Assembly: GCA_007833815.1 (NCBI GenBank)
Contig: CP033464.1
Coordinates: forward strand, 1,410,001 to 1,474,000
Source: Brevibacillus laterosporus
Lineage (GTDB): Bacteria; Bacillota; Bacilli; Brevibacillales; Brevibacillaceae
Length of the DNA stretch: 64,000 bases
Reading direction: 5' to 3'
Shown here: positions 1-64,000 of the stretch, in pieces
Numbering within the stretch: the stretch's first letter is position 1
Layout of the letters: each line of letters opens with the position of its first letter
The notes under the pieces: model-generated
Told to the model about the DNA's origin: nothing
Seen by the model: only the letters and a program-made list of their open reading frames with translations
Database searches by the model: none
Program-made: the position numbers and the translations under genes

Positions 1-1673
<1,673 letters not shown>

Positions 1674-1720
1674 CATTGCCTGTATGCTGAAATCATTATC
1701 CAGTTTTGAAAGAATAATAT

Positions 1721-1797
1721 GGCGGTGTAGCTCAGCTGGCTAGAGCGCTCGGTTCATACCCGAAAGGTCGGGGGTTCGACTCCCTCCGCCGCTACCA
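1721..1797 (+). tRNA. tRNA-Met (CAT), elongator type
   Basis: Cloverleaf of 77 nt with CCA encoded, anticodon CAT in loop TTCATAC. The acceptor GGCGGTG pairs with CGCCGCT, and the sequence is close to the Bacillus elongator Met tRNA. It is the first tRNA after the 23S. Confidence 0.93.
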
Positions 1798-1809
1798 TTA
1801 TAATTATAT

Positions 1810-1886
1810 GGCCCGTTGGTGAAGCGGTTTAACACAGCAGCCTTTCACGCTGTCATACAGGGGTTCGAATCCCCTACGGGTCACCA
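1810..1886 (+). tRNA. tRNA-Glu (TTC)
   Basis: Cloverleaf of 77 nt, anticodon TTC (loop CTTTCAC). The acceptor GGCCCGT pairs with ACGGGTC and is followed by ACCA. Confidence 0.95.
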
Positions 1887-1895
1887 TATATATTT

Positions 1896-1971
1896 GGAGG
1901 ATTAGCTCAGCTGGGAGAGCATCTGCCTTACAAGCAGAGGGTCGGCGGTTCGATCCCGTCATCCTCCACCA
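1896..1971 (+). tRNA. tRNA-Val (TAC)
   Basis: Cloverleaf of 76 nt, anticodon TAC (loop CTTACAA). The acceptor GGAGGAT pairs with ATCCTCC; CCA is encoded. Confidence 0.95.
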
Positions 1972-1989
1972 TTTATATTTTCATATTAT

Positions 1990-2066
<77 letters not shown>

Positions 2067-2073
2067 AAATTTT

Positions 2074-2150
2074 GGAGCTGTGGTGAAGTTGGAGTTCACG
2101 CCGGTCTGTCACACCGGAGGTCGCGGGTTCGAGTCCCGTCAGCTCCGCCA
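2074..2150 (+). tRNA. tRNA-Asp (GTC)
   Basis: Cloverleaf of 77 nt, anticodon GTC (loop CTGTCAC). The acceptor GGAGCTG pairs with CAGCTCC; ends GCCA. Confidence 0.93.
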
Positions 2151-2185
2151 TTTTTAATTAAATAGGCTGTTGGTTATATTAAAAT

Positions 2186-2261
2186 GCCGGTGTAGCTCAA
2201 TTGGTAGAGCACCTGACTTGTAATCAGGGGGTTGTGGGTTCAAGTCCTATCGCCGGCACCA
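2186..2261 (+). tRNA. tRNA-Thr (TGT)
   Basis: Cloverleaf of 76 nt, anticodon TGT (loop CTTGTAA). The acceptor GCCGGTG pairs with CGCCGGC; ACCA is encoded. Confidence 0.95.
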
Positions 2262-2270
2262 TTTTTTTAT

Positions 2271-2345
2271 TGGGGTATAGCCAAGCGGTAAGGCAACGGA
2301 CTTTGACTCCGTCACTCCCAGGTTCAAATCCTGGTACCCCAGCCA
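2271..2345 (+). tRNA. tRNA-Gln (TTG)
   Basis: Cloverleaf of 75 nt, anticodon TTG (loop CTTTGAC). The acceptor TGGGGTA pairs with TACCCCA; ends GCCA. Confidence 0.95.
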
Positions 2346-2352
2346 TTAGCAT

Positions 2353-2428
2353 GAGCCATTAGCTCAGTTGGTAGAGCATCTGACTTTTAATCAGAGGGTC
2401 GAAGGTTCGAGTCCTTCATGGCTCACCA
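2353..2428 (+). tRNA. tRNA-Lys (TTT)
   Basis: Cloverleaf of 76 nt, anticodon TTT (loop CTTTTAA). The acceptor GAGCCAT pairs with ATGGCTC; ACCA is encoded. Confidence 0.95.
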
Positions 2429-2467
2429 CTTTTTTTGTGTTTAGTGGTCATCAGAGAATTGATAAAT

Positions 2468-2530
2468 GCGATAGATTCAGATTTTAGTGGTAGTAGTATT
2501 TCGGAGCTCAAGTCCTCTTGATCGCACAAA
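2468..2530 (+). pseudogene. tRNA-Leu (CAG-like) remnant with the D-arm region deleted
   Basis: Five bases of an acceptor stem (GCGAT) run straight into what looks like a tRNA-Leu anticodon arm (AGATTCAGATTTT), a long variable arm (GTGGTAGTAGTATTTC), a T-arm (GGAGCTCAAGTCC) and a matching 3' acceptor (GATCGC) ending CACAAA instead of CACCA. The D-arm and half the anticodon stem are missing, so it cannot fold as a tRNA. It lies between Lys and Gly(GCC), where Bacillus tRNA clusters often carry a Leu gene. That order is recalled family knowledge; the decay is read from the sequence. Confidence 0.6.
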
Positions 2531-2536
2531 ACATGT

Positions 2537-2612
2537 GCGGACGTAGCTCAATTGGTAGAGCGTCGCCTTGCCAAGGCGAAGGTCGCGGGTTCGAGCCCCG
2601 TCGTCCGCTCCA
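2537..2612 (+). tRNA. tRNA-Gly (GCC)
   Basis: Cloverleaf of 76 nt, anticodon GCC (loop TTGCCAA). The acceptor GCGGACG pairs with CGTCCGC; ends TCCA. Confidence 0.95.
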
Positions 2613-2631
2613 AATAGATTTTTTATATTTT

Positions 2632-2708
2632 GTGCCCTTAGCTCAGCCGGATAGAGCGTTTGACTACGAATCAAAAGGTCGGGAGTTCGAATCTCTCAGG
2701 GCACGCCA
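2632..2708 (+). tRNA. tRNA-Arg (ACG)
   Basis: Cloverleaf of 77 nt, anticodon ACG (loop CTACGAA). The acceptor GTGCCCT pairs with AGGGCAC; ends GCCA. Confidence 0.95.
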
Positions 2709-2712
2709 TTAT

Positions 2713-2786
2713 GCGGGTGTAGTTCAATGGTAGAACTCCAGCCTTCCAAGCTGGTCGCGTGGGTTCGATTCCCATCACCCGCTCCA
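2713..2786 (+). tRNA. tRNA-Gly (TCC)
   Basis: Cloverleaf of 74 nt, anticodon TCC (loop CTTCCAA). The acceptor GCGGGTG pairs with CACCCGC; ends TCCA. Last tRNA of the cluster, directly before a terminator. Confidence 0.95.
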
Positions 2787-2794
2787 TATTTTTT

Positions 2795-2826
2795 AAAAAG
2801 GTAGAGCAAAAGCTCTATCTTTTTTG
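2795..2826 (+). terminator. Rho-independent terminator of the rRNA-tRNA operon
   Basis: Stem GGTAGAGC / GCTCTATC with loop AAAA and a following run of T. Confidence 0.85.
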
Positions 2827-2898
2827 TGTTTTGAAACCTTTTTATAGGAAGTACGTCCTTTATAATAAGACTAACCAAAAGGAGGCTGTTAATTCTTT

Positions 2899-3453
2899 AT
2901 GAATCAGACAGAACCTCGCTCCAGATGGAAGAGAACAATTAAGGATTGGCTTACTTCCATCATAACAGTATTTATCGTTACATTTGCTTTGTACACGTGG
3001 CTGGGAGCGCCCTATGTTGTGTATGGAGAATCCATGCAAAGCACTTTGCATAATAATGAGAAAGTAGTTGTAAATAAGGCGGTTTATCGTTTGCATGAAC
3101 CACAACGAGGAGAGATTATTGTTTTTCATGCAAATCAAAAGGAGGATTATATAAAACGTGTAATTGGAATAGCAGGCGATCAGGTAGAAATGCGTAATGA
3201 TCAGCTATATATTAATGGACAGCTTGTAGAAGAGCCTTATTTAAATGAGCAAAAGACCAAAGCCCATGCAGAGGGCACAAAGGTAACGGAGGATTTTTCT
3301 CCAGTTACGGTTGAGGCAGGTCAGATTTTTGTAATGGGAGACAATAGGCAAAATAGTAAGGATAGTAGAATGATTGGCCCTGTGTCCATTAAAGAGGTCG
3401 TTGGTAGAGCTGATTTCGTTTACTGGCCACTTTCAAACTTGCGATCACCATAA
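2899..3453 (+). CDS. Type I signal peptidase (S26)
   Basis: Membrane serine protease that removes signal peptides from exported proteins on the outer face of the cytoplasmic membrane. The 184-residue length is normal for Gram-positive Sip proteins. One N-terminal membrane segment (about 17-36) precedes the catalytic Ser45 in GESMQSTL. The general-base Lys86 lies in YIKRVIGIAGD, and the C-terminal box GDNRQNSKDSR is present. The start follows AAAGGAGG. It is transcribed alone after the tRNA terminator and is distinct from the second signal peptidase at 20379-20951. Confidence 0.95.
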   Translation: MNQTEPRSRWKRTIKDWLTSIITVFIVTFALYTWLGAPYVVYGESMQSTLHNNEKVVVNKAVYRLHEPQRGEIIVFHANQKEDYIKRVIGIAGDQVEMRNDQLYINGQLVEEPYLNEQKTKAHAEGTKVTEDFSPVTVEAGQIFVMGDNRQNSKDSRMIGPVSIKEVVGRADFVYWPLSNLRSP

Positions 3454-3481
3454 TGTGACAACTATAAGCGTAATGAGTGAA

Positions 3482-3521
3482 GAGTTCTATTGCTATGAAA
3501 GGCATTAGGACTTTTTTCTTT
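3482..3521 (+). terminator. Terminator after signal peptidase gene
   Basis: Imperfect stem AGTTCTA-TTGC / GCA-TTAGGACT followed by TTTTTTCTTTT. Confidence 0.6.
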
Positions 3522-3659
3522 TGTCTATGAAAGTGACATGGAGTCCTTATTTATAATATTTTTATTCAAAAAATTGACTCTACATGCTGATAAAGCGCTT
3601 CCTCTATAATAAGAGTAGGAAAAAGTTGTTGATCATCAATAACAGTCAGGAGGATGCGC

Positions 3660-4484
3660 TTGAACTATCGATGGCTAAAATTAACGAGCATCTTGCTACC
3701 TACCATTATGATAGGTGGTTTTGAATATGCGCGGCACCAATTTTTGTTACCGTACTTTACGATGGATGAAGGGAACGTCATTATTACAATTATGACCTTG
3801 GTTCTGTCATTTATTTTTGCCACCTGGGTTTTTGGAAAAATCAAAAGAATGAGTGAGAGATTGGCAAAAGAAGGAGCTAAGCATGCCGTGTATGAAGAGC
3901 GGGAACGTTTAGCCCAAGAGTTACATGATAATATTGCCCAAGCGATCTTCTTTCTCAACGTAAAACTAAACCAGGAACAGCTTGGAGAAGCAAAGGCAAC
4001 TATTTCTGAAATTGATAACCAACTGAGACAGGCAATTTTTAATCTTCGTTCTCATCCAGAAGAAGGTGTGTTATTGACGGATCGCTTGAGGAAATGGCTA
4101 CATGAATGGAGTATGATCACAGGTATAGAGGTGAAACAAGAGCTAGAAGGCATGGATGAATATTTTAAGCAGGCAGAACAAGTACATATGTTTAGCATTA
4201 TTCAGGAATCGTTTACTAATATTCGAAAGCATGCCGATGCGAGTCACACGGAGATCCGATGGCAACTTCAAGGAACAGGCTGGCACCTATTGATTAGAGA
4301 TAATGGAGTAGGTATCGATTCCGAAACATTAAAACGTGAGAGATACGGTCAGACCATGATGCGAGAGCGAAGCTGGAAATTAGGAGCTAGTTTTGAAATG
4401 CGTCCAGGCATACAGGGTGGCACGGAAATTTTGGTAGAGTCATTTAAAGGGGAGAGCGGAAGGTGCAGAAATATCGGGTATTAG
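3660..4484 (+). CDS. NarL/LiaS-type sensor histidine kinase
   Basis: Sensor kinase of the HisKA_3 class, about 274 residues. Two membrane segments near the N-terminus (about 8-25 and 40-60) leave only a short external loop, so it probably senses a membrane or envelope state. The phospho-acceptor box is ERLAQELHDNIAQAIFF, and the ATPase domain carries an N-box (ESFTNIRKHA) and a G1 box (IRDNGVGID). The TTG start at 3660 is preferred because CAGGAGG sits six bases upstream; an ATG at 3654 lies against that ribosome site. It overlaps the regulator gene by 22 bases, so the two are co-translated. The signal is unknown. Confidence 0.9.
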   Translation: MNYRWLKLTSILLPTIMIGGFEYARHQFLLPYFTMDEGNVIITIMTLVLSFIFATWVFGKIKRMSERLAKEGAKHAVYEERERLAQELHDNIAQAIFFLNVKLNQEQLGEAKATISEIDNQLRQAIFNLRSHPEEGVLLTDRLRKWLHEWSMITGIEVKQELEGMDEYFKQAEQVHMFSIIQESFTNIRKHADASHTEIRWQLQGTGWHLLIRDNGVGIDSETLKRERYGQTMMRERSWKLGASFEMRPGIQGGTEILVESFKGESGRCRNIGY

Positions 4485-5113
4485 TGGTAGATGACCATTT
4501 ATTAGCTCGTACAGCTATAAAAAGTATGTTAGCAGAGGACTCTTCCTTTGAAATTGTAGGGGAGGCCGAACAAGGGGAAGAGGGAGTACGTCTTTGTAGC
4601 CAGCTACAACCAGATGTGGTATTGATGGATATTAGCATGCCTGTCTGCGATGGTTTGGAGGCAACACGACGAATCAAACAAGCCTATCCCCATATAAAAG
4701 TGGTTATCTTGAGTGTATCAGATGATGTAGCAGATTTATTTACAGCTGTGCAATTTGGAGCACAAGGATATTTGTTAAAAAATATGAATCCACATGACTG
4801 GTTATCATATTTGCGTGCTTTGCTAGAGGATAACAGTGATATTTCTCGTGAGTTGGCTAGTAAGCTTTTCTATAAATTTCGGACGGGTCCCGTAACAGAT
4901 GAACCTAGCCCAAGTGTATTAACTCCGCGTGAAACTGAAATTTTAAAATATGTATCAAAGGGTGAGACTAATAAACAAATTGCCCAGCGTCTAGTGATTA
5001 CGGAACACACAGTCAAAAATCATATGAAGAATCTGCTGGAAAAACTCTATTTGGAAAATCGGGTACAGTTAGCCTCCTATGCCCTGCGCCATGGGCTATC
5101 TTCAGAAGGTTAG
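4463..5113 (+). CDS. NarL/FixJ-family response regulator
   Basis: Cytoplasmic transcription factor of 216 residues, partner of the kinase it overlaps. The receiver domain has the acidic pair VVDDH, the phospho-Asp in VLMDISMP and the switch Lys in GYLLKN. The C-terminal LuxR-type helix-turn-helix follows (LTPRETEILKYVSKGETNKQ). It starts with GTG at 4463. Operon logic and family suggest control of envelope-stress genes, but no target is visible. Confidence 0.92.
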   Translation: MQKYRVLVVDDHLLARTAIKSMLAEDSSFEIVGEAEQGEEGVRLCSQLQPDVVLMDISMPVCDGLEATRRIKQAYPHIKVVILSVSDDVADLFTAVQFGAQGYLLKNMNPHDWLSYLRALLEDNSDISRELASKLFYKFRTGPVTDEPSPSVLTPRETEILKYVSKGETNKQIAQRLVITEHTVKNHMKNLLEKLYLENRVQLASYALRHGLSSEG

Positions 5114-5213
5114 AAAGGCCTACTTTGTAGGGACCCCAAGTGATCACTGTCGTAAGAGAAAGCTGTGTCATATGGAATTGTTGCTAAGTGATTAAAAGAA
5201 ATACAGGAATTAG

Positions 5214-5577
5214 GAATCTTTTATCGAATTACTTATAGAAAAGGAATGGGAAGCCAAGGGGGCTCATTTATGTGGAGATTTACCAAAAAGCATTTTGGGT
5301 GAAACGCTCAATCAAGAAGCATCCACTTTGGCCCGATCAGGTATTACTCACCCAGCACTTCTTTCCTTATGTCTTACTATACGCAACCAGATTATCTATG
5401 ACATTGAAAAATCCAAGGAAACTGTATTGCCCCATTCTTTTTGTCTAAATGGCCGGTCTATGAAAATTATTGCATATTTTGAAGGATTACTAGGATCACG
5501 ATGAGTACTATCAGAGACAAATAGAAGAGTTTTTAGAGATGATCAGCTGTTCGGACACATGTGATATCCATCTATAA
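5214..5577 (+). pseudogene. Decayed ORF of unknown function, frameshifted
   Basis: The stretch 5214-5503 reads without stops and is protein-like (segments EWEAKGAHLCGDLPKSILGE, NQEASTLARSGITHP, NQIIYDIEKSKETVLPHSF). The reading then appears to continue in another frame from about 5491 as DHDEYYQRQIEEFLEMISC and ends at 5577. No start codon with a ribosome site precedes it; a TAG stands just before 5214. I do not recognise the family. It looks like the 3' part of a dead gene left between the two-component operon and the next unit. Confidence 0.4.
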
Positions 5578-5604
5578 AAACCAGCAAAATAGGCTGGTTT
5601 TTTC
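5575..5604 (+). terminator. Terminator after decayed ORF
   Basis: Stem AAACCAGC / GCTGGTTT with loop AAAATAG and a T run. Confidence 0.8.
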
Positions 5605-5660
5605 TGCATGTATCCGGGTGACATCTTTCCTTTTTTACTAAATAGAAAGGAGAAAGCAGC

Positions 5661-5906
5661 ATGAGCTCCATTCAAATAGGCAAAATAGTAATTTTGTTAG
5701 CCATTCTTGTTCATCTTCTAGGAATTGGTGAACTATTTGGTAAAGAAGTGATGCATACTAGTCAATTACTCACTCTTTGTCTGCTTATCTTAGCCTTTTT
5801 TAGTCTAGGCAAAAAAAAGGGAAAACGAAAGCGCAAAAAATCAGCGACGGTCAGAACTCTCTTAGACCGAGCAAAGGATCGATCGTCTGATACAGATGTG
5901 TCTTAG
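5661..5906 (+). CDS. Small two-pass membrane protein, unknown
   Basis: 81 residues, preceded by GAAAGGAGAAAG. Two hydrophobic stretches (about 7-23 and 33-50) are followed by a strongly basic block (KKKGKRKRKK) and a polar tail, so the C-terminus should lie in the cytoplasm by the positive-inside rule. No family recognised. It stands between two terminators with the small genes that follow. Confidence 0.6.
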   Translation: MSSIQIGKIVILLAILVHLLGIGELFGKEVMHTSQLLTLCLLILAFFSLGKKKGKRKRKKSATVRTLLDRAKDRSSDTDVS

Positions 5907-6019
5907 ACAGTAATAGGGGGAACAAGTGGATTTCCGCTAAGATGGGTTTGGAGAAGTTCTAGATTTGATTGTTGCGGCATAAAGTAGTAAAGAATCTTGT
6001 GAAAAGATAGGGGGACACA

Positions 6020-6196
6020 ATGGCTTATCGTTCAAAACGTACGGTGAAGGAACACGTCTATGAGGATACCCTTGTATGGCAGTGTACAGCTTGTAACTGT
6101 TGGTCTCGAAAAGAATTTATTATCGTTGAGGACCCACGCTGCCCATTGTGCAACAGCAAGATGGAAGAGGAAATGAAGAATATCCGGATAGAATAA
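6020..6196 (+). CDS. ydjO: YdjO-like small zinc-ribbon protein
   Basis: 58 residues with two cysteine pairs, WQCTACNCW and CPLCNSK, spaced to bind one zinc. Size and layout match the cold-inducible YdjO family of Bacillus, whose function is unknown. ATAGGGGGACACA precedes the ATG, and a terminator follows at once. Confidence 0.75.
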   Translation: MAYRSKRTVKEHVYEDTLVWQCTACNCWSRKEFIIVEDPRCPLCNSKMEEEMKNIRIE

Positions 6197-6202
6197 GCAT
6201 GG

Positions 6203-6237
6203 AAGCTGGTTGCCACCTTAGCAACTGGCTTTTTGTT
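6203..6237 (+). terminator. Terminator after ydjO-like gene
   Basis: Stem AGCTGGTTGC / GCAACTGGCT (two G-U pairs) followed by TTTTTG. Confidence 0.75.
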
Positions 6238-6274
6238 TGATAATAGGAATAATTGCTGAAAAGGGGAGAGTAGG

Positions 6275-6655
6275 ATGAAAAGATTTTCATTTGCCGTAAC
6301 ATATGGGAAATGCATTACTCATTACGATAGCCTACACTTGATTATGTCACGAATTGGTAAGCTACCAGCAGATACCTATATGAATTGTGCTTATCTATCT
6401 CCTCAGGGTAAAATTGGCTATCATCAGGCTACGTTACCTCAATTGTTGCTAGTACTCAGTGGAGATGGATGGGTGCGCACTGATACATGTGACTATGTTT
6501 ATGTACAAAGTGGAGATGCTATCTATTGGGAACCTGGAGAATGGCATGAGAGCATTACAGAGTCTGGTATGATGTCGATCATTTTAGAAGCGAAAGACTT
6601 GCTTGGAAGAATATCCATGTTGGAGTATACAGAAGAAGGAAATGGCGAAACATAA
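6275..6655 (+). CDS. Cupin-fold protein (AraC-type sensor domain without DNA-binding domain)
   Basis: 126 residues forming one beta-barrel cupin domain. The pattern PADTY near 32, then HQATLPQLLLVLSGDGWV and VQSGDAIYWEPGEWHE matches cupin motifs 1 and 2. The His and Glu of the second motif are there, but motif 1 is only partial, so metal binding is uncertain. It resembles the ligand domain of AraC regulators, but no helix-turn-helix follows. The start is supported by AAAGGGGAGAG. It lies 48 bases upstream of the nitronate monooxygenase and may share its transcript. Confidence 0.75.
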   Translation: MKRFSFAVTYGKCITHYDSLHLIMSRIGKLPADTYMNCAYLSPQGKIGYHQATLPQLLLVLSGDGWVRTDTCDYVYVQSGDAIYWEPGEWHESITESGMMSIILEAKDLLGRISMLEYTEEGNGET

Positions 6656-6703
6656 CGAGAATGATCTGAAAAGACAGAATTATATATGCAGGAGGAGACG
6701 ACT

Positions 6704-7807
6704 ATGTCCATGCAACTTCAAACCAGATTTTGTGATATCTTTGGAATAGAAAAGCCAATTGTGCTAGCAGGAATGGCTGGTAATATAAACTCAGCTGCAC
6801 TTGTGGCAGCAGTATCAGAAGCAGGGGGCTTAGGAACCATTGCTGGAGCATATGTTACGCCTCAGGCTCTACGGGAAAGAATTCGCGAGGTAAGGGCTTT
6901 AACCAATCGTCCCTTTGCTGTGAACCTACTTTTATTTGAACAACCAGAGCAACAAGAAGTAACGCCTGCTTTTAGGCAATGGCTTAATCAACAAAGGGAA
7001 CGATTCAATCTGGCACCATGGACAGGTGACTGGCCAACCCTTCAAGATGAAATAACAGATTGTTTTACAGTTATTTTAGAAGAGAAGCCTGCTGTATTCA
7101 GTTGTGCGATGGGATTGCCAGGTAAATATGGAGAAAGTGCAAAGGCAGCTGGGATGAAGGTCGTGGGTATGGCTACCACGCAAGCAGAGGCTGAACAACT
7201 AGTGGCCCAGCGAGTCGATGCAATCGTAGCACAAGGTGGTGAGGCTGGTGGCCATCGCAGTACTTTTGATGCGGGAGAGGATGGACCTGGAGAATGTATT
7301 GGTACATTACCTTTAGTGGCCCAGCTTGCTTCTACTATTCAAAGAGTTCCTGTAATTGCGGCGGGTGGGATTATGAATGGTCAAAGTATAGTGGCAGCCT
7401 TAGCTCTTGGTGCTGAAGCGGTACAATTGGGTACGCGTTTTTTGGGATGTGCAGAGAGTACAGCCAATAAGGTGTATAAAGAACGGTTGTTTAATGCAAA
7501 AGAGACAGATACGGCTGTGACAAGAGCTTTTTCGGGCAGACCAGCGCGTGGAGTCGTGAATCATTTTATGAAAGAGTTTGATAAAAGTCGAGCACGATCG
7601 CTGGCGTATCCAATTCAAAATGAATTGACTAAGGAAATTCGCCAAGCGGCAGGGAAAGCCTTGGACGCAGACTATATCTCGTTATGGGCTGGCCAAGGGG
7701 TAGGAATGCTGCAAAAGGAAGAAAAAGCAGCAGATATCATGAATGCTTTACTGGAAGAGGCACAACAAAGTTTTAGCAGATTACAAAGCTGGGTGCATGA
7801 AAAATAA
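6704..7807 (+). CDS. Nitronate monooxygenase (2-nitropropane dioxygenase family)
   Basis: Cytoplasmic FMN enzyme that oxidises alkyl nitronates, toxic products such as propionate-3-nitronate, to carbonyl compounds and nitrite. About 367 residues in a TIM barrel. Visible motifs are PIVLAGMAG at the N-terminus, the catalytic-His loop QGGEAGGHRS, and the phosphate-binding VPVIAAGGI and GAEAVQLGTRFL. ATG 6704 is chosen because AGGAGGAG lies just before it; an in-frame ATG at 6686 precedes that site. The LysR regulator gene begins 19 bases after it, suggesting shared control. Confidence 0.9.
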   Translation: MSMQLQTRFCDIFGIEKPIVLAGMAGNINSAALVAAVSEAGGLGTIAGAYVTPQALRERIREVRALTNRPFAVNLLLFEQPEQQEVTPAFRQWLNQQRERFNLAPWTGDWPTLQDEITDCFTVILEEKPAVFSCAMGLPGKYGESAKAAGMKVVGMATTQAEAEQLVAQRVDAIVAQGGEAGGHRSTFDAGEDGPGECIGTLPLVAQLASTIQRVPVIAAGGIMNGQSIVAALALGAEAVQLGTRFLGCAESTANKVYKERLFNAKETDTAVTRAFSGRPARGVVNHFMKEFDKSRARSLAYPIQNELTKEIRQAAGKALDADYISLWAGQGVGMLQKEEKAADIMNALLEEAQQSFSRLQSWVHEK

Positions 7808-7826
7808 ATATGTAGAGGTGAGCCGG

Positions 7827-8726
7827 ATGGATATAAAGCTTCTGCAAACATTTGAAGTAGCGGCATCCTGTGAGAACTTTCACCAGACGGCAGAGACGCT
7901 GTACATCGCTCAACCTACTGTGACGCAACATATACGTCAATTGGAGAAAGAATTAGATGTTGCTTTATTTGAACGAGTAGGCAAACGGGTGAGGTTAACA
8001 GCAGCCGGGAAGCGTTTTTTATCGCATGCAAAATTGATTTTGTCACAATGGCATGCCGGTGCTGAAGAGATGGTAGCATGGAAGCAAGGATACAAGGAAA
8101 CTCTGCATATTGCGGTCTCTCCGATCATTGCTCGTACCTCACTCCCTTCGCTTATTCATCGTTATACGAAAGAGCACCCTGAGGTAGATATTACAATAAA
8201 AATTGCCGATTCTATCGATATTGGTCTTTTGGTGCAAAGTGGACAAGCTCACTTAGGATTATCTCGTATGGTTCCTTACGAAAGCCAACTGGCTACCTAT
8301 CTGATGCAAACAGATCCAATTGTATTTGCTGTTCCTCATTATGGTGGCGATATGGATGCCCCGTTACCTGACTGGGAGCAGGAGTTACTTACAAAGAGAT
8401 TGTTAACCCATAATCATCCGATATATTGGGACCCCCTCTTAACAGCACTGAGACAACGCGGATTTGCTATTCGCACGATGGGAGTCACCCATGTAGATGT
8501 GACCAAACGTTTTATTGAAGAAGGGCTTGGTATTTCGTTCCTGCCACGCTCTGCGATTTTACGTGAATTGTTTGAGAATCGCTTTATGGAATTACCTACA
8601 CCGGGCTTGGAACTGCCCAAAGTGGCTTCCTATGTCGTTTTTCCAAACAGCAATTTGATAGCATCCGGACAACGATTTGTTGATATCTTAGCGACATTAT
8701 ATGCTCCCTTACCAAAAGTGACCTAA
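7827..8726 (+). CDS. LysR-family transcriptional regulator
   Basis: 299 residues. The N-terminal winged helix-turn-helix is typical (MDIKLLQTFEVAASCENFHQ, then AQPTVTQHIRQLEKELDVALF), followed by a substrate-binding-like effector domain from about residue 90. It starts at ATG 7827, 19 bases after the nitronate monooxygenase. LysR regulators usually act on adjacent genes, so candidates are that oxidase or the citrate synthase 425 bases downstream. B. subtilis pairs its citA with the LysR regulator CitR, but divergently, so orthology is unproven. Confidence 0.9.
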   Translation: MDIKLLQTFEVAASCENFHQTAETLYIAQPTVTQHIRQLEKELDVALFERVGKRVRLTAAGKRFLSHAKLILSQWHAGAEEMVAWKQGYKETLHIAVSPIIARTSLPSLIHRYTKEHPEVDITIKIADSIDIGLLVQSGQAHLGLSRMVPYESQLATYLMQTDPIVFAVPHYGGDMDAPLPDWEQELLTKRLLTHNHPIYWDPLLTALRQRGFAIRTMGVTHVDVTKRFIEEGLGISFLPRSAILRELFENRFMELPTPGLELPKVASYVVFPNSNLIASGQRFVDILATLYAPLPKVT

Positions 8727-8745
8727 GCTTTGGAAAGAGCAATGG

Positions 8746-8865
8746 TTAGCGACTAAAAACATCGAGTACCATCAGAAGTCCCCACAAAGCACCTAGAAAA
8801 ATTGTGACTCCAAAAAACACATAGGCAATGTACCGAAGAGGAGCTTGTTTTTCCTTTGCTGGCAT
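8746..8865 (-). CDS. Single-pass small membrane protein, 39 residues
   Basis: On the minus strand AAAGGATG precedes an ATG by about eight bases. The peptide has a charged head (MPAKEKQAPLRY) and one membrane span (about 13-34, including FFGVTIFLGALWGLLMVL), ending VFSR. It lies between the convergent LysR gene and citA. The ribosome site and clean topology argue that it is real; no family recognised. Confidence 0.6.
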   Translation of the reverse strand: MPAKEKQAPLRYIAYVFFGVTIFLGALWGLLMVLDVFSR

Positions 8866-9151
8866 AATGTAATCATCCTTTCTTGTTTTAATAAGGATAG
8901 TCGTTTGTATCGGGAGCAATTCTGGTTAGTTTGCCATGTATGTACAAGCTTCATACCGGTTAATACAATTTTTTGATAAATTCTATACATACCCTGAATC
9001 ACTATTACAGATCAAATAGTAATCTGAATCACGTTTGATAAAAGGATGAGGGCCTATTAATTATGTTTTGTAATCAATCATTCATTTACTATCTATTTCT
9101 ACTTTTCTGAACATATTGTTATACTGAATGAAAAGAGGGGAGTGGAAGTGA

Positions 9152-10252
9152 ATGGAAAAAATGTTGGCGATTGGGCTAGAAGGAATTGTTGTAGCTGAAA
9201 CAGATTTAAGCCTAGTCGACGGGCAAAACGGATTATTGGTCTATCGGGGTCATTGGGCTCGCGATCTAGCCATTTCCCATACATTTGAAGAAGTCGCTTA
9301 TTTATTATGGTTTGGTGCATTGCCTACATCAGAACAATTATCCAGGTTTCACACCGCCCTAGCTCAACAAAGAGCCTTACCGGAAGAGGTAAAACAGATC
9401 ATAGACGCTATTCCGCATGATCGAGATAGGATGACAGTATTACGGACAGCCGTCTCTGCTTTGGGTGGTGCGGAACAAAGCTGGCCTCCTTCCTTGGAGC
9501 AGTCTATTGCCATTACAGCAAAAATGCCAACCATCATTGCTTATCGGGAAGCTCGAAAAATTGGTAGGGAACCGCTAGAGCCTCGGATGGAGCTTGGCCA
9601 CACGGCAAACTACTTGTACATGTTAAAGGGAACGGAAGCCAGTTATGCGCATGTGAGAGCATTAGATGCTTATCTGGTTTTGACCCAAGAACATGGTATG
9701 AACGCTTCTACTTTTGCTGGGCGAGTAGTAACTTCCACTCAATCGGATATGTATTCTGCACTTACAGCAGCAATTGGTGCTTTAAAAGGTCCTTTGCATG
9801 GCGCAGCACCGTCAGAAGTCACAGACATGATTAATGCGATCGGCAGTAAAGATAAGGCAGAAGATTGGATTAGAGAGCGGTTAGAGAGCGGTCAACGCTT
9901 AATGGGCTTTGGTCACCGTGTATATAAAACCATTGATCCGCGGGCTACAGCGCTGCGGGTAGTAGCCGCTGATTTGGCAGCAGATGATCCGTGGTTTGAT
10001 TTGGCTACCCATGTGGAACAAGTGGGAACGAAATTATTGGCTAAGTATAAGCCGAATCGTAAGCTGCATACCAATGTAGAATTTTTTGCCGCTGCGGTCA
10101 TGAGAGCAGTTGGATTGGATGAATCACTGTTTACACCTACTTTTGCTGTCAGTCGTACAGTCGGCTGGTGTGCGCACATCCTGGATCAAGCGAGTCGTAA
10201 TAGGATCATCCGTCCGGAGTCAGAATATACGGGAAATATGCCGAAATCGTAA
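9152..10252 (+). CDS. citA: Citrate synthase, CitA type
   Basis: Condenses oxaloacetate and acetyl-CoA to citrate in the cytoplasm. 366 residues, the usual size of Gram-positive and archaeal-type synthases. Active-site signatures are the oxaloacetate His in GPLHGAAPSEV and the GFGHRVYKTIDPRA loop. At the position where most synthases have the catalytic Asp in NVDF, this protein reads NVEFF. B. subtilis CitA, as I recall it, also has Glu there, and the C-terminal ELFTPTF-like and RPESEYTG segments match too. A methylcitrate synthase role cannot be excluded. AAGAGGGGAG precedes the ATG; a TATACT box at 9118-9123 may be its -10. Confidence 0.88.
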   Translation: MEKMLAIGLEGIVVAETDLSLVDGQNGLLVYRGHWARDLAISHTFEEVAYLLWFGALPTSEQLSRFHTALAQQRALPEEVKQIIDAIPHDRDRMTVLRTAVSALGGAEQSWPPSLEQSIAITAKMPTIIAYREARKIGREPLEPRMELGHTANYLYMLKGTEASYAHVRALDAYLVLTQEHGMNASTFAGRVVTSTQSDMYSALTAAIGALKGPLHGAAPSEVTDMINAIGSKDKAEDWIRERLESGQRLMGFGHRVYKTIDPRATALRVVAADLAADDPWFDLATHVEQVGTKLLAKYKPNRKLHTNVEFFAAAVMRAVGLDESLFTPTFAVSRTVGWCAHILDQASRNRIIRPESEYTGNMPKS

Positions 10253-10358
10253 TTATGACGAACTAAAAATGAGGATTTCCTTAGCAACGCCTTCGAGATG
10301 TACGGACAGGACACTAATGATGTAAGTAATGGAATAAGTAATTGATTTGATCCACCAA

Positions 10359-10412
10359 GAAAAAGCTTCTCTTTCATTGGTTTTCATACCTTTTGAGAGA
10401 AAGGCTTTTTCC
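10359..10412. terminator. Bidirectional terminator between citA and the DUF4129 gene
   Basis: Inverted repeat with AAAAAGC on the left and GCTTTTT on the right, plus partial pairing of CTTCTCTTTC with GAGAGAAAGG. It separates two converging genes. Confidence 0.6.
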
Positions 10413-10423
10413 TTATCCATTTA

Positions 10424-11740
10424 TTAGGCATTGTTTGCGGAAGTCACAGTCGTGGTTAGAGAGCAAAGCTTTCCTACATCAGATTGCAAAAGCTGGATTT
10501 CCTGCTCGGATAGTGGTATGTCTCCATAACGGTAAGCCTCGTAGGCAGTGGTGATGCGTTTAGCATATTCAATCATTTGATAGTTAGGACAGATGATTTG
10601 TAAGCGGTGCAGATACTCACTACTTGTCTCATCTATATGGATGAGTATGTCCTCTTTGCCCATGTGAATGAGGAACTGATAGTAAGCGAAGCGAACGCGG
10701 TCTTCCTTTTGTACGTGCCATTTTTGTAACTCTTTTTGACTATGCTCTTCTCCAGACTTTGCCGACTGATCTAATTTCTCGATCTCAGTTGTAGTAGGAG
10801 AGCTAGTATCCGATTGAGTAGCTGGCTTTTTTTTCTGACGGTAATGTTTCCAGATTCTCCAGGTGAAGAATACAAGTATCAGCGTTACAGCACCTGAAAT
10901 AAGATAAGGTTCGAGACGTGAAAGTAAGTCATCCCCATTATCAGGAGGAGCCTCCCACTTTGTATCGTTCGGTTTTTGCCCATCTAGATAGTTGGTTAAC
11001 GAACTGTTTGAAGAAGCCATTTCTTGCAGGGTTTGTATTAGACCATCCAGCCAGAGCAAGATAGGGGTAAGTAAGCTTTTAGCTACACTTCCAATAGGTC
11101 CTAGCAGTAGGTTCCAGACGAGAGAGATCGAGATAAAAACGAGGCTCGCTGCTAATACATATGCCCCGATTAGCAAGGTCTGCAATCCCCAATGTTGGAT
11201 AACTAATCCAGATAAAGTACCTCCAGATGTAAAACGTAGCCTATTTTCCCGCGTAATGAATTCAATATAACAAATGATCAGAAACCAAATCGTAGAAACT
11301 GCTACTAACAGGGGGGTATCTCCCAAATTGGGATTAGAACCAAGCTTTTGAATAAGCAAAAAGAAGGTATAGACCAGCATGACGATAGTGAAGCGTTTAA
11401 TGAGATCAACAAGTAGTACACCATTACCTGCTAAAGCGTGAAGCCGCCAGTAATAAATCCCGGCCCCCATAAGTGCCAGGAGCATGGAGTTAAAATAGAA
11501 GTAAGCAACCATTCCCACGAATGCTACCATCAGATATAACATGATTAAACCGATAAACGCGTGATTGCTTTTCTCATAGCAGTATGTGCCAACAGCAAAT
11601 AGAAGAGAGATGCAGATAAACAGACCCATTCCCCTTGTAACCGTAAAAGCAAGATAAGGAGTCAAAAAGAGTAGAAGCGTAATGATCTGTGCTTCAAGTG
11701 ATAATCGCAAGGTATTGCGGAGCGAAACTTTACTCGTCAT
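10424..11740 (-). CDS. Membrane protein with C-terminal DUF4129 domain
   Basis: 438 residues from ATG 11740, or 442 from a GTG at 11752. The N-terminal half holds about six membrane spans, and a further span (VTLILVFFTWRIWKHY) is followed by a soluble tail with the DUF4129 pattern (RFAYYQFLIHMG, EYLHRLQ, YEAYRYGDIPLSE). In many bacteria this tail ends a transglutaminase-like protein; here no transglutaminase core is visible. It overlaps the DUF58 gene and closes the MoxR-DUF58-DUF4129 operon. Role unknown, probably envelope protein assembly. Confidence 0.8.
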   Translation of the reverse strand: MTSKVSLRNTLRLSLEAQIITLLLFLTPYLAFTVTRGMGLFICISLLFAVGTYCYEKSNHAFIGLIMLYLMVAFVGMVAYFYFNSMLLALMGAGIYYWRLHALAGNGVLLVDLIKRFTIVMLVYTFFLLIQKLGSNPNLGDTPLLVAVSTIWFLIICYIEFITRENRLRFTSGGTLSGLVIQHWGLQTLLIGAYVLAASLVFISISLVWNLLLGPIGSVAKSLLTPILLWLDGLIQTLQEMASSNSSLTNYLDGQKPNDTKWEAPPDNGDDLLSRLEPYLISGAVTLILVFFTWRIWKHYRQKKKPATQSDTSSPTTTEIEKLDQSAKSGEEHSQKELQKWHVQKEDRVRFAYYQFLIHMGKEDILIHIDETSSEYLHRLQIICPNYQMIEYAKRITTAYEAYRYGDIPLSEQEIQLLQSDVGKLCSLTTTVTSANNA

Positions 11741-12983
11741 GGGAACTAACACGCTCCTTCCCCAAAGTAGCCGAATCAGCCTGACTTAAAAATGACGTCT
11801 GCTTTGCGCGTTTATCTAAGAAAGAACTGCCTTGCAAGGAACGGTAGACGGGTGTCTCTTCTGCCATGTCCAACAGGATGACTTCATGACCACGTAAGAT
11901 TAGTCGCTTCGTTGCCAGTGCCATTTCCTCATCAAAACGTAAAGAGATAAGGAGAATAGACAATTTTTTGGTGCTAACCTCCAAACGCCGCAATGTTCCT
12001 GCTACAGACGTTGGTATGAATTGATGCATTTTGGCAAGTTGCGTCATGACATGTACGTAATGAGCCTTGCCACTACCTTCTGCAAGTTGTAATACATCTT
12101 TTCCACGCTGTCTCACATTGAGATAAAGGGTGTAGGGAATTTTCTCCCGACGAAATCTTGTGGCAATAGAGGCGACAGCTGAAATCATTTTTTCATTTTC
12201 CAGATCATTAAAGCGCTGGAGCTTCGCTTCATAGATTGGGAGCATATGACCAACAATCATCCATTTTTGCTGTGAGGTATATTCAAATAATCTAATTTGC
12301 AAAGATGATGTTTTGGCGGTCGCTTTCCAGTCAATATTTTTGAGACGATCACCTGGCATGTAGGTACGAACACCACGTATAAAGGCAGGATCGTCTTGTA
12401 GGCGCTGCATGGATAATTGTTTGCCTAAAGGCTCCAGCGCTCCTTGTTTATAGGAAGGAGTTGGAATGATATCAGGGTAGACTAACAGATTGTAAGCTGT
12501 TTTCAGTGTTTGATAACAAACCTCTGTGGCAAATGGACTGATGAGCTCTATCTTTATTTCATTGAACCAGATGACACCACGTTTACTAGGAATTACAGTA
12601 ATTTCTCGAATAGCTTGAGATCGTGGAGGAATATGCATGAATAACTGCACATGGTGTTGCTTATTTAGTTCGATACATGAATCTGCTCCCTCAACTTGTA
12701 CGGAGAGAGGTAGGGTAAAGGCTAGTTTAGTAGCGGGTAACGGTAAAAAGGAACGATTTTGTACCAAGATTTTTAAGGTGGTAGGCGTCTGTGGCATGAC
12801 ACGTACCTGATCACTCGTACAAGTAATCTGAATAAGCTTGGGAGTTTTTTGAATCCACCATTGGTGAACATATAACAAAAAGAAAAAGAATCCACCCAGC
12901 ACAAAGTAAAACCATTGGCCAGAGAGGAGTGCGATCAAAAGAAAAATGCCTCCAATCAGTCGAAACGAATCCAGGGTCACCAT
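11730..12983 (-). CDS. DUF58 family protein
   Basis: 417 residues. Two close membrane spans at the N-terminus (about 9-40) are followed by a beta-rich region and the DUF58 signature RGVRTYMPGDRLKNIDWKAT near residue 205, then a von Willebrand A-like fold with a weak metal motif. DUF58 proteins accompany MoxR ATPases and are thought to be clients or adaptors in assembling metal-containing or surface complexes. Its ATG directly abuts the stop of the MoxR gene, so translation is coupled. Confidence 0.85.
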   Translation of the reverse strand: MVTLDSFRLIGGIFLLIALLSGQWFYFVLGGFFFFLLYVHQWWIQKTPKLIQITCTSDQVRVMPQTPTTLKILVQNRSFLPLPATKLAFTLPLSVQVEGADSCIELNKQHHVQLFMHIPPRSQAIREITVIPSKRGVIWFNEIKIELISPFATEVCYQTLKTAYNLLVYPDIIPTPSYKQGALEPLGKQLSMQRLQDDPAFIRGVRTYMPGDRLKNIDWKATAKTSSLQIRLFEYTSQQKWMIVGHMLPIYEAKLQRFNDLENEKMISAVASIATRFRREKIPYTLYLNVRQRGKDVLQLAEGSGKAHYVHVMTQLAKMHQFIPTSVAGTLRRLEVSTKKLSILLISLRFDEEMALATKRLILRGHEVILLDMAEETPVYRSLQGSSFLDKRAKQTSFLSQADSATLGKERVSSHDE

Positions 12984-13925
12984 TTAGCGAACGCCTTCTT
13001 CAACAGGGGTAGGCACCGTAACCAGTAGTTCGTGTACAACATCGCTTTCCAAAAGTAGCAGTTCTGCTTCCATGGTCAAGCGGATTCGATGTGTAAAGAG
13101 AGGAGGAATTACAAGCTTCACGTCGTCAGGAAGCACGTAATTGCGACCGTCTAAATAAGCAACTGCTTGGGAAGCTCGTACAAGTGCCAACATCGCTCTT
13201 GGGCTTATTCCGATTTCTATAGAAGGATGTGTGCGACTTGCTTCAGTCAGATCAATGATATACGTCTCCACGGCTTCGCTTAGGTGTACCTGCCGAACCT
13301 CTTTTTGCATGAGCAGAATATCATCTATAGTAACTACTTCCGTTACCTGATCAAGAGGGGAATCATTGCGAAAGCGGCGCATCATTTCAAGAGCATCAGA
13401 GCGTGTTCCATAACCAAGTGATAAACGGAATAGAAAACGATCCAATTGTGCCTCTGGAAGAGGATAGGTTCCTTCTGATTCAATTGGATTCTGAGTGGCA
13501 ATAACAAAAAAGGCAGGAGATAACGTAAGGCTGGTTCCTTCGATGGATGTTTGACGCTCTTCCATACATTCCAAAAGACCAGACTGCGTACGTGGAGTGG
13601 CGCGATTTATCTCATCTGCTAATAAGACATCTGTGAAGACGGGGCCACGTCTCAATTCGAAATCACTTGTTTTTGGATTAAAATAGTGAAGTCCAACAAC
13701 ATCAGATGGTAACAAATCAGCCGTAAACTGCAAACGTTGAAATGTCCCACCAATCGTTTGAGCGAGTGTCTTTGCTAACACGGTTTTCCCCATACCAGGT
13801 AAATCCTCCAATAGAACATGGCCACGCGCCAACATTCCAGCTACAAGCAAGCGAATTTCTTTTTCTTTTCCAACAATAACGGTGTTAATTGTTTCCAGAA
13901 GTTTTTGAATCTTTTCTTGTTGCAT
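12984..13925 (-). CDS. MoxR-type AAA+ ATPase
   Basis: 313 residues, a cytoplasmic chaperone-like ATPase. Walker A is LEDLPGMGKTVLAKTLA (about 38-54), Walker B is VLLADEINRATP, sensor 1 is VIATQNPIES, and the arginine-finger region LPEAQLDRFLFRL is intact. Family members work with DUF58/vWA proteins, as here. The ATG follows AAAGGAGGTCACTC. It is divergent from the histidine kinase at 14145, so 13926-14144 holds both promoters. Confidence 0.93.
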   Translation of the reverse strand: MQQEKIQKLLETINTVIVGKEKEIRLLVAGMLARGHVLLEDLPGMGKTVLAKTLAQTIGGTFQRLQFTADLLPSDVVGLHYFNPKTSDFELRRGPVFTDVLLADEINRATPRTQSGLLECMEERQTSIEGTSLTLSPAFFVIATQNPIESEGTYPLPEAQLDRFLFRLSLGYGTRSDALEMMRRFRNDSPLDQVTEVVTIDDILLMQKEVRQVHLSEAVETYIIDLTEASRTHPSIEIGISPRAMLALVRASQAVAYLDGRNYVLPDDVKLVIPPLFTHRIRLTMEAELLLLESDVVHELLVTVPTPVEEGVR

Positions 13926-14107
13926 GAGTGACCTCCTTTTTTAAGCACCAAGTATGTATATTTCATAACCATATAACAAAAGAAAGGGGAAAGGCAATTC
14001 TTCAATAGATGAAATATTATAAAAAATTACAAGTGTTCATATGATGATTGGTTATATATGAAATCCTTCTGTCACAGAAATATCTATTTTTATTCATTAA
14101 TAATTGT

Positions 14108-14113
14108 TATAAT
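14108..14113 (+). promoter_or_regulatory. Candidate -10 box for the second two-component operon
   Basis: TATAAT within TTGTTATAATTTACC, 32 bases before ATG 14145. No good -35 is visible at 17 bases. If used, it excludes the upstream in-frame ATG at 14058 as the start. Confidence 0.35.
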
Positions 14114-14144
14114 TTACCTAAAACTTAAAATAATGGGGTTTCTC

Positions 14145-15728
14145 ATGATCGCCAATCTTCTGTTTAGAAATGTAGAGTGGATCATTGTGTTATTTCGTTG
14201 GGTTCTACTCATTTTGATGTATGTCATGATGGATACAACAGTTATTTACTTGGTTATTCCAGTGTATATACTACTTGGCATACAAACGTTACTAAGTATT
14301 TTAACGCTGTATCGAATAATACTGGTCAGAGAAGTTTTGTTGACAGCTGAATTTTTCTTTCTGTTGTATTGGGTGATAACGCAACAAATGTGGGGAAGTC
14401 CTGATTTATGGTTTGCTTATACGTCGTTGTTACTATTGGGCTTGCGCTTACCTTTACGTTATATATGGGGAATCCTTGTTCTAGGATTTGGTAGCGCCAT
14501 TCTCTTTCTTACTTGTGGAGGACTGACAAGTACGGACGATTCTAATTTACGTGCAGAGGGTCTTTTAGTCACGCATTTCGTTACTACCATCATGTTGTGT
14601 GGATTTATTCACATTCTTCGTAAAAAAATGAAAGCTTATTTTCAGCACTGGTTATCCTTTATGTCTTATATTAAGCTGTTGCGTAAAAATAAAGCGGCAA
14701 GCGATTTATGCCATTTAGGAGAACGTTTTTTGAAGCGACTTTTTCCTTATAAGAAGTCGTATGTTCTTTGGTTTAACCAGACAAGGCGACAAAAGGATTG
14801 GCAAAGGGAGTTTTACCAGTTTGCCCTGTTAGAAAGTAATAATTGGCAAGAACTTAAACAGCATCGAACAATTACGATGAGTAACTTCACGGGTCAATCA
14901 GAGGATGTGCTGTATTTCCCATTAGGTCAAAAAGGTAAACGACAAGGGGCGATTTTACTCGTTGGGCAACGTGCAGAAGGTTTGTCTATGGTTGATCTAC
15001 TTTTTCTACATAGTTTTGCTATTGTGACATCTAGCCATTTGCGTCATATCAAGGACACAGAGGAGTTGGTATTTCGTACGGATGCAGAAACCCGCAAACA
15101 AATGGCTGAGGATATGCATGATAGCTTAGCCCAACAATTATTTTTTTTATCAGCTCAACTATTTTATATGAAACAAACGCTTAATCCTGTCATGAATGAA
15201 GAGATGTTCGCCACTATTGATCGCATGGAAGAACAGATGAAAGAATGTCATTTGAAAGTGCGTGGGTATATACAGCATTTGCGTTTTAATCGGGAAGCTG
15301 AACCACTCCTAGATGCAATCCGTGACATGGGCGAACGTATATTAAAAGGAACGGGTATACAGTTTCATTATGTGACCAAGGGAACAGTTATGGAAGAGAG
15401 TCTGGCTGTAGAAGAAGCGATATATCGTGTAGTAGAAGAAGCATTATATAACATGTTAAAACATGCCAAAGCAGATCAGGTGGAAATTTATTTAGAGGCT
15501 ACAACAGTGCAATGGACGCTACGAATCAAAGATAATGGAATTGGTTTTGCTATGGAAAACGTAAATACTTCCAATAGATCATTCGGAATCTCTAATATGC
15601 GGGAACGAATGAAGCGTGTTGGTGGAACGATTACAATTCGTTCTGTGGAGCAACAGGGTACAGAAATCACGGCGTTTATCCCTAGAGGAGGGGTTAGTGG
15701 TGGAGAAAATAAAGGTTTTTCTTGCTGA
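14145..15728 (+). CDS. Multi-span sensor histidine kinase (HisKA_3)
   Basis: About 527 residues. Five or six membrane spans fill the first 170 residues, with little outside the membrane. A soluble GAF-like linker follows, then the phospho-acceptor box KQMAEDMHDSLAQQLFF and an ATPase domain with EEALYNMLKHAKADQ (N-box) and IKDNGIGFA (G1). ATG 14145 is preferred, with GGGG six bases upstream and a -10 box between it and an earlier in-frame ATG; 14133 is also possible. It overlaps its regulator by 29 bases. The signal is unknown, probably a membrane-borne one. Confidence 0.88.
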   Translation: MIANLLFRNVEWIIVLFRWVLLILMYVMMDTTVIYLVIPVYILLGIQTLLSILTLYRIILVREVLLTAEFFFLLYWVITQQMWGSPDLWFAYTSLLLLGLRLPLRYIWGILVLGFGSAILFLTCGGLTSTDDSNLRAEGLLVTHFVTTIMLCGFIHILRKKMKAYFQHWLSFMSYIKLLRKNKAASDLCHLGERFLKRLFPYKKSYVLWFNQTRRQKDWQREFYQFALLESNNWQELKQHRTITMSNFTGQSEDVLYFPLGQKGKRQGAILLVGQRAEGLSMVDLLFLHSFAIVTSSHLRHIKDTEELVFRTDAETRKQMAEDMHDSLAQQLFFLSAQLFYMKQTLNPVMNEEMFATIDRMEEQMKECHLKVRGYIQHLRFNREAEPLLDAIRDMGERILKGTGIQFHYVTKGTVMEESLAVEEAIYRVVEEALYNMLKHAKADQVEIYLEATTVQWTLRIKDNGIGFAMENVNTSNRSFGISNMRERMKRVGGTITIRSVEQQGTEITAFIPRGGVSGGENKGFSC

Positions 15729-16323
15729 CGACCATAGGATTGTCCGCGAAGGAGTCAAAATGATTCTACAGCTGGCGGGTAAATTTGAAATAGTGGGGGA
15801 AGCGGCTGATGGAGATGAGTTGTATATCAAAGTATTGGAATGCAAGCCAGACCTTATTATCTCTGATCTTAAAATGCCGGGTCAAAGCGTGCTTAAAAGT
15901 GGGAAACTTCTGAAAGAGCAACTTCCAGCTATTAAGCTTTTGATTTTGACAGCTTTTGATGATAGTGAAGATATCTTTCAAGCTCTCGATGGGGGAATTG
16001 ATGGATATGTGATGAAAGATACCATGCCTGAGCAAATTTTGCATACCATCGACATGATTTTGATGGGGTATTCCTGCTTTCAGCCCAAGTTAGAGCGAAA
16101 AAAGTCTACACAAACGGCTCAGCTTCAATTAACAGAACGAGAAAGAGAGATATTTGAACTTATTATTGATAATTTGAGTAATCACGAGATTGCGGAGAAG
16201 CTCTATATATCCGAGGCGACTGTAAAAACCCACGTAAGTAGTATCCTACGCAAAACGGGACAACCGAACCGCTCTCAAGCGGTGTTGTATGCGCTCAAGC
16301 GGGGGCTGGTTAAAGTGAAGTAA
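15700..16323 (+). CDS. NarL/FixJ-family response regulator
   Basis: 207 residues. The receiver has FLADDHRIVREG, phospho-Asp in IISDLKMPG and switch Lys in GYVMKD. The output LuxR helix-turn-helix is LTEREREIFELIIDNLSNHE, then IAEKLYISEATVKTHVS. The second of two adjacent GTG codons (15700) is favoured, seven bases after AGAGGAGGGG. It is a cognate pair with the overlapping kinase; targets could include the exported-protein cassette downstream, but no operator was identified. Confidence 0.9.
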   Translation: MEKIKVFLADDHRIVREGVKMILQLAGKFEIVGEAADGDELYIKVLECKPDLIISDLKMPGQSVLKSGKLLKEQLPAIKLLILTAFDDSEDIFQALDGGIDGYVMKDTMPEQILHTIDMILMGYSCFQPKLERKKSTQTAQLQLTEREREIFELIIDNLSNHEIAEKLYISEATVKTHVSSILRKTGQPNRSQAVLYALKRGLVKVK

Positions 16324-16368
16324 TAGCTGGCGTGGATATAGGTAGGACTAGGAGAGGAGTTTCACAAA

Positions 16369-17553
16369 ATGAAGTTTGAACAAGAGAAGCTGGCTAAACA
16401 AATGATGCGATATGCAGCTTATCTGGCTTCGTTGTTTTTAACCCTCACCCTACTGGCAAAAGGATTTGAACGGCAAGAGATCTGGATTAGTTCTTTACTT
16501 AGCTACTTCTTTTGCCTATGTGTGTGCTGGGGTGTCTATTTTTTGTATCGTATGTACGAAACTGCTTACTCTTATTCGGATTGGATGATATCATTCTGTG
16601 TCTTATTTTTATTTTTGTTTGTATCATTGGCACCACCTTTTACTACTATTAAAATAGGTTGCTTAGCTTTGGCGTACCCTTTACTGCTCAGTATGACTAG
16701 ACAGAAAAAAGTAATGCATGTGGGGAGTATCATATATGTCGTAGTGTTATTGATGTCACTTTACTGGCAAGCTAAAATGAGCCAAGTAGAAGAAGCGCTT
16801 CCAGCTATTTTACCTGTAATGGGATTTGTTATTGTGGGTTATTTACTCGGGATATTGTGGTTGCGTATATTTGTCATGCAAGAACAGAGAATGCGAGAGG
16901 AACAGGAGCGAAATCATTTAGCCACTCTGTATCGGATGCTGTACGCTTTTGTGCCAACGGTTGAGCGGAAATCCCAAACCTCCAGCAGACAAATTGAGCA
17001 GATGCGTTACCTTTTGAAAAGAACCATCTTTATGTTAAAGAGACCTATTCATGTACAAGACTGGGAGTTACAGTGCATGTCGCTTATACACTTTGTAAGT
17101 AAAATCAAATGGCCAGACTATGTATTTGAAAAGGAAGAAAAGTTGACGGATTATGAGTACGAGATGATACAGGAGCATTGCATGATGGCCAAAGAACTTC
17201 TAGACGATCTTCCACAGTATCAACAGATTATTGAAACCATGTGTTATCACCATGAACGATATGATGGTAGTGGGTACCCAGAGCGATGGGAGGGAGAAAA
17301 AATCCCGTTGCTTTCCCAAATTGTTGGCGCAGTAGAAACCTACTTAGCAATGACTGAACCCAGGTCTTATCGAAATGCTTATACCACTGAAGAAGCGCTT
17401 GATGAGTTGCAGCTGTTAAAAAATCAAGCTTTTCGGGCAGATGTCATTGATGCGCTGTTTCAAGCGGTAGTAGGTCAGGAGCGAGAAGAAGTAGCTCAGG
17501 GGCATCATTCGTGTTCTTTTCCAATTCATACTTATGTAGAAACAAATACGTGA
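16369..17553 (+). CDS. Membrane protein with degenerate HD-GYP domain
   Basis: 394 residues. Five or six spans in the first 170 residues, then a coiled linker (MREEQERNHLATLYRML) and an HD-GYP-like domain. Active HD-GYP enzymes hydrolyse cyclic di-GMP with a two- or three-metal site. Here the distal motif HHERYDGSGYP is perfect and GEKIPLLSQIVGAVETY is kept, but the HD pair reads HF (SLIHFVSKIKWPD) and the first metal His is replaced (SRQIEQMR). It is therefore probably catalytically dead and may act as a binding or signalling scaffold. It follows the response regulator by 45 bases. Confidence 0.8.
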   Translation: MKFEQEKLAKQMMRYAAYLASLFLTLTLLAKGFERQEIWISSLLSYFFCLCVCWGVYFLYRMYETAYSYSDWMISFCVLFLFLFVSLAPPFTTIKIGCLALAYPLLLSMTRQKKVMHVGSIIYVVVLLMSLYWQAKMSQVEEALPAILPVMGFVIVGYLLGILWLRIFVMQEQRMREEQERNHLATLYRMLYAFVPTVERKSQTSSRQIEQMRYLLKRTIFMLKRPIHVQDWELQCMSLIHFVSKIKWPDYVFEKEEKLTDYEYEMIQEHCMMAKELLDDLPQYQQIIETMCYHHERYDGSGYPERWEGEKIPLLSQIVGAVETYLAMTEPRSYRNAYTTEEALDELQLLKNQAFRADVIDALFQAVVGQEREEVAQGHHSCSFPIHTYVETNT

Positions 17554-17556
17554 ACG

Positions 17557-17589
17557 GAGCCGGAATCAAGTAGATCCGGTCTTTTTTTG
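17557..17589 (+). terminator. Terminator after HD-GYP-like gene
   Basis: Stem CCGGA / TCCGG with an eight-to-ten-base loop, followed by seven T. Confidence 0.75.
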
Positions 17590-17750
17590 TTTTTATAAGT
17601 GAAAAAATGCACATAGTATGATTGCATCTTCCCCTATGAGTTGTAGATAAAGATCATCCTGTTCATCTGGAAAAGTACCTCTCACAGTGGAAGAAAAGCG
17701 TCTGAACTTTTTTTACAATAAGGGTAAGAAAAGTAAAGCGGGGAAGGCTG

Positions 17751-18035
17751 ATGCTCATTACAAAAAAACTGAACACGTGGGAGATTGTGTTGGACGGTGA
17801 GACGTTATATGTGGAAAAGGATTCGGAGCGTTTGACCCATGATGAGATGGTTGAGCTTGCGGCTGAGTTACACATTTTGTATCAATATGTCCGCATTAAT
17901 AACTGTTTCATTACGTACCGTCCTAGTGTGAATTTGGAAGATGCGGATGAACACACACGATCAAACTGGCATGTATTAGTAGCCGGTTTGCATTCCAGTT
18001 TAGCTTTGATGCCTATCCTGCTGTTACCTTTTTAG
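17751..18035 (+). CDS. Hypothetical protein at the head of the exported-protein cassette
   Basis: 94 residues, preceded by GGGGAAGGCTG. An acidic, soluble N-terminal part (GETLYVEKDSERLTHDEMVE, then LAAELHILYQYV) ends in a hydrophobic stretch (LVAGLHSSLALMPILLLPF) that could be a C-terminal membrane anchor. No family recognised. The next gene begins 31 bases on in the same direction, so they probably share a transcript. Confidence 0.6.
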   Translation: MLITKKLNTWEIVLDGETLYVEKDSERLTHDEMVELAAELHILYQYVRINNCFITYRPSVNLEDADEHTRSNWHVLVAGLHSSLALMPILLLPF

Positions 18036-18066
18036 TCTCTACTTTTCGAAAGGAGGAAGTACCGTA

Positions 18067-18540
18067 ATGATAAAAGGAAAAGGAATAAAGATTATATCCA
18101 TCCTATTTGTACTGGTCTCCTCCGTAGCTGTGAGTTTTAGCTTTGCTGGGATCGATGTAAAAAATCAGTTAAGTATCTGGTACAACCAGAAGATGATGGC
18201 ATCGAGTAACACAATTGAAGAAACAACTGACGCTTATAAGCAGAATAGTAATAACAAAGTGGTAGAAGAAGCAAAATTCACAACTGATAAAACCCTTTTC
18301 TTGCTGGAACAAGAAATGATTCAAGTGTCCAAAACAGGAGAAAAATCAATTGATGAGTACGTAGACCGTCAGAAAACACGATTGAATCAAAAGCAAAACA
18401 CCTTAGAACAGAAAGAATTGCCTACGGATTTTAAACAATTTGTACAACAATCCAACGAGAACATCCATGAAGAACTAGATAAAGAAACAATTGATTTCCT
18501 TCATAAATTTACTTCAGAGCAACAGGTGTTTAACAAATAG
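18067..18540 (+). CDS. Exported helical protein with IDV-WY signature (cassette protein 1)
   Basis: 157 residues. The signal peptide (basic MIKGKGIKI, hydrophobic core, predicted cut in SFSFAG) leaves a mature start of IDVKNQLSIWYNQK. The rest is charged, Gln- and Lys-rich and predicted coiled-coil. The next two exported proteins begin their mature part the same way (VDVGGQLKNWYDKQ and VDVTQFLQGWYSQS), so the three form one family despite little similarity further on. No known domain recognised. AAAGGAGGAAG precedes the ATG. Likely surface or matrix component (inference from export signal and the linked signal peptidase). Confidence 0.75.
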   Translation: MIKGKGIKIISILFVLVSSVAVSFSFAGIDVKNQLSIWYNQKMMASSNTIEETTDAYKQNSNNKVVEEAKFTTDKTLFLLEQEMIQVSKTGEKSIDEYVDRQKTRLNQKQNTLEQKELPTDFKQFVQQSNENIHEELDKETIDFLHKFTSEQQVFNK

Positions 18541-18592
18541 AAGGGCATTGTTTCCTTAATCCCCTTTTAAAAAAAGTTAGGAGATGAAGAGG

Positions 18593-19363
18593 ATGAAAAA
18601 GGTAAAAAGTAAAATCGTGATTGGTGTGTTAGCAGTTGGTTTGGTTGGTAGCTTAGGTACTGCATTTGCGGCGGTTGACGTGGGAGGACAGCTTAAAAAT
18701 TGGTATGACAAACAATTCTCTGCTTCAACAGCATCTATTGTGACAGAAACGGCTAAATATGGAAACGAACAAAAGGCAATTACAGATAATGAGTTAAATA
18801 AGCTAAAAAATCAGGTTTCTGACCGTGTTAAGCAAGCAGGTACCGAAGAAGCAAATCGTGCTGTAGCATCACTAACGGCTGCTAAAAACGATTATTTGAA
18901 TGCTTTGAGAGGCAAAACGAACGAAATCAAAGGCAACATGCAGAATCAATACAATCAAAACGTAGAAGGAATCAAGCAGGAAATTAACAAAGCAGCTAAT
19001 CATACAAAAGTCAATTCGATAATCGATCTTACCAATAAGGTGAACCACGCTGGAGAAGCGGGAAAACAAGAAATAAAAACGAACGTTACTAGTGCACAAG
19101 ACAAAGCAAAACAAGAACTAACCGGTGCGATTAACGATGCTAAAAACACGATTACTGCTTTAATCCGCGAGAAAGAAGCAAGTTCTAAAGAGGAAACAAA
19201 ACGTTTTATTGATGAAAAAGTCGCTGAAATCCAAAAAGTAGTTGATGAATCAGCGAAATTATTGGAGAAACAAGTGAAGGATGCTATCAAAGATACAGGT
19301 GTTAAAGCTGAACAGGAAGCGAAGAATAGCTTGGATCAACTAGTAGCTGACCAATTTAAATAA
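18593..19363 (+). CDS. Exported coiled-coil protein with VDV-WY signature (cassette protein 2)
   Basis: About 256 residues. Signal peptide with basic MKKVKSK, hydrophobic core and cut at GTAFAA, then VDVGGQLKNWYDKQFSAST. The remainder is Ala-, Lys-, Gln- and Glu-rich and almost wholly helical (for example KTNVTSAQDKAKQELTGAI), recalling apolipoprotein-like or fibre-forming helical proteins. ATG 18593 has AGGAG nine bases upstream; the ATG at 18584 touches that site. It is the longest helical member and is followed by a 13-bp stem-loop. Confidence 0.75.
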   Translation: MKKVKSKIVIGVLAVGLVGSLGTAFAAVDVGGQLKNWYDKQFSASTASIVTETAKYGNEQKAITDNELNKLKNQVSDRVKQAGTEEANRAVASLTAAKNDYLNALRGKTNEIKGNMQNQYNQNVEGIKQEINKAANHTKVNSIIDLTNKVNHAGEAGKQEIKTNVTSAQDKAKQELTGAINDAKNTITALIREKEASSKEETKRFIDEKVAEIQKVVDESAKLLEKQVKDAIKDTGVKAEQEAKNSLDQLVADQFK

Positions 19364-19381
19364 TAAAAACTATTATCATAC

Positions 19382-19414
19382 ATTGTCAGAGCTTCTGTTG
19401 TAAGCTCTGACAAT
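19382..19414 (+). promoter_or_regulatory. Perfect 13-bp stem-loop between cassette genes
   Basis: ATTGTCAGAGCTT and AAGCTCTGACAAT flank a 7-base loop. No T run follows, so it is unlikely to be a simple terminator. Position suggests transcript-end protection for the upstream message or attenuation of the downstream genes. Confidence 0.6.
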
Positions 19415-19435
19415 GCCCATTAAGGGGGAAAAGAT

Positions 19436-20299
19436 GTGTTAAGCAGAACGAAAAGAGAAAAGCATCGACGTAATAAAGTGCGCAAGCGAATTTTCTTTGG
19501 ATTTGTTTCTTTAAGCATGTGTTTTGGTCTAACGATGGGTGTTGCCTATGCTGATGTGGATGTTACGCAATTCTTACAAGGGTGGTATTCACAAAGTGCC
19601 GAGACAGCCAAGCAATCGGTAACTGATGCCCTAAAAACTGAGACGAAAGTACAAAAAGAGCGCTTGAAGGCAGAAATCCAACGAAAACTGCTAGAGTCGG
19701 CCGAAGATTTAAAGCAATTTACTATGGAAGAGAGATCATCACGCCTTAAATCCTTAACAGATTATTCAGGTCATCTGATCGATAATCTGGATATCTCAAA
19801 TGAAAAGGATAAGCGGCAAATAGAAAGGAAATTAGCTGCCATTCTAAGTAGTGCTCAAAATGCAATGGAGGATATGGCTGACAGCTATGAAGCCCCTTCC
19901 TTGGAGTTTGTTCCTGCTCCATCCCCCCCACCTGCCAAGGGGGGCGGAACGACAGTACCAACGCCAGAAGTACCGCCTGTACCTGTACCGAACCCAAGTG
20001 AGCCACAATCACCCGTTCCTGTACCGAACCCAAGTGAGCCGCAACCGCCCGTACCTGTACCAAATCCAAGCGAGCCGCAACTGCCTGTACCTGTACCGAA
20101 CCCAAGTGAGCCGCAATCATCCGTACCTGTACCAAATCCAAGTGAGCCGCAACCGCCTGTACCGACAACGAATCAGGAAGAGACCTTGCCACCAGTATCA
20201 GTTCCAGATGGGAATCCAACACCAGCTCCTGAGGTCTCTGCGCCAGACGAGACACAGCAACGACCAGCAGATATTCCAGACCCAGCAAATCCAGAATAA
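19436..20299 (+). CDS. Exported protein with VDV-WY signature and proline-rich repeat tail (cassette protein 3)
   Basis: 287 residues from a GTG start with AAGGGGG seven bases upstream. A long basic N-region (about 20 residues, rich in Arg and Lys) and hydrophobic core lead to a cut at GVAYAD, then VDVTQFLQGWYSQSAE. A helical part (to about 145) is followed by a Pro-rich tail with five 12-residue repeats of VPVPNPSEPQxP. Such tails usually span the cell wall. There is no LPXTG motif or second membrane anchor, so attachment, if any, is by another means. Confidence 0.75.
   Translation: MLSRTKREKHRRNKVRKRIFFGFVSLSMCFGLTMGVAYADVDVTQFLQGWYSQSAETAKQSVTDALKTETKVQKERLKAEIQRKLLESAEDLKQFTMEERSSRLKSLTDYSGHLIDNLDISNEKDKRQIERKLAAILSSAQNAMEDMADSYEAPSLEFVPAPSPPPAKGGGTTVPTPEVPPVPVPNPSEPQSPVPVPNPSEPQPPVPVPNPSEPQLPVPVPNPSEPQSSVPVPNPSEPQPPVPTTNQEETLPPVSVPDGNPTPAPEVSAPDETQQRPADIPDPANPE
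19979..20158 (+). repeat. Five tandem 36-bp coding repeats
   Basis: Five direct copies in register, each encoding VPVPNPSEPQ plus two variable residues (SP, PP, LP, SS, PP). Differences are mainly in third bases, which suggests an array of some age. The copies create a long spurious open frame on the other strand. Confidence 0.9.
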
Positions 20300-20378
20300 T
20301 CACCACTCCCAGCACCATGAACAGTCCATCAAGTGAATGAAACTATCACTCTATAAGAAAAAGGTGTCGAGGATGGAA

Positions 20379-20951
20379 ATGATAAGACTAGAAACAAAGG
20401 AAAATGATGTAGCACCTAATCAACCTAAAAAGTCATTCCAAGCCGAACTTTTTAGCTGGTTCTGTTTTTTCGTGATACTGGCAGTCGTTTACTTTCTCAT
20501 GATAAATAGCATTGGTCTAACCAAGGTAATTGGTCATTCGATGGATCCTACAATGAAGGATGGAAGCATCGTGCTGTTAAATAAAATTCCTACTCATTTC
20601 TCTGCGCCTGCTCTGGGGGATGTGGTAGTCATCCATGAAGAAGCGAAAGGATATGAGATCATTAAAAGAATTATTGGTCTGCCTGGTGATACAGTGAAAA
20701 TCGAGAAAGGGATTGTCTATGTAAATGACAGCCCACTTCCTGAACTATATACGCAAGGCATATCAAATGATATGGACCCACTTACAGTTTCGAATGATCA
20801 CATGTTTATTTTAGGAGATAATCGTACGTTGGGTGAAAGTATGGATAGCCGCGACCCTAGTGTAGGTCAATTACCCATTAAAGATATTAAGGGCTATGTT
20901 TCCTTATCGCTGTTTCCTTTTTATCGGGTAGCTAAACCCTTAGAAATCTAA
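20379..20951 (+). CDS. Second type I signal peptidase, cassette-associated
   Basis: About 190 residues. A polar N-terminus, one membrane span (about 24-43), the catalytic Ser in IGHSMDPTMKDG, the Lys in IIKRIIGLPGDTVKI and the box ILGDNRTLGESMDSR show a complete S26 enzyme. It follows the third exported protein by 79 bases and closes the cassette before a strong terminator, so it may be dedicated to its three secreted neighbours, much as SipW serves TasA. ATG 20379 has GAGG six bases upstream; in-frame ATGs at 20337 and 20373 are alternatives. Confidence 0.9.
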   Translation: MIRLETKENDVAPNQPKKSFQAELFSWFCFFVILAVVYFLMINSIGLTKVIGHSMDPTMKDGSIVLLNKIPTHFSAPALGDVVVIHEEAKGYEIIKRIIGLPGDTVKIEKGIVYVNDSPLPELYTQGISNDMDPLTVSNDHMFILGDNRTLGESMDSRDPSVGQLPIKDIKGYVSLSLFPFYRVAKPLEI

Positions 20952-20965
20952 GCTAATATTTGTAG

Positions 20966-20996
20966 AATCCAGCCTTGGTATAAGGCTGGATTTTTC
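20966..20996 (+). terminator. Terminator closing the exported-protein cassette
   Basis: Perfect 11-bp stem AATCCAGCCTT / AAGGCTGGATT, followed by TTTTTC. Confidence 0.9.
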
Positions 20997-21310
20997 TTTG
21001 ATATAAACATAATCGTAGATATAGCTAGAGATACTAAGAGAGGCTTATCCTCATTTTATTTCTCACCCCTGATACAAATGGGGTCTATTTTTTAAATATA
21101 AATAAAAGAATTCACCTAGATCACACCTTAATTTGTATAAATTGGATTATAAGAATAGAGAAAAAGCAAGCCTTATCCATTATTTTTTATAAAAGCTTGG
21201 ATGGATTAGACATAGTTTATTCACATATAAAATCTAGCTACAAATTCGACAAAAATTCGCCCAGCATTGTTCACAACATAACGATAGTTTTTAACATAAA
21301 TGTTGTTTAT
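20997..21310. other. AT-rich region upstream of cydAB without a gene
   Basis: No credible coding frame. It contains TTGTTCACAACA near 21270 and, at its end, an inverted repeat ACATAAA / TTTATGT (21295-21313) that runs into the operator below. Probably a regulatory region for the oxidase. Confidence 0.6.
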
Positions 21311-21328
21311 GTGTGATAAAATTCACAC
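21311..21328. promoter_or_regulatory. Rex/Fnr-like operator of cydAB
   Basis: GTGTGATAAAATTCACAC contains TGTGA-N6-TCACA, the core shared by Rex (redox, NADH-sensing) and Fnr/Crp sites. It lies about 40 bases before the ribosome site of a cytochrome bd operon, which Rex represses in B. subtilis (established there, inferred here). Confidence 0.6.
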
Positions 21329-21366
21329 TATATAAGAGCGATGTATGGTATGAGGGGGGAGTAAGA

Positions 21367-22683
21367 TTGGATCTGGATAGCACCATGTTAGCTCGAATAC
21401 TAACATCCGTGACGCTGGGGTTTCATATTATTTTTGCTTCAATGGGTGTTGGTATTCCTTTGGTCATCTCCATTGCTGAGTTTATTGGGATTCGTAAAAA
21501 AGACAAAGCTTATCTATTGATGGCACGCCGTTGGACTCGAGGTTTCACTGTGACAGTAGCTGTTGGGGTTGTGACAGGGACCTGTATAGGTCTACAGTTA
21601 AGCCTCTTGTGGCCATCGTTCATGAAATTGGCAGGAGAAGTCATTGCTTTGCCGTTGTTCTTAGAAACGTTTATGTTCTTCTTTGAAGCAATTTTCTTGG
21701 GAATTTATATTTATACATGGGACCGTTTTAAGAATCCGTATATTCACTGGCTCATTTCTATTCCTGTGATTATTGGTTCTACTGGTTCTGCTTTCTTTAT
21801 CATGACGGTGAATGCTTTTATGAATACACCACAGGGCTTTACGCTAGTGGACGGTGTTCTACGCGACATTCAACCAATGGCAGCAATGTTTAATCCGGCT
21901 ACACCTTCCAAGGTGGGACATATGGTCTTTGCTTCTTATGCCACTAGCGCATATGTAATGGCTGCGATTGCTGCATTAAGCATGTTAAAGGGTAAGACGC
22001 ATTCCTATCATAAAAAGGCACTTAATTTGACGCTTACGCTTGCGTTTATCTTTTCCATGGGGACTGCTGTATGGGGGGATATCGCTGGTAAATTCTTAGC
22101 AGAATATCAACCTGCGAAATTGGCAGCAGCGGAGTGGCACTTTGAGACAACCGACAAAGCCGAATTTGTTTTTGGGGGCGTTTTGGATAAAGAGAAGCAA
22201 GAAGTAAAGTATGCGATAAAGGTACCGTATGCTTTGAGTATCTTAGCGACAAACTCTCCAAATGGGGTAGTAGTGGGGTTAAATGACATTCCACGAGATG
22301 AATGGCCACCTCTGTTTATTCATTATCTGTTTGACAGTATGGCAATCATAGGTGGGTATATGGCATTAGTTCCGGTGCTTTACTTCTTGTTTGTAAAAGT
22401 GCGAAAACGTATGCCACCCAAATGGATTTTGTGGGCTTCTGTGTTTGGAGCACCACTCGGATTCTTGGCGATTGAATTTGGCTGGATGTTTGCAGAGATT
22501 GGTAGACAACCTTGGGTATTAAATGGTTATCTACGAACGGTGCATGCAGCGACGACAGCAAATAATGTCGGTGAAATGCTCATTCTTTTCTGCCTGCTGT
22601 ACGCCTTCTTGGGAACGGTGTGCGCCCTTGTCCTGAAGCGAATGTTTAAAGATAAACCAGTCGAACTGGAACTGGAAAAATAG
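21367..22683 (+). CDS. cydA: Cytochrome bd-type quinol oxidase subunit I
   Basis: Heme-bearing subunit of an oxygen reductase in the cytoplasmic membrane; oxidises quinol and reduces O2 at low oxygen. About 438 residues, nine spans. Seen are the heme His near the N-terminus (GFHIIFASMG), the GWMFAEIGRQPW motif around residue 378 and TTANNVGEM. The quinol loop is short, as in the CydA of the YthA or cyanide-insensitive type, not the long E. coli form. TTG 21367 is used because GAGGGGGG lies nine bases upstream; earlier frames would cross the operator. Confidence 0.93.
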   Translation: MDLDSTMLARILTSVTLGFHIIFASMGVGIPLVISIAEFIGIRKKDKAYLLMARRWTRGFTVTVAVGVVTGTCIGLQLSLLWPSFMKLAGEVIALPLFLETFMFFFEAIFLGIYIYTWDRFKNPYIHWLISIPVIIGSTGSAFFIMTVNAFMNTPQGFTLVDGVLRDIQPMAAMFNPATPSKVGHMVFASYATSAYVMAAIAALSMLKGKTHSYHKKALNLTLTLAFIFSMGTAVWGDIAGKFLAEYQPAKLAAAEWHFETTDKAEFVFGGVLDKEKQEVKYAIKVPYALSILATNSPNGVVVGLNDIPRDEWPPLFIHYLFDSMAIIGGYMALVPVLYFLFVKVRKRMPPKWILWASVFGAPLGFLAIEFGWMFAEIGRQPWVLNGYLRTVHAATTANNVGEMLILFCLLYAFLGTVCALVLKRMFKDKPVELELEK

Positions 22684-22702
22684 GACAGGGAGGTAGGAAT
22701 AC

Positions 22703-23725
22703 ATGTCGCTCGCACTTCTTGGCATTACAATTCTGTGGATTTTCTTGTATGGCTATTTGATTGTAGCTTCCATTGACTTTGGAGCAGGGTTTTTCGCTTA
22801 CTATTCTAGACGACGCAAGAAGGATCATATCGTTAATGGAATTATCCAGCGCTATCTATCTCCGGTCTGGGAAGTAACAAATGTATTTTTGATCTTCTTT
22901 ATTGTAGGGATCGTAGGTTTCTTTCCAGACACGGCTTACTATTATGGCACAGCGTTGTTGGTTCCCGGTAGTTTAGCTTTAGTGTTGTTGTCGTTACGTG
23001 GTTCCTTCTATGCTTTTGCACATTATGGGGCTAGAGACAGTACATTATATTATGGCATTTATGGGATTACAGGTCTGTTGCTTCCTGCTGCTTTATCTAC
23101 AGTCCTTGTGGCATCAGAGGGTGGATTTATTGTGGAAGAAGGCAACAAAATTCATCTGTTAATGGGCAAAATGTTGGCGACTCCTTACACGTATGCTGTT
23201 ATTTTATTGGCCTTAGTCAGCGTCTTGTTTATTAGTGCAACCTTTTTGACCTTTTATGCTAACAAAGCAGGAGATAAGGACGCGACCAAGTTGTTACATT
23301 CTTATGCAATGATCTGGTCGCTACCAACTATCATTGCCAGCTTGCTCGTGTTTTGGACCATTCAGATTCATAACCCAGAGCATTATAGCAAGATGGTAGA
23401 AAACGGTTGGTTTTTCATCGTATCCTTTATCTGCTTTATGGTAGCCACTTTCTTATTGTATAAACGACGTGCTTATGGCTGGGCATTTTTTGCAGTCATG
23501 CTACAGTTCTTCTTTGCTTTTTTTGGATATGGTAAGGCGCATTTGCCATACTTATTGTATCCGTACATCACAATTACAGATAGTATTAACAGCCCAGAGA
23601 TGGGGAGAGCACTGGTCATTGGGTTCATTGCAGGGCTATGTTTATTAGTTCCGTCCCTTATTTTGTTGATGAAGCTTTTCTTATTTGACGCTAAATATAT
23701 AAAAGGGGATAAGAAAACCCATTAA
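22703..23725 (+). CDS. cydB: Cytochrome bd-type quinol oxidase subunit II
   Basis: 340 residues, eight or so membrane spans, starting 19 bases after cydA with AGGGAGGTAGG upstream. N-terminal segment (GYLIVASIDFGAGFF) is the CydB signature. It has the size of YthB-type subunits. No cydCD assembly genes follow, so these must be elsewhere or unneeded. Confidence 0.92.
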   Translation: MSLALLGITILWIFLYGYLIVASIDFGAGFFAYYSRRRKKDHIVNGIIQRYLSPVWEVTNVFLIFFIVGIVGFFPDTAYYYGTALLVPGSLALVLLSLRGSFYAFAHYGARDSTLYYGIYGITGLLLPAALSTVLVASEGGFIVEEGNKIHLLMGKMLATPYTYAVILLALVSVLFISATFLTFYANKAGDKDATKLLHSYAMIWSLPTIIASLLVFWTIQIHNPEHYSKMVENGWFFIVSFICFMVATFLLYKRRAYGWAFFAVMLQFFFAFFGYGKAHLPYLLYPYITITDSINSPEMGRALVIGFIAGLCLLVPSLILLMKLFLFDAKYIKGDKKTH

Positions 23726-23744
23726 TTGTTAACATTTTTTGACA

Positions 23745-23788
23745 AGAGAAGTACTCCAGCAGTTTGGGGCTGCTTCTCTTTTTTTTCT
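23745..23788 (+). terminator. Terminator after cydB
   Basis: Outer stem AGAGAAG / CTTCTCT with inner CAGC / GCTG pairing and seven or more T. Confidence 0.8.
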
Positions 23789-23841
23789 ATTGGGGACATA
23801 TGATATATTTGAATTATCGTAAAATGAGGGGGCTATTATGT

Positions 23842-24153
23842 ATGAGCAATATCGTGAAAGAAATTACACCTGAAGAGGTGTTGACGAAATTAAATGAAAA
23901 GGCTGCCATTCAGATAATAGACGTTAGAGAACCGGAAGAGTGGGCAGCAGGTCACATTGCAGAAGCCATCCTCATTCCCTTGGGTGATGTGCCAGCTTCT
24001 CTGGAGCAATTTGATTCTTCCAAAGAAATTATCATGGTATGCCGTAGTGGAGCGAGAAGCTACCATGCTTGTGAATTTTTAAAGCATAATGGGATTGAAG
24101 CAGTAAACATGGAAGGCGGCATGCTGGCTTGGCCAGGAGAGATTGCTCGATAA
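23842..24153 (+). CDS. Rhodanese-like protein
   Basis: 103 residues, a single rhodanese domain: sulfur transfer or thiol chemistry in the cytoplasm. Motifs are IIDVREPEEWAAGHI and the active loop VCRSGARS with catalytic Cys, ending GGMLAWPG. ATG 23842 is nine bases after GAGGGGG. It is the first gene of a unit with the YtkA-like lipoprotein and SCO1 protein, so sulfur or thiol handling for oxidase copper delivery is possible (inference). Confidence 0.9.
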   Translation: MSNIVKEITPEEVLTKLNEKAAIQIIDVREPEEWAAGHIAEAILIPLGDVPASLEQFDSSKEIIMVCRSGARSYHACEFLKHNGIEAVNMEGGMLAWPGEIAR

Positions 24154-24172
24154 AGTAAAGTGGGGGAGTAAC

Positions 24173-24595
24173 ATGCCGAAACAACAGATGAAATGGTTGG
24201 GATGGTTAGGAGCAATTTTTCTGTTACTCGCCGTAACCGGTTGTGGTGGTAGCGATAAGAAGGCAGGCAACATCGAATTGCAAGCCACCCAAGATGGTTA
24301 TCAGGCGAAGCTGGAAATAAAGCCTGGAATAGCTGGAGTTAACACTTACACAGTGACGATTACCAATGACCAAGCGCAGGCAGAGTCAGGGCAAGGAGCT
24401 GTGCTGCATTTTGAGATGCCAAGCATGGACACACATGGTAAAAGTGAAAAGGAACTGAAGAAGAAAAAGGAAGCAAGCTGGCAAGAATCTGGCCCGCATA
24501 TTATGATGCCTGGTGAATGGCAGAGCACGTTGGAATGGAAAGATGATCAGGGGAAGGATCACACGTTTCTATACAACTACGAGATAAAAGAGTAG
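24173..24595 (+). CDS. YtkA/FixH-like lipoprotein
   Basis: 140 residues. A signal peptide with lipobox LAVTGC (Cys about residue 22) anchors it to the outer face of the membrane. An immunoglobulin-like YtkA domain follows, with MPSMDTHGK and HIMMPGEWQS supplying Met and His residues suited to copper. Placed directly before a SCO1 homologue, it probably assists copper insertion into heme-copper oxidases. GTGGGGGAG precedes ATG 24173. Confidence 0.8.
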   Translation: MPKQQMKWLGWLGAIFLLLAVTGCGGSDKKAGNIELQATQDGYQAKLEIKPGIAGVNTYTVTITNDQAQAESGQGAVLHFEMPSMDTHGKSEKELKKKKEASWQESGPHIMMPGEWQSTLEWKDDQGKDHTFLYNYEIKE

Positions 24596-24605
24596 GGGGA
24601 TAAAA

Positions 24606-25226
24606 ATGGATGATGTAACAGCAGGGAGCCTCTACAGAAAGTGGCTTCCCATCTTTGGAGTTATTATTGTTCTGATTGCTGTAGGTAGTGTTTTGTACAA
24701 GAGCTATTTTTCTACGGCAGATATGCCAGTTATTAAGAAGGTTCAAGATTTTACGTTGGAACGGATGGATGGAAAGAATGTCAAGCTTTCAGATTCTAAC
24801 GGTAAAGTTCGTCTCATCTCGTTTATTTTTTTACGTTGTCCCGATGTATGTCCGCTAACCACTCAGCATATGGTGGATTTACAGAATACGTTAAAAGAAG
24901 ATGGGCTGTATGGAAAAGACATAGAGTTCATTTCGGCTACATTTGATTATGAAAATGATACACCAGAAGCCTTACAGAAATACGCCAAAGCAGTTCAAGC
25001 TGATCCAAGCGGCTGGCAATTCCTACGTGGACCAGATGACGTTATGAAGCCAATATTGAATGATTTCTGGATTGGTGCGGAAAAGCAAAAAGATGGCTTA
25101 TATGTACATACAATGAAGACGTTTTTACTGGACAAAAATCAAAATATTCGTCAGATATATGGTATGGCGGATGATATGGATAAAGAAAAGATTTTGCGAG
25201 AAATGAAAAAACTAGCTAAAGAGTAA
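24606..25226 (+). CDS. SCO1/SenC family copper chaperone
   Basis: 206 residues. One N-terminal membrane span (about 14-31) holds an external thioredoxin-like domain. The metal motif CPDVCP and the distant His (VHTMKTFLLD) are the three copper ligands of Sco proteins, which load the CuA site of cytochrome oxidase. It starts ten bases after the YtkA-like gene, with GTAGGGGG upstream. Confidence 0.92.
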   Translation: MDDVTAGSLYRKWLPIFGVIIVLIAVGSVLYKSYFSTADMPVIKKVQDFTLERMDGKNVKLSDSNGKVRLISFIFLRCPDVCPLTTQHMVDLQNTLKEDGLYGKDIEFISATFDYENDTPEALQKYAKAVQADPSGWQFLRGPDDVMKPILNDFWIGAEKQKDGLYVHTMKTFLLDKNQNIRQIYGMADDMDKEKILREMKKLAKE

Positions 25227-25258
25227 TCGGTTTATTATGTGGTAAAGAGTAAAAGTTA

Positions 25259-25287
25259 AAGCTGCCAAGGAATACGGCAGCTTTTTT
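25259..25287 (+). terminator. Terminator after SCO1 gene
   Basis: Stem AAGCTGCC / GGCAGCTT, then a T run. Confidence 0.88.
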
Positions 25288-25329
25288 CTTATCCAAAAAG
25301 CTCCCCTTCAAAACCACCTCCACAAAACC

Positions 25330-25365
25330 TTAACAATCCTTAACACTCCTTTTACGTTACGTTCA
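25330..25365 (+). promoter_or_regulatory. PhoP-type box upstream of pstS
   Basis: Hexamers at a 10-base period: TTAACA, TTAACA, TTTTAC, CGTTCA. The first two match the Bacillus PhoP half-site TT(A/T/C)ACA exactly. It lies about 80-110 bases before pstS, as expected for phosphate-starvation control. Confidence 0.75.
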
Positions 25366-25366
25366 T

Positions 25367-25383
25367 TCTAGCTTTAAGCTAGA
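25367..25383. repeat. Perfect 17-bp palindrome after the Pho box
   Basis: TCTAGCTTTAAGCTAGA, 8-bp arms around one T, immediately after the PhoP box and before the pstS ribosome site. It could be an operator or a transcript-end hairpin. Confidence 0.5.
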
Positions 25384-25442
25384 GAGGTAGGATGAGAGTG
25401 TAAAAGAAATCAAATGATTGAAGGCGACGAGGGGGATTTCCT

Positions 25443-26360
25443 TTGAAAAAGATTTCATCCATTCTTATGGCAAGTATGTTATCTGTCGGGTTACTTTTAA
25501 CTGGTTGCGGAGCAGGTGGTACTTCCAATGCGACAGCACCAGCCAAACCAGAAGCGAAAACAGATAGTACTACAGCCAGCAGCGGTTCTATCACAGCTGT
25601 AGGTTCCACAGCACTGCAACCGTTAGTAGAGCAAGCGGCAAAGAAGTTTATGGAGAAAAATCAGCAAGTGCAAATTCAAGTGCAAGGTGGAGGTAGTGGT
25701 ACGGGCTTGAGCCAGGTGGCCAATGGAGCAGCTACTATCGGAAACTCTGATATTTTTGCAGAAGAAAAGAAAGGAATCCCTGCTGATCAATTGGTAGATC
25801 ACAAGATTGCTGTAGTCGGTATGGCAGCTGTGGTTCATTCAAAAGCGGGTGTAGATAATCTAACGAAACAACAATTAATTGACATCTTCACAGGCAAAGT
25901 AACCAACTGGAAAGAAGTTGGTGGAGCTGATCAAAAAATTACATTAGTAAACCGTCCGAAAAACTCTGGGACTCGTGCTACTTTCGTACAATACGCGTTA
26001 GAGGGTGCAGAGGAAGCAGAAGGCATCACAGAGGATTCTTCCGGTACAGTTCGCAAAATCATTGCTGAAACACCTGGGGCAATCGGCTATCTTGGTACTT
26101 CTTACCTCAATGACACTGTTAAAACAGTGAAACTAGATGGTGTAGAAGCTACGACGGAGAACATCGCAACGAATAAATATAAAGTGTGGGCTTATCAGCA
26201 CATGTATACAAAAGGTGAGCCAACTGGTGCACAAAAAGAATTCTTGGAATACATGACAAGTGATGAAGTACAAACAGGAATTGTACAAGAGTTGAAATAT
26301 ATCCCAGCAGCTGCCATGAAAGTGGAAAGAACAGCTAAGGGTGAGATTACACAAAAATAG
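25443..26360 (+). CDS. pstS: Phosphate ABC transporter substrate-binding lipoprotein
   Basis: 305 residues from TTG 25443 behind GAGGGGGA. Lipobox LLLTGC anchors it outside the membrane. Phosphate-binding segments are GSTALQPL, QGGGSGTGLSQ and NRPKNSGTRATF. It captures inorganic phosphate for PstCAB, whose genes follow in order. The upstream PhoP box predicts induction under phosphate limitation. Confidence 0.95.
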   Translation: MKKISSILMASMLSVGLLLTGCGAGGTSNATAPAKPEAKTDSTTASSGSITAVGSTALQPLVEQAAKKFMEKNQQVQIQVQGGGSGTGLSQVANGAATIGNSDIFAEEKKGIPADQLVDHKIAVVGMAAVVHSKAGVDNLTKQQLIDIFTGKVTNWKEVGGADQKITLVNRPKNSGTRATFVQYALEGAEEAEGITEDSSGTVRKIIAETPGAIGYLGTSYLNDTVKTVKLDGVEATTENIATNKYKVWAYQHMYTKGEPTGAQKEFLEYMTSDEVQTGIVQELKYIPAAAMKVERTAKGEITQK

Positions 26361-26407
26361 AGAACGTGTAGCTCGGGTAGGTTATCCAAATAAAGGGGGA
26401 GCGTTTA

Positions 26408-27394
26408 GTGAGCGCTGAACAAAGAACAACACTGCTACAGCAGGGAACAACAGTAAGAGCGGGGCAAATGAAAAACTCCGCTTCTGCAAAAAAACTTTCC
26501 GGCCGGTTTCATTTGAGTAAAAAACATCAATGGGAAGAAAAAGCAGGGAAGCTGATCACAGCTGTCTGTGCGGGGTTGTTAGGTCTTCTAACGCTCTCCA
26601 TCCTCTATTTTATCGCTTCGCGTGGCCTCGCTACCTTTATGGTGGACGGGGTTAGCGTGTCGCAATTTTTTACCGGCACAAAGTGGGACCCAGAAGCAGA
26701 GCCTGGTCAATTTGGAGCAGTAGCCTTTATTCTAGGTTCATTTGGAGTTACTTTAATAGCAACCATGATTGCAGCCCCTCTAGGTATTGGAGCCGCGGTG
26801 TATATGACAGAGATCGCTCCTAAGTTTGGTCAAAAGGTATTAAAGCCAGTAATGGAGTTATTGGTTGGAATTCCATCCGTTGTATACGGATACGTAGGTC
26901 TTACCTTGCTTGTCCCGTTTCTCCGTAGTCAATTTGACATTCTAGGGTTCAGTTTAATTGCGGGTGGAATTGTTCTGGCAATTATGATCTTGCCAACTGT
27001 GACCAGTGTTGCCGCAGATGCAATCGCCACTGTACCACAAGAATTACGCAATGCATCTCTAGCGTTAGGTGCTACTCGCTGGCAAACCATCCGCCATGTC
27101 GTGCTATACACAGCGCGTTCTGGGTGTCTAACTGGTATTGTTCTTGGTATGGCTCGTGCCTTCGGGGAGGCTTTGGCCGTGCAAATGGTTATCGGAAATA
27201 CGATGAAACTACCTGGTGGTTTATTCGATCCGTCGATTACACTAACAAGTGGTATCACATTAAATATGGGAAATACGATTCCAGGTACGCCTTATCATAA
27301 TGCGCTTTGGTCCATGTGCTTGGTACTGTTGACCATGTCGTTATTATTTATCTTAGTGGTTCGTTTGATCGGTAGAAAGAAGGGGGCAAAATAA
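26408..27394 (+). CDS. pstC: Phosphate ABC transporter permease PstC
   Basis: 328 residues from GTG 26408 after AAAGGGGGAG. A long polar N-terminus (about 55 residues) precedes six spans. The permease loop ALGATRWQTIRHVVLYTARSG, where the ATPase docks, and ARAFGEALAVQMVIG are typical. It overlaps pstA by one base. A later ATG (26468) would shorten the polar head. Confidence 0.94.
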   Translation: MSAEQRTTLLQQGTTVRAGQMKNSASAKKLSGRFHLSKKHQWEEKAGKLITAVCAGLLGLLTLSILYFIASRGLATFMVDGVSVSQFFTGTKWDPEAEPGQFGAVAFILGSFGVTLIATMIAAPLGIGAAVYMTEIAPKFGQKVLKPVMELLVGIPSVVYGYVGLTLLVPFLRSQFDILGFSLIAGGIVLAIMILPTVTSVAADAIATVPQELRNASLALGATRWQTIRHVVLYTARSGCLTGIVLGMARAFGEALAVQMVIGNTMKLPGGLFDPSITLTSGITLNMGNTIPGTPYHNALWSMCLVLLTMSLLFILVVRLIGRKKGAK

Positions 27395-28284
27395 TGACTA
27401 GCAAGCAAAAAGACAAAATTGCCACCTTTTTACTAACTGGGATTGCTGTTTTATTAATTGCCTTGTTGATAGGTCTTTTAGGGTTTGTTATCAGCAAGGG
27501 TGCGAGTAAATTAAATTGGGATTTCATCACGTCTCCACCTGATATGTTACATGCAGGCGGTGGTATTGGTCCGCAGTTATTTAACTCCCTGTATTTGTTG
27601 GTTTTAACCATGTGCTTTGCTGTTCCAATTGGGCTTGGCGCAGGGATTTATTTAGCTGAATACGCACCTGATCGCAAGTGGGTTAAAATGATTCGTATGT
27701 CTATTGAGGTACTATCTTCCCTGCCGTCCATTGTTGTAGGTATGTTTGGTCTGCTACTATTTGTTAGTATGACAGGCTGGGGCTATTCTCTGATCTCAGG
27801 TGCGATGGCACTAACCGTATTTAATCTACCGTTGATCGTGCGCATTACCGAAGATGCCTTGCGCTCCGTCCCACAAGACCAGAAGGAAGCTAGCTATGCA
27901 TTAGGCGTAACAAAATGGAAAACAATTGTTTCTGTCCTGCTACCTACTGCACTGCCTGGCTTGATCACAGGATTCGTACTGGCTTCTGGGCGTGTATTTG
28001 GGGAAGCGGCAGCCTTGCTATTTACAGCAGGTATGACTTCGCCTGATATTCAATTCAACAATTTTGATCTGAGTAGCCCGACTTCTCCATGGAACGTATT
28101 CCGTCCAGCAGAGTCTTTGGCCGTGCATATTTGGAAAATCAATGCAGAGGGTCTTGTTTCAGATGCACGTGAAATTGCGGATGGAGCGGCAGCTATTCTC
28201 GTGATCGCAGTCCTTATGTTTAATGGTGGAGCACGTTGGTTTGGCCGTTGGTTGCATAAACGTTTGACCAAAATCGCCGCGTAA
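27394..28284 (+). CDS. pstA: Phosphate ABC transporter permease PstA
   Basis: 296 residues, six spans, with ATPase-docking loop ALGVTKWKTIVSVLLPTALP and SGRVFGEAAALLFTAG. Its ATG overlaps the pstC stop by one base. It forms the membrane channel with PstC. Confidence 0.94.
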   Translation: MTSKQKDKIATFLLTGIAVLLIALLIGLLGFVISKGASKLNWDFITSPPDMLHAGGGIGPQLFNSLYLLVLTMCFAVPIGLGAGIYLAEYAPDRKWVKMIRMSIEVLSSLPSIVVGMFGLLLFVSMTGWGYSLISGAMALTVFNLPLIVRITEDALRSVPQDQKEASYALGVTKWKTIVSVLLPTALPGLITGFVLASGRVFGEAAALLFTAGMTSPDIQFNNFDLSSPTSPWNVFRPAESLAVHIWKINAEGLVSDAREIADGAAAILVIAVLMFNGGARWFGRWLHKRLTKIAA

Positions 28285-28302
28285 GGAAGAGAGGACTCAA
28301 TC

Positions 28303-29079
28303 ATGCCAATAACAATTGTCCAAAAAACAGCTATTATTGAAGCGGAGAACTTATCCGTTTTTTATGGAGATAAACATGCCGTAAAAGATATCAATATTCA
28401 AATGGAACGCAATACTGTAACGGCGCTGATCGGACCTTCTGGTTGTGGGAAATCTAGCTTTTTACGCACGATTAACCGAATGAATGAAGAGATTAAGGGC
28501 TGTCGTGTGACAGGGAACCTTTGGATAGATGGAGCGGATATTTATGATCCTACTGTGAAAAAAGAGGGTCTTCGTCAATCGGTAGGAATGCTGTTCCAGC
28601 GTGCTAATCCATTTCAAAAGTCCATCTATGAAAACATCGCATTTGCACCGCGGTTTCATGGAACATCAAGCAAAGCTGAATTAAACTATATAGTGGAAGA
28701 AAGTCTACGAAAGGCCGCACTATGGGACGAAGTAAAGGATCGACTGAATGATTCCGCTTTCGCTTTATCAGGCGGCCAGCAACAGCGTCTATGCTTAGCA
28801 CGTGCAATCGCTATGAAGCCAGAAGTCTTGCTTTTAGATGAGCCTTGTTCAGCGTTAGACCCAATCTCCACTTCGAAGATTGAAGAACTCATCATTTCAC
28901 TAAAACACGATTATACAATTGTCATTGTCACTCATAATATGCACCAAGCTGTACGAGTAGCAGATGAGACGGCATTCTTCCTCATGGGTGAGCTGGTGGA
29001 AAAAGCTTCAACTGACAAATTATTTAATGAACCTAAGCGAACAGAGACAGCGGATTATCTCAGTGGTCGTTTTGGATAA
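28303..29079 (+). CDS. pstB: Phosphate ABC transporter ATP-binding protein PstB
   Basis: 258 residues. Walker [21 protein letters not shown]-loop VGMLFQRANPFQKSIYEN, signature [17 protein letters not shown], Walker B VLLLDEPCSALDP and H-loop VTHNMHQA are all present. It closes pstSCAB. A second, unlinked PstB-like gene lies at 50089. Confidence 0.95.
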   Translation: MPITIVQKTAIIEAENLSVFYGDKHAVKDINIQMERNTVTALIGPSGCGKSSFLRTINRMNEEIKGCRVTGNLWIDGADIYDPTVKKEGLRQSVGMLFQRANPFQKSIYENIAFAPRFHGTSSKAELNYIVEESLRKAALWDEVKDRLNDSAFALSGGQQQRLCLARAIAMKPEVLLLDEPCSALDPISTSKIEELIISLKHDYTIVIVTHNMHQAVRVADETAFFLMGELVEKASTDKLFNEPKRTETADYLSGRFG

Positions 29080-29097
29080 ATAAGAAAACACAAAAGC

Positions 29098-29133
29098 AAA
29101 AACCAGCATGGTTCAGTCCTTGCTGGTTTTTTG
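29098..29133 (+). terminator. Terminator of the pst operon
   Basis: Stem AAAACCAGCA / TGCTGGTTTT followed by TT. The 290 bases after it, to 29425, hold no credible gene. Confidence 0.85.
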
Positions 29134-29425
29134 TATGAAGAGGAAAGCATAATAATTTATGATAATCGCATAAGTGCTTTTCACAGCTTTCCTTGTGTTA
29201 GTTTGCCAATCGCACCGTTTTCTTTATGTAGGCGGGCAGAAAGATTTACTGATTCTTTGGTTTTATAGTCTGTTTTGTAGCCGAAATGTGTATACTAATT
29301 TTTTAGTGGAAGAAGAGCTAAAGTGTGAAAGCCTTGGGAGAATACAACTATCCATATGAAAATTATGTTACTATAAAAGCAGAGAGCATAGAACGGCCCA
29401 CATCGTATTTGTAGGAGGTATTTTT

Positions 29426-31078
29426 TTGAGTGAGGTTAAAATATTTGGTTTAGGTGGTCTGGGGGAAATTGGTAAAAATATGTATTGCGTAGAGTACGAA
29501 GATGAGATTATCATCATCGACTGTGGCGTAAAGTTTCCTGAGACTGAAATGTTTGGGATTGATTTGGTGATTCCAGATGTTTCCTACCTAATTGAAAACC
29601 AGCATAAGATCAAGGCAATGGTACTTACGCATGGACATGAAGACCATATTGGTGCTATTCCTTATGTATTAAAACAGATCAAAGCAACGATTTACGGTGG
29701 ACGCCTGACACTTGGATTGGTAAAGGCTAAGCTTGAAGAGCACCGGATGCAAAATGACGTAAAAATGGTACCCGTGTTTGAAGATACCATTTTGCCTTTT
29801 GAAAATCTTTCTGTCTCTTTCTTCCGTACTAACCATAGTATTCCTGATTCGTTCGGAATTGCGATTGAAACTCCTGAAGGAACAGTGGTTCACACAGGAG
29901 ATTTTAAATTTGACCTAACACCAGTAGGACGTCCTACAGAGTTTGGGAAAATTGCACGCATAGGACAAAATGGTGTACTAGCCTTGATGTCCGATAGCAC
30001 CAACAGTGAGCGCCCTGGTTTTACGATGTCGGAACGTACTGTTGGCGACAGCATTATGGACGTCGTTAGCAAAGCGAGTGGTCGAATTATCTTGGCAACC
30101 TTTGCTTCCAATGTCCATCGTTTGCAACAGGTTGTGGATGCGGCTGTAGCGGATGACCGTAAGATTGCTGTTATTGGTCGAAGTATGGAAAAGGCCTTTA
30201 TGATTGGACAGGAGCTAGGCTACATCCAAGTTCCTGAAGGATTCCAGATCGATATTAAAAACATTGATAATTACTCTGATAACAAGGTGTTAATTATTTG
30301 TACGGGCAGTCAGGGAGAACCGATGGCAGCGTTAACGCGGATTGCATCTGGTTCACACCGTTCTGTTCATATCTATCCAGATGATACGGTTATTATCTCA
30401 GCGTCGCCAATTCCAGGAAACACGGTTAATGTAAGTCGTATCATTGATAAATTGTATCGTGCTGGAGCCAATGTGGTACAAAACACAGCGTTTGATATTC
30501 ATGCTTCCGGTCATGGTAGTAGTGAAGAATTGCGTCTCATGCTCAGTTTTATGCGTCCGACCTACTTCATTCCAATTCACGGAGAGTATCGGATGTTAAA
30601 GCAACATGCTAAATTAGCTGTACAGGTGGGTGTAGAACCGGACAACATCTTTATTATTGATAATGGTGATGTTGTTTCTTGCACCAGTGAATCAGGGCGT
30701 GTGACAAGTAAAGTGACGGCTGGTATCGTCCTCATTGATGGTAGCGGTATTGGAGACGTTGGCAATATTGTGCTGCGGGATCGTAAGCATCTTGCAGAAG
30801 ATGGATTAATGGTTGTTGTGGTTAGCATAGATATGAAACAGTTCAAGCTTCTAACTGGACCAGACATCGTAAGCCGTGGGTTTGTTTACGTAAGAGGTTC
30901 TGAATCCCTTATCCAAGAAGCTACTGGTTTGGTCAAACAAAAGTTGCTGGAAGCACTAGATCGCAAAGTAAGAGAGTGGTCTGAATTAAAATCTCAGATT
31001 AACCAAGTATTAAAACCATTCATCTTTGAAAAAACAGGACGGAACCCGATGATTCTTACCATCGTAATGGAAGTGTAA
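29426..31078 (+). CDS. rnj: Ribonuclease J
   Basis: Metallo-beta-lactamase/beta-CASP nuclease with 5'-exo- and endonuclease activity in mRNA decay and rRNA processing. 550 residues, the usual length. The zinc motif is LTHGHEDHIGAIPYVL, with HTGDFKFD, DSTNSERPGFT and the beta-CASP boxes GRSMEKA, GSQGEP and IHGEYRML; the tail ends PMILTIVMEV. TTG 29426 follows GTAGGAGG. Bacillales carry two paralogues, RnjA and RnjB, and I cannot decide which this is. Confidence 0.93.
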   Translation: MSEVKIFGLGGLGEIGKNMYCVEYEDEIIIIDCGVKFPETEMFGIDLVIPDVSYLIENQHKIKAMVLTHGHEDHIGAIPYVLKQIKATIYGGRLTLGLVKAKLEEHRMQNDVKMVPVFEDTILPFENLSVSFFRTNHSIPDSFGIAIETPEGTVVHTGDFKFDLTPVGRPTEFGKIARIGQNGVLALMSDSTNSERPGFTMSERTVGDSIMDVVSKASGRIILATFASNVHRLQQVVDAAVADDRKIAVIGRSMEKAFMIGQELGYIQVPEGFQIDIKNIDNYSDNKVLIICTGSQGEPMAALTRIASGSHRSVHIYPDDTVIISASPIPGNTVNVSRIIDKLYRAGANVVQNTAFDIHASGHGSSEELRLMLSFMRPTYFIPIHGEYRMLKQHAKLAVQVGVEPDNIFIIDNGDVVSCTSESGRVTSKVTAGIVLIDGSGIGDVGNIVLRDRKHLAEDGLMVVVVSIDMKQFKLLTGPDIVSRGFVYVRGSESLIQEATGLVKQKLLEALDRKVREWSELKSQINQVLKPFIFEKTGRNPMILTIVMEV

Positions 31079-31158
31079 TAACTGCAGATCACTTGTACTC
31101 GATTGATACGAGAACAGGTATAATAGAAGAAATGTATGTAAAGGAGAGTTGAACGATT

Positions 31159-31590
31159 ATGATGTCTTATGAAGCATATATGAGCCAAGTTATTCAACCA
31201 ATGCGTAATGAGCTAACTAATGCTGGATTTGAAGAGCTTCTCACAGCAGAAGAAGTAGAAGCGACTTTCTCGGAATTAAAAGGAACGGCATTGGTAGTGG
31301 TTAACTCTGTATGCGGCTGTGCAGCAGGATTGGCTCGTCCAGCAGCAATCTACTCGACTCGCCATGAATCCAAGCCAGACCATTTTTATACGGTATTTGC
31401 TGGTCAAGATAAAGAAGCAACTGCTAAAGCTCGCGAGTATTTTGAAGGATACCCACCTTCTTCACCATCTTATGCACTATTGAAGGATGGTAAGTTGGTA
31501 GCAATGGTTGAACGTCATCAAATTGAAGGCAATGAACTAGAATCCATTGCTAAACTTCTAACTGATGCTTTTGATCAACATTGCAAATAA
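31159..31590 (+). CDS. brx: Bacilliredoxin (BrxA/BrxB family)
   Basis: 143 residues, cytoplasmic. Removes bacillithiol from S-bacillithiolated proteins after oxidative stress. The active-site CGC lies in VVVNSVCGCAAGLARPAA (about 53-55), the hallmark of the YphP/YqiW family. AAAGGAGAG precedes ATG-ATG. Its presence implies bacillithiol in this organism (inference). Confidence 0.92.
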   Translation: MMSYEAYMSQVIQPMRNELTNAGFEELLTAEEVEATFSELKGTALVVVNSVCGCAAGLARPAAIYSTRHESKPDHFYTVFAGQDKEATAKAREYFEGYPPSSPSYALLKDGKLVAMVERHQIEGNELESIAKLLTDAFDQHCK

Positions 31591-31604
31591 CTATAGGTAG
31601 ATGC

Positions 31605-31641
31605 AACGTCCATTCCATATAAGGGAATGGGCGTTTTATTT
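31605..31641 (+). terminator. Terminator after bacilliredoxin gene
   Basis: Stem ACGTCCATTCC / GGAATGGGCGT with loop ATATAAG, then TTTATTTT. Confidence 0.8.
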
Positions 31642-31807
31642 TATGTGGAATTCCTCGATGAGATGTGGTGTGCCAGAGAAGCTCGTGGCAAATGCCCAGA
31701 AAGTATGCTCTGGTGCATATGTAAAGGCAAAAATACTTTAGGCAGTAAAGGAACCAGCCCCCCTCATCCTTTCATATGATAGGGTGAAAACGGAGGTGGA
31801 TATCGAC

Positions 31808-32455
31808 ATGGGTTTAGTGTCGCTTTTGCTGATTTGTTTAGCGATCAGCTTGGATGGTTTTGGCGTAGGAATGTCATACGGCCTGCGTAAAATGAATATG
31901 CCATTTCCCTCTTTTTTGGTAATTAGCCTCTGTTCCTTTGCCGTCATTTTTGTCTCTATGACATTGGGACAATGGCTTCAATATTGGGTAACGCCTGAAC
32001 TAAGTTCCAAGATTGGGGCAGCTGTACTTATTCTGATCGGCGGTCTAACGCTTTGGAAAATGTTGATCAGTAAACGAAATCAGTCGGATACCCTACCTGC
32101 GGAGGAAAACGGGAAATATCGGGATTTTCGCTGGACGATACGGATGTTTGGTTTGATGATACACATTTTACGTGATCCAGAGAGAGCGGATACAGATCGT
32201 TCGGGACACATCGTGGGCAAAGAAGCGATCATGCTAGGATTGGCATTGTCTCTTGATGCATTTGGTTCAGGTGTTAGTTTAACGCTACTAGGTTTTGCGC
32301 CTCTATTTACATCCTTATGCGTGGCCCTCACCAGTATTATTTTGCTATGGGGCGGTATGACGGTAGGACGTCGCTTTTCGTCAGTTGGATGGTTTCAGAG
32401 GCTGTCATTTCTACCAGCAATTTTGTTAATTGGTATTGGCCTTTTTAAATGGTGA
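31808..32455 (+). CDS. ytaF: Sporulation membrane protein YtaF (MntP-like)
   Basis: 215 residues, six spans. Two repeated halves each carry a membrane Asp motif: LAISLDGFGVGMSYGLR at the start and LALSLDAFGSGVSL in the middle, as in MntP-type cation exporters. YtaF is made in sporulating Bacillus; its role is unclear, probably ion transport. ATG 31808 follows GGAGGTGG by about nine bases. Confidence 0.88.
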   Translation: MGLVSLLLICLAISLDGFGVGMSYGLRKMNMPFPSFLVISLCSFAVIFVSMTLGQWLQYWVTPELSSKIGAAVLILIGGLTLWKMLISKRNQSDTLPAEENGKYRDFRWTIRMFGLMIHILRDPERADTDRSGHIVGKEAIMLGLALSLDAFGSGVSLTLLGFAPLFTSLCVALTSIILLWGGMTVGRRFSSVGWFQRLSFLPAILLIGIGLFKW

Positions 32456-32460
32456 GAACA

Positions 32461-32507
32461 AAAATAGCTTCGGTATCCATTCTCAACGAAGGAGCCGAAG
32501 CTTTTTC
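32461..32507 (+). terminator. Terminator after ytaF
   Basis: Stem AGCTTCGG / CCGAAGCT, long loop, then TTTTTC. Confidence 0.75.
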
Positions 32508-32716
32508 TATCATGATTTTGCAAGTGGGACTGGCGCTGTAAGAGAGCTAAGGGATTCCGATGAACCTAGCATGAATAACAAACATGATCGTGGCAACGGA
32601 TAGCAGGGAGAAAACGAGTAGAAATAAAAACTTCAATCTCAAGCTTTTTTCATACCAATCGGCTTGTCTGCATAGATATGAGAATAAGTTGAAGAAGAGC
32701 ATTGGAGGAGATTGTA

Positions 32717-35476
32717 TTGAAGCCGAACAAACCGTGGTACCAAGTCCCTCTAGCGGAATTACCTAAAATGACAGGCAGTGATGTTCAAAATGGTTTAACA
32801 CAGGAAGAAGCGGCTGCTCGCAGACAAGAATACGGTAAAAATCAGCTTGCCGAAGCCAAAAGGATTCCACTCTACGTTGTATTTATGAACCAGTTTAAAG
32901 ATTTTATGGTGGGAGTTCTGGTGGTCGCCACCATTCTCTCCTTCTTTTTAGGAGAGTACCTAGATGCCATCACTATCATTGCCATCATTTTTATAAATGG
33001 CGTATTAGGTTTCATACAGGAAGCCAAAGCAGAAAAATCGCTCAGTGCTTTAAAAGACATGGCAGCCCCCATGGCTCGAGTTATTCGTAATGGAGACCTG
33101 GACTTGGTTCCTGCTCCCCTATTGGTTCCAGGTGATATTGTACTTTTTGAAGCAGGTGACCGTGTTCCTGCCGATGTGAGACTGGTTAACGCCAATCGAC
33201 TAGAAATGGAAGAGTCTGCTCTTACAGGAGAATCGCTTCCTGTGATGAAAACGGCCAAAGTTATTGAATCAGAAGGACAGGTTCCTCTAGGTGATCAGAA
33301 AAACCTAGCGTTTATGGGAACAATGGTAACAGGGGGAACAGGAAAGGGAATCGTTGTTCAAACTGGTATGTCTACCGAGATAGGAAAAATTGCGCACTTA
33401 ATGAATCAAGCAGAGACGTTGGAGACTCCTCTACAGATTAAATTGGAACAGATGGGGAAAACGCTCGTCTGGATCGCTTTGTTGCTCACGGTTTTTGTCA
33501 TAGTGGCAGGGGTTTGGCATGGGCAAGATTTAATGACCATGTTCCTAGCGGGGGTCAGCCTTGCTGTGGCTGCTATTCCAGAAGGGTTACCTGCAATCGT
33601 GACAGTAGCTCTTGCACTAGGTGTGCAGCGAATGATTAAAAGAAATGCTATCGTTCGCAAGCTACCGTCCGTAGAGACTCTTGGTTGTGCATCAGTCATT
33701 TGCTCTGATAAAACAGGGACCCTTACTGAGAATAAAATGACAGTGACTCATCTTTGGCATAGTGGAAAAAGCTTTGATGTAACAGGTAGTGGCTATGAAC
33801 CAAATGGTGAAATTAAATGCCAAGGAAAAGTAATAAAGGCAACGGCAGATTCAGGATTGTCTCAGATCTGTCAGATTGCAGAGAAATGCAATAATGCAAA
33901 GCTAGTGAGTGGTCAGCAAAGGGAACGCACCATGCTACTTCTGTCTAAAAATGTTCCAACATGGAATGTAATCGGAGACCCGACTGAGGGAGCTCTACTT
34001 ACTTTAGCCTACAAGGCCCTAAAAGAGGGGAAAAAACAAAATGAACCCACCATTCGCATTGACGAATTGCCATTTGATTCTGATCGTAAAATGATGTCTG
34101 TGGTAGAACAAGCACCAAGCGGTGAAGTAGAATTGCTAACCAAAGGAGCTGTCGAGGCTCTGCTACGGCGCTCTTCTCACATATACTGGCAAGGAGAAAT
34201 CGTACCTCTTACGAATGCTCATTGCAGCACAGTTGCTAAGCATACAGAAGAGATGGCGGGTGGGGCTCTGCGTGTTCTTGGTTTTGCTTACAAGACACTC
34301 AAAGATTATACGACTGGAGAAGAACCATCTGTATTGGAAACAGATCTCGTTTTTGTGGGTATGGTCGGCATGATAGATCCACCACGCAAAGAAATAAAAC
34401 CAGCTATCGAACTGTGCCGCCAAGCAGGTATTAAAACAGTAATGATTACGGGGGATCACAAAATAACCGCGGAAGCAATTGGACGTCAGATCGGTTTGTT
34501 TCAAGGGGTCAACAGCCATGTGCTAGAAGGAGCTACAATTGACGAGATGACCGAAGAAGAGCTGATTAGCACAGTTGATAAAGTATATGTATATGCTCGT
34601 GTATCCCCTGAACATAAACTACGTATTGTTAAAGCATTGCAAAGTTGTGGCCATATTGTGGCGATGACAGGAGATGGTGTAAATGATGCACCTGCTATAA
34701 AGGCTGCTGATATAGGCATTGCGATGGGGATAACAGGAACGGATGTGACCAAGGAAGCAGCCTCATTGGTGTTGCGAGACGATAACTTTGCTACGATTGT
34801 TTCTGCTGTAGAAGAAGGAAGAAACATCTACGATAATATTCGAAAATTTATTCGTTATTTACTTGCCTCTAATGTTGGGGAGATTTTAGTTATGTTTTTC
34901 GCTATGCTAATGGGGTTACCATTACCGTTACTACCAATCCAGATTCTTTGGGTAAATCTGGTAACAGATGGGTTACCTGCTATGGCGCTTGGGGTAGATC
35001 CATCTGAAGGAGACACTATGCGACATAAACCGCGTAATAAACATGAAAATATTTTTGGACGTGGATTGGGTTGGAAGATTATCAGTCGTGGTTTATTAAT
35101 TGGCCTGATGACTCTTGGTGCATTTGTCCTTGCCTATCATGAAAATCCGAATGACCTGACTCATGCCCAAACGGTAGCTTTTGCTACCTTAGTAATGGCA
35201 CAGCTTATTCATGTATTTGACTGCCGTAGCGAACGCTCTGTCTTCCATCGCAATCCTTTTAGCAATAAGTTCTTGGTCTGGGCAGTGTTATCATCACTTG
35301 CTTTAATGCTTGTTGTTATTTACTGGGATGTTATGCAGCCAATCTTTAAAACAACATCACTCTCGTTACGAGATTGGGCGTTAATCTTTGTTGCAGCAGG
35401 AATTCCTACTTTTGTCGCGGGTATGGGTGGTGTTCTTCGTTCTTCACAGCCCAAAGAAGTGTATAAATTAAACTAA
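32717..35476 (+). CDS. SERCA-like Ca2+-transporting P-type ATPase
   Basis: About 919 residues, P2A ATPase that pumps Ca2+ out of the cytoplasm. Order: A-domain TGES, TM4 ion motif AAIPEGLPA, phosphorylation motif CSDKTGTLTENKMT, nucleotide-site TKGA, hinge TGDGVNDAPAIKAADIGIAMG, and TM6 segment LWVNLVTDGLPA with the usual Asn and Asp ligands. B. subtilis YloB, active in sporulation, is the likely counterpart. TTG 32717 is favoured with GGAGGAG six bases upstream; a TTG at 32702 overlaps that site. Confidence 0.92.
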   Translation: MKPNKPWYQVPLAELPKMTGSDVQNGLTQEEAAARRQEYGKNQLAEAKRIPLYVVFMNQFKDFMVGVLVVATILSFFLGEYLDAITIIAIIFINGVLGFIQEAKAEKSLSALKDMAAPMARVIRNGDLDLVPAPLLVPGDIVLFEAGDRVPADVRLVNANRLEMEESALTGESLPVMKTAKVIESEGQVPLGDQKNLAFMGTMVTGGTGKGIVVQTGMSTEIGKIAHLMNQAETLETPLQIKLEQMGKTLVWIALLLTVFVIVAGVWHGQDLMTMFLAGVSLAVAAIPEGLPAIVTVALALGVQRMIKRNAIVRKLPSVETLGCASVICSDKTGTLTENKMTVTHLWHSGKSFDVTGSGYEPNGEIKCQGKVIKATADSGLSQICQIAEKCNNAKLVSGQQRERTMLLLSKNVPTWNVIGDPTEGALLTLAYKALKEGKKQNEPTIRIDELPFDSDRKMMSVVEQAPSGEVELLTKGAVEALLRRSSHIYWQGEIVPLTNAHCSTVAKHTEEMAGGALRVLGFAYKTLKDYTTGEEPSVLETDLVFVGMVGMIDPPRKEIKPAIELCRQAGIKTVMITGDHKITAEAIGRQIGLFQGVNSHVLEGATIDEMTEEELISTVDKVYVYARVSPEHKLRIVKALQSCGHIVAMTGDGVNDAPAIKAADIGIAMGITGTDVTKEAASLVLRDDNFATIVSAVEEGRNIYDNIRKFIRYLLASNVGEILVMFFAMLMGLPLPLLPIQILWVNLVTDGLPAMALGVDPSEGDTMRHKPRNKHENIFGRGLGWKIISRGLLIGLMTLGAFVLAYHENPNDLTHAQTVAFATLVMAQLIHVFDCRSERSVFHRNPFSNKFLVWAVLSSLALMLVVIYWDVMQPIFKTTSLSLRDWALIFVAAGIPTFVAGMGGVLRSSQPKEVYKLN

Positions 35477-35528
35477 TAGAGACGTACTCTCTGTCGTATG
35501 CATACAGTAGCAACAGGAGGGGGGTGCC

Positions 35529-35807
35529 ATGGAAATCTTCTTTCTAGCTATGGCTCTTGCCTGTTCGCTGATTGCTTACCTATTTGAAGAAAGACTATGG
35601 GTAACCATGCTTCGGACTACTGATAAGAATGAGTTTGTCCAATGGTGCAAGCATCTTGAGGAACGAGGCGTCGAGTATCATAGTAAAAAACGCTTGATTC
35701 ACGAAAATCATGCTTGGGTAAAGGTATACAAGGTTAAAGTACCGAAAGAGCAAGCGTCCCGCGTGAATGTTACTTACCATGAAGAGAGAATACAAAAAAG
35801 GAGCTAA
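35529..35807 (+). CDS. Hypothetical small membrane-anchored protein
   Basis: 92 residues after AGGAGGGGGG. One N-terminal span (about 2-19) is followed by a basic soluble part (FVQWCKHLEERGVEYHSKKR) with beta-like ends. No family recognised. It follows the Ca2+ ATPase by 52 bases without a terminator between and may be co-transcribed. Confidence 0.65.
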   Translation: MEIFFLAMALACSLIAYLFEERLWVTMLRTTDKNEFVQWCKHLEERGVEYHSKKRLIHENHAWVKVYKVKVPKEQASRVNVTYHEERIQKRS

Positions 35808-35829
35808 CCATCTGGTGGCTCCTTTTCTT
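35794..35829 (+). terminator. Terminator overlapping the end of the small gene
   Basis: Stem AAAAGGAGC / GGCTCCTTTT including the TAA stop, then TCTTCT. Confidence 0.7.
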
Positions 35830-35933
35830 CTATTCTCCAAAAGTGGAAAAGAAAAATGATTCGCAAAACAGCCGTTTCGAGTATACTAATTAGGATGAAA
35901 CAAGCCAACAAATTTTGACACGGACTGACAAGG

Positions 35934-36974
35934 ATGGTGAAATCCAGTTTGAGTATTCGAACAAAACGTATTCTGTTTTTATGTGTATTCCTGCTTTTAA
36001 TTACGGCGGTCTTTTTTGCATATAAAATCTTTGGTTTTATGTCAGGTATTCAAGACGCCACTATATTTCCGCCAACAGCGAATCCAACTGCCACAAAACC
36101 AGAGGCTCCACCTGTATGGACGGGGACAGAGCGGGTTAACATTTTGCTAATGGGCCTAGACAAACGAGAGATGCGTCCGAATGAACTACCGCGTTCTGAT
36201 AGCATGATGCTCGTAAGTATTGACCCGGAGAAAAAAACATATGATCTCTTCTCCATTATGCGCGACACGCTTGTACGTATACCTGGACATGGAAAAACGC
36301 GTGTAAATGAAGCTTTGACGTATGGAGGCCCTGAGCTTGCCATGGAAACAGTCAGCGATTTTGTAGGACAACCTGTCCATTACTACGTATTGACTGATTT
36401 CGAAGGCTTCAAGAGCTTAATTGATGCCGTTGGGGGTGTAGAGATAGATGTAGAGAAGAACATGAGCTATCATGACCCAACCGATAAAGGAAAGTACGAT
36501 ATTAATTTGAAAAAGGGATTGCAACGCTTAGATGGTGAAAAGGCATTGCAATATGCTCGTTTTCGGCATGATGCCACTTCTGACTATACTCGTACAGAAC
36601 GTCAACGGAAGCTACTAAGTGCTGTTGCTACAGAACTGAAGTCTACTACCACTATTTTTCAAATTCCTAAAATATTGGATAGTGTCCAACCATATATCCA
36701 AACAAATCTAGCCACACTTGATATGATTAAGCTAGGTTCATTGGGAATGTCTCTTCAACAGTCAGGAGAAGGTGGTCATCAATTACCGCCAATGAATATG
36801 TTCCGAGAAGCTAACGTTCCAGGCAAAGGTGCTGTTCTACTCCCATCGGATCAAGACATTATCAAATATATGGACGAGCAGCTAAATAACAAGAATTCGG
36901 CAGAGGACAAAGAAGGTAAGCGAGGAGATTCCTCCACCTCTTATAAATACACTCATCTAGAGCATGCTTCATAA
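35934..36974 (+). CDS. LytR-CpsA-Psr (LCP) family cell-wall ligase
   Basis: 346 residues. One N-terminal span (about 10-30) and an external LCP domain that transfers teichoic acids or other glycopolymers from lipid carrier to peptidoglycan. Seen are NILLMGLDKREMR, RSDSMMLVSID, FSIMRDTLVRIPGHGKTRVN with catalytic Arg, and YARFRHDATSDYTRTERQR. The start is unsure: AAGG lies against ATG 35934, and GTG 35937 or TTG 35949 are possible. Monocistronic, terminator follows. Confidence 0.9.
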   Translation: MVKSSLSIRTKRILFLCVFLLLITAVFFAYKIFGFMSGIQDATIFPPTANPTATKPEAPPVWTGTERVNILLMGLDKREMRPNELPRSDSMMLVSIDPEKKTYDLFSIMRDTLVRIPGHGKTRVNEALTYGGPELAMETVSDFVGQPVHYYVLTDFEGFKSLIDAVGGVEIDVEKNMSYHDPTDKGKYDINLKKGLQRLDGEKALQYARFRHDATSDYTRTERQRKLLSAVATELKSTTTIFQIPKILDSVQPYIQTNLATLDMIKLGSLGMSLQQSGEGGHQLPPMNMFREANVPGKGAVLLPSDQDIIKYMDEQLNNKNSAEDKEGKRGDSSTSYKYTHLEHAS

Positions 36975-36990
36975 CAAAGCATTTTATTTT

Positions 36991-37029
36991 GATAGAGATG
37001 GTTTAGGACGGACCATCTTTATCATTTTT
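36991..37029 (+). terminator. Terminator after LCP gene
   Basis: Stem GATAGAGATGGT / ACCATCTTTATC, then ATTTTTCC. Confidence 0.85.
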
Positions 37030-37032
37030 CCA

Positions 37033-37061
37033 TTGACACCAGATTCGTAATTCTTTATTCT
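37033..37061 (+). promoter_or_regulatory. Sigma-A-type promoter of metNIQ
   Basis: TTGACA, 17-base spacer, TATTCT. It lies about 125 bases upstream of the metN start and leaves a structured leader. Confidence 0.65.
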
Positions 37062-37079
37062 TATAGTTGATTTACCGAA

Positions 37080-37123
37080 TTCCTAGTGATCTAATAGGAA
37101 TTCTGATATCTTTGCGAAGATAT
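37080..37123 (+). promoter_or_regulatory. Two perfect hairpins in the metN leader
   Basis: GAATTCCTA / TAGGAATTC (9 bp) then ATATCTT / AAGATAT with loop TGCG (7 bp). The landmarks of S-box (SAM-I) or T-box riboswitches are not visible, and there is no terminator T run. Possibly a mRNA stabiliser or an unrecognised control element. Confidence 0.45.
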
Positions 37124-37185
37124 AACGTAATTTGATTGCCTATTCGGCCAGAGCCGTGGGTGGAGCAGGGGGCGATTCTACTCTC

Positions 37186-38223
37186 ATGATTAAACTATCT
37201 AACATTGTAAAGGTTTTTAAAAATCGTTTTGGAACCTTTACAGCCCTAAATGGTGTTGATTTGACAATCCAACAGGGAGATATTTATGGCATCATTGGAT
37301 ACAGTGGAGCTGGAAAATCAACGCTAGTGCGCATGATTAACCTACTGGAGTCCCCAACAAGCGGTGAAGTTATCGTGGGTGATACACATCTCCACAATTT
37401 AGCACCAAGTGAATTACGTAAAGCAAGACGTAAGATTGGTATGGTTTTTCAACATTTTAACTTACTATGGTCGCGTACTGTAGCAGATAATGTAGCATTG
37501 CCATTAGAGATTGCTGGCGTGCCAAAATCGGAGCATCAAGCCAGAGTAAAAGAATTATTGGAATTGGTAGGGTTGTCTGATAAATCAGATATGTATCCAT
37601 CCCAATTATCTGGCGGTCAAAAGCAGCGTGTAGGTATTGCGCGAGCATTGGCTAACCAACCTGACGTTCTTTTATGTGATGAAGCAACATCAGCACTGGA
37701 TCCGAAAACAACCGATTCCATCTTGGAATTGTTACAAGACATTAATCGCAAACTAGGTTTAACCATTATTTTAATTACGCATGAAATGCACGTGATCGAG
37801 AAAATTTGTGACAAAGTGGCTGTTATGGAAAGTGGACGCGTCATTGAAGCAGGTGATGTCGTAGAAGTGTTCTCCCATCCAAAAACGACTACAACCAAAG
37901 AATTCTTGAATCAAGTATCTGGTAATAACCAGCTATCTCCTGATTTTCTGGATGGTTTGGGACAGGGAGCTGTTCTGCGTCTTACTTTCTTGGGTGGATC
38001 AGCTAGCCAATCCATGATAAGCCAATTAGTTAGCGAAGTAGGCGTGCAAGCAAATATTTTACAGGGACAGATTAAACGTTTGAAAGATGTTGCCTTTGGT
38101 ACTTTATATGTGCAGATTCCAGGTGATCTTGATACAGAATCTAAAGCTGTTACCTACTTAAAAAAGAGTGGCGTTATTGTCGATGTCATTCGAGGTGCTG
38201 AGGGGGGAAACGCTGATGAATGA
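37186..38223 (+). CDS. metN: Methionine ABC transporter ATP-binding protein
   Basis: 345 residues. Walker A GYSGAGKSTLVRMINLLE, Q-loop VFQHFNLLW, signature LSGGQKQRVGIARAL, Walker B VLLCDEATSALDP and H-loop ITHEMHV. The C-terminal NIL (methionine-sensing) domain runs from about 265 to the end. ATG 37186 has GGGGG only 13 bases upstream; the reading frame stays open further upstream without a better start. It overlaps metI by eight bases. Confidence 0.92.
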   Translation: MIKLSNIVKVFKNRFGTFTALNGVDLTIQQGDIYGIIGYSGAGKSTLVRMINLLESPTSGEVIVGDTHLHNLAPSELRKARRKIGMVFQHFNLLWSRTVADNVALPLEIAGVPKSEHQARVKELLELVGLSDKSDMYPSQLSGGQKQRVGIARALANQPDVLLCDEATSALDPKTTDSILELLQDINRKLGLTIILITHEMHVIEKICDKVAVMESGRVIEAGDVVEVFSHPKTTTTKEFLNQVSGNNQLSPDFLDGLGQGAVLRLTFLGGSASQSMISQLVSEVGVQANILQGQIKRLKDVAFGTLYVQIPGDLDTESKAVTYLKKSGVIVDVIRGAEGGNADE

Positions 38224-38899
38224 TTTTCTGTTGACCTACTTACCAAACGTATTGAAATTCTGGGACCTAATCCAGAAGGCCATTTGGGAAACAAGTTATA
38301 TGGTATTGTTTTCTTTATTATTTGCCGCACTTATTGGGATTCCGCTAGGTATTTTACTCGTAATTACAAGTAAAGGTCATCTAAAGCCTATGCCAGCTTT
38401 GTATCAATTCCTTAGCTTTATTGTTAATATCTTTAGATCGATTCCTTACATCGTATTAATTATTATCCTAATCCCAGTTACACGTGCATTAATACAGACC
38501 TCGATCGGACCGAATGCGGCTATTCTCAGTCTTGTCGTTGGATCTGCACCGTTTATTGCTCGTCTGGTTGAAACATCCATTCGTGAAGTAAATCGTGGTG
38601 TAATTGAAGCGGCCCAATCCATGGGCGCTAGCAACTGGCAAATTATCTATAAAATTTTGATTCCAGAGTCCTTACCGGGTATTGTCTCGGGGATTACAGT
38701 TACTGCTGTTAGCTTAGTAGGATATACAGCGATGGCAGGTGTTGTAGGAGCTGGTGGTTTAGGAGCTATGGCATTTAACTACGGCTTTAATGGATTTAAG
38801 CCAGATATCATGCTGGTTACCACAGTTTTGTTGATTATTCTTGTACAAATCATTCAGATGATTGGTGACGCGATTTCGCGAAAACTAGATCATCGTTGA
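38216..38899 (+). CDS. metI: Methionine ABC transporter permease
   Basis: 227 residues, five or six spans, with the ATPase-docking loop EAAQSMGASNWQIIYKILIP. ATG 38216 is preceded by GAGGGGGGAAA inside the end of metN. Middle gene of metNIQ. Confidence 0.93.
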   Translation: MNDFLLTYLPNVLKFWDLIQKAIWETSYMVLFSLLFAALIGIPLGILLVITSKGHLKPMPALYQFLSFIVNIFRSIPYIVLIIILIPVTRALIQTSIGPNAAILSLVVGSAPFIARLVETSIREVNRGVIEAAQSMGASNWQIIYKILIPESLPGIVSGITVTAVSLVGYTAMAGVVGAGGLGAMAFNYGFNGFKPDIMLVTTVLLIILVQIIQMIGDAISRKLDHR

Positions 38900-38935
38900 T
38901 AAATTAGGAATGAATTAAAATAAGGGGGTAAAAGG

Positions 38936-39790
38936 ATGAAAAAGATTTTCTCAACACTTGCGATAGGATTATTAGCTTTGAGTTTGACTGCTTGCGGCGC
39001 TGGCAACAAAACAGATAATAACACTGCTACACCACAAGAAGGACAACCTGTAACTCTAAAAGTGGGCGCAACCGCTGTTCCTCATGCGGAGATTTTGAAT
39101 GAAGTGGTTAAACCGATGTTACAAAAGGAAAACATTAATCTTGATGTTGTGCTTTTCCAAGATTTCGTAATGCCAAACACACAACTAGCTGAAAAGGAAT
39201 TAGATGCGAACTACTTCCAGCACATTCCTTGGTTAGAGAAAACCAATATAGAAAAAGGTCTAGACCTTACGTATGTAGCAGGTATCCACATCGAGCCAAT
39301 GGGTATCTACTCTAATAAAACAAAAGCATACAAAGATGTAGCAGCTCTTCCACAAGGTGCAGTAGTAGCTATTACGAATGCTTCTGTTGAGCAAGGACGT
39401 ATTCTTGCTATTCTTGAAAATGCAGGTCTTTTGAAATTAAAAGATGGCGTGGGCACTAATGGAACGGTAGCCGATATCGTTGAGAAAAAAATAGAATTAA
39501 AAGAACTAGAACCAGCGATGCTGCCACGAGCTATTGACGATCCAGGTATTGATGCAGCTGTTATCAACTCTAACTTTGCGATGGAAGCTGGTCTAAAACC
39601 AACTGAGAACTCCATCTATCTAGAAGAGGGTAAAGACAATCCAAATGTAAACGTATTGGCAACTCGTCAAGATAACAAAGATAGTGAAGTAATTAAGAAG
39701 CTTGCTGAAGCAATGACTTCTCCTGAAGTGAAAGACTTCATTGATAAGAAATATAATGGTGCTGTATTGTTTGTCGGACAGCTGAAATAA
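38936..39790 (+). CDS. metQ: Methionine-binding lipoprotein (NlpA/MetQ family)
   Basis: 284 residues. Lipobox LSLTAC (Cys about 20) anchors it outside the membrane. The MetQ fold is marked by VGATAVPHAEIL, ELDANYFQHIPWLE and VVAITNASVEQGR. Substrate is probably methionine, with the third gene of the operon position supporting it. AAGGGGGT precedes the ATG. Confidence 0.94.
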   Translation: MKKIFSTLAIGLLALSLTACGAGNKTDNNTATPQEGQPVTLKVGATAVPHAEILNEVVKPMLQKENINLDVVLFQDFVMPNTQLAEKELDANYFQHIPWLEKTNIEKGLDLTYVAGIHIEPMGIYSNKTKAYKDVAALPQGAVVAITNASVEQGRILAILENAGLLKLKDGVGTNGTVADIVEKKIELKELEPAMLPRAIDDPGIDAAVINSNFAMEAGLKPTENSIYLEEGKDNPNVNVLATRQDNKDSEVIKKLAEAMTSPEVKDFIDKKYNGAVLFVGQLK

Positions 39791-39801
39791 TGGAGTGTGA
39801 A

Positions 39802-39839
39802 TAAAAAAACTGTCGGATTAAACCGGCAGTTTTTTTATT
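39802..39839. terminator. Terminator after metQ, probably bidirectional
   Basis: Stem AAAACTGTCGG / CCGGCAGTTTT with A run before and T run after. It also lies at the 3' end of the converging M50 gene. Confidence 0.9.
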
Positions 39840-39852
39840 CTATCGGAACATT

Positions 39853-41076
39853 TTACGATACTTGCCTAGTTACATTGCGAGCCAGTTTTCTTTGGCGATT
39901 CCACGACCAGAGTACAATACCAAAAGGTAGCAATGTTAATAGAAGTAAGAGAATGCCATCAGCAAATTGCCAAGAGATAATAGGGTATTGCAAGAAATCA
40001 GTCATAATGCGGCGAATGATCTCGATTGATTGGAGTAAGAAGAAATTGAAGAAGAAATAGAGCGCGAAACAGAAGCCCAACAAAAAGAAGATCGAGTACC
40101 AGCGAATCACTTGTTTCTCACGCATATCTACCGTGTCCCATATTTCTTGTTCGGCAGGAGTCCATTTTCGGTACAATTTACGTAGGAACAATTGAGTATT
40201 ATCCAATAGATTATTACAGCCAAAAAAGTTGGTGAATACATAGTAAATATCCGTTCTCATAAAGAACATGAATTGAAAGCCGAGAGCCATTAAGAAATTC
40301 AAATTGATTAGTTTAATAAAGGAAAGCATGAAATCAGTTAATGTGATGACTCCTACATCATGAGCAAACAGGAGCCAGACACCAATACTAAAAAAAATGG
40401 CATCTCCAGACATTCCAGCAAAGTAGGCAGGATAACGCTTATTTGGTTCAACTAGAACGATGTCAGACATATTTGTCTCTGCCACAGGGAAGAATAGGCG
40501 ATGGCTAAATCCGATTCGGCTACCAACTCCAAGAGAACGGACAGCAGTTAAGTGTGCTGTTTCGTGTATAAACAAAAAGAGATAATTAACAACAACGGCT
40601 AACAGAAGAGAAGCGGTTAAGGATGGCGAACTAAAAATATCGGTGAAGACTGGAAAGTATTCATGATGAAAAAAGAGCAGTACTACAGCTGATATAAAGC
40701 AGACAATAGAGATAGAGAATGTAAATTTATTGAATAATATGCTACCAACCCGTTCGGAAATCCAAGGGAAATGATCGATGCGTATCTCCTTCTCATTAAC
40801 TACAGTCCCATCTACGGTATAAACAAATTGATATTCGTTAATTAAATCAAGTGCAAAATCTTGAACATCGACAGGTTCACCAAATCGTCTTTCCATTTCT
40901 TCAGCTACCTGAATAATGGTTTGCCCCTGATCTAACATCTCAATAATTTCAACAGCAAAAGTAGGTAACATGATATATTCACTTTTATCGGGCCTACCAA
41001 TTATGGTTTCTTCTTCACTTACTTGGCGTTTTTTTAGGGGATGCATGCGCAACATACTGTTATTAGTTAGTTCCAT
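39853..41076 (-). CDS. M50-like membrane zinc protease with PqqD/RRE-like N-terminus
   Basis: 407 residues. The first 90 residues (KRQVSEEETIIGRP, YIMLPTFAVEIIEMLDQGQT, VDVQDFALDLINEYQFV) resemble PqqD-type peptide-recognition domains. Six or more spans follow, with the zinc motif HETAH in a membrane segment (LFLFIHETAHLTAVRSLGV). This layout matches putative peptide zinc metalloproteases such as YydH, found in RiPP or peptide-signal loci. GGAGGAAATAACG precedes the ATG, 15 bases after the E1-like gene, so the two form an operon. Function inferred: processing or export of a small peptide. Confidence 0.8.
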   Translation of the reverse strand: MELTNNSMLRMHPLKKRQVSEEETIIGRPDKSEYIMLPTFAVEIIEMLDQGQTIIQVAEEMERRFGEPVDVQDFALDLINEYQFVYTVDGTVVNEKEIRIDHFPWISERVGSILFNKFTFSISIVCFISAVVLLFFHHEYFPVFTDIFSSPSLTASLLLAVVVNYLFLFIHETAHLTAVRSLGVGSRIGFSHRLFFPVAETNMSDIVLVEPNKRYPAYFAGMSGDAIFFSIGVWLLFAHDVGVITLTDFMLSFIKLINLNFLMALGFQFMFFMRTDIYYVFTNFFGCNNLLDNTQLFLRKLYRKWTPAEQEIWDTVDMREKQVIRWYSIFFLLGFCFALYFFFNFFLLQSIEIIRRIMTDFLQYPIISWQFADGILLLLLTLLPFGIVLWSWNRQRKLARNVTRQVS

Positions 41077-41091
41077 TCGTTATTTCCTCCG

Positions 41092-42253
41092 TTAGCTAAG
41101 CACTTCTTCAACTGGTTGCTCCAGCGAAAAGATAGAAAGAGTTCGTTTACCTTCACCGCAGGTCGGACAATCTAGTTCTTTTCGCTCTGTTTCTGAAACT
41201 ATTTTTGTTTCATAAGTTAAAAAGTTGATGGTGACATATCTACCTTCAGATTGAACTTGACTTGTGCCGGTAAGGATTTTACATGCTTCAGAGGCAATAA
41301 TGCCTGTAATAATGGCTAAATTAGGAGCAATCGTTGCTGTAGGAAGATGGTACTTTGAATCAATTAGATACTTTAGTTCCTCTTCGTAATGATCAGGATT
41401 TTGATCATGATGATGAAGATGGAAGCAATCTAAACAAGGAGTTTTTCCAGGATGAATATGATAAAAGGTTCCTTCTGTTAAATTGACTCCTCCTGCAATA
41501 AAGGGAATTCCTAGTTCAACACATGCTGTATTTACCCATCTTTGAATGAAGAAAAAGGGGAGTATCAGCTGCTAAAATAACAAGATCACTACCCGCTATG
41601 AGTTCTTTTACATCAGAGGCAGAGCCAATTTTCTTCATAATGGTTTCGACAGACATGCCTGAATTGCGTTCATTAACGAATTCTTCAGTCACGTCGATTT
41701 TTAACCGACCAATATCACTCTCTTTAAAAAGTAACTGGCGATTTAAGTTACTAAGCTCCACACGATCAAAGTCGACAATTCGAACATTAGTAACCCCCAG
41801 ACCAGCAAAGTTAGATAAGAGAGAAGAACCAAAGGCACCTGATCCAAGTATTGTTACTTTCTTTTGAAGTAAATCTTCTTGAACCTTACTCGGTGGATTG
41901 TCTATATCGGAATAAATCGAAAAGAAACGGATATTAGCCCGATAGCGTTCCTTTTGAGCTGTCGTTAGTGATGTTGTTTCTTCCCAGGTCTTATCTTCTA
42001 TATAACCGAGGGAATTAAGAGCGGTTATTGCTTCAGTTAGTTCCCCAAATGTAACTTCTGGGTGTCTGCTGGCAAGCAACTTATGTATTTCATCAAGGGT
42101 ACGACTACCATCAAGTAAGTGAATTAATGTTTTTATGGAACCAGTTTCATCGGGAATTTGATTAATGAAGCCAGATACTTGTCCAAATTGGAGAGTGTCG
42201 GATCCAATTTCGATAATAGGGTGAATTTCTTTTACGATAGGCTTCTGTTGCAT
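41092..42253 (-). pseudogene. ThiF/MoeB-like E1 enzyme with N-terminal recognition domain, frameshifted
   Basis: From ATG 42253 (AAAGGAG upstream) the reading gives about 110 residues of winged-helix/PqqD-like domain, then an adenylating Rossmann domain (KVTILGSGAFGSSLLSNFAG, VDFDRVELSNLNRQ) up to AADTP. A run of four G on the plus strand (41557-41560) shifts the frame; removing one base lets it continue FFFIQRWVNTACVELGIPF, then zinc pairs CLDC and CPTC, ending EEVLS. Such E1-like proteins activate peptide C-termini in RiPP or microcin C-like synthesis. The lesion may be real or a homopolymer sequencing error. Confidence 0.75.
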
Positions 42254-42766
42254 GCAATCCTTCTCCTTTCAATTTTACAAACAATGATAGGGATAGCTGA
42301 CGCAACTATCCCTATCTCATTTTGATAATAACAGGAAGCATGTAATGAAATTATTATTTGTCAGAATTATCTAATAAAAATTCTATCCTTTTATTTTTCG
42401 TATTTCAATATAAATTTGTAATTTTCAATATATATAGCTTTTATGTTCGTTTTTTGCGATTACAGCTGTATAAACGAGCGCCCCTATTCGTATAGTAAGT
42501 AGAGAAGAGTGATTCATTAATTGGTATAAATCATACTCGGATGTACCAGAACGATAACATCAAATTTACCATTATTTGATTGGAATCAATAATAATTTCC
42601 AGTAATTTCATTTTTAAAAGGATTTTTCTGTATATATATTTTATTTTAATTTATTTATCTTGATAATTAATAAAAAATAATTAAATGTAAAAGGAAATTA
42701 TATTATATTATTCAGAAAAAGAGTATAGTAAAGCATATGAGAAAGAAATAAGGGGGACACAAAAAG
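42254..42766. other. 513-bp AT-rich gap upstream of the E1-like gene and oppA
   Basis: Divergent promoter region. It holds a perfect 11-bp inverted repeat GATAGGGATAG / CTATCCCTATC (42286-42316). Minus-strand open frames of 26 residues (42531-42611) and 30 residues (42425-42517) exist but lack ribosome sites, so no peptide precursor is called. Confidence 0.6.
42286..42316. repeat. Perfect 11-bp inverted repeat upstream of the E1-like gene
   Basis: Arms GATAGGGATAG and CTATCCCTATC with a 9-base loop. On the minus strand it precedes the ribosome site of the E1-like gene by 15 or so bases and lacks a T run. An attenuator or operator is possible. Confidence 0.6.
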
Positions 42767-44401
42767 ATGAAAAAGAATATTTTTGTGCTAATGAGTTCAG
42801 TTTTAGTTTTGGGTGTAGCTTTAGCAGGTTGCGGAGGTAACAGTAATACAGCAGCACCGGGTTCTACTGATGCGTCCAAGCAAGAAACAAATGGTGAACC
42901 AAAAGTATTGCGTATGAATATGCACACTGAGCCTCCTACATCTGACCCTGGTATTGCGGAAGACTCAACTTCCGGTGCGGTTGTTCGCGCAATCTTTGAC
43001 GGCTTAACTCGTACAGATAAAGATGGAAAACCACAACCATCCGTTGCAGAAAAAATTGATGTTTCTGAGGATGGTACAAAATATACATTCCATTTGAGAG
43101 ATGCTAAATGGAGTAATGGTGAGCCTTTAACAGCTCATGACTTTGAATTTGCTTGGAAACGAGCATTGGATCCTGCTACAGCTTCTAACTATGCATACCA
43201 ACTCGACTACATTAAGGGTGGAGAAGCTTTTAGAACAGGCAAAGGTAAAAAAGAGGATGTAGGAGTAAAAGCTACTGACGATAAAACATTGGAAGTAGAA
43301 TTGGCTAACCCAACTCCGTTCTTCCTAGAATTGACTAGCTTCTATACGTACTATCCTGTAAATAAGAAATTGGTTGAATCCAACAAAGACTGGGCAAAAG
43401 AAGCTAAGACGATTGTTGGTAATGGACCATTTAAGATGACGAATTGGGAACACAAAAGTAAGTTGACACTTGAAAAGAACGAACATTACTGGGATGCTGA
43501 TGTTGTAAAAATCGACAAAATTGAATTCTCAATGGTTGAGGATGAGAATACAGAGCTTTCCATGTATCAAAATGGAGAGTTAGATTGGGCTGGTGCTCCA
43601 TTAAGTAACGTTCCTTTGGATTCTATTCCAGCGCTGCAACAAAGTAATGAACTAATTACAAAACCGAAAGCATCTATTTACTGGTACAAATTTAATACAG
43701 AAAAAGCACCGTTTAACAACGTGAAAATCCGTAAAGCATTTGCCTATGCGGTTGATCGTGAAGCCATCGTTAAAAACGTAACGCAATCAGGACAACAGCC
43801 TGCAATGGGTATGCTACCTCCTACAATGTCTTTCAATAAAGAAGGTTATTTTAAAGATAACGATGTAGACACAGCTAAGCAGTTACTCCAAGAAGGTATG
43901 AAAGAGCTGGGCATAACAAAGCTTCCACCAGTAACCATTTCTATCAATACATCTGAAAACCATAAAAAAATTGCTGAGGCAGTTCAAGACCAATGGAAAA
44001 AGGCTTTAGATGTTGACGTGAGAATTGAAAACGCCGAGTGGAAAGTATATTTGGATAAACTACACCAAGGTAACTACCAAGTAGGACGTATGGGCTGGAA
44101 TGCTGACTTTAACGATCCAATTAACTTTATTGAACTATTCCGTGACAAAAAGGGCGGAAACAACGATACGAACTGGGAAAATGCTGAATACAAAAAACTT
44201 GTAAACGACTCCCAAAAAGAGCTAGACAAGGCCAAACGTGACGAAATACTACAAAAGGCAGAAGAAATCTTTATGGACGAATTGCCAGTTGTTCCAGTTT
44301 ACTACTACACTGATTCTTGGGTGCAAAATCCTAAGCTGAAAGGTGTAAGCTTTGATGCTATGGGTAACATCGACTGGAAATGGGCAGATTTAGAAAAATA
44401 A
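42767..44401 (+). CDS. Oligopeptide ABC transporter substrate-binding lipoprotein (OppA family), copy 1
   Basis: 544 residues, solute-binding family 5. Lipobox LGVALAGC (Cys about 22). Family segments are RMNMHTEPPTSDPGIAEDST, KWSNGEPLTAHDFEFAWKRA, GNGPFKM and KAFAYAVDREAIV. It binds extracellular peptides for import. No permease or ATPase genes are nearby, so it must use a transporter encoded elsewhere. Closely related to the next gene; tandem duplication. AAGGGGG precedes the ATG. Confidence 0.92.
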   Translation: MKKNIFVLMSSVLVLGVALAGCGGNSNTAAPGSTDASKQETNGEPKVLRMNMHTEPPTSDPGIAEDSTSGAVVRAIFDGLTRTDKDGKPQPSVAEKIDVSEDGTKYTFHLRDAKWSNGEPLTAHDFEFAWKRALDPATASNYAYQLDYIKGGEAFRTGKGKKEDVGVKATDDKTLEVELANPTPFFLELTSFYTYYPVNKKLVESNKDWAKEAKTIVGNGPFKMTNWEHKSKLTLEKNEHYWDADVVKIDKIEFSMVEDENTELSMYQNGELDWAGAPLSNVPLDSIPALQQSNELITKPKASIYWYKFNTEKAPFNNVKIRKAFAYAVDREAIVKNVTQSGQQPAMGMLPPTMSFNKEGYFKDNDVDTAKQLLQEGMKELGITKLPPVTISINTSENHKKIAEAVQDQWKKALDVDVRIENAEWKVYLDKLHQGNYQVGRMGWNADFNDPINFIELFRDKKGGNNDTNWENAEYKKLVNDSQKELDKAKRDEILQKAEEIFMDELPVVPVYYYTDSWVQNPKLKGVSFDAMGNIDWKWADLEK

Positions 44402-44413
44402 GATCAAAAGATA

Positions 44414-44453
44414 TAATAAAGAGAGGCAGACTATGCTTCTCTTTATTTTTTTA
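44414..44453 (+). terminator. Terminator between the two oppA-like genes
   Basis: Stem AATAAAGAGAGGCA / TGCTTCTCTTTATT followed by T5. Confidence 0.85.
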
Positions 44454-44573
44454 AACTTATAAATGTAAATTTTATAACATAAATTAAAATTAATTATTAT
44501 TATAAAAGTGTTTGTTCTCGAAAAAAACAGGGTATATTTAATTGTATATATCTTTTTTGGGGGGCATATACAC

Positions 44574-46193
44574 ATGAATAAAAGCGTTTTTGCAGCTTTA
44601 AGCTCCATTTTAGTTCTTAGTACAGCTCTGGCTGGCTGTGGTACAGCCTCTGAGAATAAACCGGGAGCAGTTAGTGGTAGTGGTAGTACCCATGAACAAG
44701 TTCTACGTGTAAATTTACATTCAGAACCGCCTACTGCGGACCCTGGTTTAGCAGATGACAATGCTTCTTCTGCGATTTTGATGGCTACCTTTGATGGTTT
44801 GATGCGCTCAGGCAAAGACGGGAAAGTAACTAACTCAGTAGCGAAAGATTATAAAATTTCAGAAGATGGCAAAACTTATACATTTGATTTACGTGATTCT
44901 GAGTGGGCTAACGGTGAAAAGTTAACTGCAAAAGATTTTGAATATGCTTGGAAACGAGTACTTAATCCAAAGACAGCAGCTTCTTATGCGTATCAATTGT
45001 ATTATTTGAAAAATGCAGAAGCTTATAATAAAGGGAATGCAAAGGCTGAGGACGTAGGTGTAAAAGCAATTGATGAACACACGCTTGAAGTAACCTTGAA
45101 CAACCCAACGCCATTCTTCTTGGAGCTAACAGCTTTCTATACTCTTTACCCTGTAAACGAAAAAGTCGTGACATCTAGCGATAAATGGGCAGGAGAAGCA
45201 AGTACACATGTTGGTAACGGACCATTTAAAATGGAATCCTGGAAGCACAAGAATGAGATTGTCCTTGTGAAAAACGATAAATATTGGGATAAAGATAACG
45301 TGAAATTAGAAAAAATCATCTATCAAATGATCGATGATGAAAATACAGAGTTGTCTATGTTTGAAAATGGAGACCTTGATTGGGCAGGTCAACCTAATGG
45401 TATGTTACCAATTGATGCGATTGCTCCTAACAAGGCATCCGGCAAGGCACATATCCAACCTAAAGCAGGTATCTACTGGTACAAGTTTAATACGGAAAAA
45501 GCACCATTTAATAATGCGAAAATCCGTAAAGCATTTGCATACGCAATTGATCGTAAAACAATCACAGATAACATTACACAATCTGGTCAAATCCCGGCTA
45601 CTAATCTTTTACCTCCAACCATGGCTTTAACAAAAGAAGGCTTCTTTAAAGATAGTGATGTGGATATGGCGAAAAAGCTTTTAGCGGAAGGTATGAAGGA
45701 AGAAGGCTTAACAAAGCTACCTCCAATCGAAATTTCCTTTAACACAGCGGAAAAACATAAGAAGATTGCGGAGACGATTCAAGATCAGTGGAAAAAAGCT
45801 TTTGATATTGAAGTGAAGCTGACTAACAAAGAGTGGAAAGTATTCATTGATGACATGCACAGAGGTAACTTCCAAGTAGGTCGCAATGGCTGGAATGCTG
45901 ACTACAACGATCCAATTAGCTTCCTACAAATGTTTAAAGATAAAACAGGTGGTAACAACGACACCAAGTGGGAAAATGCAAAATACAAGGAATTGCTAAA
46001 TAAAGCAGATGCCGAAACCAATCCAGATGTACGTAATGGTTATTTGGCAGAAGCCGAGAAAATCATTATGGAAGATATGCCGGTTATTCCGATTTACTTT
46101 GACTCCAATGTTTGGCTACAAAATGACAACCTGAAAGGTGTTGTTGTAGACGCAATGGGTAATGTAGATTTCAAGTTGACTTCCTTTGAATAA
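44574..46193 (+). CDS. Oligopeptide ABC transporter substrate-binding lipoprotein (OppA family), copy 2
   Basis: 539 residues from ATG 44574 after TTGGGGGG. Lipobox LSTALAGC. It matches copy 1 along the whole length (EPPTADPGLADDN, GNGPFKMESW, KAFAYAIDRK, GWNADYNDPI), with most differences in surface positions, which suggests an old duplication with shifted peptide preference. It has its own terminator on both sides, so the two are separately expressed or attenuated. Confidence 0.92.
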   Translation: MNKSVFAALSSILVLSTALAGCGTASENKPGAVSGSGSTHEQVLRVNLHSEPPTADPGLADDNASSAILMATFDGLMRSGKDGKVTNSVAKDYKISEDGKTYTFDLRDSEWANGEKLTAKDFEYAWKRVLNPKTAASYAYQLYYLKNAEAYNKGNAKAEDVGVKAIDEHTLEVTLNNPTPFFLELTAFYTLYPVNEKVVTSSDKWAGEASTHVGNGPFKMESWKHKNEIVLVKNDKYWDKDNVKLEKIIYQMIDDENTELSMFENGDLDWAGQPNGMLPIDAIAPNKASGKAHIQPKAGIYWYKFNTEKAPFNNAKIRKAFAYAIDRKTITDNITQSGQIPATNLLPPTMALTKEGFFKDSDVDMAKKLLAEGMKEEGLTKLPPIEISFNTAEKHKKIAETIQDQWKKAFDIEVKLTNKEWKVFIDDMHRGNFQVGRNGWNADYNDPISFLQMFKDKTGGNNDTKWENAKYKELLNKADAETNPDVRNGYLAEAEKIIMEDMPVIPIYFDSNVWLQNDNLKGVVVDAMGNVDFKLTSFE

Positions 46194-46233
46194 ACATGTA
46201 GACGCAGGGAAAACAGAATAAAAGGTAACAGGG

Positions 46234-46268
46234 AAAACAGAGTTCCAGACGGAATTCTGTTTTTTTCT
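46234..46268 (+). terminator. Terminator after the second oppA-like gene
   Basis: Stem AACAGAGTTCC / GGAATTCTGTT, then T6. Confidence 0.85.
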
Positions 46269-46350
46269 GTTTTGGTGGGACAAATGACCAAGCGAGTTGA
46301 CTATCTATTTCATAGAGTAAAGAGAACGATGAGAACAAGGGAGGATGATT

Positions 46351-46607
46351 ATGGACTGGGGAAAAATTTTGAAGATGGCGGCGACAGTTGACAAGAATAA
46401 ATTAAAAACCGAATCAGGTATCCGTGAAGTCATCAAGGATTTGGGCAGGAGATCAGGAAAAGATTTATCAAAAAAGGATTTGGACAATTACACAGAGCAA
46501 GTAAAAAATTGATGCAGAAGAAAGACGTTGGAGGTATGCTGGATCAATTAAAGAAAAAAGGATTAGACCAGAGCGATCTAGACAAAATCAGAAGAGGGCT
46601 GAAGTAA
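46351..46607 (+). pseudogene. Small SpoVIF-like gene split by an A-run frameshift
   Basis: ATG 46351 (AAGGGAGGATG upstream) reads 53 residues (MDWGKILKMAATVDKNK to YTEQVKN) and stops at TGA 46510. A second frame from ATG 46512 reads 31 residues (MQKKDVGGMLDQLKKKGLDQ to RRGLK). Adding one A to the run of six at 46503 joins them as VKKLMQKKD, giving about 85 residues. Size and helical layout recall stage VI sporulation protein F, a tentative match. Either a dead gene, two overlapping mini-genes (TGATG coupling), or a sequencing error. Confidence 0.55.
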
Positions 46608-46621
46608 AGGAGAGGGTTGTC

Positions 46622-47104
46622 ATTTCTAGAAAGACACCTTTTAAACGTCGAAATCCAACCCAGAACAAAGAATTGGAAAGGGTGCTATCTACGCTACAGC
46701 AAAACCAGCATGTACATGTTCAACAAGAAATGGCCCATCTCCGACAAGAAATTTATGAAATTAAAAACATGCTGGGAAGATTAAGACCTGTTGAGCAAGA
46801 ACGTAAAAGGCTTAGCTTTAGTCTTTTTCCAAAGAGAAAAAAACCAGAGCCTATTATTGTAGAAGAAGCTCCAAAGGCAAAGCTAGGAATTAATTTAGAG
46901 CAGGTGTTACCCTTGCTTCCTCAAATAGGTTCTATGATGCCGGAAATTAGTAAGATGGTACCTCAATTATCTACCTCCAAGATGAAGGATACAATGAAGT
47001 TATTATCTAATCCTGCGGTAGCAAATATGGTTCAACAGCTATTAGGTAATCTCCAAACAAATAGTCTACCAGTTCCAGTAAAAAATGTTTCAAAAAAACG
47101 GTAA
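46622..47104 (+). CDS. Hypothetical protein with N-terminal coiled coil; start codon unusual
   Basis: At least 143 residues from TTG 46673. The frame stays open upstream as ISRKTPFKRRNPTQNKELE and has an excellent ribosome site (AAAGGAGAG) only before ATT 46622, so initiation at ATT, as in infC, is possible; no ATG, GTG or TTG fits. A basic head, a coiled coil (VQQEMAHLRQEIYEIKNMLG), a basic linker and a hydrophobic helical tail (VLPLLPQIGSMMPEISKMV) follow. No family recognised; the tail recalls YqfQ/VrrA-type spore proteins only weakly. Confidence 0.6.
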   Translation: MSRKTPFKRRNPTQNKELERVLSTLQQNQHVHVQQEMAHLRQEIYEIKNMLGRLRPVEQERKRLSFSLFPKRKKPEPIIVEEAPKAKLGINLEQVLPLLPQIGSMMPEISKMVPQLSTSKMKDTMKLLSNPAVANMVQQLLGNLQTNSLPVPVKNVSKKR

Positions 47105-47150
47105 CGAAAATGAGTTTGTAAAAATGGTTCAGAAAGAGAGCATAGTAAAG

Positions 47151-47191
47151 AACTGTCCCTTTGAGTGAAAACTTTTGGGGACAGTTTTTTC
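47151..47191 (+). terminator. Terminator after coiled-coil gene
   Basis: Stem AACTGTCCC / GGGGACAGTT with a 17-base loop, then TTTT. Confidence 0.8.
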
Positions 47192-47379
47192 TATGTTACG
47201 AAGTACTAAAGCTTATTTATTGTTTGAAAAGTGTGAATAGTAACCATTAACGAGATGGTTCTGCTATCATATGTAGGCGTTACCTAATAAAAGTAAGAAT
47301 TTTTAGTACCAAGAGCCTAAAACTTTTTTCGACAAGTTACGTCTAAAGAAATGAACAGCAAGATAGGGGAGGAGAAATT

Positions 47380-49056
47380 TTGAAAAAGTTTGTTTTAGGC
47401 TTAGTTGCCTTGAGCAGTTTCATTTGGATGGCACCCCAGGCAATAGAGGCCGCGGGACAATCGACACAGGGCAATGTACAATTACGAATTGAAGGCAGGA
47501 GTATTAATGCGGAAGTTCCTCCGGTCATCTCTAAAGAACGTACCCTTGTCCCTGTTCGCGTTATTGCAGAAGGTTTGGGAGCAAAGATGGATTGGAATCA
47601 GGCTGAGCGGAAGGCCAAGATTACGAAAGATAATCAAGAGGTCGTTTTGCAGCTCAACAACAAGAATGCTTACATAAATGGTAAAGCGCAAACCTTGGAG
47701 GCTATGCCTGAGCTCGTTAATAATCGGATGTTGTTGCCTCTACGATTTGTGGGGGAAGCGCTGGGAGCTACGGTAGGATGGGATAATGACAGCCGTACGG
47801 TAATTGTCAACCAACCAATTAAGGCGCAAATTAATGGACAATCTCTGTCCGCCAGTGAAAAAGTATATCGCTGGGAGGACAAAATTTTAGTACCAGTGAA
47901 GGCAATTGCAGACAGGATGGGTGTTTCACAAGACGAACTAACTGCCAAAGCCAGTTGGAAGAAAGTGATTGATTCCACGACGACCGTTGTATCGTTACAA
48001 GATGTAGAAGCAAGTATCGGAGCAGATGTAGCAGAGTGGGATGAAAAGCGCAATGAAGTGGTAATCACTCGTATGAACAGATTGACAGGGATTGACCCAC
48101 AAGATGACAGTGTTCAGATGGAAACCAGATATAAGGTAACTCCAACTGTATCAGTCTTACAAAATCCCCATCGGATTGTAATGGATTTCCCAGAAATGGA
48201 ACTATCCAATAAGATGCGTGATCAGGAAAGTAAAGAGATTGTGATTGACCAAGGAAAAGATAGCGCATCTTCCGATCATTACGTCTCTCAAACAGATAGT
48301 CCAGAAAAACTAGAAAATAGGGAGCTAAACACAGGTGAGGAATCCCTTAGCACCGTCTCTCAACAGACTCAACCGCTTATTCGTACCATTCGATACAGCC
48401 AGTATCAAGACAATCCAAAAATGGTCAGAGTTGTAGTTGAATTGAATCGGGCAAGTAGTTATCAGCTAGTACCGACAAATGACGGTGTAAAACTGCAATT
48501 ACAGGCCAAGCCGCAAAAAACAGGATACCTAATAGTTGTAGATGCAGGACATGGCGGACATGATGTGGGAGCCAAAGGAACGGTTGGAAACTATGAAAAA
48601 GATTTTACTTTGTCTGTAGCTAATCGTTTAGTGGAGTATCTAAAACAGCACAAAGAATTTCAAGTGGTGGCAACCCGTAGTACCGATACGTATTTGACGT
48701 TAAAGGAGCGTACAGATATAGCTAATGAGATAAATGCAGATGTATTCATCTCTGTGCATGCTAACGCCTTTAATCCCGAAACAAGAGGAACAGAAACATA
48801 CTATTACAATCAGAATAGCTTGGATTTAGCTCGTGTTGTTCATAAACATTTGTTGGCAGCGACCCAATTCCCAGATCGAAAAGTAAAACAAAATAATTTC
48901 TATGTGATAAAGAACACTAATATGCCTGCGGTATTGACAGAAACAGGCTTCCTAACCAATCAAGTCGAAAATACTCAATTAATGTCGCCGCAATTTCAAG
49001 ATAAAGTAGCTAAATCATTAGCAGATGCGATTGTGGAATATTATCAAACCTATTGA
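47380..49056 (+). CDS. N-acetylmuramoyl-L-alanine amidase with copper-amine-oxidase-like and AMIN domains
   Basis: 558 residues from TTG 47380 after GGGGAGGAG. Signal peptide (cut near AIEAAG), then a double copper-amine-oxidase N-domain (about 30-145: TLVPVRVIAEGLGAKMDWNQ and MLLPLRFVGEALGATVGWDN), an AMIN domain (about 245-375) split by a polar insert, and a C-terminal zinc amidase (about 380-556). The zinc ligands lie in VDAGHGGHDVGAKG and SVHANAF, and the catalytic Glu in VLTETGFL. It cuts the stem peptide from peptidoglycan, for cell separation or spore cortex work. The GerMN lipoprotein follows 21 bases on. Confidence 0.92.
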   Translation: MKKFVLGLVALSSFIWMAPQAIEAAGQSTQGNVQLRIEGRSINAEVPPVISKERTLVPVRVIAEGLGAKMDWNQAERKAKITKDNQEVVLQLNNKNAYINGKAQTLEAMPELVNNRMLLPLRFVGEALGATVGWDNDSRTVIVNQPIKAQINGQSLSASEKVYRWEDKILVPVKAIADRMGVSQDELTAKASWKKVIDSTTTVVSLQDVEASIGADVAEWDEKRNEVVITRMNRLTGIDPQDDSVQMETRYKVTPTVSVLQNPHRIVMDFPEMELSNKMRDQESKEIVIDQGKDSASSDHYVSQTDSPEKLENRELNTGEESLSTVSQQTQPLIRTIRYSQYQDNPKMVRVVVELNRASSYQLVPTNDGVKLQLQAKPQKTGYLIVVDAGHGGHDVGAKGTVGNYEKDFTLSVANRLVEYLKQHKEFQVVATRSTDTYLTLKERTDIANEINADVFISVHANAFNPETRGTETYYYNQNSLDLARVVHKHLLAATQFPDRKVKQNNFYVIKNTNMPAVLTETGFLTNQVENTQLMSPQFQDKVAKSLADAIVEYYQTY

Positions 49057-49077
49057 TAAAAAAGAGGAGGGTGTGAA

Positions 49078-49599
49078 ATGAAACGGATAGCATTTGTCAT
49101 GTATGCCGTTCTTGCCCTATTGGTGGCTGCATGTAGCAATAATCCTGTGGCTGTGGAGCCAGGAAACGGCACTACATCTGAACAGACTGCTAAGGAAGAA
49201 AAGCAACAAACGCTTACGCTATACTACGTGGACAACGATGTAACTAAACTGGTGGAAGAAAAGCAACAGATTAACAAGCCAGAGTCTGATAAGGCCAAGT
49301 ACGAAAAGGCAATGGAGCTACTAGGGAAACCAACCAAGCCTGAACATAATCCACTTTGGAAAGATTTCGGTTACCATTCTATTACGTTTGAAAATGGAAC
49401 ATTAACCATTGATGCTAAGGGAACAAACCAATACAATTTGGGTTCCGGCGGTGAGGGTTTTGCTATTGATGCGTTAAAACAGACCATGTTTCAATTCCCC
49501 GAGGTTATGAAAATCATTGTTCTCGTAGATGGTAAGGAGACAGAATCACTGATGGGGCATGTTAGTATAGATGAACCGTTAACTCGCTCTACACCATAA
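49078..49599 (+). CDS. GerMN-domain lipoprotein
   Basis: 173 residues. Lipobox LLVAAC (Cys about 19) and a GerMN domain (TLTLYYVDNDVTKLVEEKQQ, KYEKAMELLGKP, LTIDAKG, FAIDALKQTMFQFPEV). GerM of B. subtilis acts in spore formation and germination. Here the gene follows the amidase by 21 bases, so both may act on peptidoglycan outside the membrane. AAGAGGAGGG precedes the ATG. Confidence 0.88.
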   Translation: MKRIAFVMYAVLALLVAACSNNPVAVEPGNGTTSEQTAKEEKQQTLTLYYVDNDVTKLVEEKQQINKPESDKAKYEKAMELLGKPTKPEHNPLWKDFGYHSITFENGTLTIDAKGTNQYNLGSGGEGFAIDALKQTMFQFPEVMKIIVLVDGKETESLMGHVSIDEPLTRSTP

Positions 49600-49635
49600 C
49601 CATGTAGCAACCCTGAATATAATGAAGATAGAAAC

Positions 49636-49676
49636 AAAAAGCGGTGTGTCTATAATTGACGCACCGCTTTTATAGT
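49636..49676. terminator. Bidirectional terminator
   Basis: Stem AAAAGCGGTGTGTC / GACGCACCGCTTTT, A run before and T run after, between converging genes. Confidence 0.88.
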
Positions 49677-49701
49677 TTTACTTACAAGTATAAGTCATTT
49701 A

Positions 49702-49896
49702 CTACGTACGTTGACGGTTACTCCCAAAAAACTTGATAGCATAAATTCCGGCAATACCTACTAACGTGTAAATAATACGGCTCAAGATAGAGCCCATGCC
49801 CCCAAACAGAGTTGCAACTAAATCAAAATGGAATAGACCAATTAGTCCCCAGTTGATAGCACCAATAATCACAAGAAGTAATGCTAATTTATCCAT
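49702..49896 (-). CDS. DUF378 small membrane protein
   Basis: 64 residues from ATG 49896. Two spans (KLALLLVIIGAINWGLIGLF and SRIIYTLVGIAGIYAIKFF) with the NWGL motif typical of DUF378 (YuzA-like). Function unknown. AAAGGAGTG upstream favours this ATG over the GTG at 49908, which touches that site. The next 190 bases hold the divergent promoters. Confidence 0.85.
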   Translation of the reverse strand: MDKLALLLVIIGAINWGLIGLFHFDLVATLFGGMGSILSRIIYTLVGIAGIYAIKFFGSNRQRT

Positions 49897-50088
49897 ACCT
49901 CTACTCACTCCTTTCTTCTAAGTAGTTTCATGATTTCCTTTTCAAAATTAGATTATTCATCGATTGTTTAGTATAAAAGCAAGCTGTTTTCGTTCTACTC
50001 ACCTTTAAAAAAAATTTACATAAACCTAATACAGCCTTCATGTGTGTAAGGTAATCTGTGTATAGAAGCAAGGAGAGGAGCGAAACTC

Positions 50089-50841
50089 TTGAGCATGATT
50101 AAGGTGCAAGACCTGCATGTATATTATGGTTTAACCCATGCTTTAAAACATATTGAAATGGACATTGAACCAAAATCAATTACCGCTTTAATCGGTCCTT
50201 CCGGCTGTGGAAAATCAACCTTTTTACGGACAATTAACCGCATGAATGATATGATTCCACAAGTTAGAATTACAGGAAGCATTCAGATTGCTGGTAAAAA
50301 TATATATGATGCCAATTGGGATGTTGAGCAATTACGTAAACAAGTCGGAATGGTGTTTCAAAAGCCTACTCCTTTTCCAAAAAGCATTTATGAGAACATT
50401 GTATATGGACCGAAGCTACATGGTATAAAGGATAAGAATCGGTTAGAGGAATTAGTTGAGGCTAGCTTGCAAAAAGCAGCTTTGTGGGAAGAGGTAAAGG
50501 ATAGCTTGCATAAGCCTGCGCATGGTTTATCGGGAGGTCAACAGCAACGTTTGTGCATTGCACGAGCGCTGGCTATAGAACCAGAAGTCATTCTGTTAGA
50601 TGAACCAACATCTGCACTTGATCCTATAGCTACAGCTAAAATAGAGGAGCTATTGGTACAGCTAAAGGAAAGCTATACGTTAGTAATGGTGACACATAAT
50701 ATGCAACAAGCAGCCCGCGTCTCCGATAAAACAGCTTTCTTTTTACAAGGTGAGTGCATTGAGAGCAAGAAAACCACTGAGATGTTTGAGAATCCTACTG
50801 ACCAACGCCTTAAGGATTATATCTCCGGCCGTTTTGGCTGA
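50089..50841 (+). CDS. Orphan PstB-like phosphate ABC ATPase
   Basis: 250 residues from TTG 50089 after GAGAGGAGCG. All ATPase motifs are intact: [74 protein letters not shown]. It is nearer to PstB than to other ATPases and parallels the product of 28303-29079, but no pstS, pstC or pstA accompanies it. It may serve the same permease under other conditions, as the PstBA/PstBB pair in Bacillus may, or another anion. A weak TTTACA/TTCATG series upstream might be a Pho site. Confidence 0.88.
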
Positions 50842-50872
50842 TTATGAGATACAGTTATACCCCCTTTATTTT

Positions 50873-50901
50873 GAAGAGCGGCTAAGCCGTTCTTTTTTTT
50901 A
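50873..50901 (+). terminator. Terminator after orphan pstB-like gene
   Basis: Stem AAGAGCGGC / GCCGTTCTT, loop TAA, then T run. Confidence 0.85.
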
Positions 50902-51024
50902 CTTCCATTCCTTTGTAACTGTAAAAATCGTGCTATTACTCTGAGAAATCAAAACCTTGGATTCCAATTATCACTACCCGTATAGTATACTGGATAAGAA
51001 AGTTTATACAAAGGTGGGAAGTAT

Positions 51025-51357
51025 ATGGAAACCACAGATATGATTCAAATGATGGTGCTTGCTGACCTATTCAAACTACTCGGTGACAAGACGAGATTAA
51101 CCATTATGGCTCTGCTACAAGTACAGTCTCTGTGTGTACGTGATTTGGTAGAAATTTTACAAGCTTCTCAGCCATCCGTTTCACAGCATTTAGCTAAACT
51201 AAAAGGACAAGGGTTAGTAAAAGAAGAGCGCCGTGGTGCCTGGGTGTTTTACTCTCTAAACAACGATGCTGCTCCGATGATGAAGATTATTCTTGAGCAT
51301 TTGCCTGATGTTAAGCCACTTGTTGATAAACAACAACGCGTTACCCTAAGTAGTTAA
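51025..51357 (+). CDS. ArsR-family transcriptional regulator
   Basis: 110 residues, a dimeric winged-helix repressor. Typical are LADLFKLLGDKTRLTIMALL, then LCVRDLVEILQASQPSVSQ and HLAKLKGQGLVKEERRGAWV. The alpha-3 motif of metal-sensing ArsR (ELCVCDL) is reduced to LCVRDL with one Cys, so metal sensing by the classic site is doubtful. No target gene is adjacent. AAAGGTGGGAAG precedes the ATG. Confidence 0.88.
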   Translation: METTDMIQMMVLADLFKLLGDKTRLTIMALLQVQSLCVRDLVEILQASQPSVSQHLAKLKGQGLVKEERRGAWVFYSLNNDAAPMMKIILEHLPDVKPLVDKQQRVTLSS

Positions 51358-51370
51358 ATAGGAACGACCA

Positions 51371-51414
51371 CCATACAAAAAAAGGAGTGCTAATAGAGGC
51401 TCCTTTTTTGTATG
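51371..51414. terminator. Strong bidirectional terminator
   Basis: Stem CATACAAAAAA-GGAG / CTCC-TTTTTTGTATG around a 12-base loop, reading as terminator on both strands. Confidence 0.85.
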
Positions 51415-51573
51415 GTCATAATTATCCTGCGGAATTTTCCCGGTCAAGTAGCACAGTTAAATGCTTGTTTAAAAAAACATTATCAATGAGATATACCTGT
51501 TAAAATAAGGCGTGGATACTCCCTTTTGATTCGGCACAAATTATATGTGTCATCAAGGGAGGTGAGATTATCT

Positions 51574-51807
51574 ATGAAAAACAAACAACAAGGTTTGAAC
51601 AATGCTGCTCAACAAAACACAGCGACTGAGTTTGCAAGTGAAACAAACGTAGCTCAAGTGCAAAATCAAAACCAAGCTTCTGCTGCTCGTGCTGCTCAAC
51701 AAAATACAGCGACTGAGTTCGCAAGCGAAACAAACGTAGCTCAAGTGAGAAAGCAGAACCAAGCTTCTGTTGCTCATGCTGCTCAACAAAACAACGCTAC
51801 CGAATAA
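51574..51807 (+). CDS. sspE: Gamma-type small acid-soluble spore protein
   Basis: 77 residues, rich in Gln, Asn, Ala and Thr. It carries two copies of a repeat ending in the conserved TEFASETNVAQV-QNQ block, the mark of SspE-type SASP, which is an amino-acid store in the spore core cleaved by GPR at TEFASE during germination. The third copy is cut short after NNATE. GGGAGGTGAG precedes ATG 51574. Expression in the forespore under sigma-G is expected from the family. Confidence 0.92.
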   Translation: MKNKQQGLNNAAQQNTATEFASETNVAQVQNQNQASAARAAQQNTATEFASETNVAQVRKQNQASVAHAAQQNNATE

Positions 51808-51819
51808 TAGGTTTCGCGG

Positions 51820-51853
51820 AAGACCTTCACCCACGTGGTGAGGGTCTTTTTAT
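51820..51853 (+). terminator. Terminator after sspE
   Basis: Stem AGACCTTCACC / GGTGAGGGTCT, loop CACGT, then TTTTA. Confidence 0.88.
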
Positions 51854-51900
51854 TTACTTTAATATAATTTATATAAAAAGTAATTTTTGTTATTGTATAC

Positions 51901-52056
51901 ATGACAAACTCCAACTTGTCTGCATATTGGGACGAGAAAGCTCATAGATATATAACGCATAGAGCAGGAGGGGAAACTGTTAGCTCTACAGACCTTGCTA
52001 AAGTTCTGTTAGCGCAGGAATATTTGCGGCATGTAAAAGATTCAGTCGGAGTGTAG
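51901..52056 (+). CDS. Possible 51-residue peptide gene
   Basis: ATG 51901 to TAG 52054 reads a well-mixed soluble peptide (MTNSNLSAYWDEKAHRYITH, then RAGGETVSSTDLAKVLLAQE and YLRHVKDSVGV). Its composition looks coding, but no ribosome site stands before the ATG; an AGGAGGGG inside the frame (51966) has no start after it. It may be a remnant. Otherwise 51854-52154 is empty. Confidence 0.35.
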   Translation: MTNSNLSAYWDEKAHRYITHRAGGETVSSTDLAKVLLAQEYLRHVKDSVGV

Positions 52057-52154
52057 CATATGTTGCCTGGAACTGGATAAACATCTGACAAATTTCCTAG
52101 GAAATAGACAGTCAAGCCCTTCATTGTCGAATCAAGACAAGGGGAGTTGAGGTA

Positions 52155-53186
52155 ATGAAACGTGGAGCTGTAAGTTTAGTCATGCTGTTGGTGCTCTCGC
52201 TGTTCGTGACGGGATGCTTCGGGACAAAGACACCAGAGGATGTAGTGAATGAATTAGGAGGGAAGATGGACAAAATTACCGGTTATAAAACAAATGCAGT
52301 GTTGACCCTGCAAACCGGTACAACACCACAAGAATATGATGTAGAGGTCTGGTTTTCTAAACAAAACAATTATCGTGTAGCCCTCACGTCTAAACAGCGT
52401 AATATTACTCAAATCATTTTACGCAATGATGAAGGTGTTTTTGTTTTAACCCCACATCTCAAAAAAAGCTTCCGTTTCCAAAGTGGATGGCCAGAAAATA
52501 ATGGCCCTCTCTATTTATATGAAACGTTGGTTAACAGCATAGTAAATGATGCGGAGCGTAAATTGAAAATGGATGATAAAGAGTATGTCTTTGAAGTAAA
52601 GGCTAACTACAGTGGTAATCGTTCATTTAGTAAGCAAAAGATTTGGATGAGCAATGATTTGAGACCCAAGAAAGCGGAGATTATGGATAATAACATGAAT
52701 AAGTTGGTAGAGATTAACTTTACTGAATTCAACTTTAATCCTGAATTTCCGAAAGATGCTTTTGATAAAGACAAGAATATGACAAGTGCCCTCCCTTCTG
52801 TTCCCACTATGGGTCAAACAGAAACAGGTGTGAAAAAACCGACGGGCCAATTTGGTGTTATACAACCTACCTATGTACCAGAAGGAATTAAGCTAAACAA
52901 CATTGAACCAGTGACTCATAATGAAGAGAAGAGCGTATTGTTACAGTTTAAAGGAGAGTACAACTATTCCTTGATGGAAAGTCGTCCAACTGCTGCTACC
53001 GTCTCCTATGAACAGGGAATGCCGGTTGATCTAGGTTTTACCATTGGTGTTCTGTATCAGACTGCTGAAGAAAAGCGTATCCTCAAATGGGAGTTGGATG
53101 GTGTCGAATTTACACTATCCGGAGACCTGCCGGAGGATGAGATGCTAAAAGTAGCACAATCTACTTATGGAGTAGGCGGAAAATAA
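52155..53186 (+). CDS. ydcC: YdcC-like sporulation lipoprotein (LolA fold)
   Basis: 343 residues. Lipobox LFVTGC (Cys about 21), a LolA-like beta domain (GGKMDKITGYKTNAVLTLQT, FSKQKIWMSNDLRPKKAEI) to about 210, and a C-terminal DUF4367-like part (IQPTYVPEGIKL, VGG end). YdcC precedes alr in B. subtilis, and the same order is kept here with one extra gene between. Membrane-attached, probably outward; exact role unknown, expressed in sporulation in Bacillus. AGGGGAGTTGAGG precedes the ATG. Confidence 0.85.
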   Translation: MKRGAVSLVMLLVLSLFVTGCFGTKTPEDVVNELGGKMDKITGYKTNAVLTLQTGTTPQEYDVEVWFSKQNNYRVALTSKQRNITQIILRNDEGVFVLTPHLKKSFRFQSGWPENNGPLYLYETLVNSIVNDAERKLKMDDKEYVFEVKANYSGNRSFSKQKIWMSNDLRPKKAEIMDNNMNKLVEINFTEFNFNPEFPKDAFDKDKNMTSALPSVPTMGQTETGVKKPTGQFGVIQPTYVPEGIKLNNIEPVTHNEEKSVLLQFKGEYNYSLMESRPTAATVSYEQGMPVDLGFTIGVLYQTAEEKRILKWELDGVEFTLSGDLPEDEMLKVAQSTYGVGGK

Positions 53187-53201
53187 GAGTGTAAAAGCGA
53201 G

Positions 53202-53233
53202 AAGGGACGAAGGAAATCTTCGTCTCTTTTTAC
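53202..53233 (+). terminator. Terminator after ydcC
   Basis: Stem AGGGACGAAG / CTTCGTCTCT, then T4. Confidence 0.8.
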
Positions 53234-53425
53234 TGTATGTCGTACTCTTCGCCTATAAAAATAAAGAATTTTTATTGTCCAGACTTCTTTGGTGGTCATC
53301 CTCGCCATGTCATATCGACAAATATATACAAATTTTTCTGACATTTCCTATAGGTTCATTGACAGGCCCCCTAAAAAAACGGTAAGATACGTAACGAGTT
53401 ACTTATAAGGGGTGATCCAGCTTAG

Positions 53426-53869
53426 ATGAAACATGAATATGGTGAGGTACTCTATCACGAAAAAGCAACCTATTCAGATTTATTCTTACGTAAGAATGCA
53501 AAGATGAGAATTATGGAAACGGTCCTTTTTGTGATAATAATGATTCTGCTGTCAGGTTTGTTTGGAGATCGGGATAGCACAGTATTTAAAGTATTTGCCA
53601 TAGCAAGTGCAGTGGCACTGGTGGGATTAGCTCCCTTCTTTTATAAATGGAGTCTTCGTCCTATTTATACTGTGACCAAATCTCATCTGATTATCAACAT
53701 TCGGGGACAAGAGACAGCATATCCACTGACGCAAGTAGAGCCGATTATTGAAGGTAGACACATGTATCGTATCAATGGGAAACGGATGCCTCTCATGATA
53801 TCTCATAAATTTCTAGCTCATTTAAATGAAAGACTGCATGTTATTAACAGAAAGAATAAGAGGCGATAA
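53426..53869 (+). CDS. Two-span membrane protein, PH-like tail
   Basis: 147 residues after AAGGGGTG. Polar head (about 30), two spans (VLFVIIMILLSGLFG and VFAIASAVALVGLAPFFY), then a basic beta-rich tail (YTVTKSHLIINIRG, MYRINGKRMPLMISHKF) like bacterial PH domains. No firm family. Its stop lies three bases before alr, so translation of the racemase may be coupled to it. Confidence 0.7.
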   Translation: MKHEYGEVLYHEKATYSDLFLRKNAKMRIMETVLFVIIMILLSGLFGDRDSTVFKVFAIASAVALVGLAPFFYKWSLRPIYTVTKSHLIINIRGQETAYPLTQVEPIIEGRHMYRINGKRMPLMISHKFLAHLNERLHVINRKNKRR

Positions 53870-53872
53870 TTA

Positions 53873-55078
53873 ATGAAGCCATATGCCCGCGATACATGGA
53901 TAGAAGTTGATTTAGATGCGATTGCGGCTAATGTCTCTGCCCTACGCCAACATATCCCTGCCCACTCGGAAATTATGGCTGTAGTAAAAGCGGATGGATA
54001 TGGTCACGGTTCAGAATATACGGCCAGAGAAGCACTTGCGCATGGAGCTACCAGACTAGCGGTGGCTGCTCTAGACGAGGCGCTTGTGCTGCGACAAGCA
54101 GGTATTACAGCACCAATCCTCGTTTTAGGTTATACCCCTGTAGACGCTATGCGAACCGCTGTAGAAGAGAACATTCAATTGACTGTTTATCATCTACAGT
54201 GGCTACACGAGGTTGCCGACCTATTGCTAGGTAGTTCTAAATATCTGGAGGTTCATGTAAAAGTAGACACAGGTATGGGGCGCATTGGGGTTAGTGATGA
54301 GGCAGAATTACTGGAACTGATTCATACAATAACGATGAACGAATCAATGCGCTGGGTTGGAGTATTCACGCACTTTGCTTGTGCGGACGAGGAAGACACT
54401 ACACATGTAAAGGGACAGCATGCCCTTTTTCAAGAACGTCTGAAAGCTGTTGAGACAGCAGGCTATAAGCTTCCTCTCATTCACTGCAATAATACGGCTG
54501 CAGCTATTGTTTTTCCAGAATGGAGTTATGATTTGATCCGATTAGGCATAGGCTTATACGGATTGTATCCTTCCGATTTCATTAAACAACAGCATAACCT
54601 TGATTTAAGGCCAGCCCTCAGCTTAAAAACCCGGATATCCCATGTTAAAATTTTGCCCCCGCATTCCACAGTCAGCTATGGAGCCACCTATACAACCACC
54701 GATCAAGAACAGATAGCTACTGTACCAATCGGATATGGAGATGGATTTCCACGTTTATTGTCTAATCGAGGTGTCGCATTATGTCATGGGAAACGAGTAC
54801 CCATTGTGGGAAGAGTGTGTATGGATCAAACCATTCTTCATATCCATGCGGGGGATGCTCAGGTTGGAGATGAAGTGGTCTTGTATGGTAAGCAGGAAAA
54901 TGAAGAGATTACTCTCGATGAAATTGCCGATTGCTTAGGAACGATCAATTATGAAGTGACATGTATGCTCAATTATCGCATTCCTCGTGTTTATCTACGA
55001 AATGGGAAAATTGTCGGTATCTGTCATGGAATTGCCAATAAGTTCTTGGAAGAATATCGAAAAATGGCAGGAATTTAG
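53873..55078 (+). CDS. alr: Alanine racemase
   Basis: 401 residues. PLP enzyme interconverting L- and D-alanine for peptidoglycan and spore germination control. The PLP lysine is in MAVVKADGYGHGS (about residue 41), and the second catalytic Tyr in VSYGATYTTTD; the entry loop has VGRVCMDQT. The length is slightly over the usual 370-390. It is preceded by GAGGCGA and followed by the NdoAI-NdoA pair, the order known from Bacillus. Confidence 0.95.
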   Translation: MKPYARDTWIEVDLDAIAANVSALRQHIPAHSEIMAVVKADGYGHGSEYTAREALAHGATRLAVAALDEALVLRQAGITAPILVLGYTPVDAMRTAVEENIQLTVYHLQWLHEVADLLLGSSKYLEVHVKVDTGMGRIGVSDEAELLELIHTITMNESMRWVGVFTHFACADEEDTTHVKGQHALFQERLKAVETAGYKLPLIHCNNTAAAIVFPEWSYDLIRLGIGLYGLYPSDFIKQQHNLDLRPALSLKTRISHVKILPPHSTVSYGATYTTTDQEQIATVPIGYGDGFPRLLSNRGVALCHGKRVPIVGRVCMDQTILHIHAGDAQVGDEVVLYGKQENEEITLDEIADCLGTINYEVTCMLNYRIPRVYLRNGKIVGICHGIANKFLEEYRKMAGI

Positions 55079-55240
55079 CGGAAAAGATCGAATACCTTTT
55101 AAGATGAATGTATTATGCATCTGTAAAAAGCATCAAAAAGGTATATTTTTGCATATGATTCGACATAATGGTACTGATAAGAAGAGAACGGAAAGCGTTC
55201 GAGAACAGAGGGTACGGTCATGGCTGGAGGTGGATTTGTC

Positions 55241-55519
55241 TTGTCTAAAAGCAATACAAAACGTATCATGATCAGTTTGCCGCAACATTTATTGCAAGAG
55301 GTAGACGGAGTCGTGCAAAAAGAGAGATCAAATCGAAGTGAATTGATTCGCCAAGCGATGAGTCTCTACCTCAAGGAGCGGAAAAAACGCTTTATACGAG
55401 AAACAATGCAACGTGGCTATTTGGAAATGGCTAAAATCAATCTCAATATGGCATCGGAGGCTTTTGAAGCAGAAGAGGAAGCCGATCTTACCTTAGACCG
55501 CTTAGTTAGCGGGGTGTAG
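55241..55519 (+). CDS. ndoAI: EndoAI antitoxin (MazE-like, ribbon-helix-helix)
   Basis: 92 residues from TTG 55241 with GGAGGTGG seven bases upstream. The ribbon-helix-helix KRIMISLPQHLLQEVDGVVQ with NRSELIRQAMSLYL binds DNA, and the C-terminal half wraps the toxin. It is close to B. subtilis NdoAI in size. It neutralises NdoA, encoded three bases downstream, and probably represses the pair. Confidence 0.92.
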   Translation: MSKSNTKRIMISLPQHLLQEVDGVVQKERSNRSELIRQAMSLYLKERKKRFIRETMQRGYLEMAKINLNMASEAFEAEEEADLTLDRLVSGV

Positions 55520-55522
55520 CAA

Positions 55523-55873
55523 GTGAATGTTAAACGTGGCGATGTATTCTTCGCGGACCTTTCCCCTGTGGTTGGCTCCGAGCAAGGTGGAGTCAGACCG
55601 GTATTAGTTATTCAAAACGATATTGGAAATCGATTTAGTCCGACGGTTATCGTCGCTGCGATCACTGCTCAGATTCAAAAGGCAAAGCTGCCTACACATG
55701 TGGAAATCGATGCAAAAACATATGGGTTTGATCGTGACTCTGTCATCTTATTAGAACAAATAAGAACCATTGATAAACAAAGGTTGACCGATAAAATCAC
55801 TCATTTAGATGATGAGATGATGGAAAGAGTGAATGAATCACTTCAGATCAGCCTCGGATTAATAGATTTTTAA
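55523..55873 (+). CDS. ndoA: EndoA mRNA interferase (MazF family)
   Basis: 116 residues from GTG 55523. Ribosome-independent endoribonuclease; in B. subtilis it cuts at UACAU. Core motifs are [39 protein letters not shown] and [13 protein letters not shown]. The length equals the Bacillus protein. Terminator follows. Confidence 0.95.
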
Positions 55874-55882
55874 TAACGGATG

Positions 55883-55923
55883 AAAAAGGACCTTTCGCTA
55901 GTTAATGCGATAGGTCTTTTTCC
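55883..55923 (+). terminator. Terminator after ndoA
   Basis: Stem AAAAAGGACCT-TCGC / GCGA-AGGTCTTTTT. Confidence 0.88.
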
Positions 55924-56172
55924 CATCCGCCTTTTTGGACAAATGTGGTGTAAATGTCATTTTTTATTTACTTTTTAGAAATAATTCACAATTTGTTAAT
56001 GAAGTAAATTATTAATTTAGATGTTCTAATTTTATACTAAGAATATAAAAGCAAAATTTTATGGTGAAAAGCATTTCCACGTAACATCTCGGATTGGTGC
56101 GATAGCACCCCCTTGGGAGTGTCAAAGGGTTACATGACATTATGACCATTGTTCCAAAAGGAGGAGAACGAC
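55924..56172. other. Gap upstream of rsbW where rsbV would be expected
   Basis: No rsbV-like frame is seen. AT-rich, with a short inverted repeat GCACCCCCTTGGGAGTG near 56105. It should hold the promoter of rsbW-sigB, but no good sigma-B site (GTTTAA, GGGTAT) was found. Confidence 0.5.
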
Positions 56173-56410
56173 ATGGAGAATAAGGTGGTGCCAGAACGTA
56201 TAGAGATTTCTTTGCCAGCTAAATTGGATTATGTGAGCATTGCGAGGCTTACCATTTCTGGTGTTGCCCATCGAATGGGCTTTTCTATTGATGTTCTGGA
56301 GGATTTGAAGCTTTGCGTTTCAGAAGCATGTGCTAACTCAATTCTACATGCCTATCCTGAATCTGATCGTTCGTTCTAAACCGTTACTATATGTTGTGAA
56401 CTATATACCG

Positions 56411-56506
56411 TTGAACCTCTCATGGCTAAAGCCACGAGATTCCTGCGCTATCACATCCAACGAAGTGAGAATTAGCAGGCTATCCCCGTAGTCCCTACGG
56501 TTATTG
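56411..56506 (-). ncRNA. Omega-RNA (reRNA)-like scaffold at the right end of the element
   Basis: Read on the minus strand: CCGTAGGGACTACGGGGATA, a long arm CCTGC ... GCAGG, then ATCTCGTGGCTTTAGCCATG and AGAGGTTCAA. This is the 3' structure of TnpB-associated omega RNAs of IS605 elements, whose guide begins right after TTCAA. Here that guide would start at 56410 and read antisense to rsbW. Expression is not shown, and no TnpB is encoded in this window. Confidence 0.65.
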
Positions 56507-56782
56507 AAAAAAAGTGTACGTTGGACTCTTCTCTCTGACCTACTGCTTGGTTTTCGCTTTTCGGTCAGAGAGGACGAAGGTGCTTGAATGTTTTACGCCA
56601 CAAAGCATTCCTTATGGCAACCCCATACATTCCGTTTTCAATGAGCAATCTGTACAAGATTAGTATATCTGTTCTTGTTAGTTATTCAAAGAAGTAGTCG
56701 GACAATTAACGTATCAGAAGACACGCTTTGTCCGAAGCCGATTCATCTCATGATTAAAATCACGAGTGTTCTCGGCTAATTC
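56411..56782 (-). mobile_element. 372-bp non-autonomous IS200/IS605-type element inside rsbW
   Basis: The boundaries follow from the rejoined rsbW reading. Subterminal hairpins at both ends are near-identical: CTCATGGCTAAAGCCACGAG (56419-56438) and CTCATGATTAAAATCACGAG (56747-56766), differing by two compensating base pairs. Y1 transposases recognise such hairpins. The minus-strand flank at the left end is TTTAT, a plausible target/TAM. No tnpA or tnpB remains. An inner 10-bp stem CTCTCTGACC / GGTCAGAGAG lies at 56531-56572. Confidence 0.82.
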
Positions 56783-57002
56783 ATAAATTAATTATACATG
56801 TGAGTGATAAGGGAATACAGATGGACCCAACACGGCTTACAACTTAAACGAAACACGGTACCATTGCATAAAGAGAACCTCACTCAGGGGGGACTTGGTC
56901 TATATCTGATTGAAACTCTGATGGATTCTGTAGAAATTTATCAACAAGAGGGTACCACGATCAGTATGACTAAGTATGTACAGCAAGATGAGGTGAAAAA
57001 GA

Positions 57003-57824
57003 GTGACAGAGAGCAATCGGTACGTGAAGGAACATAGGAGGGATGAAAGTCTCCTTCTCATACAAAGGTTTCAGGAGGAGCAACCTACTCCAGAGCTACA
57101 GCAAGAGCTGGTCTTGCATTTTCGTGGATTGGTAGAAAGTCTAGTCACGAAAATTCACAGTGGGTACGAATTACGGGATGATCTTAGGCAGGTGGGCATG
57201 ATCGGCTTGCTTGCAGCTCTAAGTAGATATGACCCTGCATATGGGGGAACTTTTGAAAGTTTTGCGATTCCTACTATCATTGGTGAAATGAAACGTTTTG
57301 TGAGGGATAAAACATGGAGCATACATGTACCACGGCGTTTTAAAGAGATGTCTATTCGTTTACAAAAAGCAGTGGATGATCTGACGCTAGAATTGCAAAG
57401 GTCTCCTCAGATAGAAGAAATCGCAATCTATATTCAAGCAAGTCCGGAAGAAGTTTTGGAAGCGCTTGAAATTGGAAAAAATTATCGAACCATATCTACC
57501 GATACACAAATTGAGGCCGATCAGGAAGGTGGTACCGTCACTTTATTGGATTTGATCGGTAGTCTTGAAGACGGGTACAGCCAGGTGGAAGAAAGCATGA
57601 TGCTGACCAAAATCTACAAGGTTTTAACAGGTAGAGAGCAAGAAATCATTACGCTAACCTATTTCGAGAATTTGAGCCAAAAAGAAGTAGGAGAGAGACT
57701 GCGAATATCACAGATGCATGTGTCTCGACTACAACGTCGAGCTTTACAAAAACTACGGGAATCCCTGCGAGCCAATTTAGGTGAACTTGTAAACGAAACC
57801 TTGGGGGGCTATCATACTAAATAG
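57003..57824 (+). CDS. sigB: RNA polymerase sigma-B factor
   Basis: 273 residues from GTG 57003 after GAGGTGAAAAA, overlapping the rsbW remnant by 35 bases. Region 2 (LRQVGMIGLLAALSRYDPAY, TFESFAIPTIIGEMKRFVRD), region 3 (VPRRFKEMSIRLQKAV) and region 4 (LSQKEVGERLRISQMHVSRL) are complete. Directs the general stress regulon. With RsbW broken and RsbV not seen, it is either constitutively free or held by another system (inference). Confidence 0.93.
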   Translation: MTESNRYVKEHRRDESLLLIQRFQEEQPTPELQQELVLHFRGLVESLVTKIHSGYELRDDLRQVGMIGLLAALSRYDPAYGGTFESFAIPTIIGEMKRFVRDKTWSIHVPRRFKEMSIRLQKAVDDLTLELQRSPQIEEIAIYIQASPEEVLEALEIGKNYRTISTDTQIEADQEGGTVTLLDLIGSLEDGYSQVEESMMLTKIYKVLTGREQEIITLTYFENLSQKEVGERLRISQMHVSRLQRRALQKLRESLRANLGELVNETLGGYHTK

Positions 57825-57870
57825 ATGTAAAAAGATTGAGAACTTCTGTAAGCCTTGGGAGGATAAGTAC

Positions 57871-60030
57871 ATGGATGTGAAAGAAATGGCTGCCACCCTT
57901 GCACGAGAATTAGGTGTAGGTGTTCAGCAAGTCGTACAGACAATAACATTACTAGATGAAGGAAATACCGTTCCATTTATTTCGCGCTATCGTAAAGAAA
58001 TGACAGGTCAATTAGACGAAACACAAATACGGGATATTGAAGAGCGTGTACGTTACTTACGCAATTTGTTTGTCCGAAAAGAAGAGGTACTTCGGTTAAT
58101 TGAAGAACAGGAAAAGCTGACGGAAGAATTAGCAATGGCTATCCAGAAGGCCACCAAACTTCAAGAGGTGGAGGATCTTTACCGTCCCTATAAACAAAAA
58201 CGTCGTACCCGCGCCACGATCGCCAAAGAAAAGGGATTGGAACCTCTTGCTACCTACCTACTAACCTTGCCACAAACAGGTGATCTTTTAACAGAAGCTA
58301 GTCGTTATTTAGACGTCGAAAAAGGTGTTGAAACCGTAGAAGATGCTTTGCAAGGTGCAATGGATATTATCGCTGAACAAATATCCGATGATGCAGAGTA
58401 CCGTAAATGGATTAGAGAAAAAACGTTCCAGAAAGCTACCATGCTTACAGAACAAAAGGAAAAAGAAGAAGACGGAAAAAATGTGTACGAAATGTATTAT
58501 AGCTATTCAGAGCCTGTAAAAAAAGTGGTTCCCCATCGCGTTCTTGCCATTAATCGTGGGGAAAAGGAAGGTATCCTAAAGGTTTCATTGGAAGCCCCTG
58601 TGGAAGAGATTACTGCCTTTTTACAGCGAAAATTACTTACGCAGAAGACAATCGCTGAGGATTTGTTAAAGCAGACGATAGAGGATAGCTATAAGCGTTT
58701 GATTGCTCCTTCTATTGAGCGTGAGGTAAGAAATGAGTTGACGGAAGTAGCTGAGGAGAGAGCGATTCATATTTTTGCTGAGAATTTACGCAATCTATTG
58801 CTCCAGCCTCCGTTTAAAGGAAAAGTGGTATTAGGAGTTGACCCTGCCTTTCGAACAGGCTGTAAGCTAGCCATTGTTGATGATACCGGTAAAAAACTAT
58901 ACATAAATGTTATATATCCAACGCCACCGGTAAACAAAGTAAAAGAAGCTAGTGAAACAGTCAAAAAAATTATCGCAGAATATCAAGTGGATGTGGTAGC
59001 GATTGGTAATGGTACAGCCTCACGGGAAACAGAGCAGTTCGTTGCTGATGTATTAAAAGAAGTGAAGCGAGATGTCTCCTATATCATTGTGAATGAAGCA
59101 GGAGCTTCCGTGTATTCGGCATCAGCGTTGGCCAAAGAAGAATTCCCTGAGTTGGATGTAGCAGAGAGAAGTGCTATCTCCATCGCTCGCCGTCTACAAG
59201 ATCCGTTGGCTGAATTGGTAAAAATCGATCCAAAATCAGTAGGTGTAGGGCAGTATCAGCATGATGTATCACAAACACGTTTAGCAGGAAGTCTTGAATT
59301 CGTCGTGTCGTCAGCGGTTAACCATGTTGGTGTCGATGTGAATACAGCTTCCGCTTCCTTGCTTCAATATGTATCGGGTGTAAACAAGCAAGTAGCATCA
59401 AATATTGTAAAGCTACGTGAAGAGAATGGAAAATTTAAAAACCGAGTACAATTAAAAAAGGTACCACGACTAGGTGCAAAAACCTATGAGCAATGCATCG
59501 GCTTCTTACGTGTTATGGATGGAGAGAATCCTCTTGATCGTACTCCTATTCATCCAGAATCATACGATGTTACGTATAAGCTGCTGAATCACTTGCAAAT
59601 CAAGCCCGAGGAAATTGGCAGTGAAGCTTGTAAGAAGCAGATGATGGACATGTCCTTACTACAAATGGCATCAGAGCTTGAGACAGGCGAGCCAACGTTA
59701 CAAGATATTGTAGACAGCTTGTTGCGTCCAGGACGTGATCCTCGTGATGAGTTACCTAAGCCACTCATGAGCAAAGATGTGTTGAAATTAACCGATCTTA
59801 GCAAAGGTATGAAAATGCAAGGAACCATTCGTAATGTAGTCGACTTTGGTGCTTTTGTTGATATCGGGCTGAAGAATGATGGACTTATTCATATTTCACA
59901 GCTAAAAAAAGGATTCGTAAAGCACCCTCTTGATGTTGTTGGTGTTGGGGATATCGTTGATGTCTGGGTTATGGATATTGATGAAAAACGTCAACGCGTT
60001 GGTATGACCATGATTTCACCAGAAGAATGA
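57871..60030 (+). CDS. tex: Tex-family S1 RNA-binding protein
   Basis: 719 residues, the normal length. N-terminal helix-turn-helix-like region (VPFISRYRKEMTGQLDE), a YqgF/RuvX-like nuclease fold (GKVVLGVDPAFRTGCKLAIV), helix-hairpin-helix pair (around KQVASNIVKLREENG) and a C-terminal S1 domain (MKMQGTIRNVVDFGAFVDIG). It binds nucleic acids and affects transcription. Bacillus has it as ydcI just after the sigB operon, as here. Confidence 0.94.
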   Translation: MDVKEMAATLARELGVGVQQVVQTITLLDEGNTVPFISRYRKEMTGQLDETQIRDIEERVRYLRNLFVRKEEVLRLIEEQEKLTEELAMAIQKATKLQEVEDLYRPYKQKRRTRATIAKEKGLEPLATYLLTLPQTGDLLTEASRYLDVEKGVETVEDALQGAMDIIAEQISDDAEYRKWIREKTFQKATMLTEQKEKEEDGKNVYEMYYSYSEPVKKVVPHRVLAINRGEKEGILKVSLEAPVEEITAFLQRKLLTQKTIAEDLLKQTIEDSYKRLIAPSIEREVRNELTEVAEERAIHIFAENLRNLLLQPPFKGKVVLGVDPAFRTGCKLAIVDDTGKKLYINVIYPTPPVNKVKEASETVKKIIAEYQVDVVAIGNGTASRETEQFVADVLKEVKRDVSYIIVNEAGASVYSASALAKEEFPELDVAERSAISIARRLQDPLAELVKIDPKSVGVGQYQHDVSQTRLAGSLEFVVSSAVNHVGVDVNTASASLLQYVSGVNKQVASNIVKLREENGKFKNRVQLKKVPRLGAKTYEQCIGFLRVMDGENPLDRTPIHPESYDVTYKLLNHLQIKPEEIGSEACKKQMMDMSLLQMASELETGEPTLQDIVDSLLRPGRDPRDELPKPLMSKDVLKLTDLSKGMKMQGTIRNVVDFGAFVDIGLKNDGLIHISQLKKGFVKHPLDVVGVGDIVDVWVMDIDEKRQRVGMTMISPEE

Positions 60031-60088
60031 CCTACAAATTATTTCTATGTCCATCCAACTTTGATGAGGTTTTGTGTTTTCGATCGCA

Positions 60089-60121
60089 CAAAAAAGCCGT
60101 CCTATTCTTCAGGGCGGCTAC
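60089..60121. terminator. Terminator shared by tex and cmpA (convergent)
   Basis: Stem AGCCGTCCT / AGGGCGGCT. The minus-strand side ends in TTTTTT after the cmpA stop, and the plus side in TTTGTTTTT. Confidence 0.8.
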
Positions 60122-60227
60122 TTTGTTTTTCTAAATATAGGAACCAACAACTGTTTAGCAATCGAATTTGTCTAACATCCTTCCCAAAGAAGGCGCGTTG
60201 TAGCTGTTTCCGCATCCATTGTGGCAT
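60102..60227 (-). CDS. cmpA: Cortex morphogenetic protein CmpA
   Basis: 41 residues with AGGAGGT upstream of the ATG. MPQWMRKQLQRAFFGKDVRQ followed by IRLLNSCWFLYLEK matches B. subtilis CmpA, which is encoded at the same place between ydcI and ydcK on the opposite strand. CmpA is a sporulation checkpoint adaptor that brings SpoIVA to ClpXP when spore assembly fails. Minus strand, in its terminator at the 3' end. Confidence 0.9.
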   Translation of the reverse strand: MPQWMRKQLQRAFFGKDVRQIRLLNSCWFLYLEKQSSRPEE

Positions 60228-60337
60228 AAAAATACCTCCTGCGCTTTCTTACTGGCATTGTATGCAGGAAAAGAGGCGGAGGTACCTGTCTGTATGGGTA
60301 AATACCCTATTTTTTTATATCTGGGACGGGAAAAATG

Positions 60338-60673
60338 CTACTCTTCTTCAGCCAAACCTTCTAGCTGTGCTTGTAGGGCGCGAATTTCGGTTAATAATGA
60401 TAAAAGTGGATACTCTGTTTCATTCAAACAGGAAAAGCTGGCTTCCAACTCATTAATGTAGGAGAGACCATCTATGATTCTTAGTTCCTGTGAAAGGAGT
60501 TCCAGATCGCTACATTCACCTAGAACGTCTGGTAACTCTGGTCTTATGACTACGGTTAATTTGTCATGTTCTTTGTGCAATCGTTTAAGTAGGGCTAAAA
60601 GCTGATACATATGTGATGAGGGCATTTGTACAAAAAAAAGTCCGTTATTCTTTTGCAAAAGTAGATAGCGCAT
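60338..60673 (-). CDS. Hypothetical protein, 111 residues
   Basis: ATG 60673 has GGATGGAGG seven bases before it, so an earlier in-frame ATG (60712) is not favoured. Soluble, acidic, helical (MPSSHMYQLLALLKRLHKEH, then LELLSQELRIIDG and LLSLLTEIRALQAQLEGLAE). No family recognised. It is divergent from sprT and lies upstream of cmpA on the same strand. Confidence 0.65.
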   Translation of the reverse strand: MRYLLLQKNNGLFFVQMPSSHMYQLLALLKRLHKEHDKLTVVIRPELPDVLGECSDLELLSQELRIIDGLSYINELEASFSCLNETEYPLLSLLTEIRALQAQLEGLAEEE

Positions 60674-60792
60674 GAGAGCCTCCATCCTATAAAGTGACTT
60701 GCGTTCATGCACAAGTGTAGCGTAACCCTCAAGAAAAATTCAAGAGATTTTGTTATAGTAGTTACAGTCGGAAAAGTCTGGAGGGGAGATGC

Positions 60793-61257
60793 GTGAACGA
60801 TAAGGAACTGCAAAAACTAGTAGAAGAGATATCTGTTCGTGATTTTGTCAAACCGTTTCGTCACAAAGCTCGCTTTAACTCACGTTTGCGTACGACTGGT
60901 GGTAGATATTTATTACGTACTCACGATCTGGAGTTTAATCCCCTTCATCATCTTGAACATGGTCAGGATGAATTGATTGGTATTATTAAGCATGAGTTAT
61001 GCCATTATCACCTTCATTTGGAGGGAAAGGGCTATCGCCATCGTGATCAGGATTTCATACAATTATTACAACGGGTAGGCGGATCAAGATATTGCTCAAG
61101 AGTTAGCAAACAAAAAATAGTTCTACCATATCGCTATCAATTAATCTGCATGGACTGTGAATTTTCGTATAAAAGAAAGAAAAATATTAATCCAGCTCGC
61201 TATGTGTGTGGGAGGTGCCGGGGGAAATTGCGTATCGAGCCTTTACCGCAGGGATAG
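60793..61257 (+). CDS. sprT: SprT-family zinc metalloprotease-like protein
   Basis: 154 residues from GTG 60793 after GGAGGGGAG. Zinc motif IKHELCHYHLHLEG (HExxH) with a downstream ligand region YRHRDQDF, then a zinc ribbon (CMDCEFSY and CGRCRGKL). It corresponds to B. subtilis YdcK by position. Substrates unknown; the eukaryotic relative Spartan degrades DNA-bound protein. Confidence 0.9.
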   Translation: MNDKELQKLVEEISVRDFVKPFRHKARFNSRLRTTGGRYLLRTHDLEFNPLHHLEHGQDELIGIIKHELCHYHLHLEGKGYRHRDQDFIQLLQRVGGSRYCSRVSKQKIVLPYRYQLICMDCEFSYKRKKNINPARYVCGRCRGKLRIEPLPQG

Positions 61258-61323
61258 GGACTCGCCTTTACATGCCATTTTCGACAAGGCTATAATAAAA
61301 AGAAATGGAGGAATGGAAAGGCA

Positions 61324-61794
61324 ATGACGTATGAGTTTGAGTTTACTAGTCAGCAAGCAACCCAAGAGTTTGCAGAAAAATTAGCTCAGCTGTTGATGCC
61401 AGGAGATTTCTTGGCGCTGGAAGGGAATTTAGGGGCTGGTAAAACCACGTTTACACAAGGACTAGCACGTGGGCTTGGAGTGAAACGTGTGGTTAATAGC
61501 CCAACCTTTACGATTATAAAAGAGTATGCTGGACGTTTACCGCTTTATCATATGGATGTGTATCGGGTTGCTGATCAGGTGGACGATTTAGGTCTTGATG
61601 AGTATTTTTATGGAGACGGTGTTTGTGTGGTGGAGTGGGCCTCTTTAATCCCTGATTATGTACCAGAGGATCGAATGACGATTCAATTGCTTCAACAAGG
61701 AGAGAATGTTCGCCTCTGCCGACTAGAGGCAATCGGAAAACGAAGTGAACAGGTAGGTAAGGAGATTGATCAACATGTGCGTGCTGGCAATTGA
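61324..61794 (+). CDS. tsaE: tRNA threonylcarbamoyladenosine synthesis ATPase TsaE
   Basis: 156 residues, P-loop ATPase [20 protein letters not shown] with [11 protein letters not shown] and MDVYRV, all typical. It works with TsaB and TsaD to make t6A37 in ANN-decoding tRNAs. GGAGGAATGGAAAGG precedes the ATG. It overlaps tsaB by 20 bases. Confidence 0.95.
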
Positions 61795-62488
61795 TACATC
61801 CAACCTCGTACTTAGTGTCGCTGTGGTCGATGACTCACGAGTACTGGGAGAATGGACAAGTAACTTGAATAAGAATCACTCCGTCACACTGATGGATGGG
61901 ATTTCCGTGTTATTGGATGAGCTGAATGTTGACCCGGAAGCATTGACGGGGATTGTCGTAGCTAAAGGACCTGGCTCTTACACAGGTGTCCGAATCGGAG
62001 TGGCCACTGCGAAAAGTATGGCCTGGTCGCTTGGGATTCCTGTTATTGGTATTTCGAGTTTGGAAGCGGTAGGGATGAATGCACTTCCTTTTACAGGTGG
62101 AATCGTTCCGTTATTTGATGCAAGGCGTGGTCAAGTATATACAGGGCTGTATCGAAGCAAAGACTGTCGGACGTTAGAAGTTCAGCTCAATGAACGAATT
62201 GTATTACTTACAGATTGGCTGGACTTGCTTCTTTCTGAAACAGGTGATGAGCCATTGCTATTTTTAGGAGAAGATTTGCATAAACACCGTGATATCATTA
62301 TAGAAACGTTGGGGGACAAGGCGATTTTTGCAACTCCTGCCCTAAATCATCCGCGAGCGGCACATTTGGCGTGGAAGGGTCTTCAACAGCTTCAGGCAGG
62401 GAACGGCATTCATGCACATGACTTGGTACCTGAGTATCTACAGTTGGCTGAAGCAGAAGCCAAATGGATAGCGAAACAGGAAAAGTAG
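61775..62488 (+). CDS. tsaB: TsaB, t6A synthesis partner protein
   Basis: 237 residues from ATG 61775 with AAGGAG ten bases upstream. The N-terminal actin-like fold ([38 protein letters not shown]) is preserved without the iron site of TsaD. It dimerises with TsaD to activate it. Confidence 0.94.
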   Translation: MCVLAIDTSNLVLSVAVVDDSRVLGEWTSNLNKNHSVTLMDGISVLLDELNVDPEALTGIVVAKGPGSYTGVRIGVATAKSMAWSLGIPVIGISSLEAVGMNALPFTGGIVPLFDARRGQVYTGLYRSKDCRTLEVQLNERIVLLTDWLDLLLSETGDEPLLFLGEDLHKHRDIIIETLGDKAIFATPALNHPRAAHLAWKGLQQLQAGNGIHAHDLVPEYLQLAEAEAKWIAKQEK

Positions 62489-62497
62489 GGATATTAC

Positions 62498-62968
62498 ATG
62501 AGTGAGACACTACAAAAACAGATTGAATTTCGTTACATGACATTAGATGATGTAGAAAGAATTGCTGAGCTTGAACGTATCTGTTTTCCAACACCGTGGC
62601 CATTAGCAGCTTTTATTAATGAATTAACCATTAATCCGAATGCTAAGTATGTAGTAGCTATGTTAGACGGACAGGTTATAGGATATTGTGGTATGTGGCT
62701 GATTATTGATGAGGCGCATATCACAAATATCTGCATTCATCCTGACGTACGTGGTCAGAAAGTAGGATTACAGCTTATGAAACAGATGATGGCAGTTGCC
62801 ATGGTATTGGGCGGCGAAAAAATGACCTTGGAAGTGCGTCCGTCTAACGATGTAGCCCGTAACTTATACACAAAATTAGGTTTTGAAGAGCAAGGACGAC
62901 GAAAACGATATTATTCCGATAATAACGAAGATGCCATTATTATGTGGGTGAATTTACGTGAAGAGTAA
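62498..62968 (+). CDS. rimI: Ribosomal protein S18-alanine N-acetyltransferase RimI
   Basis: 156 residues, GNAT fold. Acetyl-CoA loop [15 protein letters not shown] and the C-terminal [20 protein letters not shown] are standard for RimI. The ribosome site before ATG 62498 is weak (GTAGGGA). It overlaps tsaD by 11 bases. Confidence 0.92.
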
Positions 62969-64000
62969 TCAACAATCTCGCTATATGAAGCGAGTACAAC
63001 AACGTTATGAACAACAAATACAATCCAACCGACCAGTTTATATTTTAGGTATTGAGACGAGCTGTGATGAAACATCGGCAGCAGTGATTGAAAACGGCAC
63101 TACGATCTTATCTAATGTGATTGCTTCCCAAGCAGATATCCACAAACGTTTTGGGGGGGTAGTACCCGAAGTAGCTTCTCGCAGACACGTGGAAAATATT
63201 ACGGTGACCATTGAAGAAGCACTTGAGCTTGCTAATAAAAACTGGGACGACATCTCTGCTATCGCAGTTACATATGGCCCAGGGTTGGTCGGGGCCTTAC
63301 TAGTGGGTGTAGCAGCTGCCAAAGCAATTTCCTTTGCAAAAGGTATCCCACTTATCGGTGTTCATCATATTGCGGGTCATATTTATGCGAATCGATTGGT
63401 GGAAGAAATGCAGTTTCCGCTGATCAGCTTAGTTGTTTCTGGTGGGCATACGGAGTTAATCTACATGAAGGAGCACGGACACTTTGAAATTCTAGGTGAA
63501 ACGCGTGATGATGCGGCTGGAGAAGCATACGATAAGGTAGCACGTTCGTTGGATTTACCTTACCCAGGAGGACCGCATATTGATCGACTTGCTCATGAAG
63601 GTGAACCTAGCATTACCTTACCGAGAGCTTGGCTGGAGAAGAATTCTTATGATTTTAGCTTCAGTGGCTTAAAATCAGCCGTGTTAAACACCCTTCATAA
63701 TGCAAAACAACGAGGAGAAGAGATCCCTGCAGCTAATCTAGCAGCAAGCTTTCAATCTTCTGTAGTTGAAGTGCTAGTGGAAAAAACCATTCGTGCCGCA
63801 AGAGAGTATCAGGCAAAACAAATATTATTAGCTGGTGGTGTAGCAGCAAATAAAGGTTTACGAGCGGCATTGAGTGAGCGGTGTGCGAAGGAAGGGCTGT
63901 CTTTAACTATCCCACCACTTATTCTTTGTACAGATAATGCGGCGATGATTGCGGCAGCGGGATTTGTCTCGTACCAACAAGGAAAATTTGCTCACCTCGA
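62958..64000 (+). CDS. tsaD: tRNA N6-adenosine threonylcarbamoyltransferase TsaD (3' end outside window)
   Basis: Transfers the threonylcarbamoyl group to A37 of tRNA. GTG 62958 is used, overlapping rimI; an ATG at 62985 lacks a ribosome site. A polar leader of about 26 residues precedes [20 protein letters not shown]. Metal ligands His in VHHIAGH and the nucleotide sites [21 protein letters not shown] and [12 protein letters not shown] are seen. The frame is open to the window end, within the last tenth of the protein. Confidence 0.95.

Follow-up and report, generated by a model that had tools for sequence, protein, structure and literature searches.

Guide RNAs of TnpB nucleases are known mainly as by-products of tnpB mRNA. 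Stand-alone omega RNAs, guide RNAs that do not lie beside a nuclease gene, are reportedly treated for TnpB and for PATEs in work by Altae-Tran in 2021 and Meers in 2023; we know of no domain in either that resembles the one we call R1 below. In autonomous elements, TnpB makes the omega RNA from its own mRNA via 5′ processing (PMC10278001). The omega RNA (reRNA) of ISDra2 overlaps the 3′ end of tnpB, with its scaffold at the right end of the element, the flank as guide (the last ~16 nt of the reRNA) and a target motif that is also the insertion motif (PMC8612924). PATEs, as found in Haloquadratum walsbyi, are described as transposase-free IS605 derivatives that lack a protein gene, have near-terminal palindromes and IS605-like ends, cause no target duplication and occur in many copies (PMC3119063). 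The bcr1-bcr3 repeats of Bacillus cereus are MITE-like, use the motif TTTAT, reach a high copy number and are often parts of transcripts (PMC6542083, PMC3446304).

The element that we analyzed, a 372-bp insertion in the 5.76-Mb genome of Brevibacillus laterosporus, has the listed features of PATEs, is MITE-like with TTTAT and many copies as bcr1-bcr3 are, may like them be part of transcripts, and appears to share the guide-RNA layout of ISDra2. It also differs from each. The element has no tnpB, unlike ISDra2, and carries R1 behind promoter-like sequence. In the available portion of the account of PATEs, neither an omega RNA nor a promoter nor a conserved RNA domain in the interior is described (PMC3119063), whereas the interior of our element is a structured RNA present in many genera. 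For bcr1-bcr3, which we compared with the element by description only, the portions of the literature at hand describe no link to TnpB or guide RNAs (PMC6542083, PMC3446304).

RESULTS

A mobile IS605-type element without a protein gene interrupts rsbW

We analyzed a 64,000-nucleotide stretch of the chromosome (the window). A preliminary description, made from the letters alone, had proposed a non-autonomous IS200/IS605 passenger bounded by two 20-base hairpins, with TTTAT at its left end and an omega-RNA-like right end. The hairpins, terminal motifs and TTTAT are all present: CTCGTGATTTTAATCATGAG and CTCGTGGCTTTAGCCATGAG have four differing positions, which make up two compensating pairs, and the minus strand carries GGGACTACGGGGATA and the terminal GAGAGGTTCAA (Table 1). 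The list of open reading frames (ORFs) contains none of at least 50 amino acids wholly inside 56411-56782; one of 53 amino acids (56330-56491) overlaps the element edge. Compared to shuffled sequences, the 385-nt strand folded as single-stranded DNA with a z-score of -6.0 and the 110-nt 3′ end folded as RNA with a z-score of -3.2. A repeat finder run with default settings on 56300-56900 (601 bases) reported nothing.

Searching the genome with 385 bases yielded 42 matches, 16 of which were full copies, including the copy in the window. The full copies span 377 bp (TTTAT plus the element) and are 97-100% identical. In all 16, the left boundary, TTTAT followed by G, and the right boundary, which closes on GGTTCAA, are identical and the flanking sequences differ. 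Such recurrence far exceeds chance. The ends at 56411 and 56782 are exact coordinates, and the element is mobile.

The same chromosome contains an IS605 element, which we call P1 (C4:507050-508846, 1797 bp), with open tnpA and tnpB frames. P1 follows the same TTTAT, and its ends match those of the mini-element (95.6% identity over 91 nt on the left, 94% over the last 34 nt on the right). In a second IS605 copy, P2, tnpB is open and tnpA is broken. Overall, the genome gave eight matches to Y1 TnpA and nine to TnpB, and TnpB relatives were found in Brevibacillus. By its sequence, P1 looks like the cognate IS605 of the mini-element. With a multi-copy family, TTTAT and TTCAA ends and an IS605 with open tnpA and tnpB in the same genome, the proposed passenger status holds. 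As in PATEs, there are subterminal hairpins, no target-site duplication, multiple copies with fixed ends, no transposase of its own and an autonomous IS605 relative with matching ends.

The element lies antisense within a gene at 56173-57016 that we take, from its sequence and place, to be rsbW. Joining 56410 to 56783 (...CCELYTDKLIIHVSDKG...; ...TICCELYTDKLIIHVSDKG...) restores the RsbW reading over the junction, which indirectly supports this join as the empty site. The gene shows decay besides the insertion: a TAA interrupts its frame ahead of the element, and past the element there are stops and a change of frame. A sigB-like ORF (57003-57824) adjoins it. The sigma-B switch of this strain may be damaged. 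When we compared the rsbW flank with five other genomes of the genus (one genome per species), we obtained short or no DNA matches only.

Pieces of the element also occur in the genome. At two loci, L044 (C4:793752-793780) and L045 (C4:4708989-4709017), there are lone near-perfect palindromes, TTGAACCTCTCGTGGCTTTAGCCATGAGAGGTTCAA, with the rest of the element absent. A third, L051 (C4:1291932-1291993), consists of two overlapping left-end pieces in inverted orientation. Outside the genome, 386 records of a plasmid collection matched, 383 of them from Enterococcus; among the matches listed, the Enterococcus plasmids have only the left end in common (about 60 nt, 87-91% identity). A Brevibacillus halotolerans plasmid contains one full copy (96.6% identity, four places in the record), and a Bacillus arachidis plasmid has one match to the element interior. 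In a phage collection, two Listeria phage records matched the left end only.

Table 1. Positions in the window of the element, its parts and its flanks
Feature	Position	Strand	Basis
Interrupted rsbW (presumed sigma-B anti-sigma factor gene), 5′ part	56173..56410	+	ORF list, translation
Putative guide of the window copy, 20 nt 3′ of TTCAA, antisense to rsbW	56391..56410	-	Position, ISDra2 analogy
Non-autonomous IS200/IS605-type element (PATE/MITE-like), without protein gene	56411..56782	-	16 full copies; flank join
Predicted omega RNA scaffold (stem 1, nexus stem, inner hairpin, right-end hairpin, terminal TTCAA)	56411..56505	-	R2 match
Right-end hairpin CTCGTGGCTTTAGCCATGAG	56419-56438	-	Sequence; RNA and DNA folds; R2 match
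R1 RNA domain (closing stem, P2/P2a hairpin arm, P3 hairpin)	56513..56660	-	Covariation; distribution
Conserved GCGAAAACCAAGC motif, tip of P3	56545..56557	-	Exact in 30 of 39 R1 sequences
boxA-like TGCTCATTGAAAAC, 5′ side of R1	56634..56647	-	Family consensus tg.tctTTGAaaact
-10-like TATACT just upstream of R1	56662..56667	-	Sequence; position in 28 of 35 loci
-35-like TTGAAT, 16 nt from the -10	56684..56689	-	Consensus resemblance only
Left-end hairpin CTCGTGATTTTAATCATGAG	56747-56766	-	Sequence; DNA fold; 95.6% identity to P1 left end over 91 nt
TTTAT in the left flank (target of insertion, presumed TAM of TnpB)	56783..56787	-	Precedes all 16 full copies and IS605 P1 and P2
Interrupted rsbW, 3′ part	56783..57016	+	ORF list, translation

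The 3′ part of the element matches an omega RNA scaffold

No Rfam family reached its gathering score on the window. Within 56350-56850, the only match up to an E value of 5 was to Ref70 (RF02841), an Enterococcus sRNA (24 bits, E 0.064, 56402-56506, minus strand). Stem 1 and the nexus are in common, but the score is far under the Ref70 gathering score of 115. Two IS605 loci of the same genome (L039 and L061) also lacked an Rfam match, indicating that Rfam does not cover this scaffold type. Because Rfam gave no omega RNA match at gathering level, we built a covariance model, R2, from 26 right ends of TnpB-bearing elements only, with no mini-element included. From 80 TnpB loci, 46 were listed and 30 tried, giving 29 with both ends, from which three near-duplicates were dropped; the loci came from named records, and two sequence starts were hand-trimmed in the alignment. 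The training consensus contains stem 1, a nexus stem, an inner hairpin and the right-end hairpin, with double changes in 15 of its 21 pairs.

R2 matched 56411-56505 on the minus strand over its whole length (model positions 1-96 of 96) with 88.9 bits and an E value of 2.7e-24; the second-best place within the 64 kb scored 16.1 bits. Among TnpB loci, R2 also matched L039, L040 and L061, but not L063 or L064. Between P1 and the mini-element, stem changes are paired (CACAG/CTGTG to CGTAG/CTACG and CCTAA/TTAGG to CCTGC/GCAGG), as expected for an RNA under selection. All 16 full copies have TTCAA at one end, next to flank that varies, and the target motif beyond the opposite end. Thus, by homology to TnpB-bearing elements, the 3′ part is identified as a predicted omega RNA scaffold, and the omega-RNA-like end of the preliminary description is upheld by a model to which no mini-element contributed. 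Comparison with covariance models, proposed in the same description, succeeded with the purpose-built R2 and failed with Rfam.

The interior is a conserved, covarying RNA domain

The term mini-element captured the passenger but overlooked its interior, which contains a widespread structured RNA domain. When we searched for relatives with the interior, we obtained matches without the element ends. We aligned six sequences without fitting them to a structure (alignment A1): the window, two diverged copies from the same genome, two genomes of the Brevibacillus family and the Bacillus arachidis plasmid. Over about 150 aligned nt, 14 of 31 predicted pairs were doubly changed, and G-U cells outnumbered A-C cells 30 to 4, with a structure that had been chosen for pairing. 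A second alignment, A2, was fitted to the structure and consists of 39 aligned matches to this domain, R1, from the best-scoring loci of 33 genomes or records. Here, 31 of 38 pairs were doubly changed, 93.3% of cells paired (69.0% in shuffles, 32-44% in slid controls) and 306 cells were doubly changed compared to 86.8 in shuffles; since A2 was fitted to the structure, these values lean towards it.

Model searches detected R1 in 55 of 399 sampled Bacilli genomes, representing 34 of 145 genera (E <= 0.01), in five of 40 genomes of the family, and in 13 of 398 genomes of a phylum sample that includes our genome and overlaps the class sample (E <= 0.001). Rfam reported nothing but a tRNA on eighteen loci, and R1 itself had no Rfam match. 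R1 is conserved and covaries, and it is linked to the scaffold (described below). In a search of the open literature that covered titles and the starts of abstracts, with several key papers lying outside it, we found no description of R1. The new part of the element is R1 and its position 5′ of the scaffold.

At the tip of P3, GCGAAAACCAAGC is exact in 30 of the 39 R1 sequences. [CT]GTAAAA occurs in 38 of the 39. In locus L230, GCGAAAACCAAGC is placed in the P2a arm rather than in P3. This relocation suggests that the loop is functional. The genome concerned, G027, has 16 R1 matches; among them, L230, L224 and L227 represent an R1 variant in which GCGAAAACCAAGC has moved from P3 to the P2a arm. 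We rejected a group I intron or IStron reading: the window had no intron hit in Rfam, and the element runs antisense to the gene that it breaks.

Promoter-like and boxA-like sequences mark the 5′ side of R1

Candidate promoter hexamers lie upstream of R1 (Table 1). In 28 of 35 loci, the best -10-like hexamer is 17-25 nt before an anchor resembling TTGAAAAC. A -10-like score of at least 5 was reached by 21 of the 35 loci, compared to a mean of 9.3 and a maximum of 16 in 200 shuffles, in what was a post hoc test on related sequences with simple base shuffles. From the 39 loci, this test omits L042, L207 and L220, which were not tabulated, and L219, which has no anchor.

The 5′ side of R1 has the consensus tg.tctTTGAaaact, which we take to resemble boxA. 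A loose boxA-like pattern is present in 28 of the 39 R1 loci and the exact TCTTTGAAAACT in 15; the copy in the window has one mismatch to the rRNA-type pattern. The rRNA-type 14-mer TGTTCTTTGAAAAC occurs at one place in the genome, just 5′ of 23S rRNA, and its reversed control also occurs once. TGYTCTTTGAAAAC likewise occurs once, between 5S and 23S rRNA; the other rRNA spacers read N. In locus L280, a Bacillaceae-1 RNA (RF01690) is located between a boxA-like site and 23S rRNA, and 5S rRNA precedes. Given the role of boxA and Nus factors (PMC4807359), a boxA-like start would be a reasonable means of taking untranslated RNA past hairpins and Rho.

R1 is linked to the scaffold and separate from tnpB

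We compared the R1 loci with R2 and with TnpB. Of the 39 R1 loci, 33 had an R2 match immediately 3′ of R1 and in the same orientation; the remaining six (L195, L202, L218, L225, L228 and L231) had no match. The score was only 24.2 bits in L224, L227 and L230, all from G027, and the match in L208 extends over 239 nt. For 25 loci of the phylum sample, R2 matched in three, with at most 16.4 bits. These weak scores indicate that, as judged by this model, the scaffold there is different or absent, and R1 may be joined to other types of guide-RNA scaffold in these genomes. By eye, some phylum-sample loci have another right-end hairpin. L284, L286, L289, L290 and similar loci contain domains like the R1 core, followed by right ends that R2 hardly recognizes.

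Using P1 TnpB and TnpA as a single tblastn query each, we searched 87 R1 loci with flanks of up to 1.5 kb (16 from our genome and 12 from G027). These single queries, which may miss distant relatives, gave one match, a TnpB-like fragment in L248 (28.7% identity, E 4e-10) on the opposite strand and outside the element. Conversely, none of 117 TnpB-bearing loci (88 plus 29) contained a full-length R1. Five matched R1 in part only, with 15-25 bits, within or across the tnpB match: L162, with 24.9 bits, was the one among the 88 loci, and four of the 29 scored 15.2-19.7 bits. The idea that R1 is an integral part of tnpB elements was not supported, as these five partial matches arise from a coding stretch like the P3 tip (see below).

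Among the matches listed, one R1 lies within 2 kb of a TnpB match, in genome G237. At this locus, L308 (G237:C1:3086000-3090500), R1 (51.3 bits) and a scaffold (63.2 bits) precede, on the same strand, an open TnpB frame of 442 amino acids and a second scaffold (44.7 bits); by eye, these scaffolds barely differ between the nexus and the end. Because the R1 unit finishes in a right end of its own, we read L308 as two adjacent elements, probably a guide-RNA unit and its cognate TnpB, but it could instead be one composite element.

R1 and TnpB also tend to be found in the same genomes. TnpB (PF01385) was detected in 38 of 40 R1-positive Bacilli genomes compared to 16 of 40 R1-negative genomes, and Y1 TnpA (PF01797) in 32 of 40 compared to 23 of 40. 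As the samples differ in phylogeny, having been hand-picked (40 of the 55 R1-positive genomes were used), this co-occurrence is suggestive only.

The tip of P3 resembles a stretch of some tnpB mRNAs

The partial R1 matches in TnpB loci sit on a coding stretch, GAAAACCAA (Glu-Asn-Gln), just before Glu-Asp-Leu codons. GAAAAYCAR before E-D/N-L codons was found in 14 of 115 TnpB-bearing loci. In 11 of the 14, the flanking stem is in the best 3% of positions of the region, a level that the flanks in L271, L272 and L061 do not reach. In L162, a 17-bp stem around 3280 is a possible tnpB mRNA hairpin like the R1 P3 tip. The TnpB of P1 lacks the motif, its codons there reading KNHD. As the genes are related and codon-constrained and P1 TnpB is without the motif, the likeness is a lead only, which might point to descent or mimicry.

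DISCUSSION

The reading that we favor, with modest confidence, is that the element is a mobile, stand-alone guide-RNA gene: TnpA would move it and TnpB would read it in trans, and R1 would be its 5′ leader. A Y1 TnpA from P1 or its kin would peel off the TTTAT-to-TTCAA strand and insert it on the 3′ side of a new TTTAT. ISDra2 TnpA inserts in the same way at TTGAT (PMC8612924). An RNA would start at the promoter-like site inside the left end, cover R1 and the scaffold and continue into the flank, and the flanking DNA after TTCAA would be taken as guide. The TnpB of the autonomous cousin in the same genome could then take up the 3′ part after processing and cut sites of TTTAT plus flank that the element has vacated, so that repair copies the element back.

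On this guide-RNA-gene reading, R1 would most likely be a 5′ leader in place of the body of the tnpB mRNA. Its boxA-like start could recruit the NusB/S10 antitermination machinery, and antitermination would carry the untranslated, hairpin-rich RNA through the right end into the flank. P3, with a tip like a hairpin found in some tnpB mRNAs, may serve TnpB or RNA processing as a handle. The steps that we infer are transcription, boxA function, TnpB loading, cleavage and retention. The supply of a guide to a TnpB encoded elsewhere, already suggested in the preliminary description, would be consistent with the cognate-looking TnpB and with the co-occurrence of TnpB and R1. Counting against this reading, two of the 40 R1-positive genomes have no PF01385 match and eight have no Y1 match. 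The missing Rfam match, the uneven presence of the boxA-like sequence and the R1 loci where R2 matched weakly or not at all weigh against it too.

Other explanations deserve consideration. Since transposase-free IS605-type derivatives are known, namely the PATEs of Haloquadratum (PMC3119063), the element could be a plain internal-deletion PATE or MITE that TnpA mobilizes in trans, its scaffold and interior being relics without RNA function. Ends alone suffice for mobility, end-only fragments are present in the genome, and the P3 tip is like part of some tnpB genes, a possible hint that tnpB was the ancestor. However, the interior is a covarying RNA domain common to many genera, and the scaffold stems are kept via paired changes relative to P1 and score 88.9 bits on an independent model; we consider this explanation unlikely. 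The scaffold and TTCAA end, intact in 16 of 16 full copies, look usable as a guide RNA, which also argues against a decoy or inhibitor RNA that titrates TnpB or blocks cleavage and so lets the element spread without cuts at its own sites. Such a decoy could draw on the likeness of GCGAAAACCAAGC to the tnpB mRNA stretch (14 of 115 loci, with a stem in 11 of 14), and with many copies in each genome it could crowd out the IS605 omega RNA. Yet the cognate TnpB of our genome has KNHD in place of the motif, and the stem test was made on related genes under codon constraint. We regard a decoy, too, as improbable.

More doubtful still is the possibility that R1 and the scaffold are conserved not as RNA but as single-stranded DNA folds for transposition or the regulation of TnpA. 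TnpA does act on single-stranded hairpins, and the DNA fold of the 385-nt strand is strong (z-score of -6.0). Relatives that carry TnpB nonetheless do without R1, as no full-length R1 was found in 117 loci, and the 30 to 4 excess of G-U over A-C cells in A1, though counted on a structure chosen for pairing, favors RNA. The promoter-like hexamer and the rRNA-type boxA-like motif on the 5′ side also speak for a transcript rather than a DNA fold.

Beyond this locus, we suggest tentatively, and with rather more doubt than for the element itself, that elements combining R1 with an omega RNA are a widespread, undescribed class of mobile guide-RNA genes in Bacillota. With their own promoter and a boxA-like R1, they would program the TnpB of the host or of a cousin element from many loci, forming a dispersed and moving supply of guides comparable to a CRISPR array. 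R1 would be carried on different TnpB-specific scaffolds, and P3 would copy a piece of tnpB mRNA that TnpB recognizes.

If the element is indeed a purpose-built, protein-free guide-RNA gene, RNA-guided nucleases would have trans-acting mobile guides, many per genome, and such guides would predate any CRISPR array. The separation of guide supply from the nuclease gene would become testable, and nature might offer, in R1, a 5′ domain to place on stand-alone omega RNAs.
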